Source of the DNA: Haloferax sulfurifontis ATCC BAA-897
GTDB taxonomy: Archaea; Halobacteriota; Halobacteria; Halobacteriales; Haloferacaceae
Assembly: GCF_000337835.1 (NCBI RefSeq)
Contig: NZ_AOLM01000028.1
Location: 1-64,000 of the forward strand
DNA: 64,000 nucleotides
Reading direction: 5' to 3'
Of the stretch, positions 1 through 64,000 are shown piece by piece. The notes beneath the pieces were generated by a model. That model was given only the letters and a program-made list of their open reading frames with translations, was not told the origin of the DNA and ran no database searches. Each line of letters starts with the position of its first letter. Positions within the stretch are counted from its first letter, which is position 1. Both the position numbers and the translations under genes were made by a program.

Positions 1-1731
1 TTGTTGGGTTGAAGTGATCCGGAGCTGACCGTCGACGAGCACCGCGACCTCGTTTCAGACGAACCCTTGTTGGGTTGAAGTCGCTCGGCCGCGAGGTCCG
101 ACAGGACGCCAGCGGTGTGTTTCAGACGAACCCTTGTTGGGTTGAAGTGAGTTGCTCGCCTTCGGCGTTGAGGCCGCCCGTGTGTTTCAGACGAACCCTT
201 GTTGGGTTGAAGTGACGTGTCGTGAACGGGAACGTTGTGACGCTCGCAGTTTCAGACGAACCCTTGTTGGGTTGAAGTTGCTCGCGCGACGGCGTCTCGA
301 ACTCGGACCCGCCAGTTTCAGACGAACCCTTGTTGGGTTGAAGTTCATGTCACTCACGCAGACCACACAGAGTGCCGACCGTTTCAGACGAACCCTTGTT
401 GGGTTGAAGTCTGGAGCGATGCTCGCAGCGACGACCGGACGTTCTTGTTTCAGACGAACCCTTGTTGGGTTGAAGTGCGTCACCGCTGGGAGCCGTGGTG
501 GTAGTCTGGCTGGTTTCAGACGAACCCTTGTTGGGTTGAAGTTGAGCGAGGTTGATGCCTTCGAGGACCTCGACCGCGTTTCAGACGAACCCTTGTTGGG
601 TTGAAGTAGGATCTCCAGTTCGAGGCCGGTGGCGGTCTCGACAGTTTCAGACGAACCCTTGTTGGGTTGAAGTTGCGGCTGGCCACTGGGAAGCCGTCGA
701 GATCGAAGGTTTCAGACGAACCCTTGTTGGGTTGAAGTGACTGACCGCGCGGCGAACGTCATCGGCACCTGCGTTGTTTCAGACGAACCCTTGTTGGGTT
801 GAAGTATCACGGAGGACTAACATGAGCGAAGCCACCACGAGTTTCAGACGAACCCTTGTTGGGTTGAAGTCTCCCACGTCTCCGACGGTACGAACCGGTA
901 CACGTGTTTCAGACGAACCCTTGTTGGGTTGAAGTGACTACCTCGTCGCTGACCTCCTCGACGTCACGGGCGGTTTCAGACGAACCCTTGTTGGGTTGAA
1001 GTCCATTGCGACACGAGCTTTATGGGCGTGGTCATCGGCGTTTCAGACGAACCCCTTGTTGGGTTGAAGTTTTGATGCTCAACTCCGAGTCGCTTCTGTA
1101 ACTCAAGTTTCAGACGAACCCTTGTTGGGTTGAAGTTGTTATCCGACCTAACGCTTCGTAACGGAGTGAGCAAGTTTCAGACGAACCCTTGTTGGGTTGA
1201 AGTGGACAACACGCTCTACGAGGTACTGGAGCGCGATAGTTTCAGACGAACCCTTGTTGGGTTGAAGTACGGTCGGGTCGCCGCGGCCGGTCTCAACCAA
1301 TCCGAGTTTCAGACGAACCCTTGTTGGGTTGAAGTACGGAAGACAACACAAACGAGGAGCTCAAGATCAAGGTTTCAGACGAACCCTTGTTGGGTTGAAG
1401 TCGCCTCTGTCTTGGGACTCCCCAAGCCGGGCGGCGGCGTTTCAGACGAACCCTTGTTGGGTTGAAGTCCGTAATTCGGACGCCCGAACATCGTCCCGAT
1501 GAACGGTTTCAGACGAACCCTTGTTGGGTTGAAGTAGTTGCGTGACCGTCCCACTATCAACACGCTGGAGTTTCAGACGAACCCTTGTTGGGTTGAAGTC
1601 TGGTTACTCTCGTCGTGGCGTTCGCTGCGTCCGATAGTTTCAGACGAACCCTTGTTGGGTTGAAGGCCCGGCCACCAACTCCCGAAGGAAATCAAGCACT
1701 ATTTTCAGACGAACCCTTGTGGGATTGAAGC
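1..1731 (+). CRISPR. CRISPR array, 26 full repeats plus a partial one; leader-distal end
   Basis: A 30-bp repeat begins GTTTCAGACG and ends GGGTTGAAGT. The window opens inside a repeat (1-15). Full repeats start at 52, 119, 184, 249, 315, 381, 447, 513, 578, 644, 709, 776, 841, 906, 973, 1040, 1107, 1174, 1239, 1306, 1372, 1439, 1506, 1570, 1637 and 1702. The 26 spacers are 34-37 bp and all differ. The repeat at 1040 carries one extra C in its CCC run (31 bp), the repeat at 1637 ends in G, and the repeat at 1702 is degenerate. Degeneracy at the right end and the 5'-handle-like end (TTGAAG) suggest plus-strand transcription, with leader and any cas genes left of the window. The repeat closely resembles Haloferax type I-B repeats. 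ORFs across the array are artefacts. Confidence 0.99.
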
Positions 1732-1834
1732 GTCAGCTGAGCTACCGTCCGCTTGAACCGAGCGCGACTCAAACAATCGGGGCGGTCGACGGTCAGCGGC
1801 GAAAAAACCGACGCGAAAGAAACAGACCCCGACG

Positions 1835-2893
1835 CTACGCCGCCTCGGCGTACATCGCCACCAGCTCGTCCGCGTTCGACTGCCACGAGTAGCGCTCTTC
1901 GATGGCCGCCCGGTTCGTCCGACCCATGCGGACGGCTTCCTCGGGGTCGGAGACGAGTCGCGCGAGCGCCCGCGCCAGTTCCTCGGCGTCGCCGGGCGTG
2001 ACGAGAATCCCGCGGTCGTCGGTGATGACCTCGGGGATACTGCCGACGGGCGTGGTCACGATGGCGTTTCCGCCGGCCATGCCTTCGAGCATGGCGATGG
2101 GAAGCCCCTCGGCGTAGGTCGGGAGGACGAACACGGTGCCGCGGCTGAGGAGGTCGCGCTTGTCTTCCTCGGAGAGGAAGCCGAGGTACGAGACGTTGTC
2201 GTGGGCGGCGGCGACCGCCTCGGCGCGGTCGGCGTGGGGGCCGCGGCCGCCGATGCTCACTTCGAAGTCGAGCCCCGGCGTCGATTCGAGTCTCTCGACG
2301 GCGTCGAGGAACTCGCGGATTCCCTTGCGCTCGATGAGGTTCGAGACGAAGACGAGGTGGACGGGGTCGGTCGGGTACGTCGGGTCGTACTCCGCGGGTT
2401 CGACGGCGTTGGCCATGACGTGGACCTTCTCCTCGCCGGCGAGGCGGGAGACGAGGCCGCGCCAGTACTCCGAGAGGACGACCACGTCGTCGACGGCGTC
2501 GAAGACGAGCGACTGGAGTCGGCGGACGACCCGCGAGTCGGTGGCGAGGAAGTCGTCGAACGACGAGCCGTGGATGTGGAAGACGACGGGGACGCCCCAG
2601 ACGTACTTCGAGAACAGGGCGAAGAACGCCGCGCGGTAGAACGAGTAGGTGTGCGACGAGTGGACGTGGACGATGTCCGGGCGTCGCTGGAAGGGAAACA
2701 GCGCGATTGCGACGAGCGACGAAAGGAGCATTCGCGCGGCGAGTTCGAGTCCCTCGCCCTTCGGCGCGGTGTAGCGCGTGTAGACGCGCACGTCCATCCG
2801 GTCTTCGAGGTAGCGGCGCTGTTCGGTGATGTATCGGTCGATGCCGCCGGTGCCTTTCGGGCCGACGATGAGGAGTGTTTGCTTGGGCTTCAT
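1835..2893 (-). CDS. GT4-family glycosyltransferase
   Basis: 352 aa. Predicted to transfer a sugar from a nucleotide donor to a lipid-linked or surface glycan at the cytoplasmic face of the membrane. A GT-B fold is indicated by the N-terminal glycine-rich turn (GPKGTGGIDRY), the middle HVHSSHTYSF and HIHGSSFDD segments, the donor-site sequence SNLIERKGIREFL and the acidic motif EGLPIAMLEGMAGG, the E-x7-E signature of family 4. Length is normal. The start ATG at 2891-2893 is followed directly by a beta-strand. It lies 182 bp downstream of the DUF354 gene on the same strand and may share its transcript; a CATAACTAACC site at 3017-3027 could give it its own promoter. Donor and acceptor cannot be read from sequence. 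Confidence 0.9.
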   Translation of the reverse strand: MKPKQTLLIVGPKGTGGIDRYITEQRRYLEDRMDVRVYTRYTAPKGEGLELAARMLLSSLVAIALFPFQRRPDIVHVHSSHTYSFYRAAFFALFSKYVWGVPVVFHIHGSSFDDFLATDSRVVRRLQSLVFDAVDDVVVLSEYWRGLVSRLAGEEKVHVMANAVEPAEYDPTYPTDPVHLVFVSNLIERKGIREFLDAVERLESTPGLDFEVSIGGRGPHADRAEAVAAAHDNVSYLGFLSEEDKRDLLSRGTVFVLPTYAEGLPIAMLEGMAGGNAIVTTPVGSIPEVITDDRGILVTPGDAEELARALARLVSDPEEAVRMGRTNRAAIEERYSWQSNADELVAMYAEAA

Positions 2894-3016
2894 GTGTTGG
2901 TTTTCGGGTCGTGGTCGGGAATCGCGGGCCGGGGAATCGCGGCTTCCGAGTCGCGGGACGCGTCGAGGCGGGCGCGCGCTCGCGCCGGTCGATACGCGAA
3001 AATTGGGCGGTTCGGC

Positions 3017-3027
3017 GGTTAGTTATG
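3017..3027 (-). promoter_or_regulatory. CATAAC motif, variant, upstream of the GT4 gene
   Basis: On the minus strand CATAACTAACC, about 125 nt before the glycosyltransferase start. It is a variant of the CATAACAAA element that recurs in this locus. Role unknown; it may be a promoter element. Confidence 0.35.
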
Positions 3028-3075
3028 GGTCGATTGACCGTCTTCGGGGGAGAGGGGAGTGCCGAGCGGCATCGA

Positions 3076-4155
3076 CTACGCCGGCACGGTGTGTCGCGTC
3101 AGCGAGTCGACCCTCTCGACGGAGCCGTAGTTCAGCGCCACCTGGACGATGACGTCGGTGAGGTTGACTTTGTCCGCGAGGAACGCGTCGCGCTTGTCGG
3201 CCCAGCGGGCCTTCGCGCCGTCGTCGGCGAGGAGTTCCTCGGCGCGGGCCATCACGTCGTCGAACGACTTGAGGTTGGAGATGAGCCCCTGCCGTTCGAG
3301 TTCGACGAAGTTGCCCATGTCGTCGTCGCCGACGAAGGAGTTCGACCGGATGGCGGGCGTCCCGAGGAGCGCCGCCTCGGTCACCATGGTCTGGGTGTCG
3401 GCGACGAGCAGGCTCGCCTCGGCGAGCACGTCGTGGACGAGCGCGGGGTGGAAGTCGAACGGCCGGGTGTCGAGGTCGCCGTCGCGGCGCTCCTCGCTCT
3501 CGTCGAGGACGAAGACGGTCGCGCGCTCGCCCAGCATCTCGATGAGTTCGCGGCGGCGCTCGGGGGTAAAGCCGCCGTGGCCCACGTCGTGGTGCGAGCC
3601 GAACGCGTTGAACCGGACGACGACGAACTGCTCGTCGGGGTCGAGGCCGAGTTCGGCCCGGATATCGACCGAGGGCTCGTACACGTCGGGGTGGAGATAC
3701 GCCGTCTCTTTGAACCCGCGGAACTGGTAGTGGTTGTCCGCGAGGTCCTTCCCGAAGGTGTGGGGCGTCAGAATCGCCTTGGCGAACGGTCGGGAGACGA
3801 CGTGGTCCAGCGAGGTCGGCTCGGAGTCGAGGAGAAGGACCACGGGCGTCCGCGAGACGGCCCCCGCGTGGGCCGCGTAGCCGCCCATCCCGAAGATGAG
3901 GTCGGGCTTGAACCGCCGCACGGCCCGGAAGATGTTGACGTAGTGGAACGGGAGCGACTTGAAAAGCGAGTACTTGGTCGTCCCGCAGGAGCCGTAAATC
4001 TCGTGCGGGAGGTCGTAGTATTCGAGGAGGTCTTTGGTACAGCCGTAGTCGCGGCCGAGGACGAGCACGTCGTGGCCCATCGCCTGAAGCTCTCTGACGG
4101 CGTACTTGTAGAGGTGCACGTGCGCGGGCGTGTTGGTGAAGAACAGGTATCGCAT
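3076..4155 (-). CDS. DUF354 family protein, GT-B-like glycan enzyme
   Basis: 359 aa from the ATG at 4153-4155; an in-frame GTG at 4171-4173 would add six residues, but the ATG begins the conserved strand MRYLFFTNTPAHVHLYK. DUF354 proteins resemble UDP-GlcNAc 2-epimerases and GT-B glycosyltransferases. Visible motifs are NTPAHVHLYK near the N-terminus, a GMGGYAAHAG glycine loop, and DTQTMVTEAALLGTPAIRSNSF near the C-terminus, which looks like the nucleotide-binding half of a GT-B fold. Gene order with the downstream GT4 gene, and the divergent acetamido-sugar operon, suggests a role in building the same surface glycan. The reaction is unknown. Minus-strand GTATAACTAC at 4187-4196 lies at promoter distance. 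Confidence 0.8.
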   Translation of the reverse strand: MRYLFFTNTPAHVHLYKYAVRELQAMGHDVLVLGRDYGCTKDLLEYYDLPHEIYGSCGTTKYSLFKSLPFHYVNIFRAVRRFKPDLIFGMGGYAAHAGAVSRTPVVLLLDSEPTSLDHVVSRPFAKAILTPHTFGKDLADNHYQFRGFKETAYLHPDVYEPSVDIRAELGLDPDEQFVVVRFNAFGSHHDVGHGGFTPERRRELIEMLGERATVFVLDESEERRDGDLDTRPFDFHPALVHDVLAEASLLVADTQTMVTEAALLGTPAIRSNSFVGDDDMGNFVELERQGLISNLKSFDDVMARAEELLADDGAKARWADKRDAFLADKVNLTDVIVQVALNYGSVERVDSLTRHTVPA

Positions 4156-4186
4156 ACTCTCTGGCGATTCCACGCGCCCCGCGAGA

Positions 4187-4196
4187 GTAGTTATAC
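4187..4196 (-). promoter_or_regulatory. GTATAAC promoter-like element of the DUF354 gene
   Basis: Minus-strand GTATAACTAC, centred about 36 nt before the ATG at 4155. It fits a haloarchaeal TATA position for a short leader, and it shares the TATAAC core with the motif upstream of other units in this locus. Confidence 0.4.
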
Positions 4197-4273
4197 GGCG
4201 TCTACCCGACTCGTTCGGTCGAATCGACGCCCGTTCCCGGCCGCGAAAATCGCCCCGGAGCCGTTACGGTCGC

Positions 4274-4286
4274 CATAACAAAACCC
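4274..4286 (+). promoter_or_regulatory. CATAAC motif 1
   Basis: CATAACAAAACCC. One of several near-identical intergenic elements in the glycan locus; 344 nt before the next well-supported start. Confidence 0.4.
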
Positions 4287-4340
4287 GGACGAGCACTCGG
4301 GTTCCCTGACCGGGCGCTCGCGCGCCGTTTCGCCTACCTC

Positions 4341-4402
4341 CGCACCCGACGCGGACAGAACATCCGCACCCGACGCGGACAGAACATCCGCACCCGACGC
4401 GG
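4341..4402 (+). repeat. 24-bp tandem repeat, about 2.6 copies
   Basis: Units start at 4341, 4365 and 4389 and open with CGCACCCGACGCGG. The first two copies are identical and the third diverges after GCGGG. It is non-coding as far as can be judged. Confidence 0.9.
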
Positions 4403-4630
4403 GAGGACGTCTCACCCTCCACGACCGACCGCGACGCGCCCCACAAACCAGATGTCCCAGACGCCTATCCCCACACTCACCCCGCGACGACGGCCCGCCG
4501 ACACGGACGCGACGACGCGGGGTCACTCGACCGGAGCGACGAGCCACCGACACGCGACGGCGGCTCGACCGACCGCAACGATGGCTCGACTGACCGCAAC
4601 GACGAGCCGACCGACCGGGAGCGACCGCTG

Positions 4631-5218
4631 ATGTTCCCGTGGGAACACGCCGCCGTCGGCTACATCCTCGTCTCGCTGTGGGCGCGGGTGACCGGCCGGA
4701 AACTCGATGGCTGGGCCGCGCTGGCGGTGCTCGTCGGAACGCAGTTCCCCGACCTCGTCGACAAGCCGCTGGCGTGGTCGTTCGGCGTCCTCCCGAGCGG
4801 TATCTCGATGGCGCACTCGATTCTCGTCTCGGTTCCGTTCTCGATAGTCGTCGTGGCCGTCGCGCGGCGCTACGGGGCGACGACGGTCGGGGTCGCGTTC
4901 GCCCTCGGCTACCTCTCGCACATCCCCGCGGACCTGCTGTACAACGGCTTTTTCTTCGGGAACTACGACGTGATTCGGGCGTTCCTCTGGCCGCTGTCCC
5001 ACGGGAGCGAGTCGTCGATGGGCGGCTTCTTCGCCCAGACGTGGTTCTACCTGCGGCGCTTCGTCGTGTTCCTCCGCCGGCCCGAGGCGTGGATTCTGGT
5101 CGCGTTCGAACTCGCGTTGCTCGGGAGCGCCGTCTGGCTCTGGCTCGGCGACGGCGCGCCCGGCGTGGGGCTTCTCAAGCGGTCCGTGACCGGAATCCGC
5201 CGCGGCGTTACGAAGTGA
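4631..5218 (+). CDS. DUF457-type membrane-bound metal-dependent hydrolase
   Basis: 195 aa, with four or five hydrophobic segments. The YdjM/DUF457 family has metal-ligand-like His and Asp residues at membrane ends; seen here are EHAAVGY near the N-terminus, GTQFPDLVDKP, ISMAHSIL and YLSHIPADLLYNG, in the family order. The family is related to phospholipase C/PAP2-like membrane hydrolases, but its substrates are not established. The gene stands between the DUF354 gene and the acetamido-sugar operon, so a lipid-linked glycan intermediate is a possible substrate (inference). The ATG at 4631 starts the conserved N-terminus MFPWEHAAVG. Confidence 0.85.
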   Translation: MFPWEHAAVGYILVSLWARVTGRKLDGWAALAVLVGTQFPDLVDKPLAWSFGVLPSGISMAHSILVSVPFSIVVVAVARRYGATTVGVAFALGYLSHIPADLLYNGFFFGNYDVIRAFLWPLSHGSESSMGGFFAQTWFYLRRFVVFLRRPEAWILVAFELALLGSAVWLWLGDGAPGVGLLKRSVTGIRRGVTK

Positions 5219-5248
5219 CTGCGACCGGAATCCGGGCGGCAATCACTC

Positions 5249-5261
5249 CATAACAAAGCCC
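5249..5261 (+). promoter_or_regulatory. CATAAC motif 2, upstream of the acetamido-sugar operon
   Basis: CATAACAAAGCCC, 139 nt before the first operon ATG at 5401. It shares 11 of 13 bases with the sites at 4274 and 11682. Confidence 0.45.
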
Positions 5262-5400
5262 TCACCGAGACTGAATTTCGCTAAGGCAGGCAGACTCCCC
5301 GCCGACATGATATGAGATTCCAAATTTTCCAGTCGACCCGGCCGACCGCCGAGTCGACACGGACGGCCGACGGAGCGCGACCGACGCGAGGTGGAAGCAG

Positions 5401-5976
5401 ATGAGCGCCGAGGTGGGCGTCGAGTCCCACGTCGACGACGGCGTCACCATCGGCTACGGCGACGGCGACGACCCGGTCATCGGCGACCGGGCGCGAATCC
5501 GCGCCGGCACCATCGTCTACGACGACGTGACCATCGGCGACGACTTCGTCACCGGCCACAACGTCCTCGTCCGCGAGCACACGACCATCGGCGACCAGGT
5601 GCTCCTCGGGACCGAGACGGTCGTCGACGGCACCACGACCATCGGGTCGCGCGTGAGCATCCAGACGAACGTCTACATCCCCACCAACACCCGCATCGGC
5701 GACGACGTGTTCGTCGGGCCGGGCGTGGTGATGACGAACGACCCCTATCCGGTCCGCACCGACGCGGAACTGGTCGGGCCGATAATCGAGAACCACGCCT
5801 CAATCGGCGCGAACGCGACGCTCCTCCCCGGCGTGACCGTCGGCGAGGGCGCGTTCGTCGCCGCGGGCGCGCTCGTCGTGAACGACGTGCCGCCGCGGAC
5901 CCTCGCCGTGGGCGTCCCCGCCGTCCACCGCGACCTTCCGGAACAACTGCGGGGAGAAAACAGGATACGACGATGA
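5401..5976 (+). CDS. Left-handed beta-helix N-acetyltransferase, WbpD/WlbB-like
   Basis: 191 aa. The predicted reaction is acetyl-CoA-dependent N-acetylation of the 3-amino group of UDP-2-acetamido-3-amino-glucuronate. The protein is nearly all hexapeptide repeats ([IV]-G-x4), for example VTIGDD, TTIGDQ, TRIGDD, ASIGAN and VTVGEG, with a loop VMTNDPYPVR typical of WbpD/WlbB sugar acetyltransferases and a short C-terminal tail after GVPAVHRDLP. Length matches that family (about 190 aa). It is the first gene of an operon in which the next four families are exactly those needed for UDP-diNAc-mannuronate; its stop overlaps the next ATG (ATGA at 5973). The ATG at 5401 follows GAGGTGG, a weak ribosome site. 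Assignment of substrate rests on context. Confidence 0.85.
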   Translation: MSAEVGVESHVDDGVTIGYGDGDDPVIGDRARIRAGTIVYDDVTIGDDFVTGHNVLVREHTTIGDQVLLGTETVVDGTTTIGSRVSIQTNVYIPTNTRIGDDVFVGPGVVMTNDPYPVRTDAELVGPIIENHASIGANATLLPGVTVGEGAFVAAGALVVNDVPPRTLAVGVPAVHRDLPEQLRGENRIRR

Positions 5977-7076
5977 GTTCAGACCACATCCCCATCGCCG
6001 CGCCCCAGCTCGGCGCGGCCGAACGGGACCGAGTTGCCGCCGTCCTCGAAAGCGGCATGATAGCCGACGGCCCCGAGGTTCGGGGCTTCGAACGGGAGTT
6101 CGCCGACTACTGCGGGGCCGACCACGGCGTCGCCACCTCGAACGGGACGACGGCACTCCACGCCGCGCTCCACGCGCTCGGCGTCGGCCCCGGCGACCGC
6201 GTCCTGACGACGCCCTTCACGTTCATCGCGACGGCCAACGCCGTCGCCTTCGCGGGCGCGGAGGTGGACTTCGTCGACATCGACCCGCGGACGTACAACA
6301 TCGACCCCGACGCGCTCGAAGCGCGACTCAGAGCCGGCGAACGGGTGGACGCGGTCATCGCGGTCCATCTCTACGGCCTCCCGGCGGACATGACCCGACT
6401 CGCGGAACTCGCCGAGGAGTACGACTTCCTGCTCGTCGAGGACGCCGCGCAGGCCCACGGCGCGGACGTCGAGGGGCGGCGCGTCGGCTCCCTCGGCGAC
6501 GCCGCGTGCTTCTCGTTCTACCCGACGAAGAACATGACCACGAGCGAGGGCGGCATGATTACGACCACCCGCGCGGACGTCGCCGAGCGCGCCGCCCGGT
6601 TCGTGGACCACGGCCGCGTCTCCGGCTACGAGCACGCCGAGGTCGGCCACAACTTCCGCATGACGAGCATCGCCGCGGCCATCGGCCGGGTCCAGCTCGA
6701 ACGCCTCCCCGAGTTCACTCGCGCGAGACAGGCCAACGCCGCCGCGCTCACCGAGTACCTCGAAGACTCGCCGGTCACGACGCCCTACACGCCGCCGGAC
6801 CGAACTCACGTCTTCCACCAGTACACCGTCGCATGCGACGGTATCGAGCGCGACGCCCTCAAGTCGTATCTCGACGCGAAGGGCATCGCCACGGGCGTCT
6901 ACTACCCGAAGCCCGTCCACGAGCAACCCGCGTACGAACACCTCGCGGTGTCGGCCCCCGTCGCTGAGGAAGCCGCGGAACGGGTGCTGTCGCTCCCGGT
7001 CCATCCCGGACTCAGCGAGGCCGACGTGGAGCGCGTCGGGACTGCGGTCGCCAACTACGCGGAGGTGGCGAGGTGA
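5973..7076 (+). CDS. DegT/DnrJ/EryC1 PLP aminotransferase, WbpE-like
   Basis: 367 aa. PLP-dependent sugar aminotransferase, predicted to use glutamate to aminate C3 of a UDP-3-keto-GlcNAc uronate. Seen: SNGTTALHAALHALG (phosphate-binding turn), PFTFIATANAV, VEDAAQAHGA (Asp that contacts the pyridine nitrogen) and SFYPTKNMTTSEGG with the Schiff-base Lys near residue 186. Late sequence HVFHQYTV and GVYYPKPVHEQPAY are typical of WbpE/WlbC. The open frame extends upstream to 5391, but the ATG at 5973, overlapping the stop of the acetyltransferase, gives the family N-terminus (IPIAAPQLGAAE). The stop overlaps the GTG of the next gene. Confidence 0.93.
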   Translation: MSSDHIPIAAPQLGAAERDRVAAVLESGMIADGPEVRGFEREFADYCGADHGVATSNGTTALHAALHALGVGPGDRVLTTPFTFIATANAVAFAGAEVDFVDIDPRTYNIDPDALEARLRAGERVDAVIAVHLYGLPADMTRLAELAEEYDFLLVEDAAQAHGADVEGRRVGSLGDAACFSFYPTKNMTTSEGGMITTTRADVAERAARFVDHGRVSGYEHAEVGHNFRMTSIAAAIGRVQLERLPEFTRARQANAAALTEYLEDSPVTTPYTPPDRTHVFHQYTVACDGIERDALKSYLDAKGIATGVYYPKPVHEQPAYEHLAVSAPVAEEAAERVLSLPVHPGLSEADVERVGTAVANYAEVAR

Positions 7077-8140
7077 GCCGAGAACCCGCCGGACTCCGCA
7101 CCGACGGCGGCCGCGAGCGCCCGGTCCGCGCAGGCGTCATCGGCGTCGGGTCGATGGGGACCAACCACGCGCGAGTGTACGCGGAGCTTCGCGGCGTCGA
7201 ACTGGTCGGCGTCGCCGACGCGGACGTAGACCGCGCCGCAGAGGTCGCCGCCGACTTCGGCACCGACGCGTACGGCATCGAGGACCTGCTCGACCGCGTG
7301 GACGTGGTGACGGTCGCGGTGCCGACGCCCTACCACGCGTCGGTCGCCCGGCAGTGCATCGACGCCGGCGTCCACGCGCTCGTCGAGAAGCCCTTCGTCG
7401 ACGACCTCGACGCGGGCGCGGAGTTGGCCGCGCTCGCCGCAGAGCGCGGCGTCGTGCTCCAAGTGGGCCACATCGAGCGGTTCAACCCGGCCGTCCGCGC
7501 CCTGCCCGACCTCCTCGACGGCGTCGACCCCATCGCCATCACCGCGAACCGGCTCGGCCCGCCGCTGAACCGCGAGATGGGCGACGGCGTCGTCATGGAC
7601 CTCATGATTCACGACATCGACGTGGTGCTGTCGCTGGTGGGCGCGGAGGTCGACCGCGTGGCCGCGACCGCCACGCCCGACGAGCAGTACGCGACGGCGC
7701 AGTTGACCTTCGAGAACGGCGTCATCGCCTCGCTCACGGCGAGTCGGCTCACCCAGCAGAAGACGCGGACGCTCGATATCACCGCGCGCGACCGACTCAT
7801 CCGGGTCGACTACCTGAACCAGTCTGTCCAGATTTTCCGCCAGTCGCGGCCGGACTACCTCCGGGACAACGGGGGCGTCCGCTACCGCCACGAGGTGGTC
7901 ATGGAACAGCCGATGATTTCCACCGGCGAGCCGCTGAAGCGCGAGCTACAGGCGTTCGTCGACGCCGCCACCGACGGCGGCCCGGTCCTCGTCTCGCCGG
8001 CCGACGGCCTGCGCGCCATCGACCTCGCCCGGCGCATCGAGGCCGACGCCGAATCGACGGTTCGGAGCGTCGAGACCGCTGAGAACGCGGAGGCTGCGGA
8101 GACCGCGGAGACCACGGACTCCTCGGAGGGCCGGCAATGA
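7073..8140 (+). CDS. Gfo/Idh/MocA oxidoreductase, WbpB-like
   Basis: 355 aa. NAD(P)-dependent sugar oxidoreductase; WbpB/WlbA members oxidise C3 of UDP-GlcNAcA to the 3-keto sugar used by the aminotransferase. The Rossmann motif GVIGVGSMGTNHARVY lies at about residues 21-36, with EKPFVDD (catalytic Lys) and GHIERFNPAV following. The start is GTG at 7073, overlapping the previous stop (GTGA); an unusual extension of about 18 residues precedes the Rossmann strand. The C-terminus after residue 330 is an Ala/Glu/Thr-rich tail (ENAEAAETAETT). The stop overlaps the next ATG. Confidence 0.92.
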   Translation: MSREPAGLRTDGGRERPVRAGVIGVGSMGTNHARVYAELRGVELVGVADADVDRAAEVAADFGTDAYGIEDLLDRVDVVTVAVPTPYHASVARQCIDAGVHALVEKPFVDDLDAGAELAALAAERGVVLQVGHIERFNPAVRALPDLLDGVDPIAITANRLGPPLNREMGDGVVMDLMIHDIDVVLSLVGAEVDRVAATATPDEQYATAQLTFENGVIASLTASRLTQQKTRTLDITARDRLIRVDYLNQSVQIFRQSRPDYLRDNGGVRYRHEVVMEQPMISTGEPLKRELQAFVDAATDGGPVLVSPADGLRAIDLARRIEADAESTVRSVETAENAEAAETAETTDSSEGRQ

Positions 8141-9567
8141 GCCGCGAGCGACCCGGGCTGTACGGCTCCGACCGCTCGCCCGACGAACAGACGCGGGCCC
8201 TGCGCGCCGGCGAGGTCCCCGTCGCGGTGTACGGCCTCGGCAAGATGGGCCTCCCGCTGGCGGCCGTCTACGCCCGCGCGACGGGCAACGTCACCGGCGT
8301 CGACATCAGCGAGGACGTGGTCCGCGGCGTCAACGACGGCGAGTGCCACGTGGCGAAGGAACCGGGACTGCCCGAACTAGTCGCCGAGCAAGCCGAACGC
8401 GGCGCGCTCCGGGCGACCACCGACGGCGTCGCCGCGGCCGAATCCGCGGCGATTCACGTCATCATCGTCCCGACCCCGCTGACCGACGACCGCGAGCCCG
8501 ACCTCGCGGCGTTCGAGGCCGTCCTCGACAGCATCGCGCAGGGACTCGCTCCCGGCGACCTCGTCGTCGTCGAGTGCACCGTCCCGCCGGGGACGAGCAA
8601 AGACCTCGTGGTCCCGTACCTCGCGGACCGAAGCGGCCTCTCGGCCGGCGAGTTCGGCGTGGCGTTCTGCCCCGAACGGACCTCGTCGGGCCGGGCGCTC
8701 CGCGACATCACCGAGTCGCACCCGAAAATCGTCGGCGGCGTCGACGCCGAGAGCACCCGCGTCGCGGCGCTCGTCTACGGCGAGCTAACCTCGAACGAGG
8801 TGATTCCCGTGCGCGACGCGACGACCGCGGAGGCCGTGAAGCTGTTCGAGGGCGTCTACCGCGACGTGAACATCGCGCTCGCCAACGAACTCGCGCGGCT
8901 CCGCGACGACCTCGGCATCGACGTGGCCGAGGCCATCGACGCGGCCAACACCCAGCCGTACTGCGACATCCACGCGCCCGGCCCGGGCGTCGGCGGCCAC
9001 TGCATCCCGTGGTACCCGTACTTCATCACGAGCCGAGTCGAGGCCGAGACGCCCCTGCTCCTGACCGCCCGCGAGGTCAACGACAGCATGCCGGCGTTCA
9101 CCGCCGACAAGCTCCGCGACGAGTTGGCCGCGGCGGGCCGAGAGATTCGGGGCGCGACCGTCGCCGTCCTCGGCGTCACCTACCGCCCCGGCGTCGCCGA
9201 GACGCGCGCGACGCCCGCCGCGGGCGTCATCGACCGGCTGAACGAACTCGGCGCGACCGTCCTCGCGGTCGACCCGATGCTCTCCGACGAGGTGGTCGCC
9301 TCGTTCGGTGCGACCCCCGTCTCGCTCGCCGACCTGCCGGCCCGCGCTATCGACGCGGCCGTGGTCGTCACGCCGCACGAGGAGTTCGACGACATCGACT
9401 GGGCCGCCTTCGACGACCTCGTCGTCGTCGACGGCCGCGGCACCCTCGGCGACATCGGCCACCGCGTGTACGAAATCGGCGGCGGACCGCGGGGCGAGTC
9501 GTCGGCCGACGCCGACGCCGGCCCCGAGGTGGCGGCCGACGCGCCGCACGGAGGGCCGAACCGATGA
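8137..9567 (+). CDS. UDP-GlcNAc/ManNAc 6-dehydrogenase, WbpA/WecC family
   Basis: 476 aa. Four-electron NAD-dependent oxidation of the C6 hydroxyl of a UDP-HexNAc to the uronic acid. Seen: Rossmann VAVYGLGKMGLPLAAVYA (about 29-46), VPTPLTD, ECTVPPGTS, FCPERTSSGRALRD, KLFEGVYRDVNIALANELA, and the catalytic Cys near 289 in PGVGGHCIPWYP, then GVTYRPGVAETRATP in the C-terminal domain. In the proposed pathway it acts first, giving UDP-GlcNAcA; sequence alone does not separate GlcNAc from ManNAc specificity. The C-terminal 25 residues are low-complexity. Start and stop codons overlap both neighbours, implying coupled translation. Confidence 0.93.
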   Translation: MSRERPGLYGSDRSPDEQTRALRAGEVPVAVYGLGKMGLPLAAVYARATGNVTGVDISEDVVRGVNDGECHVAKEPGLPELVAEQAERGALRATTDGVAAAESAAIHVIIVPTPLTDDREPDLAAFEAVLDSIAQGLAPGDLVVVECTVPPGTSKDLVVPYLADRSGLSAGEFGVAFCPERTSSGRALRDITESHPKIVGGVDAESTRVAALVYGELTSNEVIPVRDATTAEAVKLFEGVYRDVNIALANELARLRDDLGIDVAEAIDAANTQPYCDIHAPGPGVGGHCIPWYPYFITSRVEAETPLLLTAREVNDSMPAFTADKLRDELAAAGREIRGATVAVLGVTYRPGVAETRATPAAGVIDRLNELGATVLAVDPMLSDEVVASFGATPVSLADLPARAIDAAVVVTPHEEFDDIDWAAFDDLVVVDGRGTLGDIGHRVYEIGGGPRGESSADADAGPEVAADAPHGGPNR

Positions 9568-10649
9568 GCCGCCTCAAGGTGCTCTCGGTCGTCGGCGCGC
9601 GCCCGCAGTTCATCAAGGCGTTCCCCGTCTCCGACGCGCTCAGACGCGACCACGACGAGGTGCTCGTCCACACCGGCCAGCACTACGACGAGTCGATGTC
9701 GGGCGTGTTCTTCGACGAACTCGACATCCCGGAACCGGACTACAACCTCGGCGTCGGCTCGGGCGGCCACGCCGCCCAGACCGCCGAGATGATGACCCGG
9801 CTGGACGCCGTCGTCGCCGACGAGGCCCCCGACGTGGTGCTCGTCTACGGCGACACCAACTCCACGCTCGCGGCGGCGCTCGTGGCCGCGAAGCGCGACC
9901 CCGCGCTGGCGCACGTCGAGGCCGGCCTGCGGAGCCACAACTGGGAGATGCCCGAAGAGGTCAACCGCGTGCTCACCGACCACTGCTCGGACCTGCTTTT
10001 CGCGCCCTCCGAGTCTGCCGCCGAGACGCTGGCGGCCGAGGGCATCCGCGACGGCGTCTCCGTGACCGGCGACGTGCAGTACGACGCCGTCCTCCGGGTC
10101 CGCGAGGCCGCCCGCGAGCGGTCGACGATACTCGACGGACTCGACCTCCGAGACGGCGAGTACGTCCTCGCGACGGTCCACCGCGCCGCCAACACCGACG
10201 ACCGCGGCCGCCTCGAAGGCATCGTGGAGGGGCTGGCGTCGTCGGAGCTTCCGGTCGTCTTCCCGGTCCACCCGCGGACCGAGGGGGCGCTCGAAGCAAG
10301 CGGCCTCTGGTCGCGGCTCGCCGACGCCGAGAACGTCGTCCTCGTGGAGCCGGTCGGCTACCTCGATTTCGTCCGCCTGCTCGACGGCGCGGAGCGCGTC
10401 GCCACCGACTCCGGCGGCGTCCAGAAGGAGGCGTTCTACCTCGACACCCGGTGTCTCACGCTCCGCGACGAGACCGAGTGGACCGAGACCGTCGACGCCG
10501 GCTGGAACACCCTCGTCGGCGCGGACGCGACCGCGATTCGAGCGGCGCTGGCCGACGACGACCCGCTCCCGGAGAAGCCCTCGCTGTACGGCGACGGGAG
10601 CGCCGCCGAGCGAATCGTCGCCGCGCTCTCGGAGTACGAGCATGCGTGA
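9564..10649 (+). CDS. wecB: Non-hydrolysing UDP-HexNAc 2-epimerase, WecB/WbpI family
   Basis: 361 aa. Inverts C2 of a UDP-2-acetamido sugar. Seen: VVGARPQFIK at residues 9-18, HTGQHYDESMS, VYGDTNSTLA, HVEAGLRSHNWEMPEE, TVHRAANTDD, and the nucleotide-binding DSGGVQKEA followed by LRDETEWTET. It is a full-length GT-B epimerase. In this operon the likely substrate is UDP-2,3-diacetamido-glucuronate (the WbpI reaction) rather than UDP-GlcNAc, because all four preceding families of that pathway are present; WecB-type activity on UDP-GlcNAc remains an alternative. Translationally coupled on both sides (ATGA at 9564; ATG of the next gene at 10642). Confidence 0.93.
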   Translation: MSRLKVLSVVGARPQFIKAFPVSDALRRDHDEVLVHTGQHYDESMSGVFFDELDIPEPDYNLGVGSGGHAAQTAEMMTRLDAVVADEAPDVVLVYGDTNSTLAAALVAAKRDPALAHVEAGLRSHNWEMPEEVNRVLTDHCSDLLFAPSESAAETLAAEGIRDGVSVTGDVQYDAVLRVREAARERSTILDGLDLRDGEYVLATVHRAANTDDRGRLEGIVEGLASSELPVVFPVHPRTEGALEASGLWSRLADAENVVLVEPVGYLDFVRLLDGAERVATDSGGVQKEAFYLDTRCLTLRDETEWTETVDAGWNTLVGADATAIRAALADDDPLPEKPSLYGDGSAAERIVAALSEYEHA

Positions 10650-11652
10650 GAGGAAGGAAGATGCGGATGCGCGAGATGACTTCCGTGTGACCGCCGGAGA
10701 GCCGAGCGAGTCCGGCGAACCCGGCCCCGGCTTCGCGGTCTGTCTGACCCACGACGTGGACCGCCCGTACAAGACGTATCAGGGGCTGTACTACGCGGCG
10801 AAGTCGAATCCGGGCTACCACCTCCGGACGCTCCTCCGGCGGGAGAACCCCTACTGGCAGTTCGAGGACATCATGGCGCTGGAACGCGACCTCGGCGTGC
10901 GCTCGTCGTTCTACTTCCTCAACGAGCCGAGCCTCCTCGAAACGGGGTCGCTGTCGGACTGGCTCGAACCGAAGAACTGGGTCGAACACCTCGGACGGTA
11001 CGACCTCGATTCGGCGTCGATAGCCGACGCCGTCCGCGACCTCGACGGGGGCGGCTGGGAGGTCGGCATCCACGGCTCGTTCCGGTCGTGCGACGACTTC
11101 GACCGCCTCCGGACCGAAAAGCGCGAACTCGAAGCGGTGCTCGGCCACGAGGTCGTCGGCGGCCGCCAGCACCACCTCAAACTCGGGCCGAACACGTGGC
11201 GCTACCACCGCGAACTCGGCTTAAAATACGACGCCAGTCCCGGGTCGAGTTCGGAAAACGGCTTCCAGCACGGCTACCGGCCGTTCAGACCCTTCGGCGA
11301 CGACTTCGTCGTCTTCCCGCTGACGCTGATGGAAGTGTCGCTTCCCGACCCCGGGTCGGCGTTCGACGAGGCGTGGGCCGAATGCGAGCGCCTCCTGGAC
11401 GAGGCCGAGGCGAACGACGCCGTGATGACGGTGCTGTGGCACCCGCGGTACTTCAACGAAGACGAGTTCCCCGGCTATCGCCGGCTCTACCGCCGCATCG
11501 TCGAGCGGGCGCTCGACCGCGGCGCGTGGGTCGGCCCCGTCGCCGACTACTACCGGACGTTCCTGGCCGAGCGCGATTCCGGTGAGGAATCGAGCGAGAC
11601 GGAGACCGAAAGCGCGACCGCCGGCGGCGCGGGTCGCTCGCCGTCGCCGTAG
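10642..11652 (+). CDS. Polysaccharide deacetylase-like (CE4/NodB fold) protein
   Basis: 336 aa. Last gene of the overlapping operon. CE4-type features: FAVCLTHDVDRPY (the Asp-Asp/His-Asp region for metal and base), SSFYFLNEPSLL, GGWEVGIHGSFRSCDDFDRLRTEKRELE (an HG-type metal His), and VLWHPRYFNEDEFPGYRRLY near the end. It resembles haloarchaeal deacetylase-like proteins found in glycan loci. A deacetylase here could trim N-acetyl groups from the diacetamido sugar or the finished glycan (inference). It has no signal peptide, so it is probably cytoplasmic. The Ser/Glu/Thr-rich last 30 residues look disordered. Confidence 0.8.
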   Translation: MRERKEDADARDDFRVTAGEPSESGEPGPGFAVCLTHDVDRPYKTYQGLYYAAKSNPGYHLRTLLRRENPYWQFEDIMALERDLGVRSSFYFLNEPSLLETGSLSDWLEPKNWVEHLGRYDLDSASIADAVRDLDGGGWEVGIHGSFRSCDDFDRLRTEKRELEAVLGHEVVGGRQHHLKLGPNTWRYHRELGLKYDASPGSSSENGFQHGYRPFRPFGDDFVVFPLTLMEVSLPDPGSAFDEAWAECERLLDEAEANDAVMTVLWHPRYFNEDEFPGYRRLYRRIVERALDRGAWVGPVADYYRTFLAERDSGEESSETETESATAGGAGRSPSP

Positions 11653-11681
11653 AATCCGGCGTCGTCGGTCGGTATCGGCCC

Positions 11682-11694
11682 CATAACAAAGCCG
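11682..11694 (+). promoter_or_regulatory. CATAAC motif 3
   Basis: CATAACAAAGCCG, 54 nt before the ATG at 11749. Differs from motif 2 in one base. Confidence 0.45.
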
Positions 11695-11748
11695 CCAGCG
11701 GGCTTCCTCTCGGACAGCCAATACCCCTCAGAGAGGCTATTCTGTATC

Positions 11749-13062
11749 ATGAATCCATCACCGAAGCAGTATCACCGCGACGGCGACGCCGACACGGAGC
11801 GACTCCAACGGTACGTCGACGTGCTCGACGACGTGCTCGACTACGCCCGCGAACGCGACTACAAGGGCTGGGACTACGGCGACGGCATGAGTAGCAGACT
11901 CTTGCTTTCGGTCCCCATCGACAACCGCTGGTTCAACCTCGCGGTCCAGGAGTTCATCAAGCGCTCGCCCGTCAACGTCCGCCCGCTGTTCCTCGTCGAA
12001 CAGCGCCGGAACTTCAAGGGCATCACGCTGTTCGCCATGGCGAACCGGACCCGCGCCCAGTTGGCCGAGTGGTTCGACGGCGACCGCCCGGCGGAGACGT
12101 ACCGCGACGACGCGGCGGCGCTGACGGAGTGGCTCGTCGAGAACCAGGCGAAGGGCTACAGCGGCTTCGCCGGCAGTCACCGCCACGTCATCCAGCACAT
12201 CTCCGGTCGCAACGGCCCGCGGTCGGGGATTCCCCACTCGCCGAACATCGTCTCGACGTCCTACGGCGTCAAGGCGCTCCTCGCCGGCCGGGAGTTCGAC
12301 CCGGACTACCCGGACATCGCCAAGACCGCCGTGGACGTGATGCTCGAGGACCTCAACTACCGGCCGAAGGACGACGGCGCGGTCATGGACTACTACCTCT
12401 CGCACCCGAAGGACAGCTACACGCTCAACGCGCTGGCCATCGGGGCGCGGCTGTTCGTCGAGCTGTACGACCACTTCGGCGACGAGGAACTGCTCGAACG
12501 CGCCGAGAAGGTGTACGACTTCGTCGCGTCGAAGCAGACCGACCGCGGCGGCTGGTACTACCGCGAGCCCGCGAGCGCCTCGCACCTCTCGATGGACAAC
12601 CACCACAACGGCTTCATCGTCGAGTGCTTCCAACGCTACGAGCAGGTCGTCGGCAGTGGCCGGTACGACGAGACGCTCGAACGCGGCCTCGACTTCTACG
12701 CCCGCGAGCTGTTCGACGAGGACGGCGCGCCGAACTTCGACGAGGAAAACCCCTACCCGCGTGACATCCACGCGACGGCGCAGGGCATCCTCGTGTTCAC
12801 CTACGCGGGGCAGTACGACCGCGCCGAGCGCGCCATCGACTGGGCGCTGGCGAACATGTACGTCCCGTCGGAGGGTCGGTTCTACTTCCGCAAACACCGC
12901 TTTTACACCAAGCGCATGACGCTCATGCGGTGGTGTCAGGCGTGGATGGCCTACGCCATCGCCGAGTACGTCGCCACCAGAATCGCCGGGGAACCGACCC
13001 ACGGCTACGGCATCGACGCCGACGGTATCGAGCGCCTACGGGCGGCGGCAGAGACTCCCTGA
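11749..13062 (+). CDS. Conserved haloarchaeal protein of (alpha/alpha)-barrel type
   Basis: 437 aa. I do not recognise an enzyme name with certainty. It has no hydrophobic membrane helices. Repeating helix pairs with aromatic and His clusters are seen: SMDNHHNGFIVECFQRYEQV, NPYPRDIHATAQGILVFTY and FYFRKHRFYTKRMTLMRWCQAWM. This pattern resembles six-hairpin glycoside hydrolases, unsaturated glucuronyl hydrolases and uronate C5-epimerases. A role in modifying or cleaving the uronate-containing glycan is possible. It is a single gene unit after the operon, with motif 3 upstream and a GC-rich inverted repeat 12 nt past its stop. Confidence 0.7.
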   Translation: MNPSPKQYHRDGDADTERLQRYVDVLDDVLDYARERDYKGWDYGDGMSSRLLLSVPIDNRWFNLAVQEFIKRSPVNVRPLFLVEQRRNFKGITLFAMANRTRAQLAEWFDGDRPAETYRDDAAALTEWLVENQAKGYSGFAGSHRHVIQHISGRNGPRSGIPHSPNIVSTSYGVKALLAGREFDPDYPDIAKTAVDVMLEDLNYRPKDDGAVMDYYLSHPKDSYTLNALAIGARLFVELYDHFGDEELLERAEKVYDFVASKQTDRGGWYYREPASASHLSMDNHHNGFIVECFQRYEQVVGSGRYDETLERGLDFYARELFDEDGAPNFDEENPYPRDIHATAQGILVFTYAGQYDRAERAIDWALANMYVPSEGRFYFRKHRFYTKRMTLMRWCQAWMAYAIAEYVATRIAGEPTHGYGIDADGIERLRAAAETP

Positions 13063-13073
13063 ACGGCGGGCAG

Positions 13074-13091
13074 GCCGGCGCGAACGCCGGC
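13074..13091. repeat. GC-rich inverted repeat downstream of the barrel-like gene
   Basis: GCCGGC-GCGAAC-GCCGGC, 12 nt after the stop codon at 13062 and just before motif 4. It could help transcript 3'-end formation, but no T-run follows. Confidence 0.4.
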
Positions 13092-13100
13092 TAGTCGCTT

Positions 13101-13113
13101 CATAACAAATCCC
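13101..13113 (+). promoter_or_regulatory. CATAAC motif 4
   Basis: CATAACAAATCCC, in the gap before the first FemAB-like gene, 244 nt before its ATG. A 73-codon frame (13140-13361) overlaps that ATG, but its codon use is not convincing. Confidence 0.45.
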
Positions 13114-13357
13114 CGTCCTCCCGTCACAGTAGTTCGAGAATGTCTTTTCGAATGATACACGCCGACGCGGCCCGACCGGACCGCGGGTCGATTTACGGGG
13201 CCGCCGCGTCGGCCGGGGAATCAGCTGATTTCGGGCTGTTCGAGCGGTTTGAACGGGGAATCGGAAGCAGTCGAGTCGAGCGAGACGGTCGGGCCAGCCC
13301 CGCACCGTGTTGTCGAGGGTCACGGACGCAGTACGAACACCTGACGGCCCCCAGCCC

Positions 13358-14446
13358 ATGACCATCGAAATCGCCGAGTTCGACCACCGCGACCGCGACG
13401 AGTGGGACACGTACGTCGAGCGGTCGAGTCAGGCCAGCCTCTTTCACCAGTACGAGGCGCTTCGGCTCCAGGCGAAGTACTCGAACTCGAAGCTCCACCT
13501 GCTGGTCGGCTACAAGACCGAAGAGCCGGTCGGCCTGTTCCCCGTCTTCGAGATTCGAAAGGGGCTGGTCAAGACGGCGTTCTCGCCGCCGCCGCACATC
13601 GGCGTCCCCTATCTCGGACCGGTGATGCTCGACGCCGGCAACATCAAGAGCCGCAAGTTCGAGCGCCGCCGCAACCAGTTCATCGACGGCTGTACCGAGT
13701 GGATAGGCGAACACATCGGTCCCAACTACACGCACGTCCGCGTGGGCGACTACTACACCGACATGCGGACGTTCCTCTGGGGCGGCTGTGACGTGTCGCC
13801 GAAGTACACCTACAACGTCGACCTGACCCGCGGCGAGGAGGACCTCCTCATGTCGTTCAGCCGGAGCGCCCGGCGGAACATCCGCGACGGGCGAAAGCTC
13901 GTCTCGGGAATCGAGGAGGGCGACCGCGACGACATCTGTTCGATTCTCACGCTGGTCGAAAACCGCTACGAGGAACAGGACATGTCGTTCGACGTGCCGC
14001 CGCAGTTCGTCATGGACCTGTACGACTCGCTCCCGGCGGGGCAGGTCCGCCCCTACGTCTTCCGGTACGACGGAACGTTCGTGAGCGGGATTCTCGTCCT
14101 CCAGTACGGGGACACGCTCTACCGCTGGCTCGGCGGCGTCCGCCCCCAGCGGGACTTCGGCATCGACGTCAACGACCTGCTGGACTGGCGCATCATGCGC
14201 GACGGGATGGACGCCGGGATGCGCCGCTACGACCTCGTCGGCGCGAACAACCGCCGGCTCAACCGCTACAAGAGCAAGTACAACCCCGAACTCGTCACGT
14301 TCTACCAAATCGAACACGGCGCGCTCCCGGTCAGAACCATCGCGCACCTGTACAAGAGCCGACTCGGCCCCGGCATCGAGATGCTGTCCCGGGGAAACGG
14401 GACGAGCTTCCCGTCGCGGCTCGTCTCGGGGTTCCTCCACCGATGA
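13358..14446 (+). CDS. FemAB/GNAT-like acyltransferase, copy 1
   Basis: 362 aa. Related to FemX/CelD-type GNAT proteins, which transfer aminoacyl or other acyl groups. Seen: an N-terminal GNAT-like half with LFHQYEALRLQAKYSNSKL and PPPHIGVPYLGPVML, a middle SFSRSARRNIRDGRKL segment (basic, typical of FemAB acceptor and tRNA regions), and a second GNAT half with FVSGILVLQYGDTLYRWLGG and KYDLVGANNRR-like YDLVGANNRRLNRYKSKYNPE at the end. Archaea lack murein, so the acceptor is more likely an amino sugar of the glycan made next door. The frame extends to a GTG at 13307; the ATG at 13358 is preferred. Confidence 0.8.
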   Translation: MTIEIAEFDHRDRDEWDTYVERSSQASLFHQYEALRLQAKYSNSKLHLLVGYKTEEPVGLFPVFEIRKGLVKTAFSPPPHIGVPYLGPVMLDAGNIKSRKFERRRNQFIDGCTEWIGEHIGPNYTHVRVGDYYTDMRTFLWGGCDVSPKYTYNVDLTRGEEDLLMSFSRSARRNIRDGRKLVSGIEEGDRDDICSILTLVENRYEEQDMSFDVPPQFVMDLYDSLPAGQVRPYVFRYDGTFVSGILVLQYGDTLYRWLGGVRPQRDFGIDVNDLLDWRIMRDGMDAGMRRYDLVGANNRRLNRYKSKYNPELVTFYQIEHGALPVRTIAHLYKSRLGPGIEMLSRGNGTSFPSRLVSGFLHR

Positions 14447-14522
14447 CGACCCGCCCGCCGCGCCGACCGACGCACCGACCGATGCACCGACCGACGACCA
14501 CCCAACCACACGACCACGACAC

Positions 14523-15560
14523 ATGTCACAACTCCGTATCGAACCCCTGAGCCTCGACGAGTGGGGAGCCGCGCTCCCCCCGTCGGGAACCGAAGTCTTC
14601 CACACCCCCGCAGTGCTCGCCGCAATCGACGAGCACTTCGACGGCGAAATGCACCTATTCGGCGTCTTCAAGGGCCAAGAGCCTGTCGCGCTGTTCCCGA
14701 CGTTCGTCCGCCGGAACCCCCTCGGACGGGTCGTCGTCTCCCCGCCGCCGTCGATGGCGATTCCATACATCGGCCCGGTGATGATGCCGAACAGCCCGAA
14801 ACAGAGCGCCTACGAGTCGGTGAACCGCGAGTTCGCCGACCTCGTGGTCGAGGAACTCGGCATCCGCTCGAACCGGACGTTCGTCCGCCTGCTCTGCTCG
14901 CCGGCGTATCTCGACCCCCGCCCGTTCGAGTGGACCGGCTTCGCGGTCAAGCCCTCCTTTACCTACCGGCTCGACCTCGACGGGCGCTCGCTCGACGAGA
15001 TACAGGCCCAGTTCAGTAGCAGTCTCCGCCGCGAGATTCGGCAGGCCAGCGACCTCGACATCACCATCGCGGACGAGGGGCTCGACGGCGCTCGCGTCGT
15101 CTACGACGACGTGGTCTCGCGGTACGACGAGCAGGACGAACCGTTCGGGATGCCGTGGGAGTTCGTCGAGTCGCTGGTCGAGAACCTCGGCGACCGGTGT
15201 CGGGTGTACGTCGCCCGCGACCCCGACGGCGAGTACCTCAGCGGGATGATCGTCCCCTTCTCCGCCGAGGTGGGCTACTTCTGGCTCGGCGGCGCGCGCG
15301 GGGAGTACGACGGCGTCAGCATCAACAGCCTGCTCCACTGGACCATCATCGAAGACATCGTCGAAGACGAGGCGCTCGCGTCTGTCACGAAGTACGACCT
15401 CGTCGGCGCGAACACGGAGCGGCTCTGCAACTACAAATCGAAGTTCGGCGGCGAGCTCGTCCCGTACTACGTCGTCGAGTCGACCGGCGTCGGGATGAAC
15501 CTCGCCAAGCGGACCTACCAGCTCCTGAGCAAGGGGTCCGAGCGAATCGCCACGAAGTGA
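14523..15560 (+). CDS. FemAB/GNAT-like acyltransferase, copy 2
   Basis: 345 aa. Paralogue of the preceding protein, with the same order of landmarks: VVSPPPSMAIPYIGPVMM, FSSSLRREIRQASDL, YDEQDEPFGMPWEFV, GYFWLGGARGEYDGVSIN and KYDLVGANTERLCNYKSKFGGE. Identity appears moderate, so the duplication is not recent and specificities may differ. It starts at ATG 14523 after a 76-bp spacer made of GACCGACGCACC-like short repeats. Neither copy has a signal peptide. Acyl donor and acceptor are unknown; modification of diacetamido-uronate carboxyl or amino groups is a testable guess. Confidence 0.8.
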   Translation: MSQLRIEPLSLDEWGAALPPSGTEVFHTPAVLAAIDEHFDGEMHLFGVFKGQEPVALFPTFVRRNPLGRVVVSPPPSMAIPYIGPVMMPNSPKQSAYESVNREFADLVVEELGIRSNRTFVRLLCSPAYLDPRPFEWTGFAVKPSFTYRLDLDGRSLDEIQAQFSSSLRREIRQASDLDITIADEGLDGARVVYDDVVSRYDEQDEPFGMPWEFVESLVENLGDRCRVYVARDPDGEYLSGMIVPFSAEVGYFWLGGARGEYDGVSINSLLHWTIIEDIVEDEALASVTKYDLVGANTERLCNYKSKFGGELVPYYVVESTGVGMNLAKRTYQLLSKGSERIATK

Positions 15561-15599
15561 GTCGTCCGGGTCGGCTCATCGGCCGCGAGACGACCGCAG

Positions 15600-15896
15600 T
15601 CACGCCATCTGCTGTGTTTGGATGACGTGCCAGATGTTCTCGGCGTCGTCGGTGATGCCGTACACCCGCCCTTTTCGGCGCTGTTCCGGGACGAGGAGTT
15701 CCACGAGCGAGCGGTCTCTGAGTTCCTGGAGCGCCCGCGAGACGTGGGCGACCGCGCTCTCCGAATCGGTGGCGATCTGCGTCGGCGTCGCCGGGCCCTC
15801 GGAGAGCCGCTCAAGCACGGAGACGCGGTAGCGAGAGCTGATGACGAAGCCCACGTCGTCCCACGGCACGTCGTCGCCCCCGTCGACGGAGCTCAC
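15600..15896 (-). CDS. Small winged-helix regulator (ArsR/MarR-like)
   Basis: 98 aa. One winged-helix domain: helix pair SRYRVSVLERLSEGPATPTQIA, recognition helix SAVAHVSRALQELRDRSLVEL, and a wing ending KGRVYGITDDAENIW. Single-domain haloarchaeal regulators of this size are usually dimeric DNA-binding proteins. It lies convergent to the second FemAB gene and downstream of the glycan locus; it could control it or be unrelated. No ligand Cys cluster is visible, so metal sensing is not suggested. Confidence 0.8.
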   Translation of the reverse strand: MSSVDGGDDVPWDDVGFVISSRYRVSVLERLSEGPATPTQIATDSESAVAHVSRALQELRDRSLVELLVPEQRRKGRVYGITDDAENIWHVIQTQQMA

Positions 15897-16336
15897 GCAA
15901 CGCCCACCTCGCTCGCGGAGACGGGTCGGAGCGCAATCGAGTCGGAGCGTTCTCTCGGGGCCGTTCGGCGGCGAGCGGAGACGGCGGCCCGGTGGCGGCG
16001 GTCCGTATCGCCCGCGGCGGTCGCGGCGGTCGCGGCGGTCGCGGCGGTCGGCGACGGGAGGACCACCGACGGTGGCGGAGACGTATCTTCCGAAAACAGG
16101 CGCATTAACGGGAGATTAACCGCGATGTCGGCGGGTGCCCGGCGTGCCGGCCGCATCGGTTCGGTGCGCATTCGTTCGTTAGTACGAACTTAATTACATA
16201 AAGTCGTCGTTTGAATTATATTCACGCGTTCGTGAGAGTCTCGGATGTTTGAACGTCTCGTTGACAGGAGTTTGGTCGATACCGACTCGCGAGAACGACG
16301 ACGAGGCTCATATCCGTCTCACTCGTATCGGCCGGT
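15897..16336. other. Intergenic region with GC triplet-type repeats and a dyad
   Basis: About 440 bp between divergent genes. It holds a run of 9-bp GCGGCGGTC-like tandem units (about 16013-16050), a perfect 6-bp-arm dyad at 16174-16189 and an AT-rich stretch (16188-16222) that may contain promoters. No gene seen. Confidence 0.6.
16174..16189. promoter_or_regulatory. Inverted repeat, candidate operator
   Basis: GTTCGT-TAGT-ACGAAC, next to an AT-rich segment between the winged-helix gene and the DUF6544-like gene. Operator role is inferred only from symmetry and position. Confidence 0.35.
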
Positions 16337-17263
16337 ATGGAACGGAATCGAACGCTCGGACGACTCGGCATCGCGGTTGCCGGCGGCGCACTCGCCGTCG
16401 GCGTTCTCCTCGCCGCAGTCCGGGTCCTGACCGACGACACGGCCGCCCGACTGCTGGATACGCTCCGGCGGGAGCGCGCCGAATCGGCCTCGGACGTCGC
16501 CGGGACGGGGGCTGACACACCGGATACCACCGACCTTCCCGCCCCAGTCCGGCGGTATCTCGAACGCGTGCTTCCCGACAAACCTCCGCTCGTTCGGTCG
16601 GTTCGGCTCCGTCAGACGGGCGAGTTCAGACTCGGCGACGCGGACTCGCCGTGGAAGCCGATGACGGCGACCCAGCACTACACGGTCGACCCGCCGGGGT
16701 TCGTCTGGGACGCCCGAATCGACCTCGTGCCGTTCCTGTCGGTTCGAGTCGCCGACGCGTTCGTCGGTGGCGCGGGGACGCTCGAAGCGACGCTCTTCTC
16801 GGTGGTCACCGTCGCGGACGCCCCGCGGTCGCCCGAGTTGGACGAGGGCGAACTCTCCCGATACCTCGCCGAGATGGTCTGGTTTCCGACCGCGTTTCTC
16901 CCCGGCCACGGCGTCAGCTGGGAGCCGAGAGACGACCGTTCGGCCCGCGCGACGCTCTCCCACGGCGGGTCGACCGCGACCGTCGTGTTCCACTTCGACG
17001 AGATCGACGAGATAGCGCGGGTCACCGCGGACCGGTGGCGCGAGACGGGGCACGGCGAGTACGAGCGGCGTCCGTGGACGGGACGGTTCCGCGACTACCG
17101 CGAAGTGAACGGGATTCGGGTCCCCGCGGCGGCCGAAGTGGCGTGGACCCTCCCGACGGGCGACCTGCCGTACTGGCGGGCGACCATCGACGACGTGGAG
17201 TACGACCCGTTTGCGACGGCGGGACGGGAGTCGGCGACGCCGTCGGCTCAGAATCCGGAATAG
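16337..17263 (+). CDS. DUF6544/DUF6920-like membrane-anchored protein
   Basis: 308 aa. One N-terminal hydrophobic helix (about residues 11-30) with most of the protein beyond it. Landmarks that fit the DUF6544 family are LPAPVRRYLERVLP, VRLRQTGEFRL, KPMTATQHY, PPGFVWDARI and the C-terminal GHGEYERRPWTGRFRDYREVNGIRVPAAAEVAW. No catalytic residues are known for the family and its function is unknown. It lies 30 bp before surE on the same strand and may be co-transcribed. Starts at ATG 16337. Confidence 0.7.
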   Translation: MERNRTLGRLGIAVAGGALAVGVLLAAVRVLTDDTAARLLDTLRRERAESASDVAGTGADTPDTTDLPAPVRRYLERVLPDKPPLVRSVRLRQTGEFRLGDADSPWKPMTATQHYTVDPPGFVWDARIDLVPFLSVRVADAFVGGAGTLEATLFSVVTVADAPRSPELDEGELSRYLAEMVWFPTAFLPGHGVSWEPRDDRSARATLSHGGSTATVVFHFDEIDEIARVTADRWRETGHGEYERRPWTGRFRDYREVNGIRVPAAAEVAWTLPTGDLPYWRATIDDVEYDPFATAGRESATPSAQNPE

Positions 17264-17293
17264 CTACGGCGACCGGCGGAAATTCACGACCCG

Positions 17294-18169
17294 ATGACCG
17301 ACTCCCCGTCTCCGCTTCGAATCCTCCTCACCAACGACGACGGCATCGACGCGCCCGGCATCGCCGCCATGCGCGAGGAACTCAGCGCCGTCGGCGACGT
17401 GACCGTCGTCGCGCCCGCCGAGAACCAAAGCGGGGTCGGCCGCGCCAGAAACGAACGCGCGGTCCGCCGCGACCACCCGTGGGGGTACGCCCTCGAAGGC
17501 ACCCCCGCGGACTGCGTCGCCTACGGCCTTCGCGGCCTCGACGCGGACTTCGATATCGTCGTCTCCGGTATCAACGACGGCCCGAACGCGGGCAACTACG
17601 TCGTCGGCCGGTCGGGCACCGTCGGCGCGGGCGTCGAGGCCGCGTTCCTCGGGACGCCGGCCATCGCCGTCTCCAGCTACCACGCGCGGGACTTCTTCTG
17701 CCACCCGCCCGAGGAGTACGACTTCTCCCGCCCGGCGCGAGTCGCCCGCGCCCTGACCGAGCGCGTCTTCGGCACCGACGTGTTCGACGAGGTCGACCTC
17801 CTGAACGTCAACGCCCCGGCAGACGTGCCGAGCCCCCGGATGCGCGTGACCCGACCCTTCGCGGACTACGACCAGCAGGTCGACCACCACGCCGACGCCG
17901 CCGCGCTCCCGGACGGCGACCGCGAACACGACCTCGACGACGGCGAAGTCTACGTCCGACTGCAGGACATCTCGTGGCCGGACGCCGTCGGCTTCGAGAA
18001 CCCGTTCCCGCTCGACGACGAACACCGCGACCGCTATCCGGTCGGGAGCGACCGCCGCGCGATGGTCGACGGCGAGGTGAGTGTCTCGCCCCTCGCGGTC
18101 CACCACGGCCACGCGACGGACCCGCGGCTGGCGAGCATCGTCGAGAGCCTCTCCGAGCAGGTGGAGTAG
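17294..18169 (+). CDS. surE: 5'/3'-nucleotidase SurE
   Basis: 291 aa. Metal-dependent phosphatase acting on nucleoside monophosphates. The family signature is clear: ILLTNDDGIDAPGI with the two metal Asp residues, VVAPAENQSGVGRA, the metal Asn in VVSGINDGPNAGNYVVGRSGTVGAG, and GTPAIAVSSY. It is somewhat longer than bacterial SurE (about 250 aa). The C-terminal half has an acidic insertion DGDREHDLDDG typical of halophiles. It follows the DUF6544-like gene by 30 bp. Confidence 0.96.
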   Translation: MTDSPSPLRILLTNDDGIDAPGIAAMREELSAVGDVTVVAPAENQSGVGRARNERAVRRDHPWGYALEGTPADCVAYGLRGLDADFDIVVSGINDGPNAGNYVVGRSGTVGAGVEAAFLGTPAIAVSSYHARDFFCHPPEEYDFSRPARVARALTERVFGTDVFDEVDLLNVNAPADVPSPRMRVTRPFADYDQQVDHHADAAALPDGDREHDLDDGEVYVRLQDISWPDAVGFENPFPLDDEHRDRYPVGSDRRAMVDGEVSVSPLAVHHGHATDPRLASIVESLSEQVE

Positions 18170-18195
18170 CGCGGAGTCAGGCAGAAGAGACTGCG

Positions 18196-18600
18196 TTACG
18201 ACCGCGCCAACTGTCCGGTCTGCGAGAGGTACGCGGCGAGGTCCGACGTGGCTATCATCCCGATGACGCCTTCCTCCTCGTCGACGACGGGCATGTGGTG
18301 AAAGCCGTGTTCGGTCATCGACTCCGCGACGGAGAGAATGGAGTCCTGTGCGCCCGCGGTAATCACGTCGGTGGTCATGTACCGCTCGACGGTCGTCTGC
18401 GCTTTCGGCTGGCTCTTGGCGACGATGTCGACGAAGTCGGTCGTCGTCAGGATGCCTTCGAGCCGGTTGTCCTCGTCGACGACGATGACCGAACTGATGT
18501 TGTTGTCGAGAATCAACTGCGCCGCGTCTTCGACGAGCGTGTCTGGGGTGACCGTGTGGAGGTTCGTGGACATGAGCCTCGCGACGAATACGTCTTCCAT
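18196..18600 (-). CDS. Two-CBS-domain protein
   Basis: 134 aa. A Bateman module of two CBS domains: first VARLMSTNLHTVTPDTLVEDAA to RLEGILTTTDFV, second VERYMTTDVITAGAQDSILSVA to GVIGMIATSDLAAYL. Such stand-alone proteins bind adenosine nucleotides and sense energy state. The ATG at 18598-18600 is preferred over upstream in-frame starts because CATTTATCC lies about 30 nt before it on the minus strand, as expected for a near-leaderless transcript. Partner unknown. Confidence 0.92.
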   Translation of the reverse strand: MEDVFVARLMSTNLHTVTPDTLVEDAAQLILDNNISSVIVVDEDNRLEGILTTTDFVDIVAKSQPKAQTTVERYMTTDVITAGAQDSILSVAESMTEHGFHHMPVVDEEEGVIGMIATSDLAAYLSQTGQLARS

Positions 18601-18785
18601 GGTAATTGCTGACAGACAGAGCGGATAAATGTTGGCTTCGCGTACAGTTTGGTCGGGAAAACTCGCGTACGTGTCCGGGACTCGCTCGTCAACCACCGCT
18701 GGGTTCGCGGTCGTCGGCGAGGGCGGGCCCCGGCCGCGACTGCCCCCGCCGCGGGGCTTAATTCCTCGGCGGCGTAACCGGGGCT

Positions 18786-19319
18786 ATGGGAAGCACACAG
18801 ACTGCGACGTTCGGCGGCGGCTGTTTCTGGTGCGTCGAGGCCGCGTTCAAGGAACTCGACGGCATCAGCGAGGTCACGTCGGGCTACGCCGGCGGCGAGA
18901 CGGAGAACCCGAGCTACGAACAGGTCTGTTCGGGGAACACCGGCCACGCCGAAGTCGTGCAGGTCGAGTACGACCGCGCAGTCGTCGGCTACGACGAACT
19001 GCTCGACGTGTTTTTCGCGGTCCACGACCCGACGCAACTCAACCGACAGGGGCCGGACGTGGGGACGCAGTACCGCTCTATCGTCCTGTTCCACGACGAC
19101 GAACAGGAGCGGCAGGCGTCGGCCTACATCGAGGCGCTCGACGAGGAGTACGACGACGACGTCGTCACGGAGTTGGTCCCGCTGGGGACGTTCTACGAGG
19201 CCGAAGAGTACCACCAGGACTACTTCGAGAAGAACCCCAACGACGCGTACTGCCAGTTCCACGCGAGCCCGAAAGTCGAGAAGGTCCGCGAGAAGTTCGC
19301 CGACAAACTCGCCAACTGA
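18786..19319 (+). CDS. msrA: Peptide methionine (S)-S-oxide reductase MsrA
   Basis: 177 aa. Reduces methionine-S-sulfoxide. The active-site motif GGGCFWCVEAAF is at residues 10-21, with GYAGGETENPSYEQVCSGNTGHAEVVQVEYD and FYEAEEYHQDYFEKNP further on, all standard for MsrA. It is full length. The gene faces away from the CBS gene; the first origin-type repeat begins 24 bp after its stop. Confidence 0.97.
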   Translation: MGSTQTATFGGGCFWCVEAAFKELDGISEVTSGYAGGETENPSYEQVCSGNTGHAEVVQVEYDRAVVGYDELLDVFFAVHDPTQLNRQGPDVGTQYRSIVLFHDDEQERQASAYIEALDEEYDDDVVTELVPLGTFYEAEEYHQDYFEKNPNDAYCQFHASPKVEKVREKFADKLAN

Positions 19320-19342
19320 GTCGGACGCGACCGCCGAGAGGT

Positions 19343-19362
19343 ACACCACTATGTCCGCAGTA
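19343..19362 (-). repeat. Origin-type repeat (ORB-like) 1
   Basis: Minus strand TACTGCGGACATAGTGGTGT; fits consensus AACWGCGGACANNGTGGTGT. Confidence 0.8.
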
Positions 19363-19609
19363 TCCTCGGTCGAGCGACACTGAATACCCATTTTCTTCGG
19401 TGCCGGGCGAATCGGATACCGGCCGGCGACGACGTCCGAACAGTGGAAACCGGACGGACTGTGAGGGCGGCGCGGACAGTCAACGCAGTCTCGACAGTCA
19501 GAGCAGTTCAGACGGCGCGAACAGCGGAGGCAGTCGAAACCGCCCACGCGGCGTGCACCGCTCGCGAGGTTCGCACGGTTCCCGAGTTTTAGAATCCACA
19601 GACATTCTG

Positions 19610-19638
19610 CAAATTGTAGAAATTGTGGAATCTATAGA
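19610..19638 (+). repeat. AT-rich 29-bp repeat, copy A
   Basis: Matches copy B (19780-19808) at 23 of 29 positions; shared blocks include TAGAAATT and TATAGA. Upstream of parA; partition-site or operator candidate. Confidence 0.6.
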
Positions 19639-19779
19639 CGGTCTGTACCGCGAGAGATTCGTGCACTGCGAGAACATCAAAGAGTTCTGACGATGTTCGA
19701 GAATCGGACACGTCGAACGAAGCGGAGACTGTTCAGGTCGGAACGGAGACGAGTCACTGGGCGTGAATAGGCGGTTTTA

Positions 19780-19808
19780 CAATTTTTAGAAATTTTGAAA
19801 ATTATAGA
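19780..19808 (+). repeat. AT-rich 29-bp repeat, copy B
   Basis: Second copy, followed by GAATGTATAGAATGTAGAA, itself a short direct repeat. A shorter related stretch, CAATTTGTGGAAATC, is at 19968-19982. Confidence 0.6.
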
Positions 19809-19955
19809 ATGTATAGAATGTAGAAGCAGTCCTAACGGTTCAAAAGTCGTGGATAAAATTATGTGGCACGCCGCGGAAGGTCAGTTCGAGCCCTCAAATG
19901 TCCGCACAGCTCGCAATTCAAACGGAGTTTGCACCGCTCAGACAGCAGACACAGC

Positions 19956-19968
19956 GTACACTGTGTAC
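19956..19968. promoter_or_regulatory. Palindrome upstream of parA, candidate operator
   Basis: GTACAC-T-GTGTAC, a perfect 13-bp palindrome ending 37 bp before the parA start, directly followed by the partial AT-rich repeat. ParA-type operons are often autoregulated; the binding protein here is unknown. Confidence 0.45.
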
Positions 19969-20005
19969 AATTTGTGGAAATCGCTCCTCGACGGGGGGCC
20001 GATAA

Positions 20006-20830
20006 GTGTCGCGAGCCGTGAGCGTCTCCCTCCAGAAGGGAGGGGTTGGAAAGACGACGATTGCCATCAACCTCGCGGACGCGCTCGCCGCGCGGGGCAA
20101 CGACGTGCTGTTGGTCGACCTCGACCAGCAGGGGAACGCGACCGAGGGCGTCGGACTGAAAGACGCCTACGAGTCGTCGGAGCCGAACATCGGCGACGTG
20201 CTGACCGACGACGACCCCATCGACGTACACGAGGTGATACGCGACCGCGAGAGCTTCGACGTGCTTCCCTCGCACGTCGACCTCGACGACATCGAAGACC
20301 GCGTTCGGAACTCGACGTTCGGCGTGCTCTGGGTCCGCCGCCGAATCGTCGACCCGCTTCTCGGCGACGACTACGACTACATCGTCATCGACTCGCCACC
20401 GAGCCTCGGCCCGCTGTCCGACGCGGCGCTCATCGGGACCGGGAACGTCGTCGTCCCGCTCCTCATGAGCGAACCGAGCGTGAGCGGCTTCGAGCGGATG
20501 TTCGAACAGCAGATCGGGCCGATTCGCCGCGAGGTCGACCTCGACATCCTCGCCATCGTCCCGAACGACCTCACGGGGAACAACGAGGAAAAACGCATCA
20601 TCCGCGACCTCGAAGACTCCCCCTTCGAGCGGTTCATCCCGCCGTTCGCCCACTCGGACCTGTTCGACGACCCCGACTCGAAGGGACCGGGAATCAGACA
20701 CCGAATCGCGTTCAGTCGCGCCTGGCGCGACGGGAAGACGCTCCGGGAGTACGACCCGTCGAACGACATGTTGGACCGACTCGACCAGCTCGCGGAAATC
20801 GTCGAGCGCGGAGGGACGAACGATGCCTAA
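20006..20830 (+). CDS. parA: ParA/Soj-family partition ATPase
   Basis: 274 aa. Deviant Walker A ATPase for segregation of the replicon. Seen: SVSLQKGGVGKTTIAINLADALA (Walker A at about 11-18 with the signature Lys), LLVDLDQQGNATEG, and YIVIDSPPSLGPLSDAAL. The GTG at 20006 is chosen because it puts the Walker A at the usual distance; a GTG at 20018 is possible. The stop (TAA at 20828) overlaps the next gene's ATG (20823), so the two are translated together. Repeats and a palindrome immediately upstream suggest autoregulation or a centromere. Position beside Orc1/Cdc6 marks an origin-partition module. Confidence 0.95.
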   Translation: MSRAVSVSLQKGGVGKTTIAINLADALAARGNDVLLVDLDQQGNATEGVGLKDAYESSEPNIGDVLTDDDPIDVHEVIRDRESFDVLPSHVDLDDIEDRVRNSTFGVLWVRRRIVDPLLGDDYDYIVIDSPPSLGPLSDAALIGTGNVVVPLLMSEPSVSGFERMFEQQIGPIRREVDLDILAIVPNDLTGNNEEKRIIRDLEDSPFERFIPPFAHSDLFDDPDSKGPGIRHRIAFSRAWRDGKTLREYDPSNDMLDRLDQLAEIVERGGTNDA

Positions 20831-21404
20831 GGAGAACCGATTCGCCGGCCTCGGCGAGGCGATGGAATCTGAGTCAGAGTCCGACGACGAGGAGATTCCG
20901 GACGAAACCGCGTCCGACGCGCCCGAGACGTCAGATGCCGAACCGGTGGTCGAGTCTGAGACCGCGGACGAATCCGAGTCGGAAGGCGCGAGCGAGGAAT
21001 CGGATGGCGGCGACGAGAAGCAGGGTGACGGCGAAAGTGACGAAGGCGAAGAGCCAGACGAAAGCGACGAACTAGGCGAAAGCGAGAAACTCGACGAGGC
21101 CAAGGAAGCGGCCGAGTCGGACACGGGAGAAGAGAGCGCAGTCGCCGACGAGACGAAACAAGCGACGAAAGCGGAGGGCGGCCCGGCGTTCGAGTTCGAG
21201 GCGACGACCGCAAAGAGCATCTACGTCCGAACCGCGACGCTCGACCGACTGGACGACGCCGAGTTCGAAGTCGAGTCGCTCCTCCGCCGGGAACACGACG
21301 TGCGCGACCTGACCGGCCGCGAGTTCCACGACGCACTCGTCCGCGTCGCCGCCGAGTACCCCGAGGAAATCGCCGACGCCGTCCTCGAAACCCGCGACGA
21401 GTGA
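20823..21404 (+). CDS. Acidic ParA-partner protein, putative ParB-like adaptor
   Basis: 193 aa. Residues 1-125 are a long Glu/Asp/Ser-rich, probably disordered region (for example SESESDDEEIPDE). The C-terminal 65 residues are ordered: FEFEATTAKSIYVRTATLDRLDDAEFEVESLLRREHDVRDLTGREFHDALVRVAAEYPEEIADAVLE. No ParB ParBc or HTH motif is recognisable. Overlap with parA by 8 bp and the short basic-acidic C-domain suggest it fills the ParB/adaptor role, in which the C-domain may bind DNA or dimerise. Function is inferred from position only. Confidence 0.75.
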   Translation: MPKENRFAGLGEAMESESESDDEEIPDETASDAPETSDAEPVVESETADESESEGASEESDGGDEKQGDGESDEGEEPDESDELGESEKLDEAKEAAESDTGEESAVADETKQATKAEGGPAFEFEATTAKSIYVRTATLDRLDDAEFEVESLLRREHDVRDLTGREFHDALVRVAAEYPEEIADAVLETRDE

Positions 21405-21516
21405 CGCGCGGCGGCCCAGCGAGCGAGACGGGTAAACGGGGAACGGTTCGGGGCAACGATTCCGCGCGCGAAGAGCGCGAGGAAGGAAAGCCGAGTAGCT
21501 GTTCGAACACCCGAAG

Positions 21517-21536
21517 AACAGCGGACAACGTGGTGT
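21517..21536 (+). repeat. Origin-type repeat 2
   Basis: AACAGCGGACAACGTGGTGT, full match to the consensus. Confidence 0.85.
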
Positions 21537-21613
21537 TCCAGACGGGAGGCTCCGACCGAGTATCGGGACAGTCGGTGACGAGTGAGTTCGGAGCTGAGAC
21601 GAACGACAGTCGA

Positions 21614-21633
21614 ACACCGTCGCGTCCGCTGTT
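21614..21633 (-). repeat. Origin-type repeat 3, weak
   Basis: Minus strand AACAGCGGACGCGACGGTGT; three departures from the consensus. Confidence 0.55.
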
Positions 21634-21687
21634 GTCGCAAACGCGATTTCACGGGCAGATTACGCGCGTCGAAAGGCGCGACGCCGA

Positions 21688-21707
21688 ACACCAGCATGTC
21701 CGCTGTT
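21688..21707 (-). repeat. Origin-type repeat 4, variant
   Basis: Minus strand AACAGCGGACATGCTGGTGT; one departure from the consensus. Confidence 0.7.
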
Positions 21708-21770
21708 ATCCCGATAGAAGCCACGAATAGAGGCGCTATCGCTGAGATAGGACGTCGTGGACGGATTGGT

Positions 21771-21790
21771 ACACCACAATGTCCGCTGTT
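21771..21790 (-). repeat. Origin-type repeat 5
   Basis: Minus strand AACAGCGGACATTGTGGTGT; full match. Confidence 0.85.
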
Positions 21791-21815
21791 CTAGTAAGCG
21801 GCGAAAATAGCCGAT

Positions 21816-21835
21816 TACCGCGGACATGGTGGTGT
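21816..21835 (+). repeat. Origin-type repeat 6
   Basis: TACCGCGGACATGGTGGTGT; core GCGGACA and GTGGTGT intact. It forms a back-to-back pair with repeat 5. Confidence 0.8.
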
Positions 21836-22032
21836 TCAAAGCGGTCGGAAACTGGTCTCAAAGAGAACTCGGCGCGTCCGACGAACGCTCGTTTCGAGAC
21901 GCGCGTTACGAGAGTTACTCAATTAGTAGTCAGTTCCGCGCGGAACAGGCAGTGTCACAACGCGGGGGAGAACCGTTTTGTCAGTCCGTAACGCGCAGGA
22001 GAGCACCGCTCCGGCGACCGGACGCGAAACCG

Positions 22033-22052
22033 ACACCACGATGTCCGCAGTA
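22033..22052 (-). repeat. Origin-type repeat 7
   Basis: Minus strand TACTGCGGACATCGTGGTGT, 18 bp beyond the orc1 stop codon. Confidence 0.8.
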
Positions 22053-22069
22053 ATCGCAGTCGATGTCGC

Positions 22070-23320
22070 CTACTGCTCGATGAAGTCGTCGAGCGTGCTC
22101 GTCTTCTCTCCGTCGAGGAAGGGTTCGACCGTCTCGTGGACGCCCACGAGTTCGATGGTATCGCGCATGGCCGAGACGATGAGCCCGACGTCCATATCGA
22201 GGGCGTACTCGCGGTACGTTCCGCCGCGACGGCCCTCGTTTCGCTCGGTGACCGAGACGATGCCGAGCATCGCGAGTTCGCTGAGGTGGTCGCGCATCCG
22301 TCGCGGGACGAGCGGGTCGCGGTTGGCGAGTTCGGTAAAGCGGGTGTAGCGGGGGCGAACGTCGCGGGAGCGAATCGGCGTCTCGTCTTCCAGTTCGAGC
22401 GTCAAAAGCGAGTAGAGGACGAGATGGCCGTGTTCGGTCAGACCGTTGATGCCCTCTTTGATGCGGCCGCGTTCGAGGGCGCGCCGACCGCGCTTGACGT
22501 GTTCTTCCTCGATGCGGTCGGTGTCGTCGTCGCGGGCCAAGTCGCCGGCTTTCATCAACAGGTCGATGGACTGGCGGGCGTCACCGGCGTCTTTCGCGCC
22601 GTAGGCGGCACAGAGCGGAATCACCTCGTCGGCGAGCACGCCCTCGCGGAACGCCACTCTGGCGCGCTGTTCGAGGATGGCGCGGAGGTTCTTCGCGTTG
22701 TACGCGGGGAAGTGAATCTCCTGTTCGCACAGGGAGCTTTTGACCTTCGGCGAGAGGTCGTCGCGGAACGAGAAGTCGTTGGAGATACCGATGAGGCCGA
22801 CCTTCGCCGCGTCGAGGTTCCCGTTAGCCCGCGCTCGCGGGAGTTGATAGAGGATGCTGTCGTCGTTGACGTGGTCGATTTCGTCGAGGACGATGATTAT
22901 CGTCCCGCCGCAGTCGTCGAGTTCCTGCCAGAGCATCTCGTAGACGGAGCCGAGCGGGTAGCCCGTCGTGCTGATCTGGTTCGACTCCGACCGGAACTCG
23001 TTGACGAGTCGAGTGGCGATCTGATACGAGCTCGTGAGTCCGTCGCAGTTCAGAAAGACGACGGTGAGGTGGATGTCGTCGTAGTGGCTCGCGTCCTCGC
23101 GGAGGTGACCGAGTAGGTACCGCGACGCGGCGGTCTTGCCGACGCCGGTCTTCCCGTAGAGGAAGATGTTGTTGGGCTGTTCGCCGTTGATGACCGGCTG
23201 GAGTGCGGCCTGAAACGTGCGGAGTTCTTCGTCACGCCCCACGAGTTCCTCGGGCTGGTAGTCCTCCCGGAGGGCGTCCCTGTCCCGATAAATCTCGGTG
23301 TCCCGCTCGAATAGGGGCAT
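22070..23320 (-). CDS. orc1: Orc1/Cdc6-family replication initiator
   Basis: 416 aa. AAA+ initiator that binds origin repeats and loads MCM. Seen: Walker A YGKTGVGKTAASRYLL (about 55-70), Walker B IIIVLDEIDHV, sensor-1 region LIGISNDFSFRDDL, the ELVGRDEEL box near residue 26, sensor-2 GDARQSIDLL and a C-terminal winged helix. The start ATG at 23318-23320 gives the usual MPLFERDTEIYRD N-terminus; the frame extends 12 codons upstream without support. A TATATAAA box on the minus strand (23386-23393) and two origin-type repeats lie in its promoter, suggesting autoregulation. Confidence 0.97.
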   Translation of the reverse strand: MPLFERDTEIYRDRDALREDYQPEELVGRDEELRTFQAALQPVINGEQPNNIFLYGKTGVGKTAASRYLLGHLREDASHYDDIHLTVVFLNCDGLTSSYQIATRLVNEFRSESNQISTTGYPLGSVYEMLWQELDDCGGTIIIVLDEIDHVNDDSILYQLPRARANGNLDAAKVGLIGISNDFSFRDDLSPKVKSSLCEQEIHFPAYNAKNLRAILEQRARVAFREGVLADEVIPLCAAYGAKDAGDARQSIDLLMKAGDLARDDDTDRIEEEHVKRGRRALERGRIKEGINGLTEHGHLVLYSLLTLELEDETPIRSRDVRPRYTRFTELANRDPLVPRRMRDHLSELAMLGIVSVTERNEGRRGGTYREYALDMDVGLIVSAMRDTIELVGVHETVEPFLDGEKTSTLDDFIEQ

Positions 23321-23351
23321 ACAACCACGGTTCGACCACTTCATTGATAAA

Positions 23352-23378
23352 ACCACCGCGTCCGCAGTGTCCGCTGTT
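23352..23378 (-). repeat. Origin-type repeat 8, composite, in the orc1 promoter
   Basis: Two overlapping half-sites: minus strand AACAGCGGACA fused to CTGCGGACGCGGTGGT. It lies between the orc1 TATA box and the start codon. Confidence 0.65.
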
Positions 23379-23385
23379 CTCGTCC

Positions 23386-23393
23386 TTTATATA
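23386..23393 (-). promoter_or_regulatory. orc1 TATA box
   Basis: Minus strand TATATAAA, 66-73 nt before the orc1 ATG, so a leader of about 40 nt is expected. Confidence 0.55.
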
Positions 23394-23412
23394 GATTGGC
23401 GGAGACACACCC

Positions 23413-23432
23413 CCTCCACTTTGTCCGCTGTT
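23413..23432 (-). repeat. Origin-type repeat 9
   Basis: Minus strand AACAGCGGACAAAGTGGAGG; 3' end diverges into a G-run (GGGGG), reminiscent of G-strings beside haloarchaeal ORBs. Confidence 0.7.
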
Positions 23433-23476
23433 CTGGGAGACGAGGGTGACAAGTGGTTCAACTGGACGCTTCCGCT

Positions 23477-23553
23477 TGTTTTTAATTAGAGAAAGATTTA
23501 TTATACTATAATTTAAACTAAGTCCGTAATACGGGCAATTATTATAGTTGTAT
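23477..23553. other. AT-rich candidate DNA unwinding element
   Basis: Dominated by A and T (for example TTTAATTAGAG, TTATTATACTATAATTTAAA) in otherwise GC-rich DNA. It is flanked by repeat 9 on one side and repeat 10 on the other, next to the orc1 promoter. Unwinding role is inferred. Confidence 0.75.
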
Positions 23554-23675
23554 GGGGGCTGTCTGCGGACCGCTCTTTTCGTTCACGGCTTCAGAGCTAT
23601 AAACTAACCCGACTGGTCGGAACCCGACGGTAGAGAACCGACTCACGACGATGGGGGGTACCGCCCCTCACCGAG

Positions 23676-23695
23676 AACAGCGGACAAAGTGGTGT
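23676..23695 (+). repeat. Origin-type repeat 10
   Basis: AACAGCGGACAAAGTGGTGT; full match, preceded by CGAG as in repeat 11. Confidence 0.85.
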
Positions 23696-23745
23696 GAGTG
23701 TTCCTCGTCTCACGCCGTCTCGTCCCCTCGTTCACACTCGCCGAG

Positions 23746-23765
23746 AACAGCGGACAACATGGTGT
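23746..23765 (+). repeat. Origin-type repeat 11
   Basis: AACAGCGGACAACATGGTGT; exactly 70 bp after repeat 10. Confidence 0.85.
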
Positions 23766-23960
23766 CTGTGTCAACACTCACCGAACGCTTCTCGACCGCT
23801 CGTTGACACGGGCCGTCACACAACCGCGCGGTTAGTCTCGTCCGGTCGAGTCGATCGACTTCTTCGCTCGCCTTCGACTCCCGACGGAATCTGTTCTCCG
23901 TGACTCTGCGAAACTCTGTGAATCGGTGAAAGCGCCTTCTCAGGAGATGAGACGTCGAAT

Positions 23961-23980
23961 AACTGCGGACAAAGTGGTGT
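23961..23980 (+). repeat. Origin-type repeat 12
   Basis: AACTGCGGACAAAGTGGTGT; full match. Confidence 0.85.
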
Positions 23981-24183
23981 TGTAGGGGAACCATCGAGAC
24001 TCTCGTCGCACCCGCCCTCGCTCTCAGCGACGACCCAGCGATGCCCGACCTCTAACATGACTACCCTCACATGGCTCTCCGCTAACATGATTCGCCACGA
24101 ACGAGACCTCCAACGGAACTCGGACGACCCGTGTGGGTTGTACCCATGAACCACTCTCCCTGCTACCGGCCAATCTGTCGAAA

Positions 24184-24203
24184 AACAGCGGACAACGTGG
24201 TGT
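24184..24203 (+). repeat. Origin-type repeat 13
   Basis: AACAGCGGACAACGTGGTGT; identical to repeat 2. About 90 bp before the eIF1A start. Confidence 0.85.
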
Positions 24204-24292
24204 TCGAAACTACAGTCTCCCAGTTTCAACGCCGTGACATTTGGTATCACGAGTATCCGATAAGTTATCCGTCTCCGTCCCCGAGCAAGACT

Positions 24293-24577
24293 GTGAGTGA
24301 AAATCAAGGGCGTCGAAACCTTCGAATGCCCAACGACAACGAGCTGTTCGCAGTCGTCACAGAGCACAACGGTGGCAACCACGTCCGAATCCGCTGTGAA
24401 GACGGAAAGAACCGAATGGGCCGCATCCCCGGCCGCATGAAGTACCGCACGTGGATTAACGAGGGCGACGTCGTGCTCGTCGAACCGTGGGACTGGCAGG
24501 ACGAGAAAGCCAACATCGAATGGCGTTACACCGGCGAGGACGCGGACCAGCTTCGGCGCGAAGGCCACATCCAGTAA
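24293..24577 (+). CDS. eif1A: Translation initiation factor aIF1A
   Basis: 94 aa from GTG at 24293. OB-fold factor that binds the small ribosomal subunit A site during initiation. [79 protein letters not shown] is the family core over its whole length. The GTG start is chosen because archaeal aIF1A begins with about 10 residues before RMPNDNE; an ATG at 24326 would cut them off. ATAAGTTAT lies about 30 nt upstream, consistent with a leaderless transcript. It is the housekeeping neighbour of the origin. Confidence 0.95.
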
Positions 24578-24583
24578 TCATTT

Positions 24584-24597
24584 TCTCCGAAAGGAGA
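24584..24597 (+). terminator. Hairpin after aIF1A
   Basis: TCTCC-GAAA-GGAGA, 6 nt after the stop codon, preceded by TTTT and followed by GTTTAT. Putative transcript end. Confidence 0.45.
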
Positions 24598-24706
24598 GTT
24601 TATCTTACTCGACGCACCAGCCGCGGCGCTCCGGTCGTCTCGCAGTAGTTCTGCGGCAGTTTCACCGTTTCTCTCCGGCGATGCGAACTCCGTTCCGACG
24701 GTGAAG

Positions 24707-24726
24707 AACAGCGGACATAGTGGTGT
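24707..24726 (+). repeat. Origin-type repeat 14
   Basis: AACAGCGGACATAGTGGTGT; full match, between aIF1A and the YbaK gene, outside the core origin. Confidence 0.8.
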
Positions 24727-24823
24727 TGTGCTCGTCGCGGTCGGTGGTGGAACGTGCCGGGTGTCGGCCTTGATACCGCTCCTGTCTCGGAAGTACGGCT
24801 GGATGCCGCATGCCGCTCTTGTC

Positions 24824-25300
24824 TCACTCGAACACGTCGATGAACCGCGGTTCGGAGAGCGCTCGTAGGTCGTCCGGCGTGAGCCGGAACACCGCCTCGG
24901 GCGTCCCCGCGGCGGCCCAAATCCGGTCGAACGACTCGAACGTCGGGTCCGCGAGGACGGGACAGTCCGTCGCGTGGCAGGTCGGCGGTACGCCGCCGAT
25001 GCTCCAGCCGGTCGCCTCTTTCACTTCGTCGGGGTTGGCGCTTCGAACCGAGCCCTGTTCGACGCCGAACTCGGAGCCGAGCGAGCCTTCGTCGACGCGG
25101 TTCGCACCGCTCGTGAGGACGACGACCGTCTCGTCGCCCACGCGCATCACGATGCTCTTGACGATTTGGGCGACGTCACAGCCGACAGCCGCCGCCGCGT
25201 CATCGGCCGTCTTGGTTCCCTCGGGGAACTCCTCGATGGTCGCTTCGAAGCCGTGAGAATCGCGTATTTGGTCGGCGAACTTGCGTGCCGTGGGATGCAT
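24824..25300 (-). CDS. YbaK/ProX-type aminoacyl-tRNA deacylase
   Basis: 158 aa. Trans-editing domain that hydrolyses mischarged tRNA (Cys-tRNA-Pro or Ala-tRNA-Pro in known members). Seen: EFPEGTKTADDAAAAVGCDVAQIVKSIVMRV with the conserved Lys, VVLTSGANRVDE, and ATGWSIGGVPPTCHA, the GGVPP turn of the family. Complete single domain. Starts at ATG 25300. Whether it is YbaK-, ProX- or other-specific cannot be told. Confidence 0.92.
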   Translation of the reverse strand: MHPTARKFADQIRDSHGFEATIEEFPEGTKTADDAAAAVGCDVAQIVKSIVMRVGDETVVVLTSGANRVDEGSLGSEFGVEQGSVRSANPDEVKEATGWSIGGVPPTCHATDCPVLADPTFESFDRIWAAAGTPEAVFRLTPDDLRALSEPRFIDVFE

Positions 25301-25362
25301 GCCCAGGGCTTCCGCGTCGGTGGATATGAACGTTTACCGCCGTGGCAGATACTGCGCTGAAC

Positions 25363-26478
25363 CTACCACTCCCCGTCGAGTCCGTCGCGAAGCGCCGCCA
25401 CGTCTGACTCGTCGTTGAAGTTGTGGAACGACGCGCGGACCGCCGTCGGCTCGGGAAGCGTCCGGACGACCACTCCCGCCGACTTGAGGCGTTCGACCGT
25501 TCCCTCCGGGTCGGAGACTTCGAACGAGACGAGCCCCGATTCGGGGTCGTGCGGACTCAACAGCCTGCCCTCGGGGACGGTTTCGATAAACTGGCTCGCG
25601 AGGTCGCGAACGTGTTCTTCGGTCCGGTCGAGGCCGAGGCGCTCGGCGATATCGATAGCCTCCCTGAGCGCGACGTGCGGCGCGGGATTGGTGGTCCCGA
25701 CCTCGAAGCGCTTGGCCCCCGGCGCGAAGTCGAGGCCGTCGGCGTTCGGCTCCGTGACGCCGCGGTAGCCGACGGCGTGGGGTTCGATGTCTTCTGCGAC
25801 CTCGCGTCGGACGTAGAGGAAGCCCGCGCCCCACGGTCCGAGTAGCCATTTGTGACCCGCGCCGGCGACGATGTCTGCCCCCCAGTCCTCCACGTCGACG
25901 GGGTACTGGCCGAACGACTGGACCGCGTCGACCACCGACAGCGCGCCGGCGTCGCGGGCGATATCGGCGAGTTCGGCCACGGGGAGTCGCGTCCCGTAGT
26001 TCCACGTCAGAGCGCTGAAACAGACGAGTTTGGCGTCGGCGACGGCCTCGGCGTACTGGTCCATATCGAGCCGCCCCGCCTCGCTCTCGACGACGCGGAC
26101 CTCGACGCCCTCGCGTTCGAGTCGTCGCCACGGGAGGATGCCCGCCGGGTGTTCGAGGTCGGTCCGGACGACCACGTCGCCCGGCTCCCAGTCGAGTGCG
26201 GTGGCGATGCGGTTGATGCCGTCGGTGGTGCTCTGGGTCAGCGCCACCTCTTCGGTCTCGGCACCGATGAACGCGGCCACGTCCTCGCGGACGGCCTCGT
26301 AGGCGTCGAACGCGGCCGGGTAGGGACCGTCGTCGCCCGGCGACTCGTACTCGTGGTATTCGAGGAACTCGGTCGCGCGCTCCACGATGGGGCGCGGACT
26401 CGGGCCGTGCGCGCCGGTGTTGAGATACGTGACGTCGTCGAGGGCCGGAATCGTCGTTCGGAGTTCGTCGGGTGTCAT
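25363..26478 (-). CDS. Class V (SufS/NifS-like fold) PLP aminotransferase
   Basis: 371 aa. PLP enzyme of the cysteine desulfurase/isopenicillin epimerase fold. Seen: VTYLNTGAHGPSPRP at the N-terminus, LTQSTTDGINRIATAL, SVVDAVQSFGQYPVDV (PLP-ring Asp) and the Schiff-base Lys in DIVAGAGHKWLLGPWGAGFLYV. The catalytic Cys loop of true desulfurases is not seen, so it is more likely an aminotransferase or racemase-type member. It begins 9 bp after the M20 peptidase gene, so the two are probably one operon and may share a substrate (an amino-acid derivative). Confidence 0.9.
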   Translation of the reverse strand: MTPDELRTTIPALDDVTYLNTGAHGPSPRPIVERATEFLEYHEYESPGDDGPYPAAFDAYEAVREDVAAFIGAETEEVALTQSTTDGINRIATALDWEPGDVVVRTDLEHPAGILPWRRLEREGVEVRVVESEAGRLDMDQYAEAVADAKLVCFSALTWNYGTRLPVAELADIARDAGALSVVDAVQSFGQYPVDVEDWGADIVAGAGHKWLLGPWGAGFLYVRREVAEDIEPHAVGYRGVTEPNADGLDFAPGAKRFEVGTTNPAPHVALREAIDIAERLGLDRTEEHVRDLASQFIETVPEGRLLSPHDPESGLVSFEVSDPEGTVERLKSAGVVVRTLPEPTAVRASFHNFNDESDVAALRDGLDGEW

Positions 26479-26487
26479 GGTGAATTA

Positions 26488-27837
26488 TCAGGTGTTTGTG
26501 GAGTTATCTTCTCGTCGGTCCCACCGCGAAGGAGTCGTGTCTGCTGGTGTCGCGTCCGTCGAATCAAACGTTCCGGTACCACTATCGAATTGCCGCAATA
26601 GCTCGTCGGGCAGGCGGGCGTACACCTCGGCGTTGCCGACGAGCGCGTCGACCGTGGTGAACTCGTCGGCCGCGTGGGCCGTCTCGGTCCCGAGTCCGAA
26701 CTCGACGGTCGGAACGCCGGCGTTCCGCATCCGTTTCGCGTCGCCGCCGCCGGTCGCGCTCCGGCGGTAGACGCGCCCGCCGGTGACGCTCTCGGCGACC
26801 GAGACCACGGCGTTCGCCAGCGGCCCATCGGGGTCTTCGAACGTCCCGACCGACCAGTCGGCGTCCGAAATCTCGACGCCGTCGTGACCGGCGACCACGT
26901 CCCGAACGGCGTCGAGCACCGCCGCCGTCTCGACGCCCGCCGTCACGCGAATATCGAGGTTCGCCCGCGCCGCGGCGGGAACGACGTTCACCCGGTCGCC
27001 GCCCGAGAGGACGCCCAGATTGGCCGACGGCCGCTCGAACAGCTCTCGCGCCGCGTCCGCGCCGAACCGCGGCGCGTAGTACTCGACGGACTCGTCGACG
27101 AGCGCCCGCACCGCGGGGTCGAGGTCGAACCGGACGTCGGCGAGCGTCGATTCGATGTCGCTCACGGCGCGGTAGAGTCGGTGAATCGCGTTCTCGCCGA
27201 GCATCGGCCGGGAGCCGTGGGCGGCGGTCCCCGTCGCTTCGAGTTCCAGCCAGATGCTCCCCCGGTCGGCGACGGTCACCGAGTGGCGGTCGCTCTCGCA
27301 GGTCGTCTCGCCGATGACGCAGGCGTCCGCGTCGAGCCCGCGCCGGTCGAGAAGCGTCGGCATCCCCGCGCTCCCGGCGACTTCCTCGTCGCTCACGAAC
27401 GCGAACACGAGGGTCGTCGCCGGCACCGTGTCGGTTTCGACGTACGCCTTCGCCACCGCGAGCATCGCGGCGACTGCCCCTTTCATGTCGGTCGCGCCGC
27501 GCCCGTAGAGCCGGTCGCCCTCCCGCTCGCCGAGCGGGTCGCGCGTCCACTCGCCAGCCTCGAACGGGACCGTATCGAGGTGCCCCAGCAGGACGAGCGT
27601 CCGGTCTGTCGCACCGGGGAGCGTCGCCACGAGATTCGGCTTCGTCGGGGCCGAGGCGACGCGCTCGGTCTCGATGCCGAGCTCCGAAAAGAACGATTCG
27701 ACCCACGACGCGAGTTCCCGCGTGTCTCCCGGCGGGTTCTGCGTGTCGTGGCCGACGAGCCTCGACGCGAGGTCGACGACGTCCTCGCGGTGCTCGCGGA
27801 GGGAGGCGACGACGGCTGTCGGCTCTGGTTCGGACAT
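26488..27837 (-). CDS. M20-family metallopeptidase (ArgE/DapE/CPG2-like)
   Basis: 449 aa. Zinc amidohydrolase cleaving N-acyl amino acids or dipeptides. Seen: VLLGHLDTVP (first metal His, Asp), GRGATDMKGAVAAMLA (bridging Asp), FVSDEEVAGSAGMP (catalytic Glu), VIGETT and the dimerisation domain starting TGTAAHGSRP, then EFGLGTETAHAADEF (last metal His). All catalytic elements are present. A Thr/Ser/Asp-rich tail of about 30 residues is extra. First gene of the two-gene unit with the class V aminotransferase. Confidence 0.93.
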   Translation of the reverse strand: MSEPEPTAVVASLREHREDVVDLASRLVGHDTQNPPGDTRELASWVESFFSELGIETERVASAPTKPNLVATLPGATDRTLVLLGHLDTVPFEAGEWTRDPLGEREGDRLYGRGATDMKGAVAAMLAVAKAYVETDTVPATTLVFAFVSDEEVAGSAGMPTLLDRRGLDADACVIGETTCESDRHSVTVADRGSIWLELEATGTAAHGSRPMLGENAIHRLYRAVSDIESTLADVRFDLDPAVRALVDESVEYYAPRFGADAARELFERPSANLGVLSGGDRVNVVPAAARANLDIRVTAGVETAAVLDAVRDVVAGHDGVEISDADWSVGTFEDPDGPLANAVVSVAESVTGGRVYRRSATGGGDAKRMRNAGVPTVEFGLGTETAHAADEFTTVDALVGNAEVYARLPDELLRQFDSGTGTFDSTDATPADTTPSRWDRREDNSTNT

Positions 27838-27995
27838 GGGAGTTCTATCCGAACGTACGTACCGCGGACGAATAAGTTTGTGCTAAAAATACAATACTGA
27901 TGGGAGATGCGGATCTCCTCTGTAGCGTGGTTCCGAAAGAAATCAGTGCTCCGGGCCGGGGTTGATAGAGTTCGTTGCCGATTCTGCCATCCGGC

Positions 27996-28433
27996 TTAGG
28001 CGTTGTAGGTCCACCGCTGGAGGGTCGCGGAGTTGGAGCCGGATTCGGAGGTCCAGACGACGCGGACGGTTTCACCAGATTCGAACGAGTCACCTGTCGC
28101 TCCAACGGTAACCGAGCTCCCTGCCGATATCTCAGTCGCAGTCGTATCGATTTCGTTCCAGGCGTCTCCGTCTTCATCGATCGGTCCTGCGATGGTCACG
28201 CGAGCCGGGTCGATTGAAGCGCCGCTCTCGTGGGTGATGACGAGATCCCCATTGCTACTGTTGTGGGCGAACGCGAAGCTCACCTGCGGAGCGGTGTCGC
28301 CGACTTGGTCGCCGAGACCGAGGACGAAGGTGCCGATGACGGCCGCGAGGATGACGGTGATGGCGACCATGAGGATGACGCCGATGACCGGCGAGACTGC
28401 GCGGGACTCCGTGAACATTGTCTTGATTTGCAT
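27996..28433 (-). CDS. Type IV pilin PilA, copy 2
   Basis: 145 aa. Archaeal adhesion-type pilin. Prepilin-peptidase (PibD) site in [12 protein letters not shown], then the hydrophobic helix [23 protein letters not shown], and a small beta-rich C-domain rich in Asp, Ser and Thr. The C-terminus [14 protein letters not shown] is shared with the next pilin. It lies 239 bp downstream of copy 1 on the same strand with its own likely TATA (TTTATAGC near 28547-28554 on the minus strand). ATG at 28431-28433. Confidence 0.95.
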   Translation of the reverse strand: MQIKTMFTESRAVSPVIGVILMVAITVILAAVIGTFVLGLGDQVGDTAPQVSFAFAHNSSNGDLVITHESGASIDPARVTIAGPIDEDGDAWNEIDTTATEISAGSSVTVGATGDSFESGETVRVVWTSESGSNSATLQRWTYNA

Positions 28434-28672
28434 AGTTGTGTTTCTCCTAGGTGTGCCGGACGAGAGGCGACCGTTGAGAAAAATTCGAATCGGTCCTCCA
28501 ACGCCTGCGTTCTAACCTAACAGATAGTCTGACGTTCTCCGAAGCTATAAACTAGTACTGAGAAGGTGTTTCACGTCTCATGCGTGTTCCGTACCACCAT
28601 CGGAGCGCGCTGTCGCTCTCGGGGGAACGTCCGGAAAAATCGAGGTTCGGTTGGCTGTGTCGCCGCGGACCT

Positions 28673-29104
28673 TCAGCGCGTGTACGTCTGCAGGGTCGCG
28701 GAGTTCGAGCCGGACTCGGAGGTCCAGACGAGGCGCACTTCGTCGCCGTCGTCGAGGGTTTCACCGGTGTCGAGTTCGACAACGATGGTCTCACCGGCGT
28801 TCATGTTGTCGTCGGAGCCATCATTCTTCGAGATGACTGGCGTCGATAAGTCCGACGGGATGACGACGCTCAGTTGGTCGCTGGCGATGGAGTCACCGCT
28901 TTCGTGCGTGATTGTGATTTCCTGTGCACCGTCGTAGTCGAAGCTGAAACTCGCCTGCGGGGCGGTGTCGCCGACTTGGTCGCCGAGACCGAGGACGAAG
29001 GTGCCGATGACGGCCGCGAGGATGACGGTAATCGCGACCATGAGGATGACGCCGATGACCGGCGAGACTGCGCGTGATTCGCTAAGGAATTTCTTGATAT
29101 CCAT
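28673..29104 (-). CDS. Type IV pilin PilA, copy 1
   Basis: 143 aa. Same architecture as copy 2: short leader [11 protein letters not shown], cleavage before AVSPVIG, identical hydrophobic helix, then a different beta domain ([20 protein letters not shown]). The ATG at 29102-29104 is preferred; an upstream in-frame ATG would add ten residues to the short leader. The promoter candidate is AT-rich ATATATTTAA at 29208-29217, about 105-115 nt before the start, so a leader of about 80 nt is expected. The H-domain is known in Haloferax to control flagella-dependent motility. Confidence 0.95.
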
Positions 29105-29535
29105 TGTTCTACCCAGGACCGGCCTCAGACCCACCTCGTGCCCACCTGCACGGGACCGCGAGCGGCCACATGTTCCGGCTCCTGTTGGCCTTCCGTATGT
29201 TCCGGATATATTTAATTTCGCAGTGGCTTACCGGTCTATTCGAGGGGTTAGGACGCTCCTAACGCCCGAATTCTGGATTTAAGCCATTCCATCCCATCTG
29301 CGTACCACCGGGGGATGCGGTCGGTGGCGAATCGGTCCGTTGGCGCTCGATACCCCGAATCAGACTCTCCCGCCCGCGTGACACGCCGGTTCGAACCGTC
29401 ACGCCTCGGGTTTCTGCGGACACGGTGGTGTGGGGTGCGGGCGGGTCGTCGGCCGCGGCGGCGCGCACGCGCGTTTCACACGCGCCGCTCACGGAGTTGG
29501 GACCGTCGAACCGGCCGAAAGAGCCGCCTGTGCCC
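29105..29535. other. Intergenic region between pilin and the next gene, with an isolated origin-type repeat
   Basis: 431 bp. It contains the pilin promoter (29208-29217), two direct ATGTTCCGG copies (about 29169 and 29199) and one origin-type repeat at 29412, five kb away from the origin cluster. No gene seen. Confidence 0.6.
29412..29431 (+). repeat. Origin-type repeat 15, distal
   Basis: TTCTGCGGACACGGTGGTGT; core intact. Confidence 0.65.
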
Positions 29536-29904
29536 CTATTGCGAGGCGTTCCAGAACCGCGGCGTCGACTCGAAGTCTATCTCCGCGTCGGAGGGCGCGC
29601 GCTCGTAGAGCGCGTCGTGGACGGCCTCGTAGGCCGCCCGCGGGCCTTCCTGTGCGAGTTTCGGGTGCTCGCGGGTGTCGAAGACGACGCGCCACGTGCC
29701 GTTCGTGAGGTGAAGTCCGAGGATGTACTTCCCGCGGACGTTCACGACCAGTTGGTAGGCGTGTTGCACCGTCTCGCCGTCGCGTTCGAGGTTGTAACCG
29801 CGGACGGCGACGGCCTGCTGAATCGCCTCTTTCGTTTCGAGCTCGGCGACGAACGACTTGGGGACCGCCCGTCCGGGGAGCGATTCGACGAACGGTTCGC
29901 TCAC
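29536..29904 (-). CDS. Conserved haloarchaeal hypothetical protein
   Basis: 122 aa, not recognised. Soluble, alpha/beta pattern, no signal peptide. Landmarks: AVPKSFVAELETKEAIQQAVAVRGYNLERDGETVQHAYQLVVNVRGKYILGLHL and a C-terminus ending STPRFWNASQ. Starts at GTG 29904. Composition is normal for the genome. No operon partner: it is followed by the pilin region and preceded by the divergent VOC gene. Confidence 0.75.
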   Translation of the reverse strand: MSEPFVESLPGRAVPKSFVAELETKEAIQQAVAVRGYNLERDGETVQHAYQLVVNVRGKYILGLHLTNGTWRVVFDTREHPKLAQEGPRAAYEAVHDALYERAPSDAEIDFESTPRFWNASQ

Positions 29905-30086
29905 GGTCGCACCACCTCGCGTCGCGCACCTCTCGGTTCCATCGTATACCTACGTGGGCGGCCGAGCGGGTATATGCGATACGGTCTCCGGCGGCGGCGC
30001 GGAATCGGACGTTCCGTCGACGCCGCCGCCCCGCGTCCCGCGTTCCGAGCGAAGCGCCTTTGAGGCTCTGCGCGCGCAGACGAACC

Positions 30087-30503
30087 GTGAACACCAACGC
30101 CCACCACGTCGGCATCACCGTTTCAGACCTCGATTCGACGCTCGCGTTCTACCGCGACGCGCTCGACCTGCCGGTCGTCTCCCGCTTCGAAGTCGGCGGC
30201 GAGGAGTTCGCCACCGCCGTCTCCGTCGACGGCGCGTCGGCGCGGTTCGCCCACCTCGACGGCGGCGACGTGCGCGTCGAACTCGTCGAGTACGACCCGG
30301 TCGGCACCGACGCCGACGAACCGACGCTCAACCGTCCCGGCGCGACCCACCTCGGACTCTCGGTGGACGACGTCGACGCCGCGGTCGCCGAACTCCCGTC
30401 GGACGCCGAGACGCTCAGCGAACCGCAGACGACCGAAAGCGGCACGCGAATCGCGTTCGTCCGCGACCCCGAGGGGAACCTCGTCGAACTCCTCGACGCC
30501 TGA
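30087..30503 (+). CDS. VOC (glyoxalase/bleomycin-resistance fold) protein
   Basis: 138 aa. VOC fold dioxygenase/glyoxalase superfamily with two beta-alpha-beta-beta-beta modules: HHVGITVSDLDSTLAFYRDALDLPVVSRFE, then GATHLGLSVDDVDAAVAEL and FVRDPEGNLVELL. The pattern of metal ligands (H in HHVG and THLG, E near the end) resembles methylmalonyl-CoA epimerase or glyoxalase I. Starts at GTG 30087, where the conserved N-terminus begins. Substrate unknown. Confidence 0.88.
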   Translation: MNTNAHHVGITVSDLDSTLAFYRDALDLPVVSRFEVGGEEFATAVSVDGASARFAHLDGGDVRVELVEYDPVGTDADEPTLNRPGATHLGLSVDDVDAAVAELPSDAETLSEPQTTESGTRIAFVRDPEGNLVELLDA

Positions 30504-30582
30504 CGCGGCCACTCCGCTCGACGGGCGTCACCGCTCGGAGTTCGACGTTGGGATTGTTCTGACATCGCAATACCGGCGGTGG

Positions 30583-32238
30583 TCAATCGTCGTTCGGGAA
30601 CCACGCCCGCGGCCGCTCCGACCCGACCGGAAGCTTCAGCATCACGGCCGTCCCCCCGAGGGAAGACGGTTCCAACTCCATGCTCCCGCCCGCTTTCTTG
30701 ACGACCCAGTGGACCAGCCACAGGCCCATCCCGGTCCCGTGTTCGAGCGGCGTCTCCTCGCCGCGCTTGATAACTCGCCACTCCTCGTCGGGGATGCCCG
30801 GCCCGTCGTCGGCGACTCGCACGATGAGTTTGGAGTCGTCGTCTTCGGCTCGACACACGTCGATGTGAACGGTCTCGCCCCCGTGTTTGAGCGCGTTCGC
30901 GATTAGCTCGTCGAGCGCCGCGCCGACGCGGCTGTCGACTCGCTCGCGGAGCCCCGTCTCGATGTCCGTCCGCATCGTCGCCTCCGGATACGCCGATTCG
31001 GCTCTCGACACGGCGTCCTCGACGAGCGTCGAGACGCGCCGCGGCGACCCCTCGGATTCGAGGGCGTCCGAGACCGTCTGTGCCTTCTCGGAGAGCGACG
31101 CGAGGTCGCCCGCCGCCTCGACGATGGCCTCGGCGGCATCGGCGAGTTCCTCGTCGGCGACCGCGGCCTCGTTCTGGCGAATCAGCTCCGCGTAGCCCTC
31201 GATGACGTTCATCCGGTTTCGGAGGTTGTGCCGGAACATCCGGTTGAGGACGCCGAGCCGCTGTCTGGTCAGCTCCGACTCGGTGACGTCGGACTGGATG
31301 GCGACGTAGCCGTCGATGTCGCCGTTGCTCTCGATGGGCGCGATAGTCTGTATCGCGGTGTAGAGCTCGCCGCCCTTCCGTCGGTCGATGATTCGCTCCT
31401 GCCACGTCTCGCCGGACTGGACGGCCCGCCACAGCCGCTCGTAGTACGTCTCGGGCATCTCGCCCGAACTGAGTATCGACGCCGGTTCGCCGATGACCTC
31501 CGCGGCGTCGTAGCCGGTCGTCTCCTCGAACGCCGGGTTGACGTACGTAATCTCTCCGTCCGGCGTGGTGAGGTAAATCGCGTGGCCCGCCTGCTCGACG
31601 GCCTGCTCGAACTCGCGGAGTCGCCGCTCCCGGCGCTGTTGTGCCGTCACGTCGACCAAGACGCCGACGATTTCGGAAACCTCGCCGTCGGCGTCGCGGA
31701 TGACCGCCGTCGAGAGGCGGAACTCTCCGTGGTCGCCGTTCGCGCGTCGTCGCTCGACCGCGACGTTCGAGAGGCCGTCTTCGGCGATGGTCCGCCGGAT
31801 AATCTCCTCGACGCTTTCGCTGTTCTCACCGCCTTCGCTCGCGCCGTAGGGGATTAGCTCGCCGAGCACCTCCTCGCGTTCCCAGCCGAACGTCTCCGTG
31901 GCGGCGTCGTTCCACCTCGTTACGCGCCCCTCGGGCGTGACCGCGGTAATCGGCACCGGCGACGCGGCGACCACGGTTCGAAGGTGCTCCAGCGACGACC
32001 GAACTGACGCCTGTTGGCGTTCGATTCGGCGGTCCTTCCGGGCGACGAGCGCCCAGACGAACGCGGTGGAGACGGCGACGAAGGACAGCCCGCCGACGAC
32101 CTTGGCCGCGGGAGTCGGGGTCGAACCCAACACGGTCGACAGCAGTAACTCGCCGCCGAGGATGCCGGCGGTCCCGAAGCCGAGGTACGCCAGCGCGATG
32201 GCGCGGGCGTCGAGACCGTCGAGCGGCGAGTCGTTCAT
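30583..32238 (-). CDS. Membrane-anchored PAS sensor histidine kinase
   Basis: 551 aa. Two N-terminal transmembrane helices (about 13-35 and 44-66), then PAS 1 (ASPVPITAVTPEGRVTRWNDAATETFGW), PAS 2 (AGHAIYLTTPDGEITYVNPAFEETTGYDAAEV), a dimerisation helix with the phospho-His in FRHNLRNRMNVIEGYAELI, and an ATPase domain with LDELIANALKHG (N box), VADDGPGIP (G1) and GTGMGLWLV (G2). All key residues are present. The promoter TTTATATC lies about 28 nt before the ATG, so the message is probably leaderless. No response regulator is next to it, as is common in haloarchaea. Confidence 0.96.
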   Translation of the reverse strand: MNDSPLDGLDARAIALAYLGFGTAGILGGELLLSTVLGSTPTPAAKVVGGLSFVAVSTAFVWALVARKDRRIERQQASVRSSLEHLRTVVAASPVPITAVTPEGRVTRWNDAATETFGWEREEVLGELIPYGASEGGENSESVEEIIRRTIAEDGLSNVAVERRRANGDHGEFRLSTAVIRDADGEVSEIVGVLVDVTAQQRRERRLREFEQAVEQAGHAIYLTTPDGEITYVNPAFEETTGYDAAEVIGEPASILSSGEMPETYYERLWRAVQSGETWQERIIDRRKGGELYTAIQTIAPIESNGDIDGYVAIQSDVTESELTRQRLGVLNRMFRHNLRNRMNVIEGYAELIRQNEAAVADEELADAAEAIVEAAGDLASLSEKAQTVSDALESEGSPRRVSTLVEDAVSRAESAYPEATMRTDIETGLRERVDSRVGAALDELIANALKHGGETVHIDVCRAEDDDSKLIVRVADDGPGIPDEEWRVIKRGEETPLEHGTGMGLWLVHWVVKKAGGSMELEPSSLGGTAVMLKLPVGSERPRAWFPNDD

Positions 32239-32429
32239 CGTTCGAACGGAGTGCGAGCGGAGATATAAACGTGATGCGGCGAACCGGCAGTTGATAACGA
32301 CGACACGCCCCTCGAAAGCCGAGCGGGAAGCGCAACCGACATTGGCACCGGGCCGCTAGCGGAGCCAATCACCGTCTCGCGGGTTCCGCGCGGCGGCACG
32401 CCACACGGGCCGACGAGGTCCGAGATACC

Positions 32430-33494
32430 ATGAAACGACGAGACGCAATCAAGACGCTCGGAATCGGAACCCTCGCGGCGACCGCGGGGTGTCTCGGCGG
32501 GTTCGAACGACAGTCGGCGTGGCGCGACCCGCCGCTCGTCGAAGACCGGCCGGCCGCGGTCTATCTGCCCGCCATCACCGAGGGGATGAAGATGTACGGG
32601 GAGACGACTGCCGGACCGTACGGCGTCGCGCTCACCTACTCGTATCCCCACCGCTTCTGGACGGCCGCCGGTTCGGAGCTTCAGAAGACCGTCGTCGAGG
32701 CCGACGACTCGATTCACCTCATGGCGTCGCTGTGGGACGCCGAGACGGGGACCGTCCTCCCGCTGGATGCCGGCGTCTCAATCGAGATTCTCCGCGACGG
32801 CGACCTCGTGAGCGAGGAGGTCGCCTACCCGATGCTCTCCCAGCAGATGGGGATGCACTACGGCTCGAACTACGTCCTCGACGGCGAGGGCGACTACGAG
32901 GCCCGCGTCCACGTCGGCGGCACCTCGCTTTCCCGGACCGGCTCGTTCGCCGGGCGGTTCGAGTCGGCCGAGACGGCGACGTTCGAGTTCGCGTTCGAGA
33001 CCGACGACCTCTACGACGTGGAACTGCGGCGCCTCGGCGACGAGGCCGGGTCGCGCGGCGCGGTCCCCGCGATGGAGATGATGGGCGTCCCGACCGGGAA
33101 AGCGCCCGCAGTCGCCGACCTCCCCGGTCGCCACATCGGCCGGCAGACGAGCGCGGACGCCCTGTTCGACGCCTTCGTCGTCGACGACGGCTCCCGGTTC
33201 GGCGTCGACGGCGCGTACCTCTACGTCTCGGCGCGGACGCCGCACAACGAGTTCGTCCTGCCGATGATGGGCGTCAGAGCCACGCTCGACCGCGACGGAA
33301 CGACGGTCCTCGACGGCGCGCGACTCGCCCGGACGCTCGACCCCGACCTCAGCTACCACTACGGCGCGGGCGTCGAGGGCGTCGAATCCGGCGACGCGCT
33401 GACGCTCTCGGTGGACGTGCCGCCGCAGGTCGCCCGCCACGACGGCTACGAGACGGCGTTCATGACGTTCGAGCCGATGCGGTTCGAGGTCTGA
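32430..33494 (+). CDS. Tat-lipoprotein, Tp34/P19-like metal-binding (iron transporter type)
   Basis: 354 aa. Tat signal MKRRDAIKTLGIGTLAATAGC with a lipobox Cys at residue 21. The first half resembles Tp34/P19 periplasmic metal-binding proteins: Met- and His-rich EGMKMYGETTAGPYGVALTYSYPHRFW and QQMGMHYGSNYVLDGEGDY. A second copy-like domain has VYVSARTPHNEFVLPMMG and SYHYGAGVEGV. Bound metal could be iron or copper. It is followed by a zinc-finger membrane protein and a polytopic protein in the same direction, probably a metal-acquisition unit. Starts at ATG 32430. Confidence 0.85.
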   Translation: MKRRDAIKTLGIGTLAATAGCLGGFERQSAWRDPPLVEDRPAAVYLPAITEGMKMYGETTAGPYGVALTYSYPHRFWTAAGSELQKTVVEADDSIHLMASLWDAETGTVLPLDAGVSIEILRDGDLVSEEVAYPMLSQQMGMHYGSNYVLDGEGDYEARVHVGGTSLSRTGSFAGRFESAETATFEFAFETDDLYDVELRRLGDEAGSRGAVPAMEMMGVPTGKAPAVADLPGRHIGRQTSADALFDAFVVDDGSRFGVDGAYLYVSARTPHNEFVLPMMGVRATLDRDGTTVLDGARLARTLDPDLSYHYGAGVEGVESGDALTLSVDVPPQVARHDGYETAFMTFEPMRFEV

Positions 33495-33592
33495 GACGGC
33501 GCTTCGATGTTTTCGACCCTCACCGCCCGACGCGGACGCCCGCGATGGAAACGTTCAGAAGCCAACCCCTCCGAACTTCGAGTGACTATCGG

Positions 33593-33850
33593 ATGACCAC
33601 GGACACAGACGCGACGCGCGACCGCCACACCTGCACAGCGTGCGGCGAGGCGTATCCGACCGAGCGACTGCTGGTCCTCCATCGGGGCGCGAGACACCCC
33701 GACGACCTCGACGCCGCGGAGGTCGAGGCGTATCGAGAGGCGTACTACGAGGAGGAAGGCGAACTCAAGTCGTTCCGAATCCGGGCGCTCGGCGTCCTCG
33801 TCCTGCTGTACTTCGGATTCCTCATGCTGTTTATCGTCTTCGCATCATGA
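33593..33850 (+). CDS. Small C2H2-type zinc-finger membrane protein
   Basis: 85 aa. The N-terminal half holds Cys14-x2-Cys17-x12-His30-x4-His35 (HTCTACGEAYP to GARH), a classic C2H2 finger; the C-terminal half is one transmembrane helix, ALGVLVLLYFGFLMLFIVF. Known in haloarchaea as the DUF7410 type. Its stop overlaps the next ATG (ATGA at 33847), indicating translational coupling. It may regulate or assemble the polytopic partner. ATG 33593 is preferred; upstream in-frame Met at 33545 would add 16 residues. Confidence 0.85.
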   Translation: MTTDTDATRDRHTCTACGEAYPTERLLVLHRGARHPDDLDAAEVEAYREAYYEEEGELKSFRIRALGVLVLLYFGFLMLFIVFAS

Positions 33851-35256
33851 CCCGACTCCGACCCACCACTCTCAGGCGATTCGGTCTCGGCCTCCTCGTG
33901 GCGAGTCTGCTGTCGCTCCTCGCCGACCCGGCGGCCGCGAGCAACGCCGCGGTCGGCCTCGCGGGCGCGTCGCAGGACAACCTCGCTGTCCCGCGGTGGC
34001 TCTATCTCGCCACCGGCGGCGCGACCGTCGGTGCGTCCGCGCTCCTCGCCAGTTTCGTCACCGACCGCCGGTTCATCGAGCGCGTCCACCTGTGGCAGAC
34101 CGGCCCCGAAGCGGGCGTCTCCGACGGCGTCCTGCGCGCGCTCCGGGTCGCGGGCGGCGTCCTCGGCCTCGCGGTCCTCGCGCTTGCGGTCTACCTGGGC
34201 TACGCCGGCCCGCAGATTCCGACCGTCAGCTTCGCCGTCATCGTCGTCTTCGCCGGACTCCGCGCCGGCTACACGATGCTCTCGTACCTCGTCGCCGACA
34301 CGTGGCGCGCGCTGAACCCGTGGCGAACCGTCGTCTCGGCGGTTCCGAACGGCTTCGTCTCGTACCCCGAGCGGCTCGGCCGCTGGCCGGCAGTCGTGGG
34401 GATTCTCACGCTCGTCTGGGTCGAGACCGCGACCGCCGTCACGACTCGGCCGTCGGTCCTCGCGACGGCGCTCGTGGTCTACTCGGTCGTCACCCTCGTC
34501 GGCGCGGTCGTCGTCGGCGCGGACGCGTGGTTCGACAACGTCGACCCCGTCTCCGTCTTCCTGCACTTCTACGGCCGGGTCGCGCCGGTTCGCCTCGACG
34601 GCGACGGCCTCTCGTTCCGCCTGCCGGGGATGCGACTCGTCACCGACGACGACCTGACGGACCTCGGCGACGTGGCCGTCGCGGTCGTCCTCGTCTGGGA
34701 ACTCACCTTCAGCGGCTTCGTCACGACCGAGCAGGGCGCGGCGGCCGTCCGGTCGCTGGCGGGTGTCGGTCTCCCGCCGCTTTTCGTCTACGGCCTGCTC
34801 TACCTCGGCGGCTTCGGGGTCTTCCTGGGACTCTACGTCCTCGCGGCGCGGGTGACCGCCAGCCGCATCGACACCTTCGAGACGCCGCTCGACCTCGCGG
34901 TCAAATTCGCCCCCCCGCTTCTCGCCATCGCCGCCGGCTACCACCTCGCGCACTACTTCGGCTTCTTCGTCTCGCTGTCGCCGATGCTCGTCCACGCGCT
35001 GTCGTCGCCGCTGTCGTCGCCGGCGAACCCGGTCGTGCTCACGCTCCCCGCGTGGTTCGGCGGTCTGAACGTCGGGTTCGTCCTCCTCGGCCACCTGCTC
35101 GCGGTGTGGGTGGCGCACTCGCAGGCCTACCGGACCTTCCCCAGCAGACTGCAGGCCGTCCGGAGTCAGTTCCCCTTCGTCGCGGTGATGATTCTGTACA
35201 CGATTCTCAGCCTGTGGCTCATCTCGCTGCCGACCGCGTCCCCGCCGTTCCTCTGA
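33847..35256 (+). CDS. Polytopic membrane protein, about 10-12 helices
   Basis: 469 aa, not recognised. An N-terminal signal-like segment (LGLLVASLLSLLADPAAASNA) is followed by hydrophobic helices across the whole length, with HYFGFFVSLSPMLVH and WELTFSGFVTTEQG as landmarks. Coupled to the zinc-finger protein and close to the Tp34-like lipoprotein, so it may be a metal permease or ion channel (inference). No ATPase or MFS motif. The stop codon overlaps an inverted repeat that belongs to the control region of the P-type ATPase. Confidence 0.8.
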   Translation: MTRLRPTTLRRFGLGLLVASLLSLLADPAAASNAAVGLAGASQDNLAVPRWLYLATGGATVGASALLASFVTDRRFIERVHLWQTGPEAGVSDGVLRALRVAGGVLGLAVLALAVYLGYAGPQIPTVSFAVIVVFAGLRAGYTMLSYLVADTWRALNPWRTVVSAVPNGFVSYPERLGRWPAVVGILTLVWVETATAVTTRPSVLATALVVYSVVTLVGAVVVGADAWFDNVDPVSVFLHFYGRVAPVRLDGDGLSFRLPGMRLVTDDDLTDLGDVAVAVVLVWELTFSGFVTTEQGAAAVRSLAGVGLPPLFVYGLLYLGGFGVFLGLYVLAARVTASRIDTFETPLDLAVKFAPPLLAIAAGYHLAHYFGFFVSLSPMLVHALSSPLSSPANPVVLTLPAWFGGLNVGFVLLGHLLAVWVAHSQAYRTFPSRLQAVRSQFPFVAVMILYTILSLWLISLPTASPPFL

Positions 35257-35269
35257 TTAATAACTAATC
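35255..35269. promoter_or_regulatory. Inverted repeat upstream of the P-type ATPase, outer
   Basis: GATTA-ATAAC-TAATC, overlapping the stop of the preceding gene. Candidate regulator site. Confidence 0.4.
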
Positions 35270-35318
35270 GCCTCCAATTTGTGAATTTACAATATCAAAC
35301 CCCCCGTTTCTAACAGGT

Positions 35319-35331
35319 GGATTATTAATCC
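35319..35331. promoter_or_regulatory. Near-palindrome over the P-type ATPase TATA box
   Basis: GGATT-ATT-AATCC, centred 27 nt before the ATG at 35352 and containing ATTATTAA at the expected TATA position. A repressor bound here would block promoter use. Confidence 0.5.
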
Positions 35332-35351
35332 GTCACCGGCTACTGCCGAGT

Positions 35352-38027
35352 ATGAGCGAACACGACGGGCGCGACCCCGACTCCGACCTCGATGAGGGTG
35401 CGGACGCGTCCACGGACTCGCAGGAGGGCGACGAATGCGGGTGCGGCGACGCCTGCGAGGTCGAGTCCGCGTCGGCGTCGGGAGCGCCCGGCGAGACGGG
35501 CACCGGCGACCCCATCGGCGGGTCCGACGGTTCGGCCCGCGCGGAGTTCGGCGTCCCGGAGATGGACTGCGCCTCCTGTGCGAGCAAGGTCGAAACGAGC
35601 GTCCGGAAACTCGACGGCATCGGCGACGTCGACCCGCGGGTGACGACCGGCCGGCTCGTCGTCGACTACGACCCCGACCGGACCACGACCGATGACATCC
35701 GGGGAAACATCGAGGGCGCGGGCTACGCCGTCGAAGGCGGCCCCTCGACGCGCGAGGTGTCGCTTTCCGTCCCGGACATGGACTGCGCCTCCTGCGCCGG
35801 GAAGGTCGAGAACGCGCTCCGGGGCGCGCCGGGCGTGCTGTCGTACGAGACGCGCCCGACGACCGGGACTGCGCTCGTCACGCTCGCGGCCGACGCGGAC
35901 CTCGATTCGGTCGTCTCGGCCGTCGAATCCGCCGGCTACGAGGTCACCAGGACCGACGCCGACGACGGCAACGAGGGTCACGGTCACTCTCACGGCGGTT
36001 CCGACGCGGACCGCGAGAGCGTCTGGCGCAGTACGCGCGCGGTCAAAACGTGGGTGAGCGGCGGCTTCCTCGCGGCGGGCATCGCCGCCGAGTACCTGCT
36101 CGGGCTGGAACTCGTCGTCGCCAGCGTTCTCGGCGTCTCGTTCACGGTCGCCGAACTGCTGTACGTCCTCGGGGCCGCGGTCGGCGGGCAGGCCATCCTC
36201 CGCAACGGCTACTACTCGGCGAAGAACCGCAGTCTCGACATCGACTTCCTCATGTCGGCGGCGATTCTCAGCGCCGTGGCCGCGAGCCTCATCTCCGGGC
36301 CGACGAGCCTCTACTTCGAGGCGGCGACGCTCGCGTTCCTCTTCAGCGTCTCCGAACTCCTCGAACGCTACTCGATGGACCGCACGCGCGACTCCCTCCG
36401 CGAACTGATGGACCTCTCGCCCGACGAGGCGACGGTCCTCCGCGACGGCGTCGAGACGGTCGTTCCCGTCGAAGAACTCGAAATCGGCGACGTGGTCGCC
36501 GTCAAGCCCGGCGAGAAGATACCCGTCGACGGGACGGTGGTCACGGGCGACAGCGCGGTCAATCAGGCCCCCATCACCGGCGAGTCCGTCCCGGTCGACA
36601 AGACCGCGGGCGACGAGGTGTTCGCGGGCACCGTCAACGAGGCTGGCTACCTCGAAGTCCGCGTCGAGTCCGCCGCGGGCGACGACACCCTCTCGCGCAT
36701 CGTCTCGATGGTCGAGGACGCTCAGTCCAACAAGACCGAACGCGAGCAGTTCGTCGAGCGCTTCTCGTCGTACTACACCCCCGTCATGGTCGTCGTCGCG
36801 GTCGCGGTCGCGGCGATACCGCCACTCGCGTTCGGCCTCGACTGGGTGACGTGGTTCGTCTACGGCATCACGATGCTCGTGCTCGCCTGCCCCTGCGCCT
36901 TCGTCATCTCGACGCCCGTCTCGGTCGTCTCGGGCATCACGTCGGCCGCGAAAAACGGCGTGCTCATCAAGGGCGGCACGCACCTCGAAGCGATGGGCTC
37001 GGTCGAGGCCATCGCCGTGGACAAGACGGGCACGCTCACGAAAGGCGAACTCACCGTCACCGACGTGGTTCCGCTCAACGGCAACTCCGAAGAGGACGTG
37101 CTCCGGTGCGCCCGCGGCCTCGAATCCCGGAGCGAACACCCCATCGGCGAGGCCATCGTCTCCCACGCCGAGGGGACGGGCGTCGCCGGCCGCGAGGTCG
37201 ACGACTTCGAGAGCGTCACCGGCAAGGGCGTCCGCGCCGACCTCGACGGCGTCCCGCACTTCGCCGGCAAGCCCGGCTTCTTCGAGGAGCTCGGCTTCGA
37301 CCTCGAACACGTCCACGTCACCGGCCCCGGCGAGGAGCTTTCGGCGGACGTCCGAGAGCTCTGTGACCGCCACGGCTGTCTCAACCTCGTCGAGGACACG
37401 ATTCCGCGCCTCCAGTCCGAGGGCAAGACGGTCGTCGTCGTCGGCACCGAAGACGACCTCGAAGGCCTCGTCGCCGTCGCCGACGAGGTCCGCCCCGACG
37501 CCCGCGAGACGGTCGCGAAGCTCCGGGAGGCCGGCCTCTCGGTCGTCATGCTCACCGGCGACAACGAGGGGACCGCCCGCGCCATCGCCGAGCAGGTCGG
37601 CGTCGACGACGTCCGCGCGGGCCTCCTCCCGGAGGACAAGGTCGCCGCCGTCGAGGGACTGCTCGACGAGTACGGCTCGGTCGCCATGGTCGGCGACGGC
37701 ATCAACGACGCCCCGGCGCTCGCCACCGCCACCGTCGGCGTCGCCATGGGCGCGGCCGGCACCGACACCGCCCTCGAAACGGCCGATATCGCCCTCATGG
37801 CCGACGACCTCTCGAAGCTCCCGTACCTCTACGAACTCTCCCACCGGGCCAACGGCGTCATCCGGCAGAACATCTGGGCGTCGCTCGCAATCAAGGCCGT
37901 CCTCGCGGTCGGCGTGCCCTTCGGCTACGTCTCGGTCGCGCTCGCGGTCCTCGCGGGCGACGCCGGGATGACCATGGGCGTGACGGGCAACGCGATGCGA
38001 CTCGCACGGATTCGCCCGGACGAGTGA
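35352..38027 (+). CDS. P1B-type heavy-metal exporting ATPase, probably Zn/Cd/Pb (ZntA-like)
   Basis: 891 aa. Two HMA domains, each with MDCASC (Cys at 73/76 and about 148/151), preceded by a Cys-rich CGCGDAC segment and followed by a His-rich linker GHGHSHGG. Core: TGES in ITGESVPVDK, ACPCAFVIS (CPC in the transport helix), DKTGTLTKGE with the phosphorylated Asp, SEHPIGEAI and VGDGINDAPAL. The last helices read AGDAGMTMGVTGNAMRL, the D-x-G signature of Zn/Cd/Pb pumps (P1B-2), instead of the M-x-x-S-S of copper pumps. Auto-annotation as CopA would probably be wrong. Regulated likely by dyads in its promoter. Confidence 0.95.
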   Translation: MSEHDGRDPDSDLDEGADASTDSQEGDECGCGDACEVESASASGAPGETGTGDPIGGSDGSARAEFGVPEMDCASCASKVETSVRKLDGIGDVDPRVTTGRLVVDYDPDRTTTDDIRGNIEGAGYAVEGGPSTREVSLSVPDMDCASCAGKVENALRGAPGVLSYETRPTTGTALVTLAADADLDSVVSAVESAGYEVTRTDADDGNEGHGHSHGGSDADRESVWRSTRAVKTWVSGGFLAAGIAAEYLLGLELVVASVLGVSFTVAELLYVLGAAVGGQAILRNGYYSAKNRSLDIDFLMSAAILSAVAASLISGPTSLYFEAATLAFLFSVSELLERYSMDRTRDSLRELMDLSPDEATVLRDGVETVVPVEELEIGDVVAVKPGEKIPVDGTVVTGDSAVNQAPITGESVPVDKTAGDEVFAGTVNEAGYLEVRVESAAGDDTLSRIVSMVEDAQSNKTEREQFVERFSSYYTPVMVVVAVAVAAIPPLAFGLDWVTWFVYGITMLVLACPCAFVISTPVSVVSGITSAAKNGVLIKGGTHLEAMGSVEAIAVDKTGTLTKGELTVTDVVPLNGNSEEDVLRCARGLESRSEHPIGEAIVSHAEGTGVAGREVDDFESVTGKGVRADLDGVPHFAGKPGFFEELGFDLEHVHVTGPGEELSADVRELCDRHGCLNLVEDTIPRLQSEGKTVVVVGTEDDLEGLVAVADEVRPDARETVAKLREAGLSVVMLTGDNEGTARAIAEQVGVDDVRAGLLPEDKVAAVEGLLDEYGSVAMVGDGINDAPALATATVGVAMGAAGTDTALETADIALMADDLSKLPYLYELSHRANGVIRQNIWASLAIKAVLAVGVPFGYVSVALAVLAGDAGMTMGVTGNAMRLARIRPDE

Positions 38028-38192
38028 GGTTCACGGGGCTCGTCACCTCTCACTTCCCGATTTTCGCTCTCTCGCGGCCCGATTCGCGCATCCGTGTTAC
38101 TTAGTGGCGTGACACCATCAACGCGTCCGCAATTCTTGCCACGCGAGAAACGGCTGGCTCGGTTTTCCCGACGCCGCGCGTCAGAGACTGGC

Positions 38193-38669
38193 ATGGCAGA
38201 TGACGAGCGGACGCCACGCCGTGACGCGACCGACCGACCGGACCGACCGACGCGCGGTCGGGACGCCGGCGAGACCGCCGAGACCGACGCGGGACGCACC
38301 CGGAGACGGTTCATCTGGCTCACCGGGACCGCCGCGATGGCGGGGCTGGCCGGCTGTTCCGGCGGCGGTGGCGGCGCGGCCGAGACGACCGCGACCGCGA
38401 CGACGACGCAGTCGTCGGGGTCGACCGGGGGCGTCCCCGCGGAGTACGCGACCGCCACGTCCCTCGGCGGCACCCAGCGCAACCCCGATAGCCTCTCGTC
38501 GCAGGAGGCCGTCTCGTATCAAGAGGAGCCGAGCGAGGGCAGGCAGTGTTCGACCTGCCGGTACTACATCGAGGACAAAAACGGGGACGGCGTGGGCGCG
38601 TGCGCCATCGTCGCGGGCGAGATTTCGCCCGAGGGCTACTGCGTCTCCTACGTGGAGTACGAGGGGTAG
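38193..38669 (+). CDS. Tat-lipoprotein HiPIP (high-potential iron-sulfur protein)
   Basis: 158 aa. Twin-arginine RTRRRFIWLTG, lipobox LAGC (Cys55), a Gly/Thr/Ser-rich linker, then the HiPIP domain with four cluster Cys at 119, 122, 137 and 150 (QCSTCRYY, GACAI, GYCVSY). It carries a 4Fe-4S cluster at high potential on the outside of the membrane, probably as an electron carrier. The ATG at 38193 places the Tat motif near residue 36, after a long charged N-region; longer frames have no support. Confidence 0.92.
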   Translation: MADDERTPRRDATDRPDRPTRGRDAGETAETDAGRTRRRFIWLTGTAAMAGLAGCSGGGGGAAETTATATTTQSSGSTGGVPAEYATATSLGGTQRNPDSLSSQEAVSYQEEPSEGRQCSTCRYYIEDKNGDGVGACAIVAGEISPEGYCVSYVEYEG

Positions 38670-38703
38670 CGCTCGGGGACGGCTCTCGTGGGCGGCTCTC
38701 CGG

Positions 38704-39162
38704 TCAGGAGTCGTCGCCGGTCGGCCCGACGGCGGTCTGTATCCGACAGCGGATGGACTCCTCGACGCCGTCGCGCTCGACCGGAATCACCCATTTCTCC
38801 CCGCAACCGAGGACGGTCACCAGCTCGCCGTCCTGTCGGTGTTTCACCGAGACGAACACCTCGCCGCGCTCGGGGTCGTAGTCCACGAGCTCGACGAGCA
38901 CGTCCTCGCCGGCGATGAGGAGGTTCTTCGCGCCGTTCAACTCGGTGACGTACGACTCGGTGTGCCCGGTCGGGTCGGTGACGAACAGTTCGACCACCGG
39001 CACGTCCTCGCCGTCGGGGTAGCTCGCCTCGACTTCGATTGCCCCGTCTTCGAGCCGGATGCCGTGTATCTCCACGAGCGACGCCGCGACGCCGAAGCTG
39101 TCAGCGACCTGCTGACGGAGGTCCCCCAACGGGATTCGAACCGACTCTCGAATCGTTCCCAT
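38704..39162 (-). CDS. Conserved haloarchaeal hypothetical protein
   Basis: 152 aa, not recognised. Soluble, beta-rich; landmarks SVRIPLGDLRQQVADSFGVAASLVEIHGIRLEDG, PVVELFVTDPTGH and VLGCGEKWVIPVERDGVEESIRCRIQ. No signal peptide. Runs in the same direction as the nuclease-like gene, 38 bp downstream of it, so the two may be co-transcribed. Confidence 0.7.
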   Translation of the reverse strand: MGTIRESVRIPLGDLRQQVADSFGVAASLVEIHGIRLEDGAIEVEASYPDGEDVPVVELFVTDPTGHTESYVTELNGAKNLLIAGEDVLVELVDYDPERGEVFVSVKHRQDGELVTVLGCGEKWVIPVERDGVEESIRCRIQTAVGPTGDDS

Positions 39163-39200
39163 GCCCGCCCCTACGAACGGGGGGTGTATGAGCGTGTCCG

Positions 39201-39773
39201 CTAGTCGTCGCCCCAGAGGGCGTCAGCGAGGCGCGACCCCGACGGGACGGCCTCGCGGAAGGCGACCGAGTCGAACGCGAGCGGCCCGTTGAGAGAAAGG
39301 AAGCCGAGTTCGCCCTCGGGCGCGCGGTCGAGATTCGTCAGAAAGGCCACCTTGCGGACGGCCTCGACGCCCTCGACGGTCGCCTCGGGGTCGACCGACT
39401 CGTACAGGGCGGCGTGTTCGCGGACGTGCTCGACACAGCGCCTCGTCGGCGCGAACAGCAACAGCGCGTGGACGCCCGGCCCCTCGCGGCCGAGTTTCGT
39501 CCGGATGGCGTGTTCGTCGTCCTTGTAGAAGTAGCGCTCCATGCGGCGGTACTGGCGGAGTATCTCGTTCGCGCCGGTGGCGTGGCGGACGGCGGCGTCG
39601 GCCTTGAGTTCGATGAGGTAATCCACCGGCTCGGGCGTCCGCACCCGGACGTACACGTCGGCGACGCCGCGGTTCCCGTAGTGGTCGTACGGCTCTTCGA
39701 GGTGAATCTCCACGTCGTCGAAGGCCGCCCGGAAGTGCTCGACCACCCGCGTCGCCAACTCGTCCTCGCGCAT
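39201..39773 (-). CDS. Putative PD-(D/E)XK nuclease-fold protein
   Basis: 190 aa. Pattern of a minimal restriction-like core: GVADVYVRVRTPEPVDYLIELKADAA places Asp39, Glu55 and Lys57 in a D-x15-E-x-K arrangement, with a preceding acidic region EEPYDHYG and a following helix with a charged face (ILRQYRRMERYFYKDDEHAIRTK). The N-terminal helix contains Glu that could complete the site. Not part of a known restriction or Cas cluster. It could be a repair or DNA-processing enzyme. Fold inference is tentative. Confidence 0.6.
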   Translation of the reverse strand: MREDELATRVVEHFRAAFDDVEIHLEEPYDHYGNRGVADVYVRVRTPEPVDYLIELKADAAVRHATGANEILRQYRRMERYFYKDDEHAIRTKLGREGPGVHALLLFAPTRRCVEHVREHAALYESVDPEATVEGVEAVRKVAFLTNLDRAPEGELGFLSLNGPLAFDSVAFREAVPSGSRLADALWGDD

Positions 39774-39883
39774 CTGTCGGTCGAGACGAGGCGACCGTCG
39801 GGGAAATGTCCCGCGGTTCGGCCGGCGGCGACCCGGTGTATCGGAACACCCATACCGCCGGCGTTCGGTTGGAAAATCGACAC

Positions 39884-40495
39884 ATGTCCCTGCCGACTCG
39901 CAGACAGGTCCTCCGCGCCGGCGGCGCGTCGCTCGTCGCCGCGCTCGCCGGGTGTTCCGGCGAGGGGTCCAGTTATAGTTCGGACGTGCCGTCCGGTCCC
40001 TCCCCGGACGAACTCGTCACCGACTACGACCACCTCCAACTCCGCAACGACGCCGAGAGCGCGATTTTCCGGAACGCCGCCCGCGACGACGAACAGACGG
40101 AGTCGTCGTATCCCGACGATTTCCTCGTCACCACCGACGAGGAACGCGCCGACGTCGAGTTCGCGGCCGAACCCGACGGCGTCGACGAGGCCCGCGCGTT
40201 CATCGACCAGACGGACTTCGACGAACAGACGCTCGTCATCACCCAGCACCGGACGGACGCCTGTCACCGCGTGAAACTGCTGTACGTCACGCACCCGCCG
40301 GACAGCGTCGTCCATCTCGACTTCTGTCGCTCGCTGCGCGCCGCGTCGGTCGAGTGCTCCGTCGAGGACCGCCACGTCGTCGCCTCGCTGGTGCGACTGC
40401 CCTACTCCTCGGAAGGCGAATCGAGTTGGGGACACGGCGGCGGAAGCAGTTGTCGCCTCCCGCCGTCGCTCCGAACCGAGACGGAGGACGCCTGA
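39884..40495 (+). CDS. Tat-lipoprotein of unknown function
   Basis: 203 aa. Tat signal MSLPTRRQVLRAGGASLVAALAGC with a lipobox Cys24. The mature part has an acidic DELVTDYDHLQLRNDAES, TLVITQHRTDACHRVKLLYVTHPP and two Cys pairs (DACH, DFCRS, VECS, SSCR). The C-terminus is Gly/Ser/His-rich (WGHGGGSSC). Metal binding is possible. It directly precedes the next lipoprotein gene with one base between stop and start, so they form an operon. Confidence 0.8.
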   Translation: MSLPTRRQVLRAGGASLVAALAGCSGEGSSYSSDVPSGPSPDELVTDYDHLQLRNDAESAIFRNAARDDEQTESSYPDDFLVTTDEERADVEFAAEPDGVDEARAFIDQTDFDEQTLVITQHRTDACHRVKLLYVTHPPDSVVHLDFCRSLRAASVECSVEDRHVVASLVRLPYSSEGESSWGHGGGSSCRLPPSLRTETEDA

Positions 40496-40496
40496 G

Positions 40497-41855
40497 ATGC
40501 CCCGGACGCGACGCGACGTGCTCGCCTCGCTCGCCGGGGTCGGCGTCGCCGGACTCGCGGGCTGTACCGCGCTCGATTCGAGCGGGTCCGACTCCGATAG
40601 TCCGACGCTCGACCCGGCGACGCTCCGAGCGGTCATGGAACTCGGGTCGCCGGCGTTCCCCGCCCGCGTCCCGGCCCCGATTTTCGAGTCGTTCCTCGAA
40701 CGGGGCCGCGCTCGCGCCCGCGAACTCCTCGATTCCTGTCCCGAGACGATGTCCCCGGAAGAAGTCCCGAACGAGGCGGTCCGGGAAATCTACGCCGAGG
40801 CGTACGCGGACGCCGCAGAGGCCCTCGCCCCCTCGGACACCGACGAGTCGCCCTTCGAGACGCTTCGGGGACTGCGCTACGCCCGCGGGGCCGCGGCGAT
40901 GGCGAAGGGGACCTACGACGCCGCCGTCGGCGACCTCACCGAGGCCGACGTGCGCGACGAGGCCGCGGCGGTCCGCGCCGATATCGAGTCGTTCAGGCTC
41001 GGCACGCGCTACCTCGGCGACGAACCCGACCGGGCGCTCGTCGTGTACGACGCCGTCGAGGACTTCGTCGCGGGTGCGGCCCGGCGTCTCGACAACGCCG
41101 ACGAGTACGGTCGCTACGCCGACAGCGCCCCGCGAGTCGGCGAACTGCTCGACGCGGTGGAGTCGGCGCGGGCGTCGCTCGACGGCGCGCGCCACGTCCG
41201 CGACCGCTATCTGGCGTCGATTCACGACCCGGTGGACTTCACCGACGCGTTCGAGTCGACCGCGTCCTCGCTCGGCGCGGTCGTCGAGGACCGCCGGGCC
41301 GAGTACCCCGAGGAGGGCGGGCTCGAAGCCGTCATCGAGGGCGAGGGGTTCGACACCGAGGAACTCGAATCCACGCCGGCCAAAGACCTGCTGGTGGAGA
41401 CGTTCGTCGAAGTCGAAAGCGGGCTTCGGGACGCCCGCGAAGCTCTCCGAAGCGGGCGATTCGCCACCGCGCTCGTGGGCTCGCACACCGCCGAGACGCA
41501 CCGCCGCGCGTTCGAGGAGGCAGTCACGGCGGTCAAGCGAGGCCGGTACGAGTCGGTCGAGTCCGCGGCCGCGGTCAGAGACGCGAAACTCGGCGCGCTC
41601 GAAGCCCTCGAAGCCGCCCGCTCGGACGAATCGAACCCGCACCTGACGCGGCGCGCGCTGGTCGATATCGCCTATATGGTGGGCAACGGGGACGACTACC
41701 TCGGCGACGACTACTACGAGGACGGCGACCCTCGGTCCGCGCGAAACGCGGTCTCGGAGTACGCGACCGCCGAGTTCGCCGCGCGCGAGACGCCCGCCGT
41801 GAGCGCGTGGGTGCTCGGGACGCTCGCGGCCGAGCGCGGCGGCGTCGGCCACTGA
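40497..41855 (+). CDS. Helical Tat-lipoprotein of unknown function
   Basis: 452 aa. Tat signal MPRTRRDVLASLAGVGVAGLAGC (lipobox Cys23). The rest is almost entirely helical and acidic, with repeating helix pairs like ALAPSDTDESPFETLRGLRYARGAAAMAKGTYDAAV and ALRSGRFATALVGSHTAETHRRAFEEAVTAV; some look like TPR-type repeats. No catalytic motif is seen. Co-transcribed with the smaller lipoprotein. Probably a pair of secreted membrane-anchored proteins that act together. Confidence 0.75.
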   Translation: MPRTRRDVLASLAGVGVAGLAGCTALDSSGSDSDSPTLDPATLRAVMELGSPAFPARVPAPIFESFLERGRARARELLDSCPETMSPEEVPNEAVREIYAEAYADAAEALAPSDTDESPFETLRGLRYARGAAAMAKGTYDAAVGDLTEADVRDEAAAVRADIESFRLGTRYLGDEPDRALVVYDAVEDFVAGAARRLDNADEYGRYADSAPRVGELLDAVESARASLDGARHVRDRYLASIHDPVDFTDAFESTASSLGAVVEDRRAEYPEEGGLEAVIEGEGFDTEELESTPAKDLLVETFVEVESGLRDAREALRSGRFATALVGSHTAETHRRAFEEAVTAVKRGRYESVESAAAVRDAKLGALEALEAARSDESNPHLTRRALVDIAYMVGNGDDYLGDDYYEDGDPRSARNAVSEYATAEFAARETPAVSAWVLGTLAAERGGVGH

Positions 41856-41987
41856 CGGGCCGGTTCGCTCGTTTTCGCCTCGCTTCCGGCCGCCGTCGCC
41901 GGCCCCTCGACCGTCCCCGGCGCGTCCGTGCGCCCCCTCCGTCCGGCCGGGGAAATTACGTGTCGGCGGGCGTACCACTCTCTCACG

Positions 41988-43415
41988 ATGTCTGCCGAAC
42001 CATTCGTCGTCGTCGGCGGCGACGCCGCCGGACTCTCCGCCGCGAGCAAGTTCGCCCGCGCCGACACCAACCGCGACGTCGTCGTCTTCGAGAGGGGCCG
42101 GTGGGTCTCCTACGCCCACTGCGGCACGCCCTACTTCGTCAAAGGCGAGGTCGAGAAACTCACCGACATGCTCTCGCTGTCGCCCGAGGCGGCCGCCGAC
42201 CGCGGTATCGACCTCCGGCGCGAACACGAGGTCGTCGCCGTCGACACCGACGAGCGGGTCGTCACGGTCGAGGGCCCCGAGGGGACGTTCGAACAGCCCT
42301 ACGGCGACCTCCTCGTCGCCACCGGCGCGCGGGCGCTCCGCGAGCCGATAGACGGCATCGACCTCGACGGCGCGTTCACGCTCCACGGGCTGGACGACGC
42401 GGCGGCGATTCGGTCGTTCCTCACTGACCCGGACGAGGCGTCGGTGGCCGACCTCGGCGGGGGCGGGTTCGTCGACGAGGCGCGCGCGGCCCGCTTCGGC
42501 GCGATGGAACCGCCCGAGTCGGTCGCCATCGTCGGCGGCGGCTTCGTCGGCGTCGAGATGGCGGAGGCGTTCACCGCCCACGGACTCGACGTGCACCTGT
42601 TCCAGCGGTCCGGCCACGTCCTCGGCACCTTCGGCGAGGCGGTCGGCGAGCGAGTCGAGGAACACCTCGAAGCCCACGGCGTCACGCTCCACCTCGGCGC
42701 GTCGGTCGAGCGACTCCGCGGCGGCGACGCGGGCCGGGTGGAGGCCGTCGTCTGCGAGGACGGCGACCTCGCGGTCGACGCGGCGATGGTCGGCATCGGT
42801 CTCCGGCCCAACTCGGACCTCGTCGCCGACGCGGTCGACCTCGGCGAGACGGGCGCTATCGCGGTCGACGACTACGGGCGGACGAGCGCCGACGGCGTCT
42901 ACGCCGCGGGCGACTGCGCCGAAATCGACCACGTCGTCACCGGCGAGCCGACGTGGAACACGCTCGGCCTGCCCGCGAACCGCGCCGGGCGCGCCATCGG
43001 TCAGACCGTCGCCGGCGACCCCGAACCCATCGGGACCGTCGCCGACACCTCGGTCGTGAAGGCGTTCGACCTCGAGTGCGGCCGCGCCGGCGTGACCGAC
43101 CTCGACGTGGCGCGCGACGCGGGCTTCGACCCCGTCTCGGAGACCATCACCGCCGGCTCGCGGTCGGGCTACTACCCCGGCTCCGCCGAGACGACCGTCA
43201 CGCTCGTCGCCGACCGCGACACCGGGCGACTGCTCGGCGGGACCATCGTCGGGGCCGACCGCGCCGCCGTCAGAATCGACACCGTGGCGACCGCGCTCGC
43301 TTCCGAGTTGACGGTCGCCGAGGTGGAGCGACTCGACCTCGGCTACGCGCCGCCCTTTAGCCCCGTCTGGGACCCGATTCTGACCGCGGCGAAGGTCCTC
43401 CGCGGCTCGCTATAA
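41988..43415 (+). CDS. FAD-dependent pyridine nucleotide-disulfide oxidoreductase, CoA-disulfide-reductase/NADH-oxidase-like
   Basis: 475 aa. FAD motif VVVGGDAAGLSAASKFA (about 7-23), the single redox Cys45 in SYAHCGTPYFV as in CoADR/Npx enzymes, LVATGARALREP, NAD motif VAIVGGGFVGVEMAEAF, YAAGDCAEIDHV, and the C-terminal dimerisation domain with LLGGTIVGADRAAVRIDT. An insertion of about 35 residues (DPDEASVADLGGGGFVDEARAARFGAMEPP) precedes the NAD domain. Likely reduces CoA or another low-molecular thiol disulfide; haloarchaea use gamma-glutamylcysteine, so the substrate is open. ATG at 41988. Confidence 0.92.
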   Translation: MSAEPFVVVGGDAAGLSAASKFARADTNRDVVVFERGRWVSYAHCGTPYFVKGEVEKLTDMLSLSPEAAADRGIDLRREHEVVAVDTDERVVTVEGPEGTFEQPYGDLLVATGARALREPIDGIDLDGAFTLHGLDDAAAIRSFLTDPDEASVADLGGGGFVDEARAARFGAMEPPESVAIVGGGFVGVEMAEAFTAHGLDVHLFQRSGHVLGTFGEAVGERVEEHLEAHGVTLHLGASVERLRGGDAGRVEAVVCEDGDLAVDAAMVGIGLRPNSDLVADAVDLGETGAIAVDDYGRTSADGVYAAGDCAEIDHVVTGEPTWNTLGLPANRAGRAIGQTVAGDPEPIGTVADTSVVKAFDLECGRAGVTDLDVARDAGFDPVSETITAGSRSGYYPGSAETTVTLVADRDTGRLLGGTIVGADRAAVRIDTVATALASELTVAEVERLDLGYAPPFSPVWDPILTAAKVLRGSL

Positions 43416-43646
43416 GCCGCGAGCGGTTCGAAATTCGAACCGAACAAAACGACTATTATCGATTGTGTGGTAACGATACGCTCACGTGCTGGATATTACT
43501 GCAACTGAACGCGGACGTCTCGAATCCGGGCCGGCGGGGCCGGAACGGCTGACGCGGCCTAAACGGCTGACGGGGCCGGAACGGTCGGCGGAATCGATGG
43601 AGCCGCCGAGTCGGACGCGGTCGCATCGGCGGCCGCCGAGCGGAGC

Positions 43647-44573
43647 GTGGTGTCGGTGAACGGCCGGGTCGCCGCCGGGCTGTTCGTGCTTCTGGGACTC
43701 CTCTGGGGGAGTTCGTTCGTCGCCATCGAAATCGGCCTCGCGTACTTCCCGCCGCTCCAGTTCGCGGCGCTTCGGTTCTTTCTCGCGGGACTCATCGTCC
43801 TCGGCTACGCCGCCGTCTCGACCGACTACTGGCGGCCGCACAGCCGGACCGACTGGACGCTCGTCGGCGTCTCCGGCGGTCTCCTCATCGGCGCTCATCA
43901 CGCGTTTCTCTACCTCGGACAGGAGCACGTCCCCGGCGCGGTGGCGGCCATCGTCATCAGCCTCGGGCCGGTCCTGACCGCGCTGTTCGCGACGGGCATC
44001 CTCGGCGACCGCATCTCCCCGCTCGGCGTCCTCGGCTTCGGCTTCGGCTTCCTCGGCGTCGGTCTCGTCGCCCGACCGGACCCGAACGCGCTCCTCTCCA
44101 GCGACGTGGTCGGCGTCGCCACCGTCCTCGTCGCCTCGGCGTGTTTCGCCCTCGGTGCCGTCCTGACGCGGCCCTTCTCGTCGGACATCCCGGCGCGAAC
44201 GCTTCAGGCGTGGGCGATGCTGTTCGGGGCCGCGCTCCTGTCGGTCGCGGGCGTCGCCACCGGCGAATCGCTCGCGGCAATCGAGTGGTCCGGCGTCGCC
44301 GTCGGCTCCCTGCTGTATCTCGCCGTCGTCAGCGGCGCGGGCGCGTTCCTCATCTACTTCGAACTGCTCGGTCGCTTCGGCCCGACGCAGATAAACCTCA
44401 TCGGCTACCTCGAACCCGTCTCCGCGACGCTCCTCAGTTGGGCGTTCCTCGGCCAGCTCATCGACGCCGTGACCGCGCTCGGCTTCGTCTCCATCTTCGC
44501 CGGCTTCGCGCTCATCAAGCGCCGGGCCCTCGGCGAGTCGGTCGCGAAAGCGCGCGGCGGAGCGGCAGACTGA
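43647..44573 (+). CDS. EamA/DMT-family transporter
   Basis: 308 aa. Ten hydrophobic helices forming two EamA halves; LFVLLGLLWGSSFVAIEIGLAYFPPLQFAALRFFLAGLI is the first-half signature and INLIGYLEPVSATLLSWAFLGQLIDAV belongs to the second. Drug/metabolite superfamily exporters. Starts at GTG 43647 or GTG 43650; neither has clear support over the other. No operon partner. Substrate unknown. Confidence 0.92.
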   Translation: MVSVNGRVAAGLFVLLGLLWGSSFVAIEIGLAYFPPLQFAALRFFLAGLIVLGYAAVSTDYWRPHSRTDWTLVGVSGGLLIGAHHAFLYLGQEHVPGAVAAIVISLGPVLTALFATGILGDRISPLGVLGFGFGFLGVGLVARPDPNALLSSDVVGVATVLVASACFALGAVLTRPFSSDIPARTLQAWAMLFGAALLSVAGVATGESLAAIEWSGVAVGSLLYLAVVSGAGAFLIYFELLGRFGPTQINLIGYLEPVSATLLSWAFLGQLIDAVTALGFVSIFAGFALIKRRALGESVAKARGGAAD

Positions 44574-44784
44574 GGCGAGGGCGCTCGTCCCGCCGCGTCC
44601 CGGCCAGCCTCAGTCCCAGCCCGGTCAGCCCCGGTCAGCTCCAGCCCGCCCCAGCCAGCCCCGACCCGTTTGGTGCCCCCGCGAGCCGACGATTCGACGA
44701 TTGGACGAACATTCGATGATTGACCGAGTATTCGAGCGTTGGACGCGAACCCGTTTATCCGCCCTCCGCGACCGCTTCGACACG

Positions 44785-45096
44785 ATGCGAATCCCGCTTC
44801 CGAAACACACCCTCGTCGCGCTGGCGCTCGTCGGCGCGCTCCTGACGACCGTCGTCGCGGCGGGGCTGGTCTCGCCGACGCTCCTCCCCGGAACCGACAC
44901 GCAGACGCCGACCGACCACGCCGCGACGGCGTCCGCCGACGATGCGCCGACGCCGAACCCGGACTTCACGCCCGCGGTCCAGTCGAACGGCGACGGCGAC
45001 GGTGACGAGGAACACGAGGAATACGATGGCGACGAGGAGCACGGGGAGTACGACGACGAGGAACACGAGTACGAACACGAGGGCGATGACGACTGA
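44785..45096 (+). CDS. Small single-helix protein with acidic tail
   Basis: 103 aa. MRIPLPKHTLVALALVGALLTTVVAAGLVSPTLLPG is one membrane helix, then a Thr/Ala/Asp-rich linker, then an extremely acidic end (GDGDEEHEEYDGDEEHGEYDDEE) with His and Tyr that could bind metal. TTTAT at about 44752 lies 30 nt before the ATG at 44785, which argues for a leaderless message and against the upstream in-frame starts at 44701 or 44716. It overlaps the ApbE gene by 11 bp and is probably the first gene of its operon. Confidence 0.75.
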   Translation: MRIPLPKHTLVALALVGALLTTVVAAGLVSPTLLPGTDTQTPTDHAATASADDAPTPNPDFTPAVQSNGDGDGDEEHEEYDGDEEHGEYDDEEHEYEHEGDDD

Positions 45097-45961
45097 CCTC
45101 GCCTCGCGGGCCCGCTCGGCGCTCGGCGAGTCGACGGTGACGTTCGACTGCTGTGACACGGCGTTTCTGGTCCGCGCGGCGGGTCGGAACGCGTCCGCGG
45201 CGACCCGTCGCGCCCGCGACACCGCCCTCGACCTCGAACGCGTGCTCGACGCCTTCGACTCCCGAAGCGCCGTCTCCCGGCTCAACCGGACCGGCCGAAT
45301 CGACGACGCGACCGTCGCGGCGGTCGTCCGTCGCGGCCTCGAATACCGCGAGCGAACCGACGGCGCGTTCGATATCGGTGCCGGCGCGACCGAGGCCCGA
45401 GTCAAGGAGTACATCGCCGGCGAGTCCGACGCCCGCCCCCGCGGTGCCGACCCCACCCAATCGGCGCGGGTCGCCGTCGACGGGACGACGGTCGAGACCG
45501 ACGGGCGACTCGACCTCAACGGGCTCGCTAAGGGGTTCATCGTGGACCGGGCCGCCGCGGAACTCGACGGCTTCGCCCGGACCGGCTTCGTCGACGGCGG
45601 CGGCGACATCAGCGCTCCGACCGGCCCCGTCGCCGTCGAGAGCCCGTTCGGCGGCGACCGCCCGCTCCGCGTCCTCGACACCTCGTGGAACGTCGCGACC
45701 TCGTCGGGACACCGGCGAGGCCGCGGCGGCGTCGACCACATCTACGACCCGCGGGGCGGGCGCGTCGGGGCGCGACACGACCTCGTCACGGTCGTCGCCC
45801 GGCGCGACTGCACCGAGGCCGACGCGCTGGCGACGACGCTCGGGGCCCTGCCGCTCGCGGACGCGCTCTCGCTCGCCGAGGACTGGTCGGGGCTCGAAGC
45901 GTTCGTCGTCCACGACGGCGTGTTCCACGCGACGACGGGGTTCTCAGACCATGTCGCGTAG
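45086..45961 (+). CDS. apbE: FAD:protein FMN transferase (ApbE)
   Basis: 291 aa. Transfers FMN from FAD to a Ser/Thr of extracytoplasmic flavoproteins. Seen: RTDGAFDIGAGA, DGRLDLNGLAKGFIVDRAA, FARTGFVDGGGDISA (GGxG flavin loop) and SGHRRGRGGVDHIYDPRGG. The C-terminal metal-binding ALATTLGALPLADALSLAE is present. No signal peptide is obvious, unlike bacterial ApbE. It overlaps both the acidic single-helix gene (11 bp) and the following exported protein (11 bp), so this is a tight operon. Confidence 0.9.
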   Translation: MTTDLASRARSALGESTVTFDCCDTAFLVRAAGRNASAATRRARDTALDLERVLDAFDSRSAVSRLNRTGRIDDATVAAVVRRGLEYRERTDGAFDIGAGATEARVKEYIAGESDARPRGADPTQSARVAVDGTTVETDGRLDLNGLAKGFIVDRAAAELDGFARTGFVDGGGDISAPTGPVAVESPFGGDRPLRVLDTSWNVATSSGHRRGRGGVDHIYDPRGGRVGARHDLVTVVARRDCTEADALATTLGALPLADALSLAEDWSGLEAFVVHDGVFHATTGFSDHVA

Positions 45962-46241
45962 GGAGCGGACGAACCGCCTCGTCGCGCTCGCGGCGGTGTT
46001 CGTCCTCGTCGCGTCGATGGCGGCGGTCTGGGCCGTCGCCGACGCCCGCGCCGACCTCGAATCGCCGACCGTCGCGGACCACCCGGCCGCCTCGGTCGTA
46101 GAGCGACAGGCCCCCGCGGATTACGACGGCGACGGCCTCGCCGACGACGCCGACGCGTGCCCGACTCGCCCCGAGACGCAGAACGGCTTCCAGGACGGTG
46201 ACGGCTGTCCCGACGCGGTCGCGACGACGAGGGCCTCCTGA
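45951..46241 (+). CDS. Small membrane-anchored protein with calcium-type (TSP3-like) repeat
   Basis: 96 aa. One N-terminal helix (NRLVALAAVFVLVASMAAVWAVADA), then a domain with DYDGDGLADDADACPTRPETQN and GFQDGDGCPDA, which look like thrombospondin type-3 calcium-binding repeats with a Cys pair. Exported, outside-facing. It sits between apbE and the ferric-reductase-like gene, overlapping both, so it is probably a structural or electron-transfer partner. No FMN-acceptor Ser/Thr motif can be pointed to with certainty. Confidence 0.75.
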   Translation: MSRRERTNRLVALAAVFVLVASMAAVWAVADARADLESPTVADHPAASVVERQAPADYDGDGLADDADACPTRPETQNGFQDGDGCPDAVATTRAS

Positions 46242-46780
46242 TGGCGCTCGTCTGGTATCTCGACCGGGCGCTGGCGCTCGTCTCGTACCCGGCGCTGTAC
46301 CTCGCCGTCCTGACCGGCATCCTGTACAACGCGGAGGCGTTCGGCCCGCTCCGGGACGCCGCGAGGCGAATCCACGTCGAGGTGTCCGCGTTCGCGATGA
46401 TGCTCGTCGTCGCCCACGGCGTCGTCGGTATCGCGGACGTGTGGAGCGTTGTCGACGGTGCCGCGCCGGTCCCCGACTACGGCCTGCCGTACCTGCTCGC
46501 GGGGTCGGCCGTCGGCGTCGGTGCGCTCGTCGTGCTCGTCGTCGCGGTTCTCGGGTTCCTCGACCCGCGGCGGTTCGCCCGCCCGTGGTCGCCCCGCGTC
46601 GTCCACGCGTTCGCCTACGCCGGCTTCGGCTTCGCGACCCTCCACGCCGCCGCGGTCGGGACCGACCTCGCGGGGTTCGCCGTCCCCGGACTGGTCGCGC
46701 TGGTCGGCTTCCTCGCGTACGTGCTGGCGCTCAGAGCCCTCAGCCACGCGTCGGCGCGAGTGACCGCCCGAGAGTCCTGA
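46241..46780 (+). CDS. Ferric-reductase-like (YedZ/MsrQ type) transmembrane protein
   Basis: 179 aa. Five or six helices; HVEVSAFAMMLVVAHGVVGIADV and VVHAFAYAGFGFATLHAAAVG each carry His in positions that could bind heme, as in ferric-reductase-like transmembrane domains. Its ATG overlaps the previous stop by one base (TGATG). With ApbE it suggests a membrane electron-transfer chain to a flavinylated outer protein. Family assignment is moderate because no full signature is seen. Confidence 0.7.
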   Translation: MALVWYLDRALALVSYPALYLAVLTGILYNAEAFGPLRDAARRIHVEVSAFAMMLVVAHGVVGIADVWSVVDGAAPVPDYGLPYLLAGSAVGVGALVVLVVAVLGFLDPRRFARPWSPRVVHAFAYAGFGFATLHAAAVGTDLAGFAVPGLVALVGFLAYVLALRALSHASARVTARES

Positions 46781-46829
46781 GTCGGGGCGGACCGGGTCGG
46801 ACGGGGTCGGACGGGGTCGAACCTCGGTC

Positions 46830-47345
46830 TCAGTAGGCGTCCCACAACCCGAGCAGTCGGTCGACCACGCCGTCGGTGAAGCTCCGCCGGTGAACCACGT
46901 ACAGGTAGCGGACGCGGTCGGGGTCTCGAACCGCGTAGTAGACGCGTTGGCCGTCGCGCCGCCGGCTGACGAGGTCAGCGTCGTCCAGTTTCGACAGGTG
47001 CCACGATATCGTCGAGGCCGACCGTTCGAGGCGGTCGCTCAGCTCTGACGTTGTGAGCGGGCCGTCGGCGAGGAGGTGCGCGATGATGCGCCGGGAGTAC
47101 TCTCGCCGGAGCGCGTTCATCCGGCGCTGGTCCTCGTCGTCGAACTCGCCGGCGGGGTAGTAGCGGGTGAACTTCCCGTCGTCGGAGACGTCCACGAGGC
47201 CGGCGTCCGCGAGCTCCCGAAGGTGGTACTGGAGCGTTCCCTGCGCGACGTCGAGCCGGTCCAACAGCCCGCGGAAGTGGACTCCGGGCCGGTCGGCGAC
47301 CGCGGCGTAGATGTCTCGCCGGGAGTCGAGTTCGAACTCGTCCAT
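46830..47345 (-). CDS. Double winged-helix transcriptional regulator
   Basis: 171 aa. Two ArsR/MarR-like winged helices: first, DSRRDIYAAVADRPGVHFRGLLDRLDVAQGTLQYHLRELADAGLV; second, SRRIIAHLLADGPLTTSELSDRLERSASTISWHLSKLDDADLVSRRRDG with a wing QRVYYAVRD. The family is widespread in haloarchaea. It begins 3 bp after the small membrane protein gene and is convergent with the ApbE operon; a partner sensing function for the membrane protein is possible. Confidence 0.9.
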   Translation of the reverse strand: MDEFELDSRRDIYAAVADRPGVHFRGLLDRLDVAQGTLQYHLRELADAGLVDVSDDGKFTRYYPAGEFDDEDQRRMNALRREYSRRIIAHLLADGPLTTSELSDRLERSASTISWHLSKLDDADLVSRRRDGQRVYYAVRDPDRVRYLYVVHRRSFTDGVVDRLLGLWDAY

Positions 47346-47348
47346 GCG

Positions 47349-47645
47349 TCAGTCCCGCGAGAGCGCGGCGAAGAAGCCGGCCAGCCCGACGAGGATGAGC
47401 GCCGCCGACCCGTGTTCGAGGAGTTCGACGGTCGCCGCGGTCGCCACCCCCCAGTCGATGAGATGGTATTCGAGAAACACGGCGAGCCCGTACAGCGAGA
47501 ACATCGCGTAGGACGCCGAGACGATGGCCATCCGCGTGTCGCGCTCCCGCCGCCACGCGAGCAGACTGAGCACCGCGAGCGTGGTTCCGAGGAGGAAGAT
47601 TCCGAGACTCGTCGCCTGCTCGACCTGTTGTGCGAGGGTGGCCAT
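47349..47645 (-). CDS. Small membrane protein, three helices
   Basis: 98 aa, not recognised. Three hydrophobic segments (TSLGIFLLGTTLAVLSLLAW, VSASYAMFSLYGLAVFLEYHL and ALILVGLAGFFAAL). Pairing with the regulator 3 bp downstream suggests a membrane sensor/anti-regulator pair, as seen for similar haloarchaeal small membrane proteins fused or linked to winged helices. ATG at 47643-47645. Confidence 0.75.
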   Translation of the reverse strand: MATLAQQVEQATSLGIFLLGTTLAVLSLLAWRRERDTRMAIVSASYAMFSLYGLAVFLEYHLIDWGVATAATVELLEHGSAALILVGLAGFFAALSRD

Positions 47646-47955
47646 GATGGAGTGTCCCGCGGGCGACCGCCCGACGGTGTCGGGACGACGGGCCGTTCGG
47701 ACAAAGCCGTTTTCGTACACCAGTCGAATCGTCGTCGCCGTCGCGGAACTTCGCTCCCGCGCGCCGCACAACGAGACGCTCTGCGGACCACTGCTCAGGC
47801 TGGACGCCACAGTTTCGGCGTCATCGCCGACTGCCGTCCGGTCCGGCACATTCCCGCCGAATTGGGCGTTGGTAGTGGACGAACGTCTGCCGAAGGGTCG
47901 TGGTACCTCGACCCTCGGAAGGGTTATCCGTCGCCCGACTCTCGATCTGTACGTA
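47646..47955. other. Intergenic region before the cold-shock gene
   Basis: About 310 bp, divergent promoters. A GTTATCCG element at 47923-47930, about 30 nt before the ATG at 47956, is the likely TATA box of the cold-shock gene. Nothing else recognised. Confidence 0.5.
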
Positions 47956-48162
47956 ATGGCACACGGCAAAGTTGATTTCTTCAACGACACTGGCGGCTAC
48001 GGTTTCATCTCTACTGACGACGGCGACCTCGACGACGACGAAGACGTGTTCTTCCACATGGAAGACGTCGGCGGCGACGACCTCACGGAAGGTACCGAAG
48101 TCGAGTTCGACATCGAGTCCTCGCCCAAGGGCCCCCGCGCGGCGAACGTCGTCCGACAGTAA
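47956..48162 (+). CDS. cspA: Cold-shock protein (CspA family)
   Basis: 68 aa. OB-fold nucleic-acid chaperone. RNP-1-type KVDFFNDTGGYGFIST and RNP-2-type DVFFHMEDV are clear; acidic insertion DGDLDDDED is a halophile adaptation. Probably leaderless or nearly so. Starts at ATG 47956; the longer frame upstream has no support. Confidence 0.96.
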   Translation: MAHGKVDFFNDTGGYGFISTDDGDLDDDEDVFFHMEDVGGDDLTEGTEVEFDIESSPKGPRAANVVRQ

Positions 48163-48352
48163 CACCGAGACGCGACTGCTGTTTATCGCGGCAGACACCA
48201 TCTCGACTTTTCAGACAGTTGCCCGCTGAGCCGCGGCGCTCCGTATTCACCGCGCGTCTCGGGTCGACGCTTCCGTCCGCAGAGCGATATCACGGCTCTC
48301 CGCATATCTTCGGGGTCGACGGCGCTCCCCGGCGACCGCGACGCCACCACGA

Positions 48353-48392
48353 AATAATAAAAAACACATTCAAAATAACAGCACTTATTATC
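48353..48392. promoter_or_regulatory. AT-rich promoter region of the zinc importer, with inverted arms
   Basis: AAATAATAA at the left and TTATTAT at 48386-48392 face each other 24 bp apart. The right arm sits 22-28 nt before the ATG and probably is the TATA box. A metal-responsive repressor could act here (inference). Confidence 0.4.
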
Positions 48393-48413
48393 TCGAACAA
48401 ACTTTCTATTAAC

Positions 48414-49454
48414 ATGCGAACGAAGACCCGACGCAGGTTCCTCGCGACAGTCGCCGGAAGCGCCGCCGTCGGCCTCGCGGGTTGTCTCGGCGGTGACGAC
48501 TCGTCCGATTCGACCGGCTCGACCGACTCGTCGGCCGACTCGGAAACGACGGCGACGGCCTCCTTTTTCGTCTTCGGCGACGTAGCGCGCCACGTCGCTG
48601 GCGACGCCGCCTCCGTCGACACGCTCGTCCCCATCGGCCAGCACGGCCACGGCTGGGAGCCGGGTCCGGACGTGCAGGGCCGGGTGCTCGAATCCGACCT
48701 GTTCGTCCACGGGATGCCCGGTTTCCAGCCGTGGGCCGACGACATCCGCGCCTCGCTCGACGCCGACGACTCGGGTGTCGCCGAAGTCGACGCGTCCGCC
48801 GACGTGGAACTCCACGAAATCGGCGCTGACGGCCACGTCCACGACGACGAGTCTCACGACGAGACGGAACAACACGACGAGGAGACGCACGCAGACGAGA
48901 CAGAACAGCACGACGGCGAACTCGACCCGCACTTCTGGCTGGACCCCACGCGGGTCGCCACCGCCACCGGGACGCTCCGCGACGCCTTCCAGTCGGTCGA
49001 TTCCGCGAACGCCGACGCCTACGCCGCGAACGCCGAGTCCTACCGCGAGACGCTCTCGGACCTCGACGCGGCGTTCGAAGACGGCCTCGCGGACCGCGAG
49101 CGCGACGTGCTTCTCGTCGCCGGCCACGACGCCTACGGCTATCTCGCCGACCGCTACGACCTCGAAATCGTCGCGCTCACCGGTATCTCACCCGACGAGG
49201 AGCCGTCGCCGCGGGACATAGAGCGGGCGCAGGCGACCATCGCGGAACACGACATCCGACACGTCCTCGCCGACCCGCTTGAGTCCGACCGCGCCGCACA
49301 GCAACTCGTCGCCGAGACGGACGCCGAGGACGTGCTTCCGCTCACGCCGCTTCCGGGCGTCATGACCGAGTGGGAGGAAAACGACTGGGGCTACGTGGAC
49401 ATCATGCGCGAGGTGAACCTCCCGTCGCTCCGGACGGCGCTCGGTGCGCAATGA
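48414..49454 (+). CDS. Zinc/manganese ABC transporter, substrate-binding lipoprotein (ZnuA-like)
   Basis: 346 aa. Tat signal MRTKTRRRFLATVAGSAAVGLAGC, lipobox Cys24. TroA-type cluster A-I domain: FFVFGDVARHVAGDAASVDTLVPIGQHGHGWEP (ligand His), LFVHGMPGFQPWADD, ELDPHFWLDP (ligand His) and AGHDAYGYLADRYDLEIVALTGISPDEEPSPRD. The loop between is His/Asp-rich (HVHDDESHDETEQHDEETHADE), typical of zinc-specific members. First gene of an operon with overlapping starts. AT-rich promoter with dyad-like arms at 48353-48392. Confidence 0.93.
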   Translation: MRTKTRRRFLATVAGSAAVGLAGCLGGDDSSDSTGSTDSSADSETTATASFFVFGDVARHVAGDAASVDTLVPIGQHGHGWEPGPDVQGRVLESDLFVHGMPGFQPWADDIRASLDADDSGVAEVDASADVELHEIGADGHVHDDESHDETEQHDEETHADETEQHDGELDPHFWLDPTRVATATGTLRDAFQSVDSANADAYAANAESYRETLSDLDAAFEDGLADRERDVLLVAGHDAYGYLADRYDLEIVALTGISPDEEPSPRDIERAQATIAEHDIRHVLADPLESDRAAQQLVAETDAEDVLPLTPLPGVMTEWEENDWGYVDIMREVNLPSLRTALGAQ

Positions 49455-50248
49455 CGGCCGTCTCGCTGTCCGACGTGGCCTTCTCGTACGGCGACGTGCC
49501 CGTCATCGACGGGATTTCGCTCGACGTGCCCGAAGGCGAGTTCCTCGGCCTCGTCGGTCCGAACGGGTCGGGAAAGAGCACGCTCCTGACGCTGATGCTC
49601 GGTCTCCAGCGACCGACGCGCGGCGAGGTGCGGCTGTTCGACCGGCCCGCCCACGACTTCGCCGACGGCGAGCGCGTCGCCTACGTCGCACAGGACGTGA
49701 CGAAGACCGCTCGCGACATGCCCGTCACCGTCCGCGAAGTCGTCCGGATGGGTCGCTACCCGCGGAACCTGTTCGGCCGCTTCTCCGCAGACGACCGCGA
49801 GGCGGTCGCCGCGGCGCTCGACCGAGTCGGCATCGCGGACCTCGCCGACCGCCGGGTCGGGGCGCTCTCCGGCGGCCAGCGCCAGCGGGTCTTCGTCGCC
49901 CGCGCGCTCGCGGCCGAAGCCGACCTGCTCGCGCTCGACGAACCGACGGTCGCCCTCGACGCCGAGTCCCGCGAGGCGTTCTACGACCTCCTCGGCGACC
50001 TGAACGACGGGGGGATGACGGTCGTCCTCGTCGAACACGACATCGGCGTCGTCACGGCTCGCGCGTCCCGAATCGCCTGTCTCAACAAGCGGCTGTACTT
50101 CCACGGCTCTCCCGACGACTTCGCCGACAGCGACGCGCTCGCCGCGGCCTACGGCGCGAATCAGCGCGTGCTGGACCACGACCACCAGCACGGCCGCCAC
50201 GCGGGGTCTCACGGGCGCGCCCGCGACGAACCGGAGGACGAGCAGTGA
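49451..50248 (+). CDS. Zinc/manganese ABC transporter, ATPase (ZnuC-like)
   Basis: 265 aa. Walker A GLVGPNGSGKSTLL (about 35-48), Q-loop in YVAQDVTKT, ABC signature LSGGQRQRVFVARALA, Walker B LLALDEPTVALD, H-loop in LVEHDIG. The C-terminal tail is His-rich (DHDHQHGRHAGSHGR), which may help sense the metal. Overlaps znuA-like stop (ATGA) and the permease GTG (GTGA at 50245). Confidence 0.95.
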   Translation: MTAVSLSDVAFSYGDVPVIDGISLDVPEGEFLGLVGPNGSGKSTLLTLMLGLQRPTRGEVRLFDRPAHDFADGERVAYVAQDVTKTARDMPVTVREVVRMGRYPRNLFGRFSADDREAVAAALDRVGIADLADRRVGALSGGQRQRVFVARALAAEADLLALDEPTVALDAESREAFYDLLGDLNDGGMTVVLVEHDIGVVTARASRIACLNKRLYFHGSPDDFADSDALAAAYGANQRVLDHDHQHGRHAGSHGRARDEPEDEQ

Positions 50249-51231
50249 CCGGTCCCGTCGCGCTCGCGGCGACCGACCTCTTCGCGGTCGGTTTCTCCGC
50301 GGCCGACTCCCTCGCGCCGCTCCTCGTGGTCGACGCGTTCACGGGGGTTTTCGACTGGTTCCTGACGGCGGTCGTCGGCGGCGCGTTCTCGTGGCTCGCC
50401 GGCGTCACCGGCCTCGACTTCCTCGGCTACCCCTACATGCAACGGGCGTACGTCTCGGTGCTGTGCATCGGCGTCGTCGGCCCGCTCGTCGGGTCCTTTC
50501 TCGTCTATCGCGACCTCTCGATGGTCGGCGACACGCTCGCCCACACCGCCTTTACCGGGGTCGCACTCGCGCTCTTTCTCGACGCGACGCTCGGCCTCGC
50601 AGTTCCGCCGCTCTTGGGCGCGCTCGTCGTCGCGGTCGTCGCCGCGCTCGTCGTGCAGGCGCTCATCGAGTACACCGACGCCCGGAGCGACGCCGCGCTG
50701 GCGATGGTCTTGACCGGTGGGTTCGCCCTCGGGAGCGTGCTCATCTCGCTGACCGGCGGCGGCATCTCGGTCGGTATCAACCAGTACCTGTTCGGCTCGC
50801 TGGCGACCGTCTCGCGGGCCGACGTGGGACTTCTCGTCTCGATGGGGCTCGTCGTCGTCGGCTCGGTCGCGGTCGCCTACCGGCCGCTCGTGTACGTCAC
50901 GTTCGACGAGACCGCCGCCCGCGCGTCGCGGCTCCACGTCCGCGCGGTCAACACGCTCCTGTCGGTCCTCACCGCGTTCGTCGTCGTCAGCGCGATGCGA
51001 ATCATGGGCGTCATCCTCGTCGCGGCCCTGCTCGTCGTCCCTGTCGTCACCGCGTCACGGCTCGGCCGGAGCTTCAAGCAGTCGCTCCTCTACGGCGTCC
51101 TCGCGGGCGAACTCGCCGGTATCGTCGGCGTCACCGTCGCATATCTCTACGGGCTCGCCGCCGGCGGCTCCATCGTCCTCGTCGCGCTCGCGGGCTTCGT
51201 CGCCGTCGCCGCCGGCCGCCGACTGGCCTGA
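50245..51231 (+). CDS. Zinc/manganese ABC transporter, permease (ZnuB-like)
   Basis: 328 aa, about 9 helices. ABC-3 family landmarks: YMQRAYVSVLCIGVVGPLVGSFLVYRDLSMVGDTLAHTAFTGVALALFLDATLG and ALLVVPVVTASRLGRSFKQSLLYGVLAGELAGIVG. The start is GTG 50245, coupled to the ATPase gene. Completes the importer. The N-terminus has an extra 50 residues compared with bacterial ZnuB. Confidence 0.93.
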   Translation: MTGPVALAATDLFAVGFSAADSLAPLLVVDAFTGVFDWFLTAVVGGAFSWLAGVTGLDFLGYPYMQRAYVSVLCIGVVGPLVGSFLVYRDLSMVGDTLAHTAFTGVALALFLDATLGLAVPPLLGALVVAVVAALVVQALIEYTDARSDAALAMVLTGGFALGSVLISLTGGGISVGINQYLFGSLATVSRADVGLLVSMGLVVVGSVAVAYRPLVYVTFDETAARASRLHVRAVNTLLSVLTAFVVVSAMRIMGVILVAALLVVPVVTASRLGRSFKQSLLYGVLAGELAGIVGVTVAYLYGLAAGGSIVLVALAGFVAVAAGRRLA

Positions 51232-51521
51232 ACGCGCCCCGTTTCGGCCCTCCCATCGAACCCCGGCCGCGGCGACTCCGGAGCGACTCCGGAGCGACGC
51301 CGGGGAGAAGCCGTCGCGACCGCGACCTTGACCGGACAAGTGGTTTTTAAACGACCCGATGATTTCCGGCTCTGTCGGCGTCGGTAGTATGGTATCTATC
51401 CTGCAATATCTACTCCGAATCGCTTATTTCTGGCCGTTTCGAAGCGAATACCGGCAATCTGTAGTTATTTATTTTGATATTCTCCACGAATACTTATCAC
51501 TTTACTCCCACACTCGTTCGT

Positions 51522-52565
51522 ATGGCAATCGAGCGAAACAAACGGGACCCGACGCCCGGTGACGGCGGTACCTCCCGACAGCACGACGCGTATTCCGGTC
51601 CCGGTGCCGCCGGCGCGGCGGCCGACGAGGTCCTCGACGACGTGGACGACGTCGACGACGCGACCGACGAAATCGGCACGGCGGTCGCCGAACTCTCCAA
51701 CGCCTCCGAGAGCGTCGCCGTCAGCGCACAGGAGATAAGCGACCTCGCGGGCGACCAGTCGACCAACATGCAGGAGGTCGCCGGCGAGGTGTCGAACCTG
51801 AGCGCCAGCGTCGAGCAGATAGCCTCCAGCGCCGACCAGACGAAGGCGATGAGCGACCAGGCGCGCGATCTCGCCGCCGAGGGTCGAAGCTCCGCCGACA
51901 ACGCCGCGGACGCGATGGAGACCGTCGACGACGTGACCACCGACGTGTACGACGAAATCACCGACCTCCGCGCGAAAGTCGACCAGATCGACAACGTCGT
52001 CGAGGTCATCAACGACATCGCCGACCAGACGAACCTGCTCGCGCTCAACGCCTCCATCGAGGCCGCCCGCGCCGGCGAGGCGGGTGCCGGCTTCGCCGTC
52101 GTCGCCGACGAGGTCAAGAGCCTCGCCGAGCAGTCCCGCGACAGCGTCTCCGAAATCGAGGCGGTCGTCGGCGACATCCAGGAGACGACCGAGACCACCG
52201 TCGGCAACATCGAGGAGGCCAACGAGGAGGTCAACGACGGCATCTCGGAGGTCGACGCGGCGGTCTCCGCGCTCCGGAACATCGACGCCGCGGTCGGCGA
52301 GGCCGCCGCCGGCGCGGAGGAGGTCGCCCGCGCGACCGACCAGCAGGCCGCGAGCACCGAGGAGGTGGCGAGCCTCGTCGACGAGACCGCTCGGGGCGCG
52401 GAGGAAGTCGCCGGCGAAATCGACCAGGTCGCCGCGGCTACCGAAGAGCAGACGGCGAACATCTCGGAGGTCGCGCTCCTCGTCGACCACATCGACGACG
52501 AGGTGGACGACCTCGAAGACGGACTCGACGCGGCCGAAGACGGGCTCCCCGCCCGGGGCGCGTAG
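51522..52565 (+). CDS. Soluble methyl-accepting chemotaxis protein
   Basis: 347 aa. No transmembrane segment or HAMP domain. Long coiled-coil with the signalling hairpin [40 protein letters not shown] (CheW/CheA contact tip) and flanking Ala/Glu-rich methylation helices. The N-terminal 30 residues are disordered with no obvious sensor domain. It lies one base before a cheW gene. Such soluble transducers sense intracellular signals. TTATCA lies about 30 nt before the ATG at 51522. Confidence 0.92.
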
Positions 52566-53003
52566 ATGTCGCTCACCGACGCGCCCGACGGCGCGCTCGC
52601 GGAGCCGACGCAGGTGCTCGAATTCGAACTCGGCGAGGAACGTTACTGCGTCGTCCTCGACGCCGTCACCGAGATTATCGACCGCAAGTCGGCGCGCTCG
52701 CTCCCGGACACGCCGCCGCACGTCGTCGGCGCGATGGACTACCGGGGCGCGACGACGATGCTCGTCGACACGGCCTCGCTCCTCGGCGTGGGCTCGAACC
52801 CCGACGCCTCCCGCGTCGTCGTCTTCGACGCCGCCGACGAGGACGCGACCGTGTTCGGCTGGCTGGTCGACGAGGTCGACCGCGTGACGGAGGTCGACCC
52901 CGAGACCGTCGACGACGCGCCGTTCGGCGACGAGCTCACCCGCGGCATCGTCAGGGCCGACGACGGCCTCGTCGTCTGGGTCGACCCGCCGGTCGACGCG
53001 TAG
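52566..53003 (+). CDS. cheW: CheW adaptor protein
   Basis: 145 aa. CheW/SH3-like fold coupling receptors to CheA. Seen: VLEFELGEERYCVVLDAVTEIID at the start, MDYRGATTMLVDTASLLG in the middle and GWLVDEVDRVTEVDPETVDD near the end. It starts directly after the chemoreceptor stop, so the pair is co-transcribed and separate from a main che operon. Confidence 0.94.
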   Translation: MSLTDAPDGALAEPTQVLEFELGEERYCVVLDAVTEIIDRKSARSLPDTPPHVVGAMDYRGATTMLVDTASLLGVGSNPDASRVVVFDAADEDATVFGWLVDEVDRVTEVDPETVDDAPFGDELTRGIVRADDGLVVWVDPPVDA

Positions 53004-53070
53004 GCCGACCGCCCCGCGGTGGCCCGACCGCTCCGTACTTTCTTGGGCGCTCCCGCGAACCACTCGGACG

Positions 53071-54381
53071 ATGGATACGCGTCGGGACGCCGTCGACAGC
53101 TTCGATTCCTTTCGGCAGTTCATCGGACTCGAACGCGACGTGCTCGTCCTCTCGGTGGCGATGTTCGCGTTCAGCCTCTCGTTCCAGATGACCGGCCGGT
53201 ACGTCCCGGAGTACCTGCGGGTGCTCGGCGCGGGCGCGACCGTCGTCGGCCTCTACGGGAGCGTCGGTAACCTCATCGGGGCCTTGTACCCGTATCCGGG
53301 CGGCGCGCTCTCCGATCGACTCGGCTCGCGCCTCTCGCTCACGCTGTTCGGAACCGTCTCCTCTGCGGGCTTTCTCTTCTGGTTCGTCGCCCCGCAAGTG
53401 CCCGAGGTGACGCTCGCGGGCGTCTCGCTCGAACCGTGGCTCTGGATTTTCGTCGGCCTCTTTCTCACGCAGGCGTGGAAGTCGTTCGGCCTCGGCGCGA
53501 CGTTCGCCATCGTCAAACAGAGCGTCCCGCCGGAGCGGCTGGCGATGGGCTTCGCCAGCACCGAGATTTTCCGCCGCGTCGGCTTCCTCCTCGGGCCGCT
53601 CATCGCGGCCGCGCTGTTGGCGGCGACGGCGACGTTCGTCGAGGGCTTCCGGTACGTCCTCGTCGTCGCCGCGGCCTTCGGCATCGTCGCCACCGTCGCC
53701 CAACACGTCCTCTACGACGCGCGCGAGGACTCGCTGGGCAAGTCGTTCGAGGGGCTCGCACAGCTCCGCGACGACCTCCGGTCGCTCCCACCGACGCTTC
53801 GGCCGCTCCTCGTCGCGGACACGCTCGTCCGGTTCGCCAACGGGATGGTGTACGTCTTTTTCGTCATCGTCGTCACGGAGTTCCTCGCCGTCGGCTTCAC
53901 CGGCTTCGGCGTCTCGCTCCGCCCGGACGCCTTCTTCGGCGTCCTCCTCGGCGTCGAGATGGTCGTCGCCCTCCTGACGAAGCTCCCCGTTTCGAAGCTC
54001 GCCGAGCGGACCGGACTCAAGCCGGTCGTCGGACTCGGATTCGCGGTGTACGCCGTCTTCCCGGTCCTCCTCATCTTCGCGCCGGCGGACCAGTGGGTCG
54101 TCGTCGCCCTCTTCGCCTTCTCCGGGCTCCGGTTCGCCGGCCTGCCCGCGCACAAGGCGCTCATCGTCGGCCCGGCGGAGCGCAACGCCGGCGGGAGGGT
54201 GACGGGCGCGTACTACCTCCTGCGGAACACCGTCGTCATCCCGAGCGCGGCGCTCGGCGGCTGGCTCTACGCGAGAGACCCGACGCTCGCGTTCTCGGTC
54301 GCGTCGCTCGTCGGGGCTGTCGGCGTGGCCTACTTCGCCCTGCGCGGCAAGGAGTTCGCGGCGTACGCCGGCGGGGCCTGA
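53071..54381 (+). CDS. MFS transporter
   Basis: 436 aa, twelve helices. MFS loop motif region GALSDRLGSRLSLTLFGTVSSAG after helix 2, and helix-rich halves separated by the loop DAREDSLGKSFEGLAQLRDDLRSLPP. Starts with a charged N-terminus at ATG 53071. It resembles multidrug or sugar MFS exporters; substrate unknown. Confidence 0.93.
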   Translation: MDTRRDAVDSFDSFRQFIGLERDVLVLSVAMFAFSLSFQMTGRYVPEYLRVLGAGATVVGLYGSVGNLIGALYPYPGGALSDRLGSRLSLTLFGTVSSAGFLFWFVAPQVPEVTLAGVSLEPWLWIFVGLFLTQAWKSFGLGATFAIVKQSVPPERLAMGFASTEIFRRVGFLLGPLIAAALLAATATFVEGFRYVLVVAAAFGIVATVAQHVLYDAREDSLGKSFEGLAQLRDDLRSLPPTLRPLLVADTLVRFANGMVYVFFVIVVTEFLAVGFTGFGVSLRPDAFFGVLLGVEMVVALLTKLPVSKLAERTGLKPVVGLGFAVYAVFPVLLIFAPADQWVVVALFAFSGLRFAGLPAHKALIVGPAERNAGGRVTGAYYLLRNTVVIPSAALGGWLYARDPTLAFSVASLVGAVGVAYFALRGKEFAAYAGGA

Positions 54382-54528
54382 CGCGAAATCACCGGGAGAA
54401 ATCCGAGATAGAGGCGTCCTTCTCCGTGAATACGGCATTTAACGGCATTGTAACCCGTCTGGCTGGTGGCCGGTCGCCTCGCCGCCGACCACGCAAAGAT
54501 TCAACTTGAATAACATACATCTTTGTTC

Positions 54529-55170
54529 ATGGACATAGGGATACTCGGCGCTGGCCGACTCGGTGGGACGTTGGCCCAACTCCTCGTGGAGGCGGACCAT
54601 GAGGTGGCGATAGCCAACGACAGCGGGGTCGAGTCGATGGCAGACCTCTCTGAGACGCTCGGCCCGCAACTGCGCCCGGTGGAACCGTCGCGTGCGATTC
54701 GGTTCGGCGACGTGGTCTTCCTTGCGATTCCGTTCCGAAAGCGCGACTCGCTTCCCGACGCGGACCAGTTCGCGGAGAAGGTTGTCGTCGACGCGATGAA
54801 CCCCTACACGGAGAACTTCCACGTCATCGACCTCGGCGACGACACCTCTTCGGAGCTCGTCGCGACCCAACTCCCGGACGCGAAGCTGGTCAAGTCGTTC
54901 AACACCATCCACTAGGAGACGCTCCGTGACCTCGGGCACCCGGACCTCCCCGAATCGGAGCGCCTCGCGGTGTTCCTCGCCGGCGACGACTCGGACGCCA
55001 AAGCGCGCGTCGCCGGCCTCATCCGTGATATCGGTTTCGGTCCCGTCGACGTCGGCGGCCTCGTCTCCGGCGGCGAACTGCTGGAACCCGGTTCGGCGCT
55101 CTACAAGCGCGAAATCACGGTCGACGAGGCGCGAGAGACCGTCCGAACGCTTCGTGCCCGACGGGGCTGA
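54529..55170 (+). pseudogene. NADPH-dependent F420 reductase-like gene, interrupted by a TAG
   Basis: The protein starts MDIGILGAGRLGGTLAQLLVEADHEVAIAND, an NADP-binding Rossmann motif of the F420:NADP oxidoreductase (Npd/Fno-like) family. After 128 codons, ending KLVKSFNTIH, an in-frame TAG (54913-54915) stops translation; the same frame then continues with ETLRDLGHPDLPESERLAVFLAGDDSDAKARVAG to 55170. The family has a Tyr-like residue where the stop stands (FNTI-[HY]-x), so TAC to TAG is the simplest cause. No frameshift. A truncated product, a sequencing error or recoding are alternatives. Not a known pyrrolysine organism group. Confidence 0.85.
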
Positions 55171-55346
55171 CCGTCGTCTCCACACAATCATCACGGTTTT
55201 TGATTTTGTATGTCCGGTACCAGATTGCGCTCGCGGAGTACCACGGCCGTACCCGTCCGTTTCCGTGACGTTCACGGATTACGACTGTTCACAAATAGCA
55301 TGGATTTAAGGGCCACCGTCGCACACAGACGGCTGTTAAGGCACCC

Positions 55347-55661
55347 ATGATGGCACAGACGAACGACTGGAAGGACTCGCACGTGACGTACGACGAGGCG
55401 ACTGGGTCGTACCGTGTCGACCGCGATTCTTCCGAGCTTCTAAGCACGAACGTTGTATTGAGTATTGCGGCGATCGAGGGCGTCCGACCGACGCAACTCC
55501 CGCCGCTCGCACAGACCATCGACCCCGACGCCCTCGAAACGGTGTTCGGCTGTTCTGAAGACGCGATTCTTTCTTTTTCGTACGCGGGCTACCGCGTGAC
55601 GCTCGACGCGCTCGGTTCTATCGAAGTGGTCCCCATCGGCGACACCCAGCCCCTCCAGTGA
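55347..55661 (+). CDS. HalOD1 output-domain protein
   Basis: 104 aa. The HalOD1 domain is a small haloarchaeal domain often found at the end of signalling proteins or alone. Seen: SHVTYDEATGSYRVDRDSSELLSTNVVLSIAAIEGVRPTQLPPLAQTIDPDALETVF and FSYAGYRVTLDALGSIEVVP. Function unknown. Starts at ATG 55347 or 55350; GATTTAAGG upstream (55304-55312) is the likely promoter. Confidence 0.92.
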   Translation: MMAQTNDWKDSHVTYDEATGSYRVDRDSSELLSTNVVLSIAAIEGVRPTQLPPLAQTIDPDALETVFGCSEDAILSFSYAGYRVTLDALGSIEVVPIGDTQPLQ

Positions 55662-55839
55662 GGCGACGCGCCGCCTAACTATCGACCACTCTCCGCCCAC
55701 TCGTCCCGTCGAGTGGCGACGCGGCGAGAACGCCGACGCGGTCCGCGGTTCGTTCGCGCTCCCAGTAGGTGCCGCCTGACTCCCCGTTCGTGACAGTAGG
55801 CCAAACATACCAAAACGTCCCGTCACCCTCTCCCACGGT

Positions 55840-57165
55840 ATGTTCGGAACGAGTGGAATCAGAGGTCCGGTTGGCCGAACCGTGACCGCCGAACTCGCCC
55901 TTCGAATCGGCCGCGCGGTCGGCTGTGACGCCTGCACCGTCGTCGTCGGACAGGACGCGCGACTCAGCGGCGACGTCCTCGCGGACGCCGTGAGCGCCGG
56001 CGTCCGCGAGTGCGGCGCGAACGTGGTCCGACTCGGCGTCGCCTCGACTCCCACGGTCGCCCGCGCGGTCGGTTGGACCGGCGCGGACGCCGGTATCGGC
56101 ATCACCGCGTCTCACAACCCCGCCTCGGACAACGGCCTGAAGCTCTGGACGCCGAGCGGCCGTGCCTTCGACAAGGCCCAGACGCGCGACATCGTCCACC
56201 GGCTCAACCGCGACGAGGTGTCGCTCGCCGCGTGGGACGAACACGGCGAAGAGCGCGAGTGGCCCGACGCCGCGGCCCGCCACGTGAGCCACCTCGTCTC
56301 GTCGTTCGACGACCTCGACGACGTCTCCGTCGCGTTCGACCTCGGCAACGGGACGGGCCGCGTCTCGGTCGACGCGCTCTACGAACTCGGGGCGACGGTC
56401 AACACAATCGACGGCCAGCAGGACGGTCGGTTCCCCGCGCGAAAGAGCGAGCCGAACGCCGAGACGCTCACGGCGCTCCGCCGGACCGTCCCCGCGCTCG
56501 GCGCGGACGTGGGCCTCGCTCACGACGGCGACGCCGACCGGCTCGTCGCCGTCGACGAGACCGGCGCGTACGTCCCCGGCGACGCGCTCCTCGCGCTGTT
56601 CGCGCGGGACGCCGTCTCCCCGGGCGACGCCGTCGCCGTCCCCGTCGACACGAGCCTGCTCGTACAGGACGTGGTCGAGGCCGCCGGCGGGCGCGTCACC
56701 TACACCCCGGTCGGCGACGTCCACGTCGCCGAGGCGGTCGCCGAACCCGGCTACGTCTTCGGTGGGGAGCCCTCCGGCGCGTGGATTTGGCCCGACGAGA
56801 CGCTCGCGCCCGACGGCCACTACGCGGCGCTCACGCTCGCCGACCTCGTGGCCCGCGGCGAACCGCTGTCCGAACAGGTCGCCGACCTCGGCGGGGCGGG
56901 CTACGCCACCCGCCGCGCGAGCCTCTCGTTCGACGACAAACACCAGGCGATGGACCGCATCGCCCGCGACATCCACGCCGCCTACGACGACGTCGACACC
57001 ATCGACGGCATCCGCGTCGACACCGACGACGGCTGGTTCCTCGTCCGCGCCAGCGGGACCGAACCGCTGGTCCGAATCACCGCCGAAGCCCGCGACGAAG
57101 ACGACGCCGACCGCCTGTTCGAGGACGTCCGCTCGCTCGTCGAGGGCGCGCGGGTCGTCGCCTGA
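55840..57165 (+). CDS. glmM: Phosphoglucosamine mutase / phosphomannomutase family (GlmM-like)
   Basis: 441 aa. Alpha-D-phosphohexomutase converting glucosamine-6-phosphate to the 1-phosphate (or Man-6-P). Seen: FGTSGIRGPVG start, phosphoserine loop GITASHNPASDNGLKLW, metal loop HDGDADRLVAVDE, sugar loop FGGEPSGAWIW and phosphate loop VRASGTEPLVRIT. All present. With GlmS and the GlmU-like protein at the window end it completes the route to UDP-GlcNAc, though the family alone cannot separate GlmM from PMM. Monocistronic by position. Confidence 0.93.
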   Translation: MFGTSGIRGPVGRTVTAELALRIGRAVGCDACTVVVGQDARLSGDVLADAVSAGVRECGANVVRLGVASTPTVARAVGWTGADAGIGITASHNPASDNGLKLWTPSGRAFDKAQTRDIVHRLNRDEVSLAAWDEHGEEREWPDAAARHVSHLVSSFDDLDDVSVAFDLGNGTGRVSVDALYELGATVNTIDGQQDGRFPARKSEPNAETLTALRRTVPALGADVGLAHDGDADRLVAVDETGAYVPGDALLALFARDAVSPGDAVAVPVDTSLLVQDVVEAAGGRVTYTPVGDVHVAEAVAEPGYVFGGEPSGAWIWPDETLAPDGHYAALTLADLVARGEPLSEQVADLGGAGYATRRASLSFDDKHQAMDRIARDIHAAYDDVDTIDGIRVDTDDGWFLVRASGTEPLVRITAEARDEDDADRLFEDVRSLVEGARVVA

Positions 57166-57282
57166 AGCACTCGCTTTTGCGACCCATCCGCCTCCTCGTC
57201 GGAGGGTAGTTCAGTTCGCGCACGCGAGCGACCGTTCTCACGGTTTATGTACCATGACGCCCGACCCCCGCGTAGAGCGACG

Positions 57283-57894
57283 ATGCACGACGACTCTCCG
57301 CCGGGCGACTCCCCGCCGGTCGCGCTCACGCGCCGCGCCGCGACGAAAGCCGCTTCTCTCGGCGCCCTCGCGGCCCTCGCGGGCTGTCTCGGCGGCGGTT
57401 CTCGACGGGAACGGGTGCCCGACCCGGTCGACCTCTCGGGCGGAAAGGAGGACGACCGAGGCGGGATGGTCATCGGCCTCCACGCCGGTCCGAACGGACA
57501 GATTTTCTACCGCGACAACGCCCCCGAGGGCCGCGACAACCCGGCGTGGTTCCACACGCTCGGCATGGGGCTGTTCCCGTACCACTTCGAACGTCGAGAG
57601 CTGGGCTGGGAGGCGACGGCGGTGTACGTCACCGACTACTCGACCGTCGACTACGAGCTCTCGACCGAGGACGGCGACACGTTCATCTCGACGCACACCG
57701 CCGCGGACACGTTCGGCGACGCCGCCGAGATGGCCTACGTCGTCGGAAGCGAGGTGCTCGGTGGGATGGGACGGGACCTGATTCCGTTTTCGTCAGACGC
57801 CGACGCCGACGGGTTCGTCGCCGAACACGGCGGGGAACTCGTGTCGTTCGACGACGTGACGCCCGAGTGGCTCCGCGGCTACATGCGCTCGTAG
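57283..57894 (+). CDS. NosL-like Tat-lipoprotein
   Basis: 203 aa from ATG 57283. Lipobox LAGC after a signal with LTRRAATKAASLGALAALAGC, then a NosL-like domain: MVIGLHAGPNGQIFYRDNAPEG, GLFPYHFERRELGWEATAVYVTDYS and SEVLGGMGRDLIPFSSDADADGFVAEHGGELVSFDDV. NosL proteins are copper chaperones for nitrous oxide reductase and related enzymes; no such enzyme lies nearby. The GFVAEHGGELVSFDDV ending is the strongest family match. A promoter TTTATG at 57244 fits a near-leaderless start. Confidence 0.85.
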   Translation: MHDDSPPGDSPPVALTRRAATKAASLGALAALAGCLGGGSRRERVPDPVDLSGGKEDDRGGMVIGLHAGPNGQIFYRDNAPEGRDNPAWFHTLGMGLFPYHFERRELGWEATAVYVTDYSTVDYELSTEDGDTFISTHTAADTFGDAAEMAYVVGSEVLGGMGRDLIPFSSDADADGFVAEHGGELVSFDDVTPEWLRGYMRS

Positions 57895-57948
57895 CACTCC
57901 CGTGTCGCCACTGCCGGTCGGGTGAAAACGACGAACGCTCGGCGGCGC

Positions 57949-58368
57949 TCAGAAGGAGTCGCCGGGGACGCGGACGCCGTCGACGTACACCGACACCGCG
58001 TCTGTCGACTGGAAGTTGGTGACGTCGCCCGCGAACTGGTAGCGCCGCGAGTCGTCGCTGACGGTCCCCTCGGCGGCGGGGCCGACCGTCCCGGTCGTGC
58101 TGAGCGCACCGTTCGGCTGGAGTGGTGAGATGGACCCGCTGACCGTCACTTCGAACGACGAGACGGAGCCGGTGCCTGCGACGACGAGCGTGTGCCCGTC
58201 GGCGTCGGCTGACTCGTCTGCCTGTTCTGTCGCCGAGCCGACCCCAGAGAACCCCGCGAGCGCACCGGCGGCCGATACCGACCCGCACAGCGCGAGGTAC
58301 TTGCGTCTACCGACGTCGTCGTCAGTCGTCGTCTCTGGGTCCTGCCCGGTGGACCGTTCTCTTACCAT
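57949..58368 (-). CDS. Exported Tat-type protein of unknown function
   Basis: 139 aa. Twin-arginine GRRKYLALCGSVSAAGALAGFSG, ending in a small-residue stretch. The mature part is a beta-rich domain of about 80 residues with GHTLVVAGTGSVSSFEVTVSGSI and YQFAGDVTNFQSTDAVSVYVDGVRV, a pattern also seen in C-terminal parts of other haloarchaeal surface proteins. No lipobox. CATTTATG about 30 nt before the ATG suggests leaderless transcription. Confidence 0.75.
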   Translation of the reverse strand: MVRERSTGQDPETTTDDDVGRRKYLALCGSVSAAGALAGFSGVGSATEQADESADADGHTLVVAGTGSVSSFEVTVSGSISPLQPNGALSTTGTVGPAAEGTVSDDSRRYQFAGDVTNFQSTDAVSVYVDGVRVPGDSF

Positions 58369-58943
58369 GTCTCAGGGGTTGCGGATTATCCCCATAAATG
58401 TTGCGATAATTACATTAGTAGGAATACATGAATGTCTATCGATGATATTATTGCCGCCGTTACTGTTCGAATTCTCGACGAGTCCCCGTCGTTCAGTGAA
58501 CGCACAAAAACGCAAGACAGCACCTACTTATTCTCGAATTAATCCGTTTCTTATGGGTGCATTAATCTCGGGTTCGAAGCGCCGACTCGACTATCTTGAA
58601 TCTGATATTTTTGACGGCTCTTGAGTGTACCGACATCTGATATGATTCCCGACGGTGTGCGCCGCGACCCTCCTGTCCACGGCCCACACGTCGGCTCATG
58701 CTTCGAAACCCGGACGGACCAGACGGGACGCTCGGTGCCGAGCGCGGTCGGCTTCCGGTTCAGCGCCGATGCGGTCGCTCGGGTCGAATCGTCGGCGGAA
58801 GGAGGAGGGGCCGAACGAGACCGCGGGGACCGATGCGGCCACCAGCGACGAGTCGTTCTCGCCTTCGGCTTTCCCGGGGCGAGCGTCCCACTCGCGCCCG
58901 CGGGGTGTTCGAACGGACGATGCGTCTCTCCGTCAGAGTGATG
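58369..58943. other. Intergenic region, AT-rich then GC-rich
   Basis: 575 bp. The first part, to about 58620, is AT-rich with several TATA-like stretches; the rest is GC-rich with no gene that codon use supports. No repeat family recognised. Confidence 0.5.
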
Positions 58944-59222
58944 CTATCCGAGGAACTCGACGCGCCGGTCTTCCCACTCTCGGCGTTCGACGATGGATTC
59001 GCGGCCCTTTTCGGACATCTCGTAGAAGTTCGTTCGACGGTCGTGTTGTCCCTTGTTGACGTACCCCTGTTCGACGAGGGCGTCGAGGTTCGGGTAGAGG
59101 CGACCGTGATTCACCTCCCCGACGTCTTTGCTGATCATCTCTTTAATCTCCTGCCCGGACGGGCGCTCTGCCCCGGCGATCACGTACAGCAGGTCGCGCT
59201 GGAAGCCAGTCAGTTCGAACAT
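58944..59222 (-). CDS. PadR-family transcriptional regulator
   Basis: 92 aa. Winged-helix regulator: FQRDLLYVIAGAERPSGQEIKEMI, recognition helix HGRLYPNLDALVEQGYVNKGQHD and a wing RRTNFYEMSEKGRESIV typical of PadR. Lacks the C-terminal coiled coil of long PadR proteins. Stands next to the DUF7344 regulator genes; targets unknown. Probably leaderless. Confidence 0.93.
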   Translation of the reverse strand: MFELTGFQRDLLYVIAGAERPSGQEIKEMISKDVGEVNHGRLYPNLDALVEQGYVNKGQHDRRTNFYEMSEKGRESIVERREWEDRRVEFLG

Positions 59223-59367
59223 GTAGTCTCGAATCTAAGTATCGCCGTCATCGGGTATTGTTAGCCACCTCTATACTGGACAATTGGGTTCCTTACCGCC
59301 GTTGCCGCGAGTTTGCTCCCGTTTCGCCCCGAGGGTTTTTCTCGAAACTGCTGAGATGTGGAATCAT

Positions 59368-59385
59368 CTCTGAGACCGAGATAAC
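59368..59385 (+). promoter_or_regulatory. GAGACCGAGATAA site 1
   Basis: CTCTGAGACCGAGATAAC. Similar to site 2 at 60231-60248 (shared TCT-AGA-CCGAGATAA pattern). Both precede DUF7344 genes; possible autoregulatory sites. Confidence 0.35.
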
Positions 59386-59480
59386 TCCCTCCCGCTGACG
59401 GTCTGTGCCCCGGTGACAATCGCGTGAAGATGAGCTTAATATCCGGTAGCGACCGACTCGGTGCCTCCCGGAAACGTCAC

Positions 59481-59491
59481 GATAACAAAGG
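59481..59491 (+). promoter_or_regulatory. ATAAC motif 5, variant
   Basis: GATAACAAAGG, 79 nt before the ATG at 59570. Shares ATAACAAAG with motif 2. Confidence 0.35.
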
Positions 59492-59569
59492 TCGGGTGTG
59501 GTGTAGTACGACCCAACCGGGTCGGGTCCCTCTTTCACACCGCGTGCGGGACCACCCCCGCACACGACG

Positions 59570-60103
59570 ATGACAACGCTATCAAAAGACGAGCTATTCC
59601 GAATCCTCAGCAACTCCCGGCGGAGGCAGATTCTCTACTTCCTCCATCGGGCGGGCGAGGCGATCTCGCTGAAAGAACTCGCGGCGATGGTCGCCGCGCG
59701 GGAGAACGGAACGGCGGTCGAGGACGTGACCGACGAAGAGCGACAGCGGGTGTACATCTCGCTGTACCAGACGCATCTCCCGAAACTCGAGAGCGCCGGA
59801 CTGGTCGATTACGACGACGAAGAGCGGTCCGTCGAGCTCGTTTCGAACGTCGCAAAGCGGGGGTTCTTCTGGATGCAATCCGAGACGAACGAGCCGTGGA
59901 GCCGGTATTACGCGCTCCTCGGCGCGCTCAGTTGGGCGCTCATTCTCGGCCTGTGGGCGGGCCTCCCCGGGTTCGCGCTCGTCTCGTGGAGCGCCGTCGC
60001 GGTGTTCGTCTCCGCGGCGCTCCTCGTGTTGGTGTTCGCGCAGTACCGCTCCGAGCGGCGGGCGGGGACATCGGCCGACGCCTTCGAAGCGCTCGTGGAA
60101 TAA
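59570..60103 (+). CDS. DUF7344 membrane-linked winged-helix regulator, copy 1
   Basis: 177 aa. DUF7344 winged helix (LSKDELFRILSNSRRRQILYFLHRAGEAISLKELAAMVAARENGTAVEDVTDEERQRVYISLYQTHLPKLESAGLVDYDDEERSVEL) followed by two membrane helices (ALLGALSWALILGLWAGLPGFALVSW and AVAVFVSAALLVLVFAQY). Such proteins may bind DNA from the membrane. A paralogue follows 471 bp downstream. Related proteins often occur near glycan genes in haloarchaea; here GlmU/GlmS follow. Confidence 0.9.
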   Translation: MTTLSKDELFRILSNSRRRQILYFLHRAGEAISLKELAAMVAARENGTAVEDVTDEERQRVYISLYQTHLPKLESAGLVDYDDEERSVELVSNVAKRGFFWMQSETNEPWSRYYALLGALSWALILGLWAGLPGFALVSWSAVAVFVSAALLVLVFAQYRSERRAGTSADAFEALVE

Positions 60104-60574
60104 CCGCGGAATAATTCGTCTCCTCGCGGCCGTCGCAAACACCCGCTCCGAAGCGCTCGCGTATTCTCAACGGATGCTACTGCTGAATCGACGTATCCGT
60201 GAACCTAACTACCAACTGTGTTTTATATATTTCTCAGAACCGAGATAAATGAGAGTGAAAACGGCGTCCCTCGCGGCTCTCTGGTAGGGTTCTCTTACTG
60301 TCGGAACTATTGAAAGTCTGAGTTAGTATAGATTGTTACAGTCACTTTACTCGCAGATTTTGCAACCCTAACAGTCGGAGAAATCAGAGTGTGGGATTGT
60401 CAGACAAGTATATATCCTCGTTTAACCTATTAGCTCACTGACCCTCTGTATCTGGGGCGCGCTTGGTGGGGCGCATCCAAAGGTTGTGGTCTGTGCAAAC
60501 GCCTCGTGGTCTTCCCTCTCGACCGACCACGTGACACGGTAGCACCCGACCACACAGTGGGGGAGGAAGGAACA
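60104..60574. other. Long leader/intergenic region with AT-rich promoter
   Basis: 471 bp with no gene seen. It has TTTTATATATTTCTCAG (60221-60237), the second GAGATAA site, and a strong TATA candidate GTATATATCC at about 60407-60416, which would give a leader of about 140 nt before the ATG at 60575. Confidence 0.6.
60231..60248 (+). promoter_or_regulatory. GAGACCGAGATAA site 2
   Basis: TTCTCAGAACCGAGATAA, similar to site 1. Upstream of the second DUF7344 gene. Confidence 0.35.
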
Positions 60575-61222
60575 ATGGTTACCGATTCACTACAAGCCGA
60601 TACCGGCGTTGTCGACCAGACGACGAATGAACAGCCCGCGGAGACGACTGGTGGGTCTCACGCGCTCGCAGAACAGCAACAACAACCCGAAATCGAAGCG
60701 CTCTCGAAGGACGTCGTCTTCGAGATTCTGAAGAACCAACGCCGGCGCGACGCGCTCCGGTACCTCAAGGAGAACGACGGCGAGGCGAAGCTCGGCGACA
60801 TGGCCGAGTTCATCGCCGCGAAGGAAAACGGCATCGAGATCAAGGCGCTGTCGTCGAGTCAACGAAAGCGCGTGTACATCGGTCTGTACCAGTGTCACCT
60901 GCCGAAGATGGACTCGGCGGGCATCGTCGACTTCGAGAAGAACCGCGGTGACATCACGCTTCTCGACACCGCGAAACAGCTCGACCAGTACCTCGACGGC
61001 GACATCGTCAGCACCGAGGACGACGAGCAGTCGGCGTCGCTCGCCGCGGCGCCGAAGCGGAACCTCGCTATCGCCGCCGGCGTGGCCGCGACCGTCTCCG
61101 CCGGACTGCTCGGCGTCCCCGGACTCGAACAGGTCCCGGCCGCCGGCTGGGCCGTGTTGAGCACCGCGACGCTCATGGCCATCACCGCGATGGAGTCGTA
61201 CAAGAACCGCCTCGACCTCTGA
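60575..61222 (+). CDS. DUF7344 membrane-linked winged-helix regulator, copy 2
   Basis: 215 aa from ATG 60575, preceded by GGGAGGAAGG, an unusually good ribosome site for this genome, so it is probably translated from a long leader. Extra N-terminal 60 residues (Thr/Gln/Glu-rich, with a Gln run) precede the winged helix LSKDVVFEILKNQRRRDALRYLKENDGEAKLGDMAEFIAAKENGIEIKALSSSQRKRVYIGLYQCHLPKMDSAGIVDFE; the C-terminus has two membrane helices (NLAIAAGVAATVSAGLLGVPGL, AGWAVLSTATLMAITAM). Paralogue of copy 1 but clearly diverged. Confidence 0.9.
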   Translation: MVTDSLQADTGVVDQTTNEQPAETTGGSHALAEQQQQPEIEALSKDVVFEILKNQRRRDALRYLKENDGEAKLGDMAEFIAAKENGIEIKALSSSQRKRVYIGLYQCHLPKMDSAGIVDFEKNRGDITLLDTAKQLDQYLDGDIVSTEDDEQSASLAAAPKRNLAIAAGVAATVSAGLLGVPGLEQVPAAGWAVLSTATLMAITAMESYKNRLDL

Positions 61223-61416
61223 GTCGGTCGGTTCTCACGCGTCCGCGACGATACCGATTTCCAACGACTGCACCCGGATTTTACTTCGCTCCGCTTTCGA
61301 ACAGCCGCGGCACTCGGTCCCTCCCTTCTTTCCGCCCGCCGGCATCTGCTCTCCTCGGCTCCTCCACCGAGGTCCGTTCTCACCCCGCGGTGTGGTTCGC
61401 AGTCCGTGCGACCGAC

Positions 61417-61462
61417 GCGGCGGCTTCGCCGCGCCGCGACACTGTCGGGGGAGCGCCCCCCG
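61417..61462. repeat. Two adjacent GC-rich hairpins
   Basis: Perfect 6-bp arms (61417-61432 and 61446-61462), 13 bp apart. Could end transcription from the DUF7344 gene, but no T-run follows. Confidence 0.5.
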
Positions 61463-61568
61463 ATTAGGCGCGTCCGAACCGTCTACTCCGCCGATTTCGG
61501 ACTGCGGTCTCCGCTTGCAACAGTCTCACACGCGACCCTAACGCGAGACCGGTTCGGGGAACGCGCTG

Positions 61569-61581
61569 TATAACAATCCCC
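61569..61581 (+). promoter_or_regulatory. ATAAC motif 6, upstream of the GlmU-like gene
   Basis: TATAACAATCCCC, 80 nt before the ATG at 61662; the sequence CCCCGTC that follows also occurs after motif 4. Confidence 0.45.
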
Positions 61582-61661
61582 GTCGCCCTCCCTGTTTCCT
61601 TCATGACTTACATACCGTCACGGTCACGTTCCGAACGCCTGTCGCTCGCGGGAGGGCGCGA

Positions 61662-62831
61662 ATGAACGACCGCATCACCGAGGCGGTCGTCCTCGCGGGC
61701 GGAGAGGGGCGACGGCTTCGCCCGCTCACCACCTTCCAACCGAAGCCGATGCTCCCGGTCGCCAACCGGCCGGTGGTCGAGTACGTCCTCGACGCGCTGT
61801 TCGAGTCGGGCATCGAGCGCGCGGTCGTCGTCGTCGGCCACCGCGCCGACCGCATCCAGTCGCACCTCTCTGCGACGTACCCCGACGCGAACATCGAGTT
61901 CGTCCACCAGGACGCCCGACTCGGAAGCGGGCACGCGCTCCTCCTCGCCGAGGAACTCGTCTCCGGCCCGTTCGTCGTCTGCAACGGCGACAACGTCATC
62001 GACGCCGACATCGTCACGACAGTGCTCGAACGCTTCTCGACGACCGACTCGGTGGCGACCGTCGCGGTCGCCGAGTCGGACACGCCCGAGGAGTACGGCG
62101 TCGTCGTCGAGGACAACGGCCGCATCGCCGACATCGACGAACACGCCGTCGACAGCGAGGGCTACCTCGTCAACGCGGGCGTCTACGTCTTCGACGACGC
62201 GGTGTTCGAGGCGCTCCGGCTCACCCCGCCGCACGACGGCGAGACGCGGCTTCCCGACGTGATTCACTACCTCGACGGGAACGTCACGTCCGTCCTCGTC
62301 AACGGCGGCTGGCTCGACCCCTCGCACCCGTGGGGACTCCTCTCCGTGACGGAGACGCTCCTCGCGCGCAGGCACGGCTCGGCCGTCGCCGGTTCGGCGC
62401 GAATCCACGAGCGCGCGGTCGTCGGCGACCACGTGGTCGTCGGCGACGACTGCGACGTGGGACCGGGCGCGGTCATCAGCGCCGGCTCGTGCCTCCAGAA
62501 CAACGTCTCGGTCGGCGCGAACAGCGTCATCGAGCGCTCCATCCTCTCGACCGACGCGCGGGTCGGCGCGGGCGTCGTCCTCCGGGACTCCGTCGTCGGC
62601 CCCGGCGCGACCGTCGGCGACGGCGTCGTCTCACCCGGCGGCCGGGCGGACGTCATCCTCGAAGGCCGGCTGTACACCGACCGCCGCCTCGGGAGCATCA
62701 TCGGCGACCGCGCCGAGGTGGGCGCGAACGTGACGCTCACGGCGGGCAGTCGCGTCGGCGCTGAGGCCGTCGTCGGGGCCGGCACGGTCTTACACGGCGA
62801 CGTCCGCGAGCGCGTGGAGGTGACCCACTGA
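61662..62831 (+). CDS. GlmU-like bifunctional sugar-1-P nucleotidyltransferase / acetyltransferase
   Basis: 389 aa. N-terminal nucleotidyltransferase: EAVVLAGGEGRRLRPLTTFQPKPMLPVANRPVVEYVLDAL (signature GGxGxRLxPLT), VCNGDNVI (metal), NGGWLDPSHPW. C-terminal left-handed beta-helix with repeats such as VVGDHV, VVGDDC, VSVGAN, RVGAGV and TVGDGV, ending in the acetyl-CoA region. Archaeal GlmU-like proteins make UDP-GlcNAc from GlcN-1-P. The stop overlaps the GlmS start by one base (TGATG), giving a two-gene operon. It shares the ATAAC motif with the glycan locus. A dTDP-glucose type activity is the alternative. Confidence 0.9.
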   Translation: MNDRITEAVVLAGGEGRRLRPLTTFQPKPMLPVANRPVVEYVLDALFESGIERAVVVVGHRADRIQSHLSATYPDANIEFVHQDARLGSGHALLLAEELVSGPFVVCNGDNVIDADIVTTVLERFSTTDSVATVAVAESDTPEEYGVVVEDNGRIADIDEHAVDSEGYLVNAGVYVFDDAVFEALRLTPPHDGETRLPDVIHYLDGNVTSVLVNGGWLDPSHPWGLLSVTETLLARRHGSAVAGSARIHERAVVGDHVVVGDDCDVGPGAVISAGSCLQNNVSVGANSVIERSILSTDARVGAGVVLRDSVVGPGATVGDGVVSPGGRADVILEGRLYTDRRLGSIIGDRAEVGANVTLTAGSRVGAEAVVGAGTVLHGDVRERVEVTH

Positions 62832-64000
62832 TGTGCGGAATCACCGCCTGCATCGGCGCGGACAACTCGGTCGATTCGCTCGTCGAGGGACTCCAGCGGC
62901 TGGAGTACCGCGGCTACGACTCGGCCGGTATCGCCGTGAAAAACGGGTCGGGCATCTCGCTGACGAAGCGCGTCGGCGAGGTCTCCGAACTCGTCGCGGC
63001 CGTCGAGCGGGACCCCATCGCCGGCGACTACGGCATCGGTCACACCCGCTGGGCGACCCACGGCGGCGTCACCGACGGCAACGCCCACCCCCACACCGAC
63101 GAGTCGGGCCGTATCGCCGTCGTCCACAACGGCATCATCTCGAACTTCCAGTCGCTCCGGAGCGACCTCGAAGCCCGCGGTCACGTCTTCAGTAGCGAGA
63201 CCGACACCGAGGTCGTCCCGCACCTCATCGAGGAGAACCTCCGCGACGGCGCGACCCCCGAGGAGGCCTTCCGCGCCGCGGTCGGCAGTCTTTCGGGGAG
63301 CTACGCCCTCGCGGCCATCATCGGCGACGAGGAGGCCATCTTCGCGACCCGCTCGGGGTCGCCGTTGGTCCTCGGCGTCGGTGACGGCGAGTACTACCTC
63401 GCCAGCGACGTGCCCGCGTTCATCCAGCACACGGCGCGCGTCGTCTACCTCCACGACGGCGACTTCGTCGTCACTCGCTCGGACGGCTACGAAATCACGG
63501 ACTCGGCCGGCCGCGCGGTCGACCGTCCCGTCGAACGCGTCGAGTGGGACCCCGAGACGGCGACGAAGGGCGGCTACGAGCACTACATGTACAAGGAGAT
63601 TCACGAACAGCCCGGCGCGCTCCGGCGGACCACCCAGAGCCGGCTGAACACCCACGCCGGCGGCGTCGAATTAGAGGAGTTCCCGCCGGAGTCGTTCGCC
63701 GACGTGAAGCAGGTCCACCTCCTCGCCATGGGCACCTCGCACCACGCCGGGATGTACGCGGCGTCGTTGCTCAACTCCCGGGGCATCCCCGCCTACGCGT
63801 TCATGGCCGGCGAGTACTCGGTCATCAAGCCGCCGGTGACGCCGGACACGCTCGTCGTCGCGGTCAGCCAGTCGGGCGAGACCGCAGACACCCTCGACGC
63901 GGTGCGCCGCGCCCGCGCCGCCGGCGCGCGGACCCTCGCGGTCACGAACGTCGTCGGCTCGTCGATAACCCGCGAGTGCGACGACGAACTGCTCATCCGC
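62831..64000 (+). CDS. glmS: Glutamine:fructose-6-phosphate aminotransferase GlmS (cut by the window end)
   Basis: 390 codons of a gene that runs beyond the window (full GlmS is about 600 aa). Makes glucosamine-6-phosphate from fructose-6-phosphate and glutamine. The N-terminal nucleophile Cys2 in MCGITACIG, GIGHTRWATHGG, GNAHPH and HNGIISNF, then the linker GGYEHYMYKEIHEQPGALRRTTQSR with the sugar-domain Lys, and the first isomerase domain LLAMGTSHHAGMYAASLL and VVAVSQSGETADTLDAV. Overlaps the GlmU-like stop. First committed step of amino-sugar synthesis for the glycan. Confidence 0.97.
   Translation, partial: MCGITACIGADNSVDSLVEGLQRLEYRGYDSAGIAVKNGSGISLTKRVGEVSELVAAVERDPIAGDYGIGHTRWATHGGVTDGNAHPHTDESGRIAVVHNGIISNFQSLRSDLEARGHVFSSETDTEVVPHLIEENLRDGATPEEAFRAAVGSLSGSYALAAIIGDEEAIFATRSGSPLVLGVGDGEYYLASDVPAFIQHTARVVYLHDGDFVVTRSDGYEITDSAGRAVDRPVERVEWDPETATKGGYEHYMYKEIHEQPGALRRTTQSRLNTHAGGVELEEFPPESFADVKQVHLLAMGTSHHAGMYAASLLNSRGIPAYAFMAGEYSVIKPPVTPDTLVVAVSQSGETADTLDAVRRARAAGARTLAVTNVVGSSITRECDDELLIR

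Follow-up and report, generated by a model that had tools for sequence, protein, structure and literature searches.

A 9-bp palindromic repeat array upstream of a haloarchaeal megaplasmid parA operon, a probable partition site

Type Ib partition systems carry their centromeres upstream of the operon, and in parC of plasmid R1 the centromere is split, with the promoter lying between two groups of repeats (PMC5016525). In pSM19035, a small binding protein coats a row of adjoining repeats, and activation of ParA takes a minimum of four repeats in a row (PMC9499535). The 2016 review of archaeal segregation is detailed on SegAB and AspA-ParBA, both from Sulfolobales (PMC5120986). Type Ib-like partition as such is already known; a search of the literature, mainly of its openly accessible part, returned no description in haloarchaea of a 9-bp degenerate palindromic array, of its satellites or of the partner protein family discussed below, and these three appear to be undescribed. 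Haloarchaea are polyploid and carry several megaplasmids. In a stretch of 64,000 nucleotides from Haloferax sulfurifontis ATCC BAA-897 (hereafter the window), part of a contig of 282,573 bases, we identified an array of short palindromic units at 19429-19984, upstream of a parA gene. A type-Ib-like ParA system of this haloarchaeal megaplasmid probably uses the array as its centromere (parS), and the protein predicted to bind it is the partner encoded downstream of parA.

The parA gene (20006-20830, + strand) encodes a 274 aa Walker ATPase (Pfam AAA_31, E 2.6e-36) with a deviant Walker A motif, KGGVGKTT, at residue 11. Its GTG start aligns with ATG in relatives, and the protein begins at the Walker motif, like the ParA proteins of type Ib systems, without an N-terminal DNA-binding domain. 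Directly downstream and overlapping parA by 8 bases is the gene of the ParA partner (20823-21404, + strand; 193 aa), a presumed centromere-binding protein that was studied by alignments and AlphaFold2; the same layout is found in most relatives. Features of type Ib systems present at the locus are the small ParA, the partner downstream in the operon, and the iterated repeats upstream of the operon. The partner has a conserved N-terminal motif that includes an arginine (ENRFAGLGEAM), followed by an acidic low-complexity linker that varies in length; the C-terminal domain (KSIYVR...LTGREFHDALVRVAAEYPEEI) is again conserved. The 193 aa sequence has no match in Pfam or NCBIfam, and a type Ia or chromosomal ParB (CTPase) was rejected as the partner lacks a match in either database to the ParB/Spo0J N-domain plus HTH. 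A profile of the partner searched against PDB sequences gave no relevant match at E values up to 1. In an AlphaFold2 monomer model, the C-terminal piece forms three helices (22-43, 50-61 and 65-77; mean pLDDT 85), preceded by KSIYVR as an extended segment of low confidence, with no ribbon-helix-helix strand. Homology-based searches for a ribbon-helix-helix (Pfam, NCBIfam, the PDB profile, Foldseek, VIA-align and one CopG-like profile) returned nothing usable, and matches to histone-like helices (Z 3.2) were weak and set aside as generic. A ribbon-helix-helix fold is plausible for the partner, given that the alternation within KSIYVR and the LTGREFHDAL that follows look like such a fold.

A preliminary description of the region, made from the sequence of the window, had noted two 29-bp repeats, a partial third and a palindrome in a low-GC island before parA. 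These elements are real: the 29-mers at 19610-19638 and 19780-19808 are identical at 23 of 29 positions (among 200 shuffled versions of these 373 bases, no pair did better than 20 of 29), a partial third copy is found at position 19968, and the palindrome GTACACTGTGTAC occupies 19956-19968. However, they are a mere fragment of a larger array of 9-bp units, which starts about 180 bp further upstream, at 19429. The six highest peaks in the autocorrelation of base identity across 19320-20005 are at lags 9, 18, 36, 27, 45 and 54, and the neighbouring coding regions show the usual multiples of three. A coding origin of the 9-base period was rejected, as the spacer lacks lags 3, 6 and 12; a period-9 signal inside the partner gene was set aside as codon repetition of the acidic linker. 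A cyclic HMM of nine states, with 19136-20010 as training sequence, gained 140.6 nats over composition, compared with 13-20.5 nats in dinucleotide shuffles, and its Viterbi parse resolves 19429-19984 into three clusters with 34, 8 and 9 palindromic 9-bp units, 51 in all. A five-unit consensus, allowing up to 2 mismatches, matched the 64-kb window 22 times against an expectation of 0.05, with all matches within 19501-19984.

Cluster 1 (19429-19736), supported by both the parse and the five-unit matches, consists of 34 contiguous units (19429-19734), GC-rich in its left part and AT-rich at 19591-19644. The 29-mers correspond to three consecutive units plus edges, the first belonging to cluster 1 and the second to cluster 2 (19779-19850), which has 8 AT-rich units. 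Cluster 3 (19897-19984) contains 9 units (19904-19984), one of which (19958-19966) is the palindrome of the preliminary description, its symmetry running on into the neighbouring units. Clusters, repeats and palindrome alike are without assigned strand. The array is interrupted by an unstranded block at 19854-19896 (GTCGTGGATAAAATTATGTGG...). A MAFFT alignment of seven close Haloferax orthologs shows strong conservation of this block, which is a candidate for the parA promoter or for the site of another protein. The sequence at 19892-19905, after this block, is CCTCAAATGTCCGC and has ATGTCCGC in common with the ORB-like sites described below. A promoter, a half-ORB and another type of binding site are all candidates for the region 19854-19905; sigma-70 and terminator scans are uninformative in archaea.

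Joint training over 17 loci gave RVRMNKYBY as the consensus of the unit. The unit matrix correlates with its own reverse complement at 0.93 at one centre and at no more than 0.35 elsewhere, and thus each unit is a palindrome in its own right. Independent training on five single loci, some of them from outside the genus, gave the same motif back (correlation 0.87-0.97), and within the window the core RMNKY is matched exactly by 46 of the 51 units. GC-rich units (GAACAGCGG, GGACAGTCA) and AT-rich units (AGAAATTGT) follow one rule, the former falling outside the AT-rich repeats of the preliminary description. The low-GC island itself is borne out (GC of 0.51 in 19501-20000 versus approximately 0.62-0.66 on either side), and given that one rule governs both kinds of unit it is a by-product of which permitted bases are used.

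This composition is relevant to the idea that the array serves replication, either as an AT-rich unwinding element or as iterons for Orc1/Cdc6 or a replication regulator. Its surroundings lend this idea some weight, since the array sits between ORB-like sites (19345; 21690-22048) and orc1 follows 1.2 kb past parA and its partner. The units are nevertheless unlike the ORB-like sites, in agreement with the earlier claim that the repeats differ from those of the origin, and the GC-rich units keep the pattern, which means that the constraint is not one of melting. Moreover, comparable arrays are found beside parA without an annotated orc1/cdc6 nearby (pHS1 and a Halocatena plasmid), satellites of the array lie far from the origin, at distances between tens of kb and more than 200 kb, and the core of the unit changes with the partner paralog, as detailed below. 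We therefore regard a replication function as very improbable. The ORB-like sites (ACCACNATGTCCGC; 19345, 21690, 21773, 21820(-), 22035 and 24711(-)) flank parA and its partner and surround orc1/cdc6 (22070-23356). Together with this gene they likely form the replication origin of the megaplasmid, in which the par locus is embedded. An eIF-1A-like protein is encoded at 24131-24577, adjacent to orc1 and to the presumed origin.

The array is under selective constraint. In the alignment of seven close orthologs, indels within cluster 1 are 9, 36, 54, 63 and 90 bp long, apart from isolated single-base gaps in two sequences, and indels of other sizes are located at cluster ends or outside clusters. 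The HMM phase agrees between species at 10,724 aligned positions and disagrees at 17. Substitutions preserve base class (96% A/G at position 2, 95% C/T at position 6, mostly G/T at position 5 and an enrichment in A/C at position 3), a pattern that carries some circularity from the assignment of phase with the same motif, small in view of the phase agreement. As the class rule differs at each position of the nine-base cycle, mutation bias does not account for this pattern. It could be argued that tandem slippage alone gives indels in multiples of 9, and that the 9-bp pitch is its by-product, with no protein reading the array; one ortholog (L031) indeed has a 36-bp tandem duplication. However, the units have diverged too far for slippage to be recent, and yet 46 of them keep RMNKY. 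Slippage also cannot make G/T and A/C transversions that stay within the base class of a single position, nor can it make conserved satellites at matching places or replicon specificity, and we find it extremely unlikely as the whole explanation.

Conservation among relatives, on which the preliminary description had staked its reading, is found well beyond the genus. The model trained on the window only, applied unchanged upstream of orthologous parA, gains 90-160 nats in 14 of 14 other Haloferax genomes, 58 nats in another genus of the same family, 68 and 78 nats in two other families, and 15 nats in one further relative. Across 42 named haloarchaeal loci, the gain is at least 15 nats in 31, 7-14 nats in five (with about 7 units each) and absent in six, although these locus sets share species and the counts are not phylogenetically independent. 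The short arrays of some orthologs (about 7 units, in Halolamina and Haloparvum) and the few relatives with none count against the centromere reading. Control tiles from the same loci (n=377) have a median gain of -4.0, the few high values being an N-run artefact of encoding in L080 (352 nats) and unexplained tiles in L083-L086 and L096. Sequences reversed without complementing score a median of -1.8 and never exceed 15.6. In Halorussus ruber (L086), the array in the 500 bp upstream of parA shows a strong higher-order period of 18 bp (z 14.7 at lag 18), as though two types of unit alternated, and there is more array-like signal downstream of the operon.

Seven other parA/partner types carry 9-bp palindromic arrays of their own. 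These have different cores and all score above shuffles, and a period scan of them gives the highest gain at 9 rather than at 7, 8, 10 or 11. Partners with the strand FYAR are associated with the arrays of Halobacterium pHS1 (AKYMWKRMT) and pHTUR02 (STRYWRYAS), a partner with LYVL with that of a second Haloferax system (RRATWATYY), and IYPR/IYPH partners with two arrays (AMCTWAGKT and WSCTWAGSW) that have the core CTWAG in common. The window model found no array at the second Haloferax parA system, but unbiased training recovers one there; its orthologs in other Haloferax have a 9-bp array with the core ATWAT. A second parA/partner operon is present in the genome of the window (G000:C8, approximately 152080-152430; locus L050), with KGGIGKST in ParA and HKALYVL as the partner strand. 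No significant array was detected at the ParA locus of PhiCh1. At the sequence level, a constant pitch with a core that varies with the partner is how a set of partition specificities would be expected to look.

The operon is found on large plasmids in H. lucentense (285 kb), H. gibbonsii (323-336 kb) and H. mediterranei (pHME505, 505 kb), and also on Natronorubrum and Haloterrigena plasmids of 160-214 kb. Genome-wide statements made here are from pattern searches, with the full 283-kb contig scanned by HMM as well. In the whole 3.8-Mb genome, a three-unit pattern matched only the 282,573-bp contig, at 6 places (0 for the backward control): the main array and satellites at 92.8, 115.7, 121.4, 223.8 and 237.0 kb, all of which except 237.0 kb were also returned by the HMM scan. 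The pattern matched in 15 of 15 Haloferax genomes, and the parA contig accounts for nearly all of the matches listed. One genome (G008) has two satellite-like arrays on a contig without parA (C15:52813 and 56741), which may reflect replicon rearrangement. pHME505 of H. mediterranei has matches at 188, 235, 339, 389 and 430 kb, of which four are satellites; Halorussus, Halogeometricum limi and Natronorubrum thiooxidans have one satellite each, and most other Natrialbaceae have the main cluster only. Satellites are rows of 3-7 boxes in intergenic DNA, and those at 121.4 and 223.8 kb of the H. sulfurifontis contig, as well as the one at 430.5 kb of pHME505, are between convergent genes. In alignments they appear as conserved units inside spacers that are no longer alignable. 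The pHME505 site at 430.5 kb (NZ_CP039140.1, 430530-430563; locus L182) is about 0.9 kb from genes annotated as RdfA (rod-determining factor) and an archaea-specific SMC-related protein.

The satellites are hard to reconcile with the suggestion that the array serves solely as an operator for parA and its partner, bound by a repressor (perhaps the partner) and without a role as centromere. Sites in intergenic gaps, including convergent 3'-3' ones, make no sense for a parA operator, and 51 units extending to about 580 bp upstream are far above what an operator needs. On the other hand, cluster 3 is positioned to act as an operator, stopping about 20 bp before the parA start, and type Ib centromere-binding proteins double as repressors (PMC5016525). 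We consider a purely regulatory array unlikely. The comparative evidence instead supports a partition site that is distinct from the origin repeats and predicted to bind the acidic ParA partner, because the array is conserved, travels with parA/partner operons, has a core that differs between partner paralogs, and has its satellites on the replicon of the operon.

In the proposed mechanism, one dimer of the partner (20823-21404) would occupy each 9-bp box, and clusters 1-3 would thereby become a continuous, regular row of protein on the DNA. The N-terminal peptide of the partner, held on its acidic linker, would contact nucleoid-bound ParA and activate its ATPase, with the result that plasmid copies would be pulled or positioned. 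The parA-proximal cluster may also repress the operon, the array doubling as operator; satellite rows may be extra, weaker partition sites, and the block at 19854-19896 could be a promoter between repeat groups, as in the split parC of R1. Points against this model are that the partner lacks a detectable relative of known function and that its AlphaFold2 monomer model shows three helices but no ribbon-helix-helix strand. We also put forward, as a tentative and rather doubtful extension, a haloarchaeal partition class that reads palindromic arrays of 9-bp pitch through an uncharacterised domain other than the ribbon-helix-helix. In such a class, the KSIYVR-like strand would switch the core and so set incompatibility groups, and satellites would make the whole megaplasmid a multi-site partition substrate. 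For replicon segregation in haloarchaea, the locus offers a concrete putative centromere with a candidate binder that belongs to no named family, along with a predicted specificity code (unit core versus partner strand) and dispersed sites. Megaplasmid segregation and incompatibility thus become directly testable, with Haloferax having good genetics.

Several described systems resemble the array in part. The met boxes of MetJ (AGACGTCT) are contiguous palindromic 8-bp sites, each bound by one ribbon-helix-helix dimer, and resemble units such as AGACGGTCT; MetJ is a bacterial repressor of methionine genes acting at 2-5 boxes, and the likeness is one of analogy only. The binder of the pCXC100 centromere is a ribbon-helix-helix protein of solved structure, the pitch of its repeats is reportedly also 9 bp, and we know of no satellite sites for it. 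This bacterial type Ib centromere likewise has repeats upstream of parA/parB, all of them direct (Yin 2006 and Huang 2011, both cited by PMC5016525), a likeness that need not mean homology to the present array. Secondary replicons of Deinococcus radiodurans also have a repeat array upstream of parAB with a role in maintenance; these bacterial arrays have other repeats and are also reported to be origin-like (PMC7671480). SegAB of Sulfolobales (PMC12284271) similarly combines an archaeal ParA with a small partner, SegB binding DNA as is presumed here, and has palindromic sites both clustered close to the operon and dispersed over the replicon, with a symmetric purine-N-pyrimidine core (AGA S TCT for SegB). 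SegB sites are, however, single 13-bp palindromes of the chromosome, mostly inside genes, unlike the contiguous, intergenic 9-bp arrays of the megaplasmid. The profile search of PDB sequences, an indirect comparison, brought out no sequence similarity between the partner and SegB. The parS of pSM19035 (delta/omega, type Ib; PMC9499535) has near-invariant, non-palindromic 7-bp boxes (WATCACW), 7-10 per site, whereas the boxes here are 9-bp, palindromic and strongly degenerate, with up to 34 in a row, and their presumed binder is without sequence similarity to a known family. Both systems have a small ParA, contiguous short boxes at a fixed pitch, each taken by one small dimer (as proposed here), and several sites per plasmid, in pSM19035 including promoter regions; the N-terminal peptide of the binder activates ParA in pSM19035 and may do the same in the haloarchaeal system.

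Follow-up and report, generated by a model that had tools for sequence, protein, structure and literature searches.

A haloarchaeal P19-type lipoprotein encoded beside a polytopic membrane protein of no known family: a probable metal-supply unit, most likely for copper

In the described P19 and FtrA systems, a P19-type protein works with an FTR1 iron permease, a family characterized by conserved RExxE motifs. Relatives of P19 serve iron elsewhere, according to PMC9174327. We analyzed a locus with a protein of this type in Haloferax sulfurifontis ATCC BAA-897 (genome of 3.8 Mb, 99.5% complete). The window, to which the positions below refer unless another region is named, is the stretch of 64,000 nucleotides from positions 1 to 64,000 of contig NZ_AOLM01000028.1. 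The original prediction for this locus described a Tp34/P19-like Tat lipoprotein, a C2H2 membrane mini-protein and a polytopic protein of no known family, and proposed that they form a possible uptake system, with iron implied by analogy, in which the lipoprotein uses a partner other than an FTR1-type permease. The three genes probably represent a previously undescribed system for the supply of a metal, most likely copper.

The three genes and the P19-type lipoprotein

The three genes, all on the forward strand, are real as described. Gene 1 (32430..33494) encodes a Tat lipoprotein of the P19/Tp34/FtrA type with 354 residues, a lipobox cysteine at position 21 and a second, P19-related C-terminal domain, DUF7350. 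Gene 2 (33593..33850) encodes an 85-residue finger-plus-one-helix protein of the DUF7410 kind, with C14 (codon at 33632), C17 (33641), H30 (33680) and H35 (33695), and gene 3 (33847..35256) encodes the polytopic protein of 469 residues, with a signal peptide and ten predicted transmembrane helices. Genes 1 and 2 are spaced by 98 bp, and an alternative in-frame ATG at 33545, upstream of the gene 2 start, would add 16 residues. The proposed coupling of genes 2 and 3 is borne out by an ATGA overlap at 33847-33850. After an AT-rich gap of 95 bp follows a gene for a heavy-metal P1B ATPase with two HMA domains (35352..38027, forward strand), for which the best NCBIfam match is of the Zn/Cd/Pb type. 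This ATPase is a conserved neighbor in Haloferax and on some other plasmids, and its membership in the three-gene unit is uncertain. The gene order of the window recurs on plasmids of the two other Haloferax species examined. Conservation of each of the three proteins reaches far outside Haloferax, so that the three-gene observation is more than chance.

Two further genes of the window flank this region. A PAS histidine kinase gene (30583-32238, reverse strand) is divergent from the lipoprotein gene and is kept in Haloferax. At about 38196-38669 on the forward strand, with an unsure start codon, lies a gene for a lipobox-bearing protein with a Cys-rich end, the counterpart of which in Haloferax alexandrinus is annotated as a high-potential iron-sulfur protein (HiPIP), a kind of electron carrier that is uncommon in archaea.

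The P19 label of the gene 1 product proved right, as follows from matches obtained with Pfam, a PDB profile search, Foldseek and VIA-align. The Pfam Iron_transport model (PF10634) scored 21.4 bits, which is marginal against its cut-off of 21, and DUF7350 scored 177.9 bits. A profile of 45 family members had FtrA (8vv5) as its best PDB match (E 3.3e-6), with weaker matches to P19, FetP and Tp34. The predicted model (pLDDT 89.2, pTM 0.86, from 35 rows) gave 29 Foldseek matches at E <= 1e-3, including FtrA (E 6e-6), FetP, P19 and HftA, and VIA-align matched residues 51-196 to Tp34, HftA, FetP, P19 and FtrA with Z of 12-13.5 and an rmsd of about 2.3-2.8 over 130-138 residues. The N-terminus contains an RR motif (KRRDAIK) and the lipobox TAGC; the NCBIfam TAT model scored 11.4 bits, below its cut-off of 16.7.

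Eight potential ligands in the first domain (E51, M53, H74, H96, M98, M135, M140 and H143), as well as H337 in the second, are invariant in 35/35 relatives. Within the copper-site motif PM..GxHYG, M135 and H143 align to the Met and His of FtrA, and we assume for them the ligand roles of P19 and FetP. The third P19 histidine had no clear counterpart in the first domain by eye. The two halves of the protein are related (hhalign probability 94.5, E 7e-8; reversed control, probability 11.6); the gene 1 product is thus a P19-type protein with an added second, related domain. A second P19/DUF7350 gene of the same genome (region L022, 5850-7000; contig C3) is broken across two frames at the domain border, for which a sequencing error, a pseudogene and a real frameshift are all possible; it overlaps an SCO gene and has DUF7405, CcdA and TlpA genes nearby.

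The polytopic protein and the finger-plus-helix protein

The polytopic protein was correctly assigned to no known family. Pfam revealed no family of substance for it or for its 79 family members, NCBIfam gave no match to it, and a PDB search with a profile of the family found no convincing match. Its predicted model (pLDDT 90.8, pTM 0.89, from 66 rows) matched nothing in the PDB at E <= 1e-3 in the structure search proposed with the prediction (Foldseek), and the best VIA-align Z was only 4.7. On these searches, the candidate explanation that gene 3 encodes a known family in disguise was rejected; an unmatched PDB fold is not proof of a new fold. A possible resemblance to actinobacterial proteins annotated as "fenitrothion hydrolase" found no confirmation in the literature searched, where the term occurs, judging by title, in insect-microbiome papers.

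The distribution of basic residues was examined along the predicted helices. Loops 1, 3, 5 and 7 contain 3.3, 3.5, 6.1 and 2.0 K/R per sequence, respectively, and the other loops and both ends contain fewer than 1. Together, the predicted helices and this distribution fit a protein that loses its signal peptide by cleavage, crosses the membrane ten times and has its two termini outside. Nine residues are identical in 79/79 relatives (W153, E193, Y212, D233, Y365, H369, H416, H424 and T452), of which the three histidines, H369 (34951), H416 (35092) and H424 (35116), sit mid-helix in predicted TM8 and TM9.

The predicted mature N-terminus was also compared among relatives, with signal peptide cleavage judged by eye. 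In proteins of the CopC type and their relatives, the histidine at the mature N-terminus serves as a ligand for copper. An A-H step at the predicted end of the signal peptide (A-HGG, A-HAG) was found in 28 of 66 rows, namely in 16/19 rows from oxidase loci, 9/13 from other loci and 3/33 from P19 loci, and most bacterial members have the same step. The window protein reads A-SNAAVGL, with no His at this site; it belongs to a clade in which the predicted mature N-terminus is without the His of most other members. The stricter rule that this residue is lost exactly where a P19 gene adjoins fails on both sides, since 3/19 oxidase-locus rows (Natrialbaceae) are without it and 3/33 P19-locus rows have it. 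In the same genome, a second polytopic gene (region L021, 6780-7300; contig C11) has no in-frame ATG, GTG or TTG before the first helix, and the ATG that overlaps the upstream stop is in another frame, so that a frameshift near its start is likely.

In the gene 2 product, C14, C17, H30, G32, H35 and E54 are kept across 36 family members, with the four finger residues C14, C17, H30 and H35 invariant. The "C2H2" label needs correction: the family is represented in Pfam by DUF7410 (PF24166), which matches 33/36 members at E <= 1 (best E 4e-14), although the window copy by itself reaches 15.2 bits and falls short of the 27.5-bit cut-off. The basic residues ahead of the single helix suggest that the CxxC/HxxxxH finger lies on the cytosolic side.

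Distribution and gene neighborhoods

A scan of GTDB-based contigs yielded 317 relatives of gene 3, of which the best 80 were kept, 76 of them with distinct polytopic sequences. Among these 76 loci, a gene 2-type gene is present within 2 kb at 60, always on the same strand as the polytopic gene (31 downstream, 29 upstream), and one also adjoins the second polytopic copy of the H. sulfurifontis genome. The survey of gene neighborhoods that had been suggested as a check of the prediction showed conserved neighbors: a P19 gene occurs within 5 kb at 40/76 loci, in three arrangements (same-strand upstream at 20, convergent at 17, downstream at 3), which indicates that the adjacency has outlived rearrangement. 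By our estimate, from about two P19 copies per 3.8 Mb, such adjacency would arise by chance at well under 1% of loci. On the tree of the 80 rows the P19-adjacency label changes 4 times, compared with 27 for shuffled labels, a contrast inflated by near relatives.

We further surveyed the presence of both families in 292 haloarchaeal genomes that were at least 90% complete. The gene 3 family was found in 212/292 and DUF7350 in 254/292; 211 genomes have both families, 1 has the polytopic protein alone, 43 have DUF7350 alone and 37 have neither. Gene 3 is thus nested inside the P19 distribution, even without gene adjacency. FTR1 (PF03239) is absent from the H. sulfurifontis genome and from all of 116 haloarchaeal genomes (0/116), in a search in which the control genomes matched, and a hidden FTR1 partner was therefore rejected. 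These conserved neighbors, the nested phyletic pattern (211/212) and the lack of FTR1 make a different membrane partner, as originally proposed, the best reading. Cox11 and Caa3_CtaG are likewise missing from the H. sulfurifontis genome and from the same number of haloarchaeal genomes (0/116, control genomes matched), and CopD gave two matches in the H. sulfurifontis genome, both below the cut-off.

The presence of gene 3 also tracks one class of cytochrome oxidase. COX3 was detected in 287/292 genomes, with match scores forming two peaks; where the COX3 match is strong (E <= 1e-26), 191/201 genomes have the polytopic protein, against 21/91 where it is weak or missing, an odds ratio of 64 at a cut chosen post hoc from the two-peaked distribution and across genomes that are not independent. 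The proposition that every haloarchaeal oxidase requires gene 3 fails on the overall counts for the two genes: COX3 occurs in nearly all haloarchaea, and oxidase assembly thus has no general need of gene 3.

Pfam was run on 129 of the 137 genes that neighbor loci without a near P19 gene. COX3 was the commonest family (16), and the others included MTH865 (6), Arginase (5), COX4_pro (5), DUF7541 (4), COX1 (3) and COX2 (3). For P19 loci (114 of 147 genes), the scan gave P-type ATPase (7), HMA (6), DUF7405 (4), DSBA (3) and COX3 (2). The second polytopic copy of the H. sulfurifontis genome has DUF7546 and a gene that fuses COX1 with COX3 in its vicinity, and SCO, TlpA and CcdA genes adjoin the polytopic gene on Natrialbaceae plasmids. 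A literature search found no paper on DUF7350, DUF7410, DUF7405, DUF7546 or DUF7541, and locus tags beginning with E6P09_165, the range of the H. mediterranei relatives of the window genes, are absent from the main text of PMC11218638.

Relatives of gene 3 extend to bacteria, and a bacterial member used as query retrieved 67 plasmid records, haloarchaea among them. Clear copper genes are present in 5/9 annotated bacterial regions (two further regions are unannotated). These are PCu(A)C on two Sulfitobacter plasmids that are near copies of each other (confirmed with Pfam for one), CopC together with oxidase subunit III in Mycobacterium gallinarum, and MMO/AMO-type copper monooxygenases in M. 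chubuense and M. dioxanotrophicus. Copper genes were not seen in the regions of Sagittula, Fuscovulum and Rhodococcus (3/9), and a galactose-oxidase-like gene farther away in the Pseudonocardia region was not counted. Actinobacterial polytopic genes are ATGA-coupled to genes for small lipoproteins with an HxH motif (L016, 6228-6665; L107, 4501-4992; L109, 4588-5004; L111, 4579-4989), which look cupredoxin-like by eye; one of the four gave a weak Pfam match (E 0.033). These lipoproteins are a possible stand-in for P19 in actinobacteria.

DyP-like genes lie near gene 3 at 7/76 loci. In Haladaptatus, Halomicrococcus and Haloarcula, DyP-like Tat genes adjoin P19 genes and polytopic genes. P19 genes without gene 3 adjoin DyP-like (DUF7405) Tat genes in some plasmids, the Pfam name having been checked on some copies. 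DyP-type peroxidases have their catalytic Asp in a GxxDG motif. The DUF7405 Tat proteins (L004, 12714-14021; L008, 8036-9307; L020, 7322-8602; L022, 7774-9081) have a distant DyP-type look, with a Dyp_perox_C match on one of them (E 9e-4), and the catalytic Asp seems to be missing because the GxxDG stretch reads GFKSG or GFKAG.

A probable metal-supply unit and its relation to known systems

The reading that we prefer, to which we give slightly less than an even chance, is that the three genes form an extracytoplasmic metal-capture and membrane-transfer unit, most likely providing copper for the heme-copper oxidase and other copper proteins. Given its fold and Met/His motif, the P19-type lipoprotein would capture the metal outside the cell and pass it to the polytopic protein, in which the three invariant histidines of helices 8 and 9 may form a metal path. 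The finger-plus-helix protein, with its CxxC/HxxxxH on the cytosolic side, could then accept the metal or steady the complex. Import into the cytosol and an outer-face relay to the oxidase are both compatible with the data. Transport, its direction and the metal are inferences; gene 3 is a putative permease and metal uptake a possible role of the system. The originally proposed partnership with P19 holds with its conserved neighbors; iron, implied by analogy, becomes the less likely metal, since the wider family of gene 3 suggests a link with cytochrome oxidase and with copper proteins. Several findings count against a copper unit: bacterial P19 proteins are parts of iron-uptake systems, P19 occurs without gene 3 in 43/292 genomes and also beside DyP-like genes, the downstream ATPase is of the Zn/Cd type, oxidase genes are rare beside P19 loci (COX3 2/114), and 3/9 annotated bacterial regions have no copper gene. 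A broader proposal, which we hold to be doubtful, is that the gene 3 family is an unrecognized copper transporter or insertion factor that serves heme-copper oxidases and other copper enzymes in both haloarchaea and bacteria and, in the former, takes the place of Cox11/CtaG. The window branch would then have given up the N-terminal copper ligand and would take its metal from the P19-type lipoprotein, whose kind works elsewhere with FTR1 and iron.

Iron uptake is a serious rival, even if we consider it unlikely. In the manner of P19-FTR1, FtrABCD and EfeUOB, the P19 lipoprotein, with the DyP-like Tat protein at some loci, would feed ferrous iron to a polytopic protein that replaces FTR1. The P19 fold and sequence, the best PDB profile match to FtrA, the DyP-like Tat genes beside P19 and polytopic genes and the absence of FTR1 all favor it, as does the occurrence of such genes beside P19 genes without gene 3. 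However, polytopic genes adjoin oxidase genes more often than DyP-like genes, bacterial relatives of gene 3 lie near copper chaperones, RExxE is found in only 8/79 gene 3 members, and none of the six terms sought occurs in the H. volcanii iron-starvation proteome paper (PMC11349517). Copper is better argued than iron, on the grounds of the COX3 neighbors, the tracking of the COX3 class and the presence of PCu(A)C, CopC or copper monooxygenase genes close to bacterial relatives. The same oxidase neighborhood, together with the three membrane histidines as heme ligands and the HiPIP and SCO/TlpA/CcdA neighbors at some loci, could instead point to a heme- or quinone-linked electron-transfer protein that reduces P19-bound metal or supplies electrons for oxidase assembly, but gene 3 is unlike known heme membrane proteins in Pfam and in fold, and we regard this as improbable. 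Quite improbable, too, is a metal-resistance island in which the unit, the Zn/Cd ATPase and CDF transporters export or sense Zn/Cd or copper. A P1B ATPase lies within 5 kb at 17/76 loci and a CDF gene at 6/76, merB is near one locus and many gene 3 copies are on plasmids, yet most polytopic genes have no such neighbor and the chromosomal class of gene 3 sits with oxidase genes.

Gene 3 resembles FTR1/EfeU in that its association across genomes makes it the polytopic counterpart to a P19-type protein; it differs in having ten predicted helices, no Pfam FTR1 match and no conserved RExxE. Its relatives share an oxidase or copper gene neighborhood with Caa3_CtaG, Cox11 and CopD, and the predicted mature N-terminal His of many of them presumably recalls CopC-type sites, yet none of these families has a Pfam match in the 79 members. 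With no Pfam model or fold match, a distribution nested in that of P19 and a link to one oxidase class, the family has a role that is testable genetically. Gene 2 is like DUF7410 in its finger segment and differs in the sub-cut-off score of the window copy. Gene 1 has the beta-sandwich fold (residues 51-196) and the aligned Met and His of P19, FtrA, FetP, Tp34 and HftA, and differs from them as a lipoprotein whose chain continues into a further, related domain. Its genome has no FTR1, and the FTR1 partner is a feature of the known systems and not of the fold; gene 3 would give P19 proteins another type of partner in addition to FTR1.
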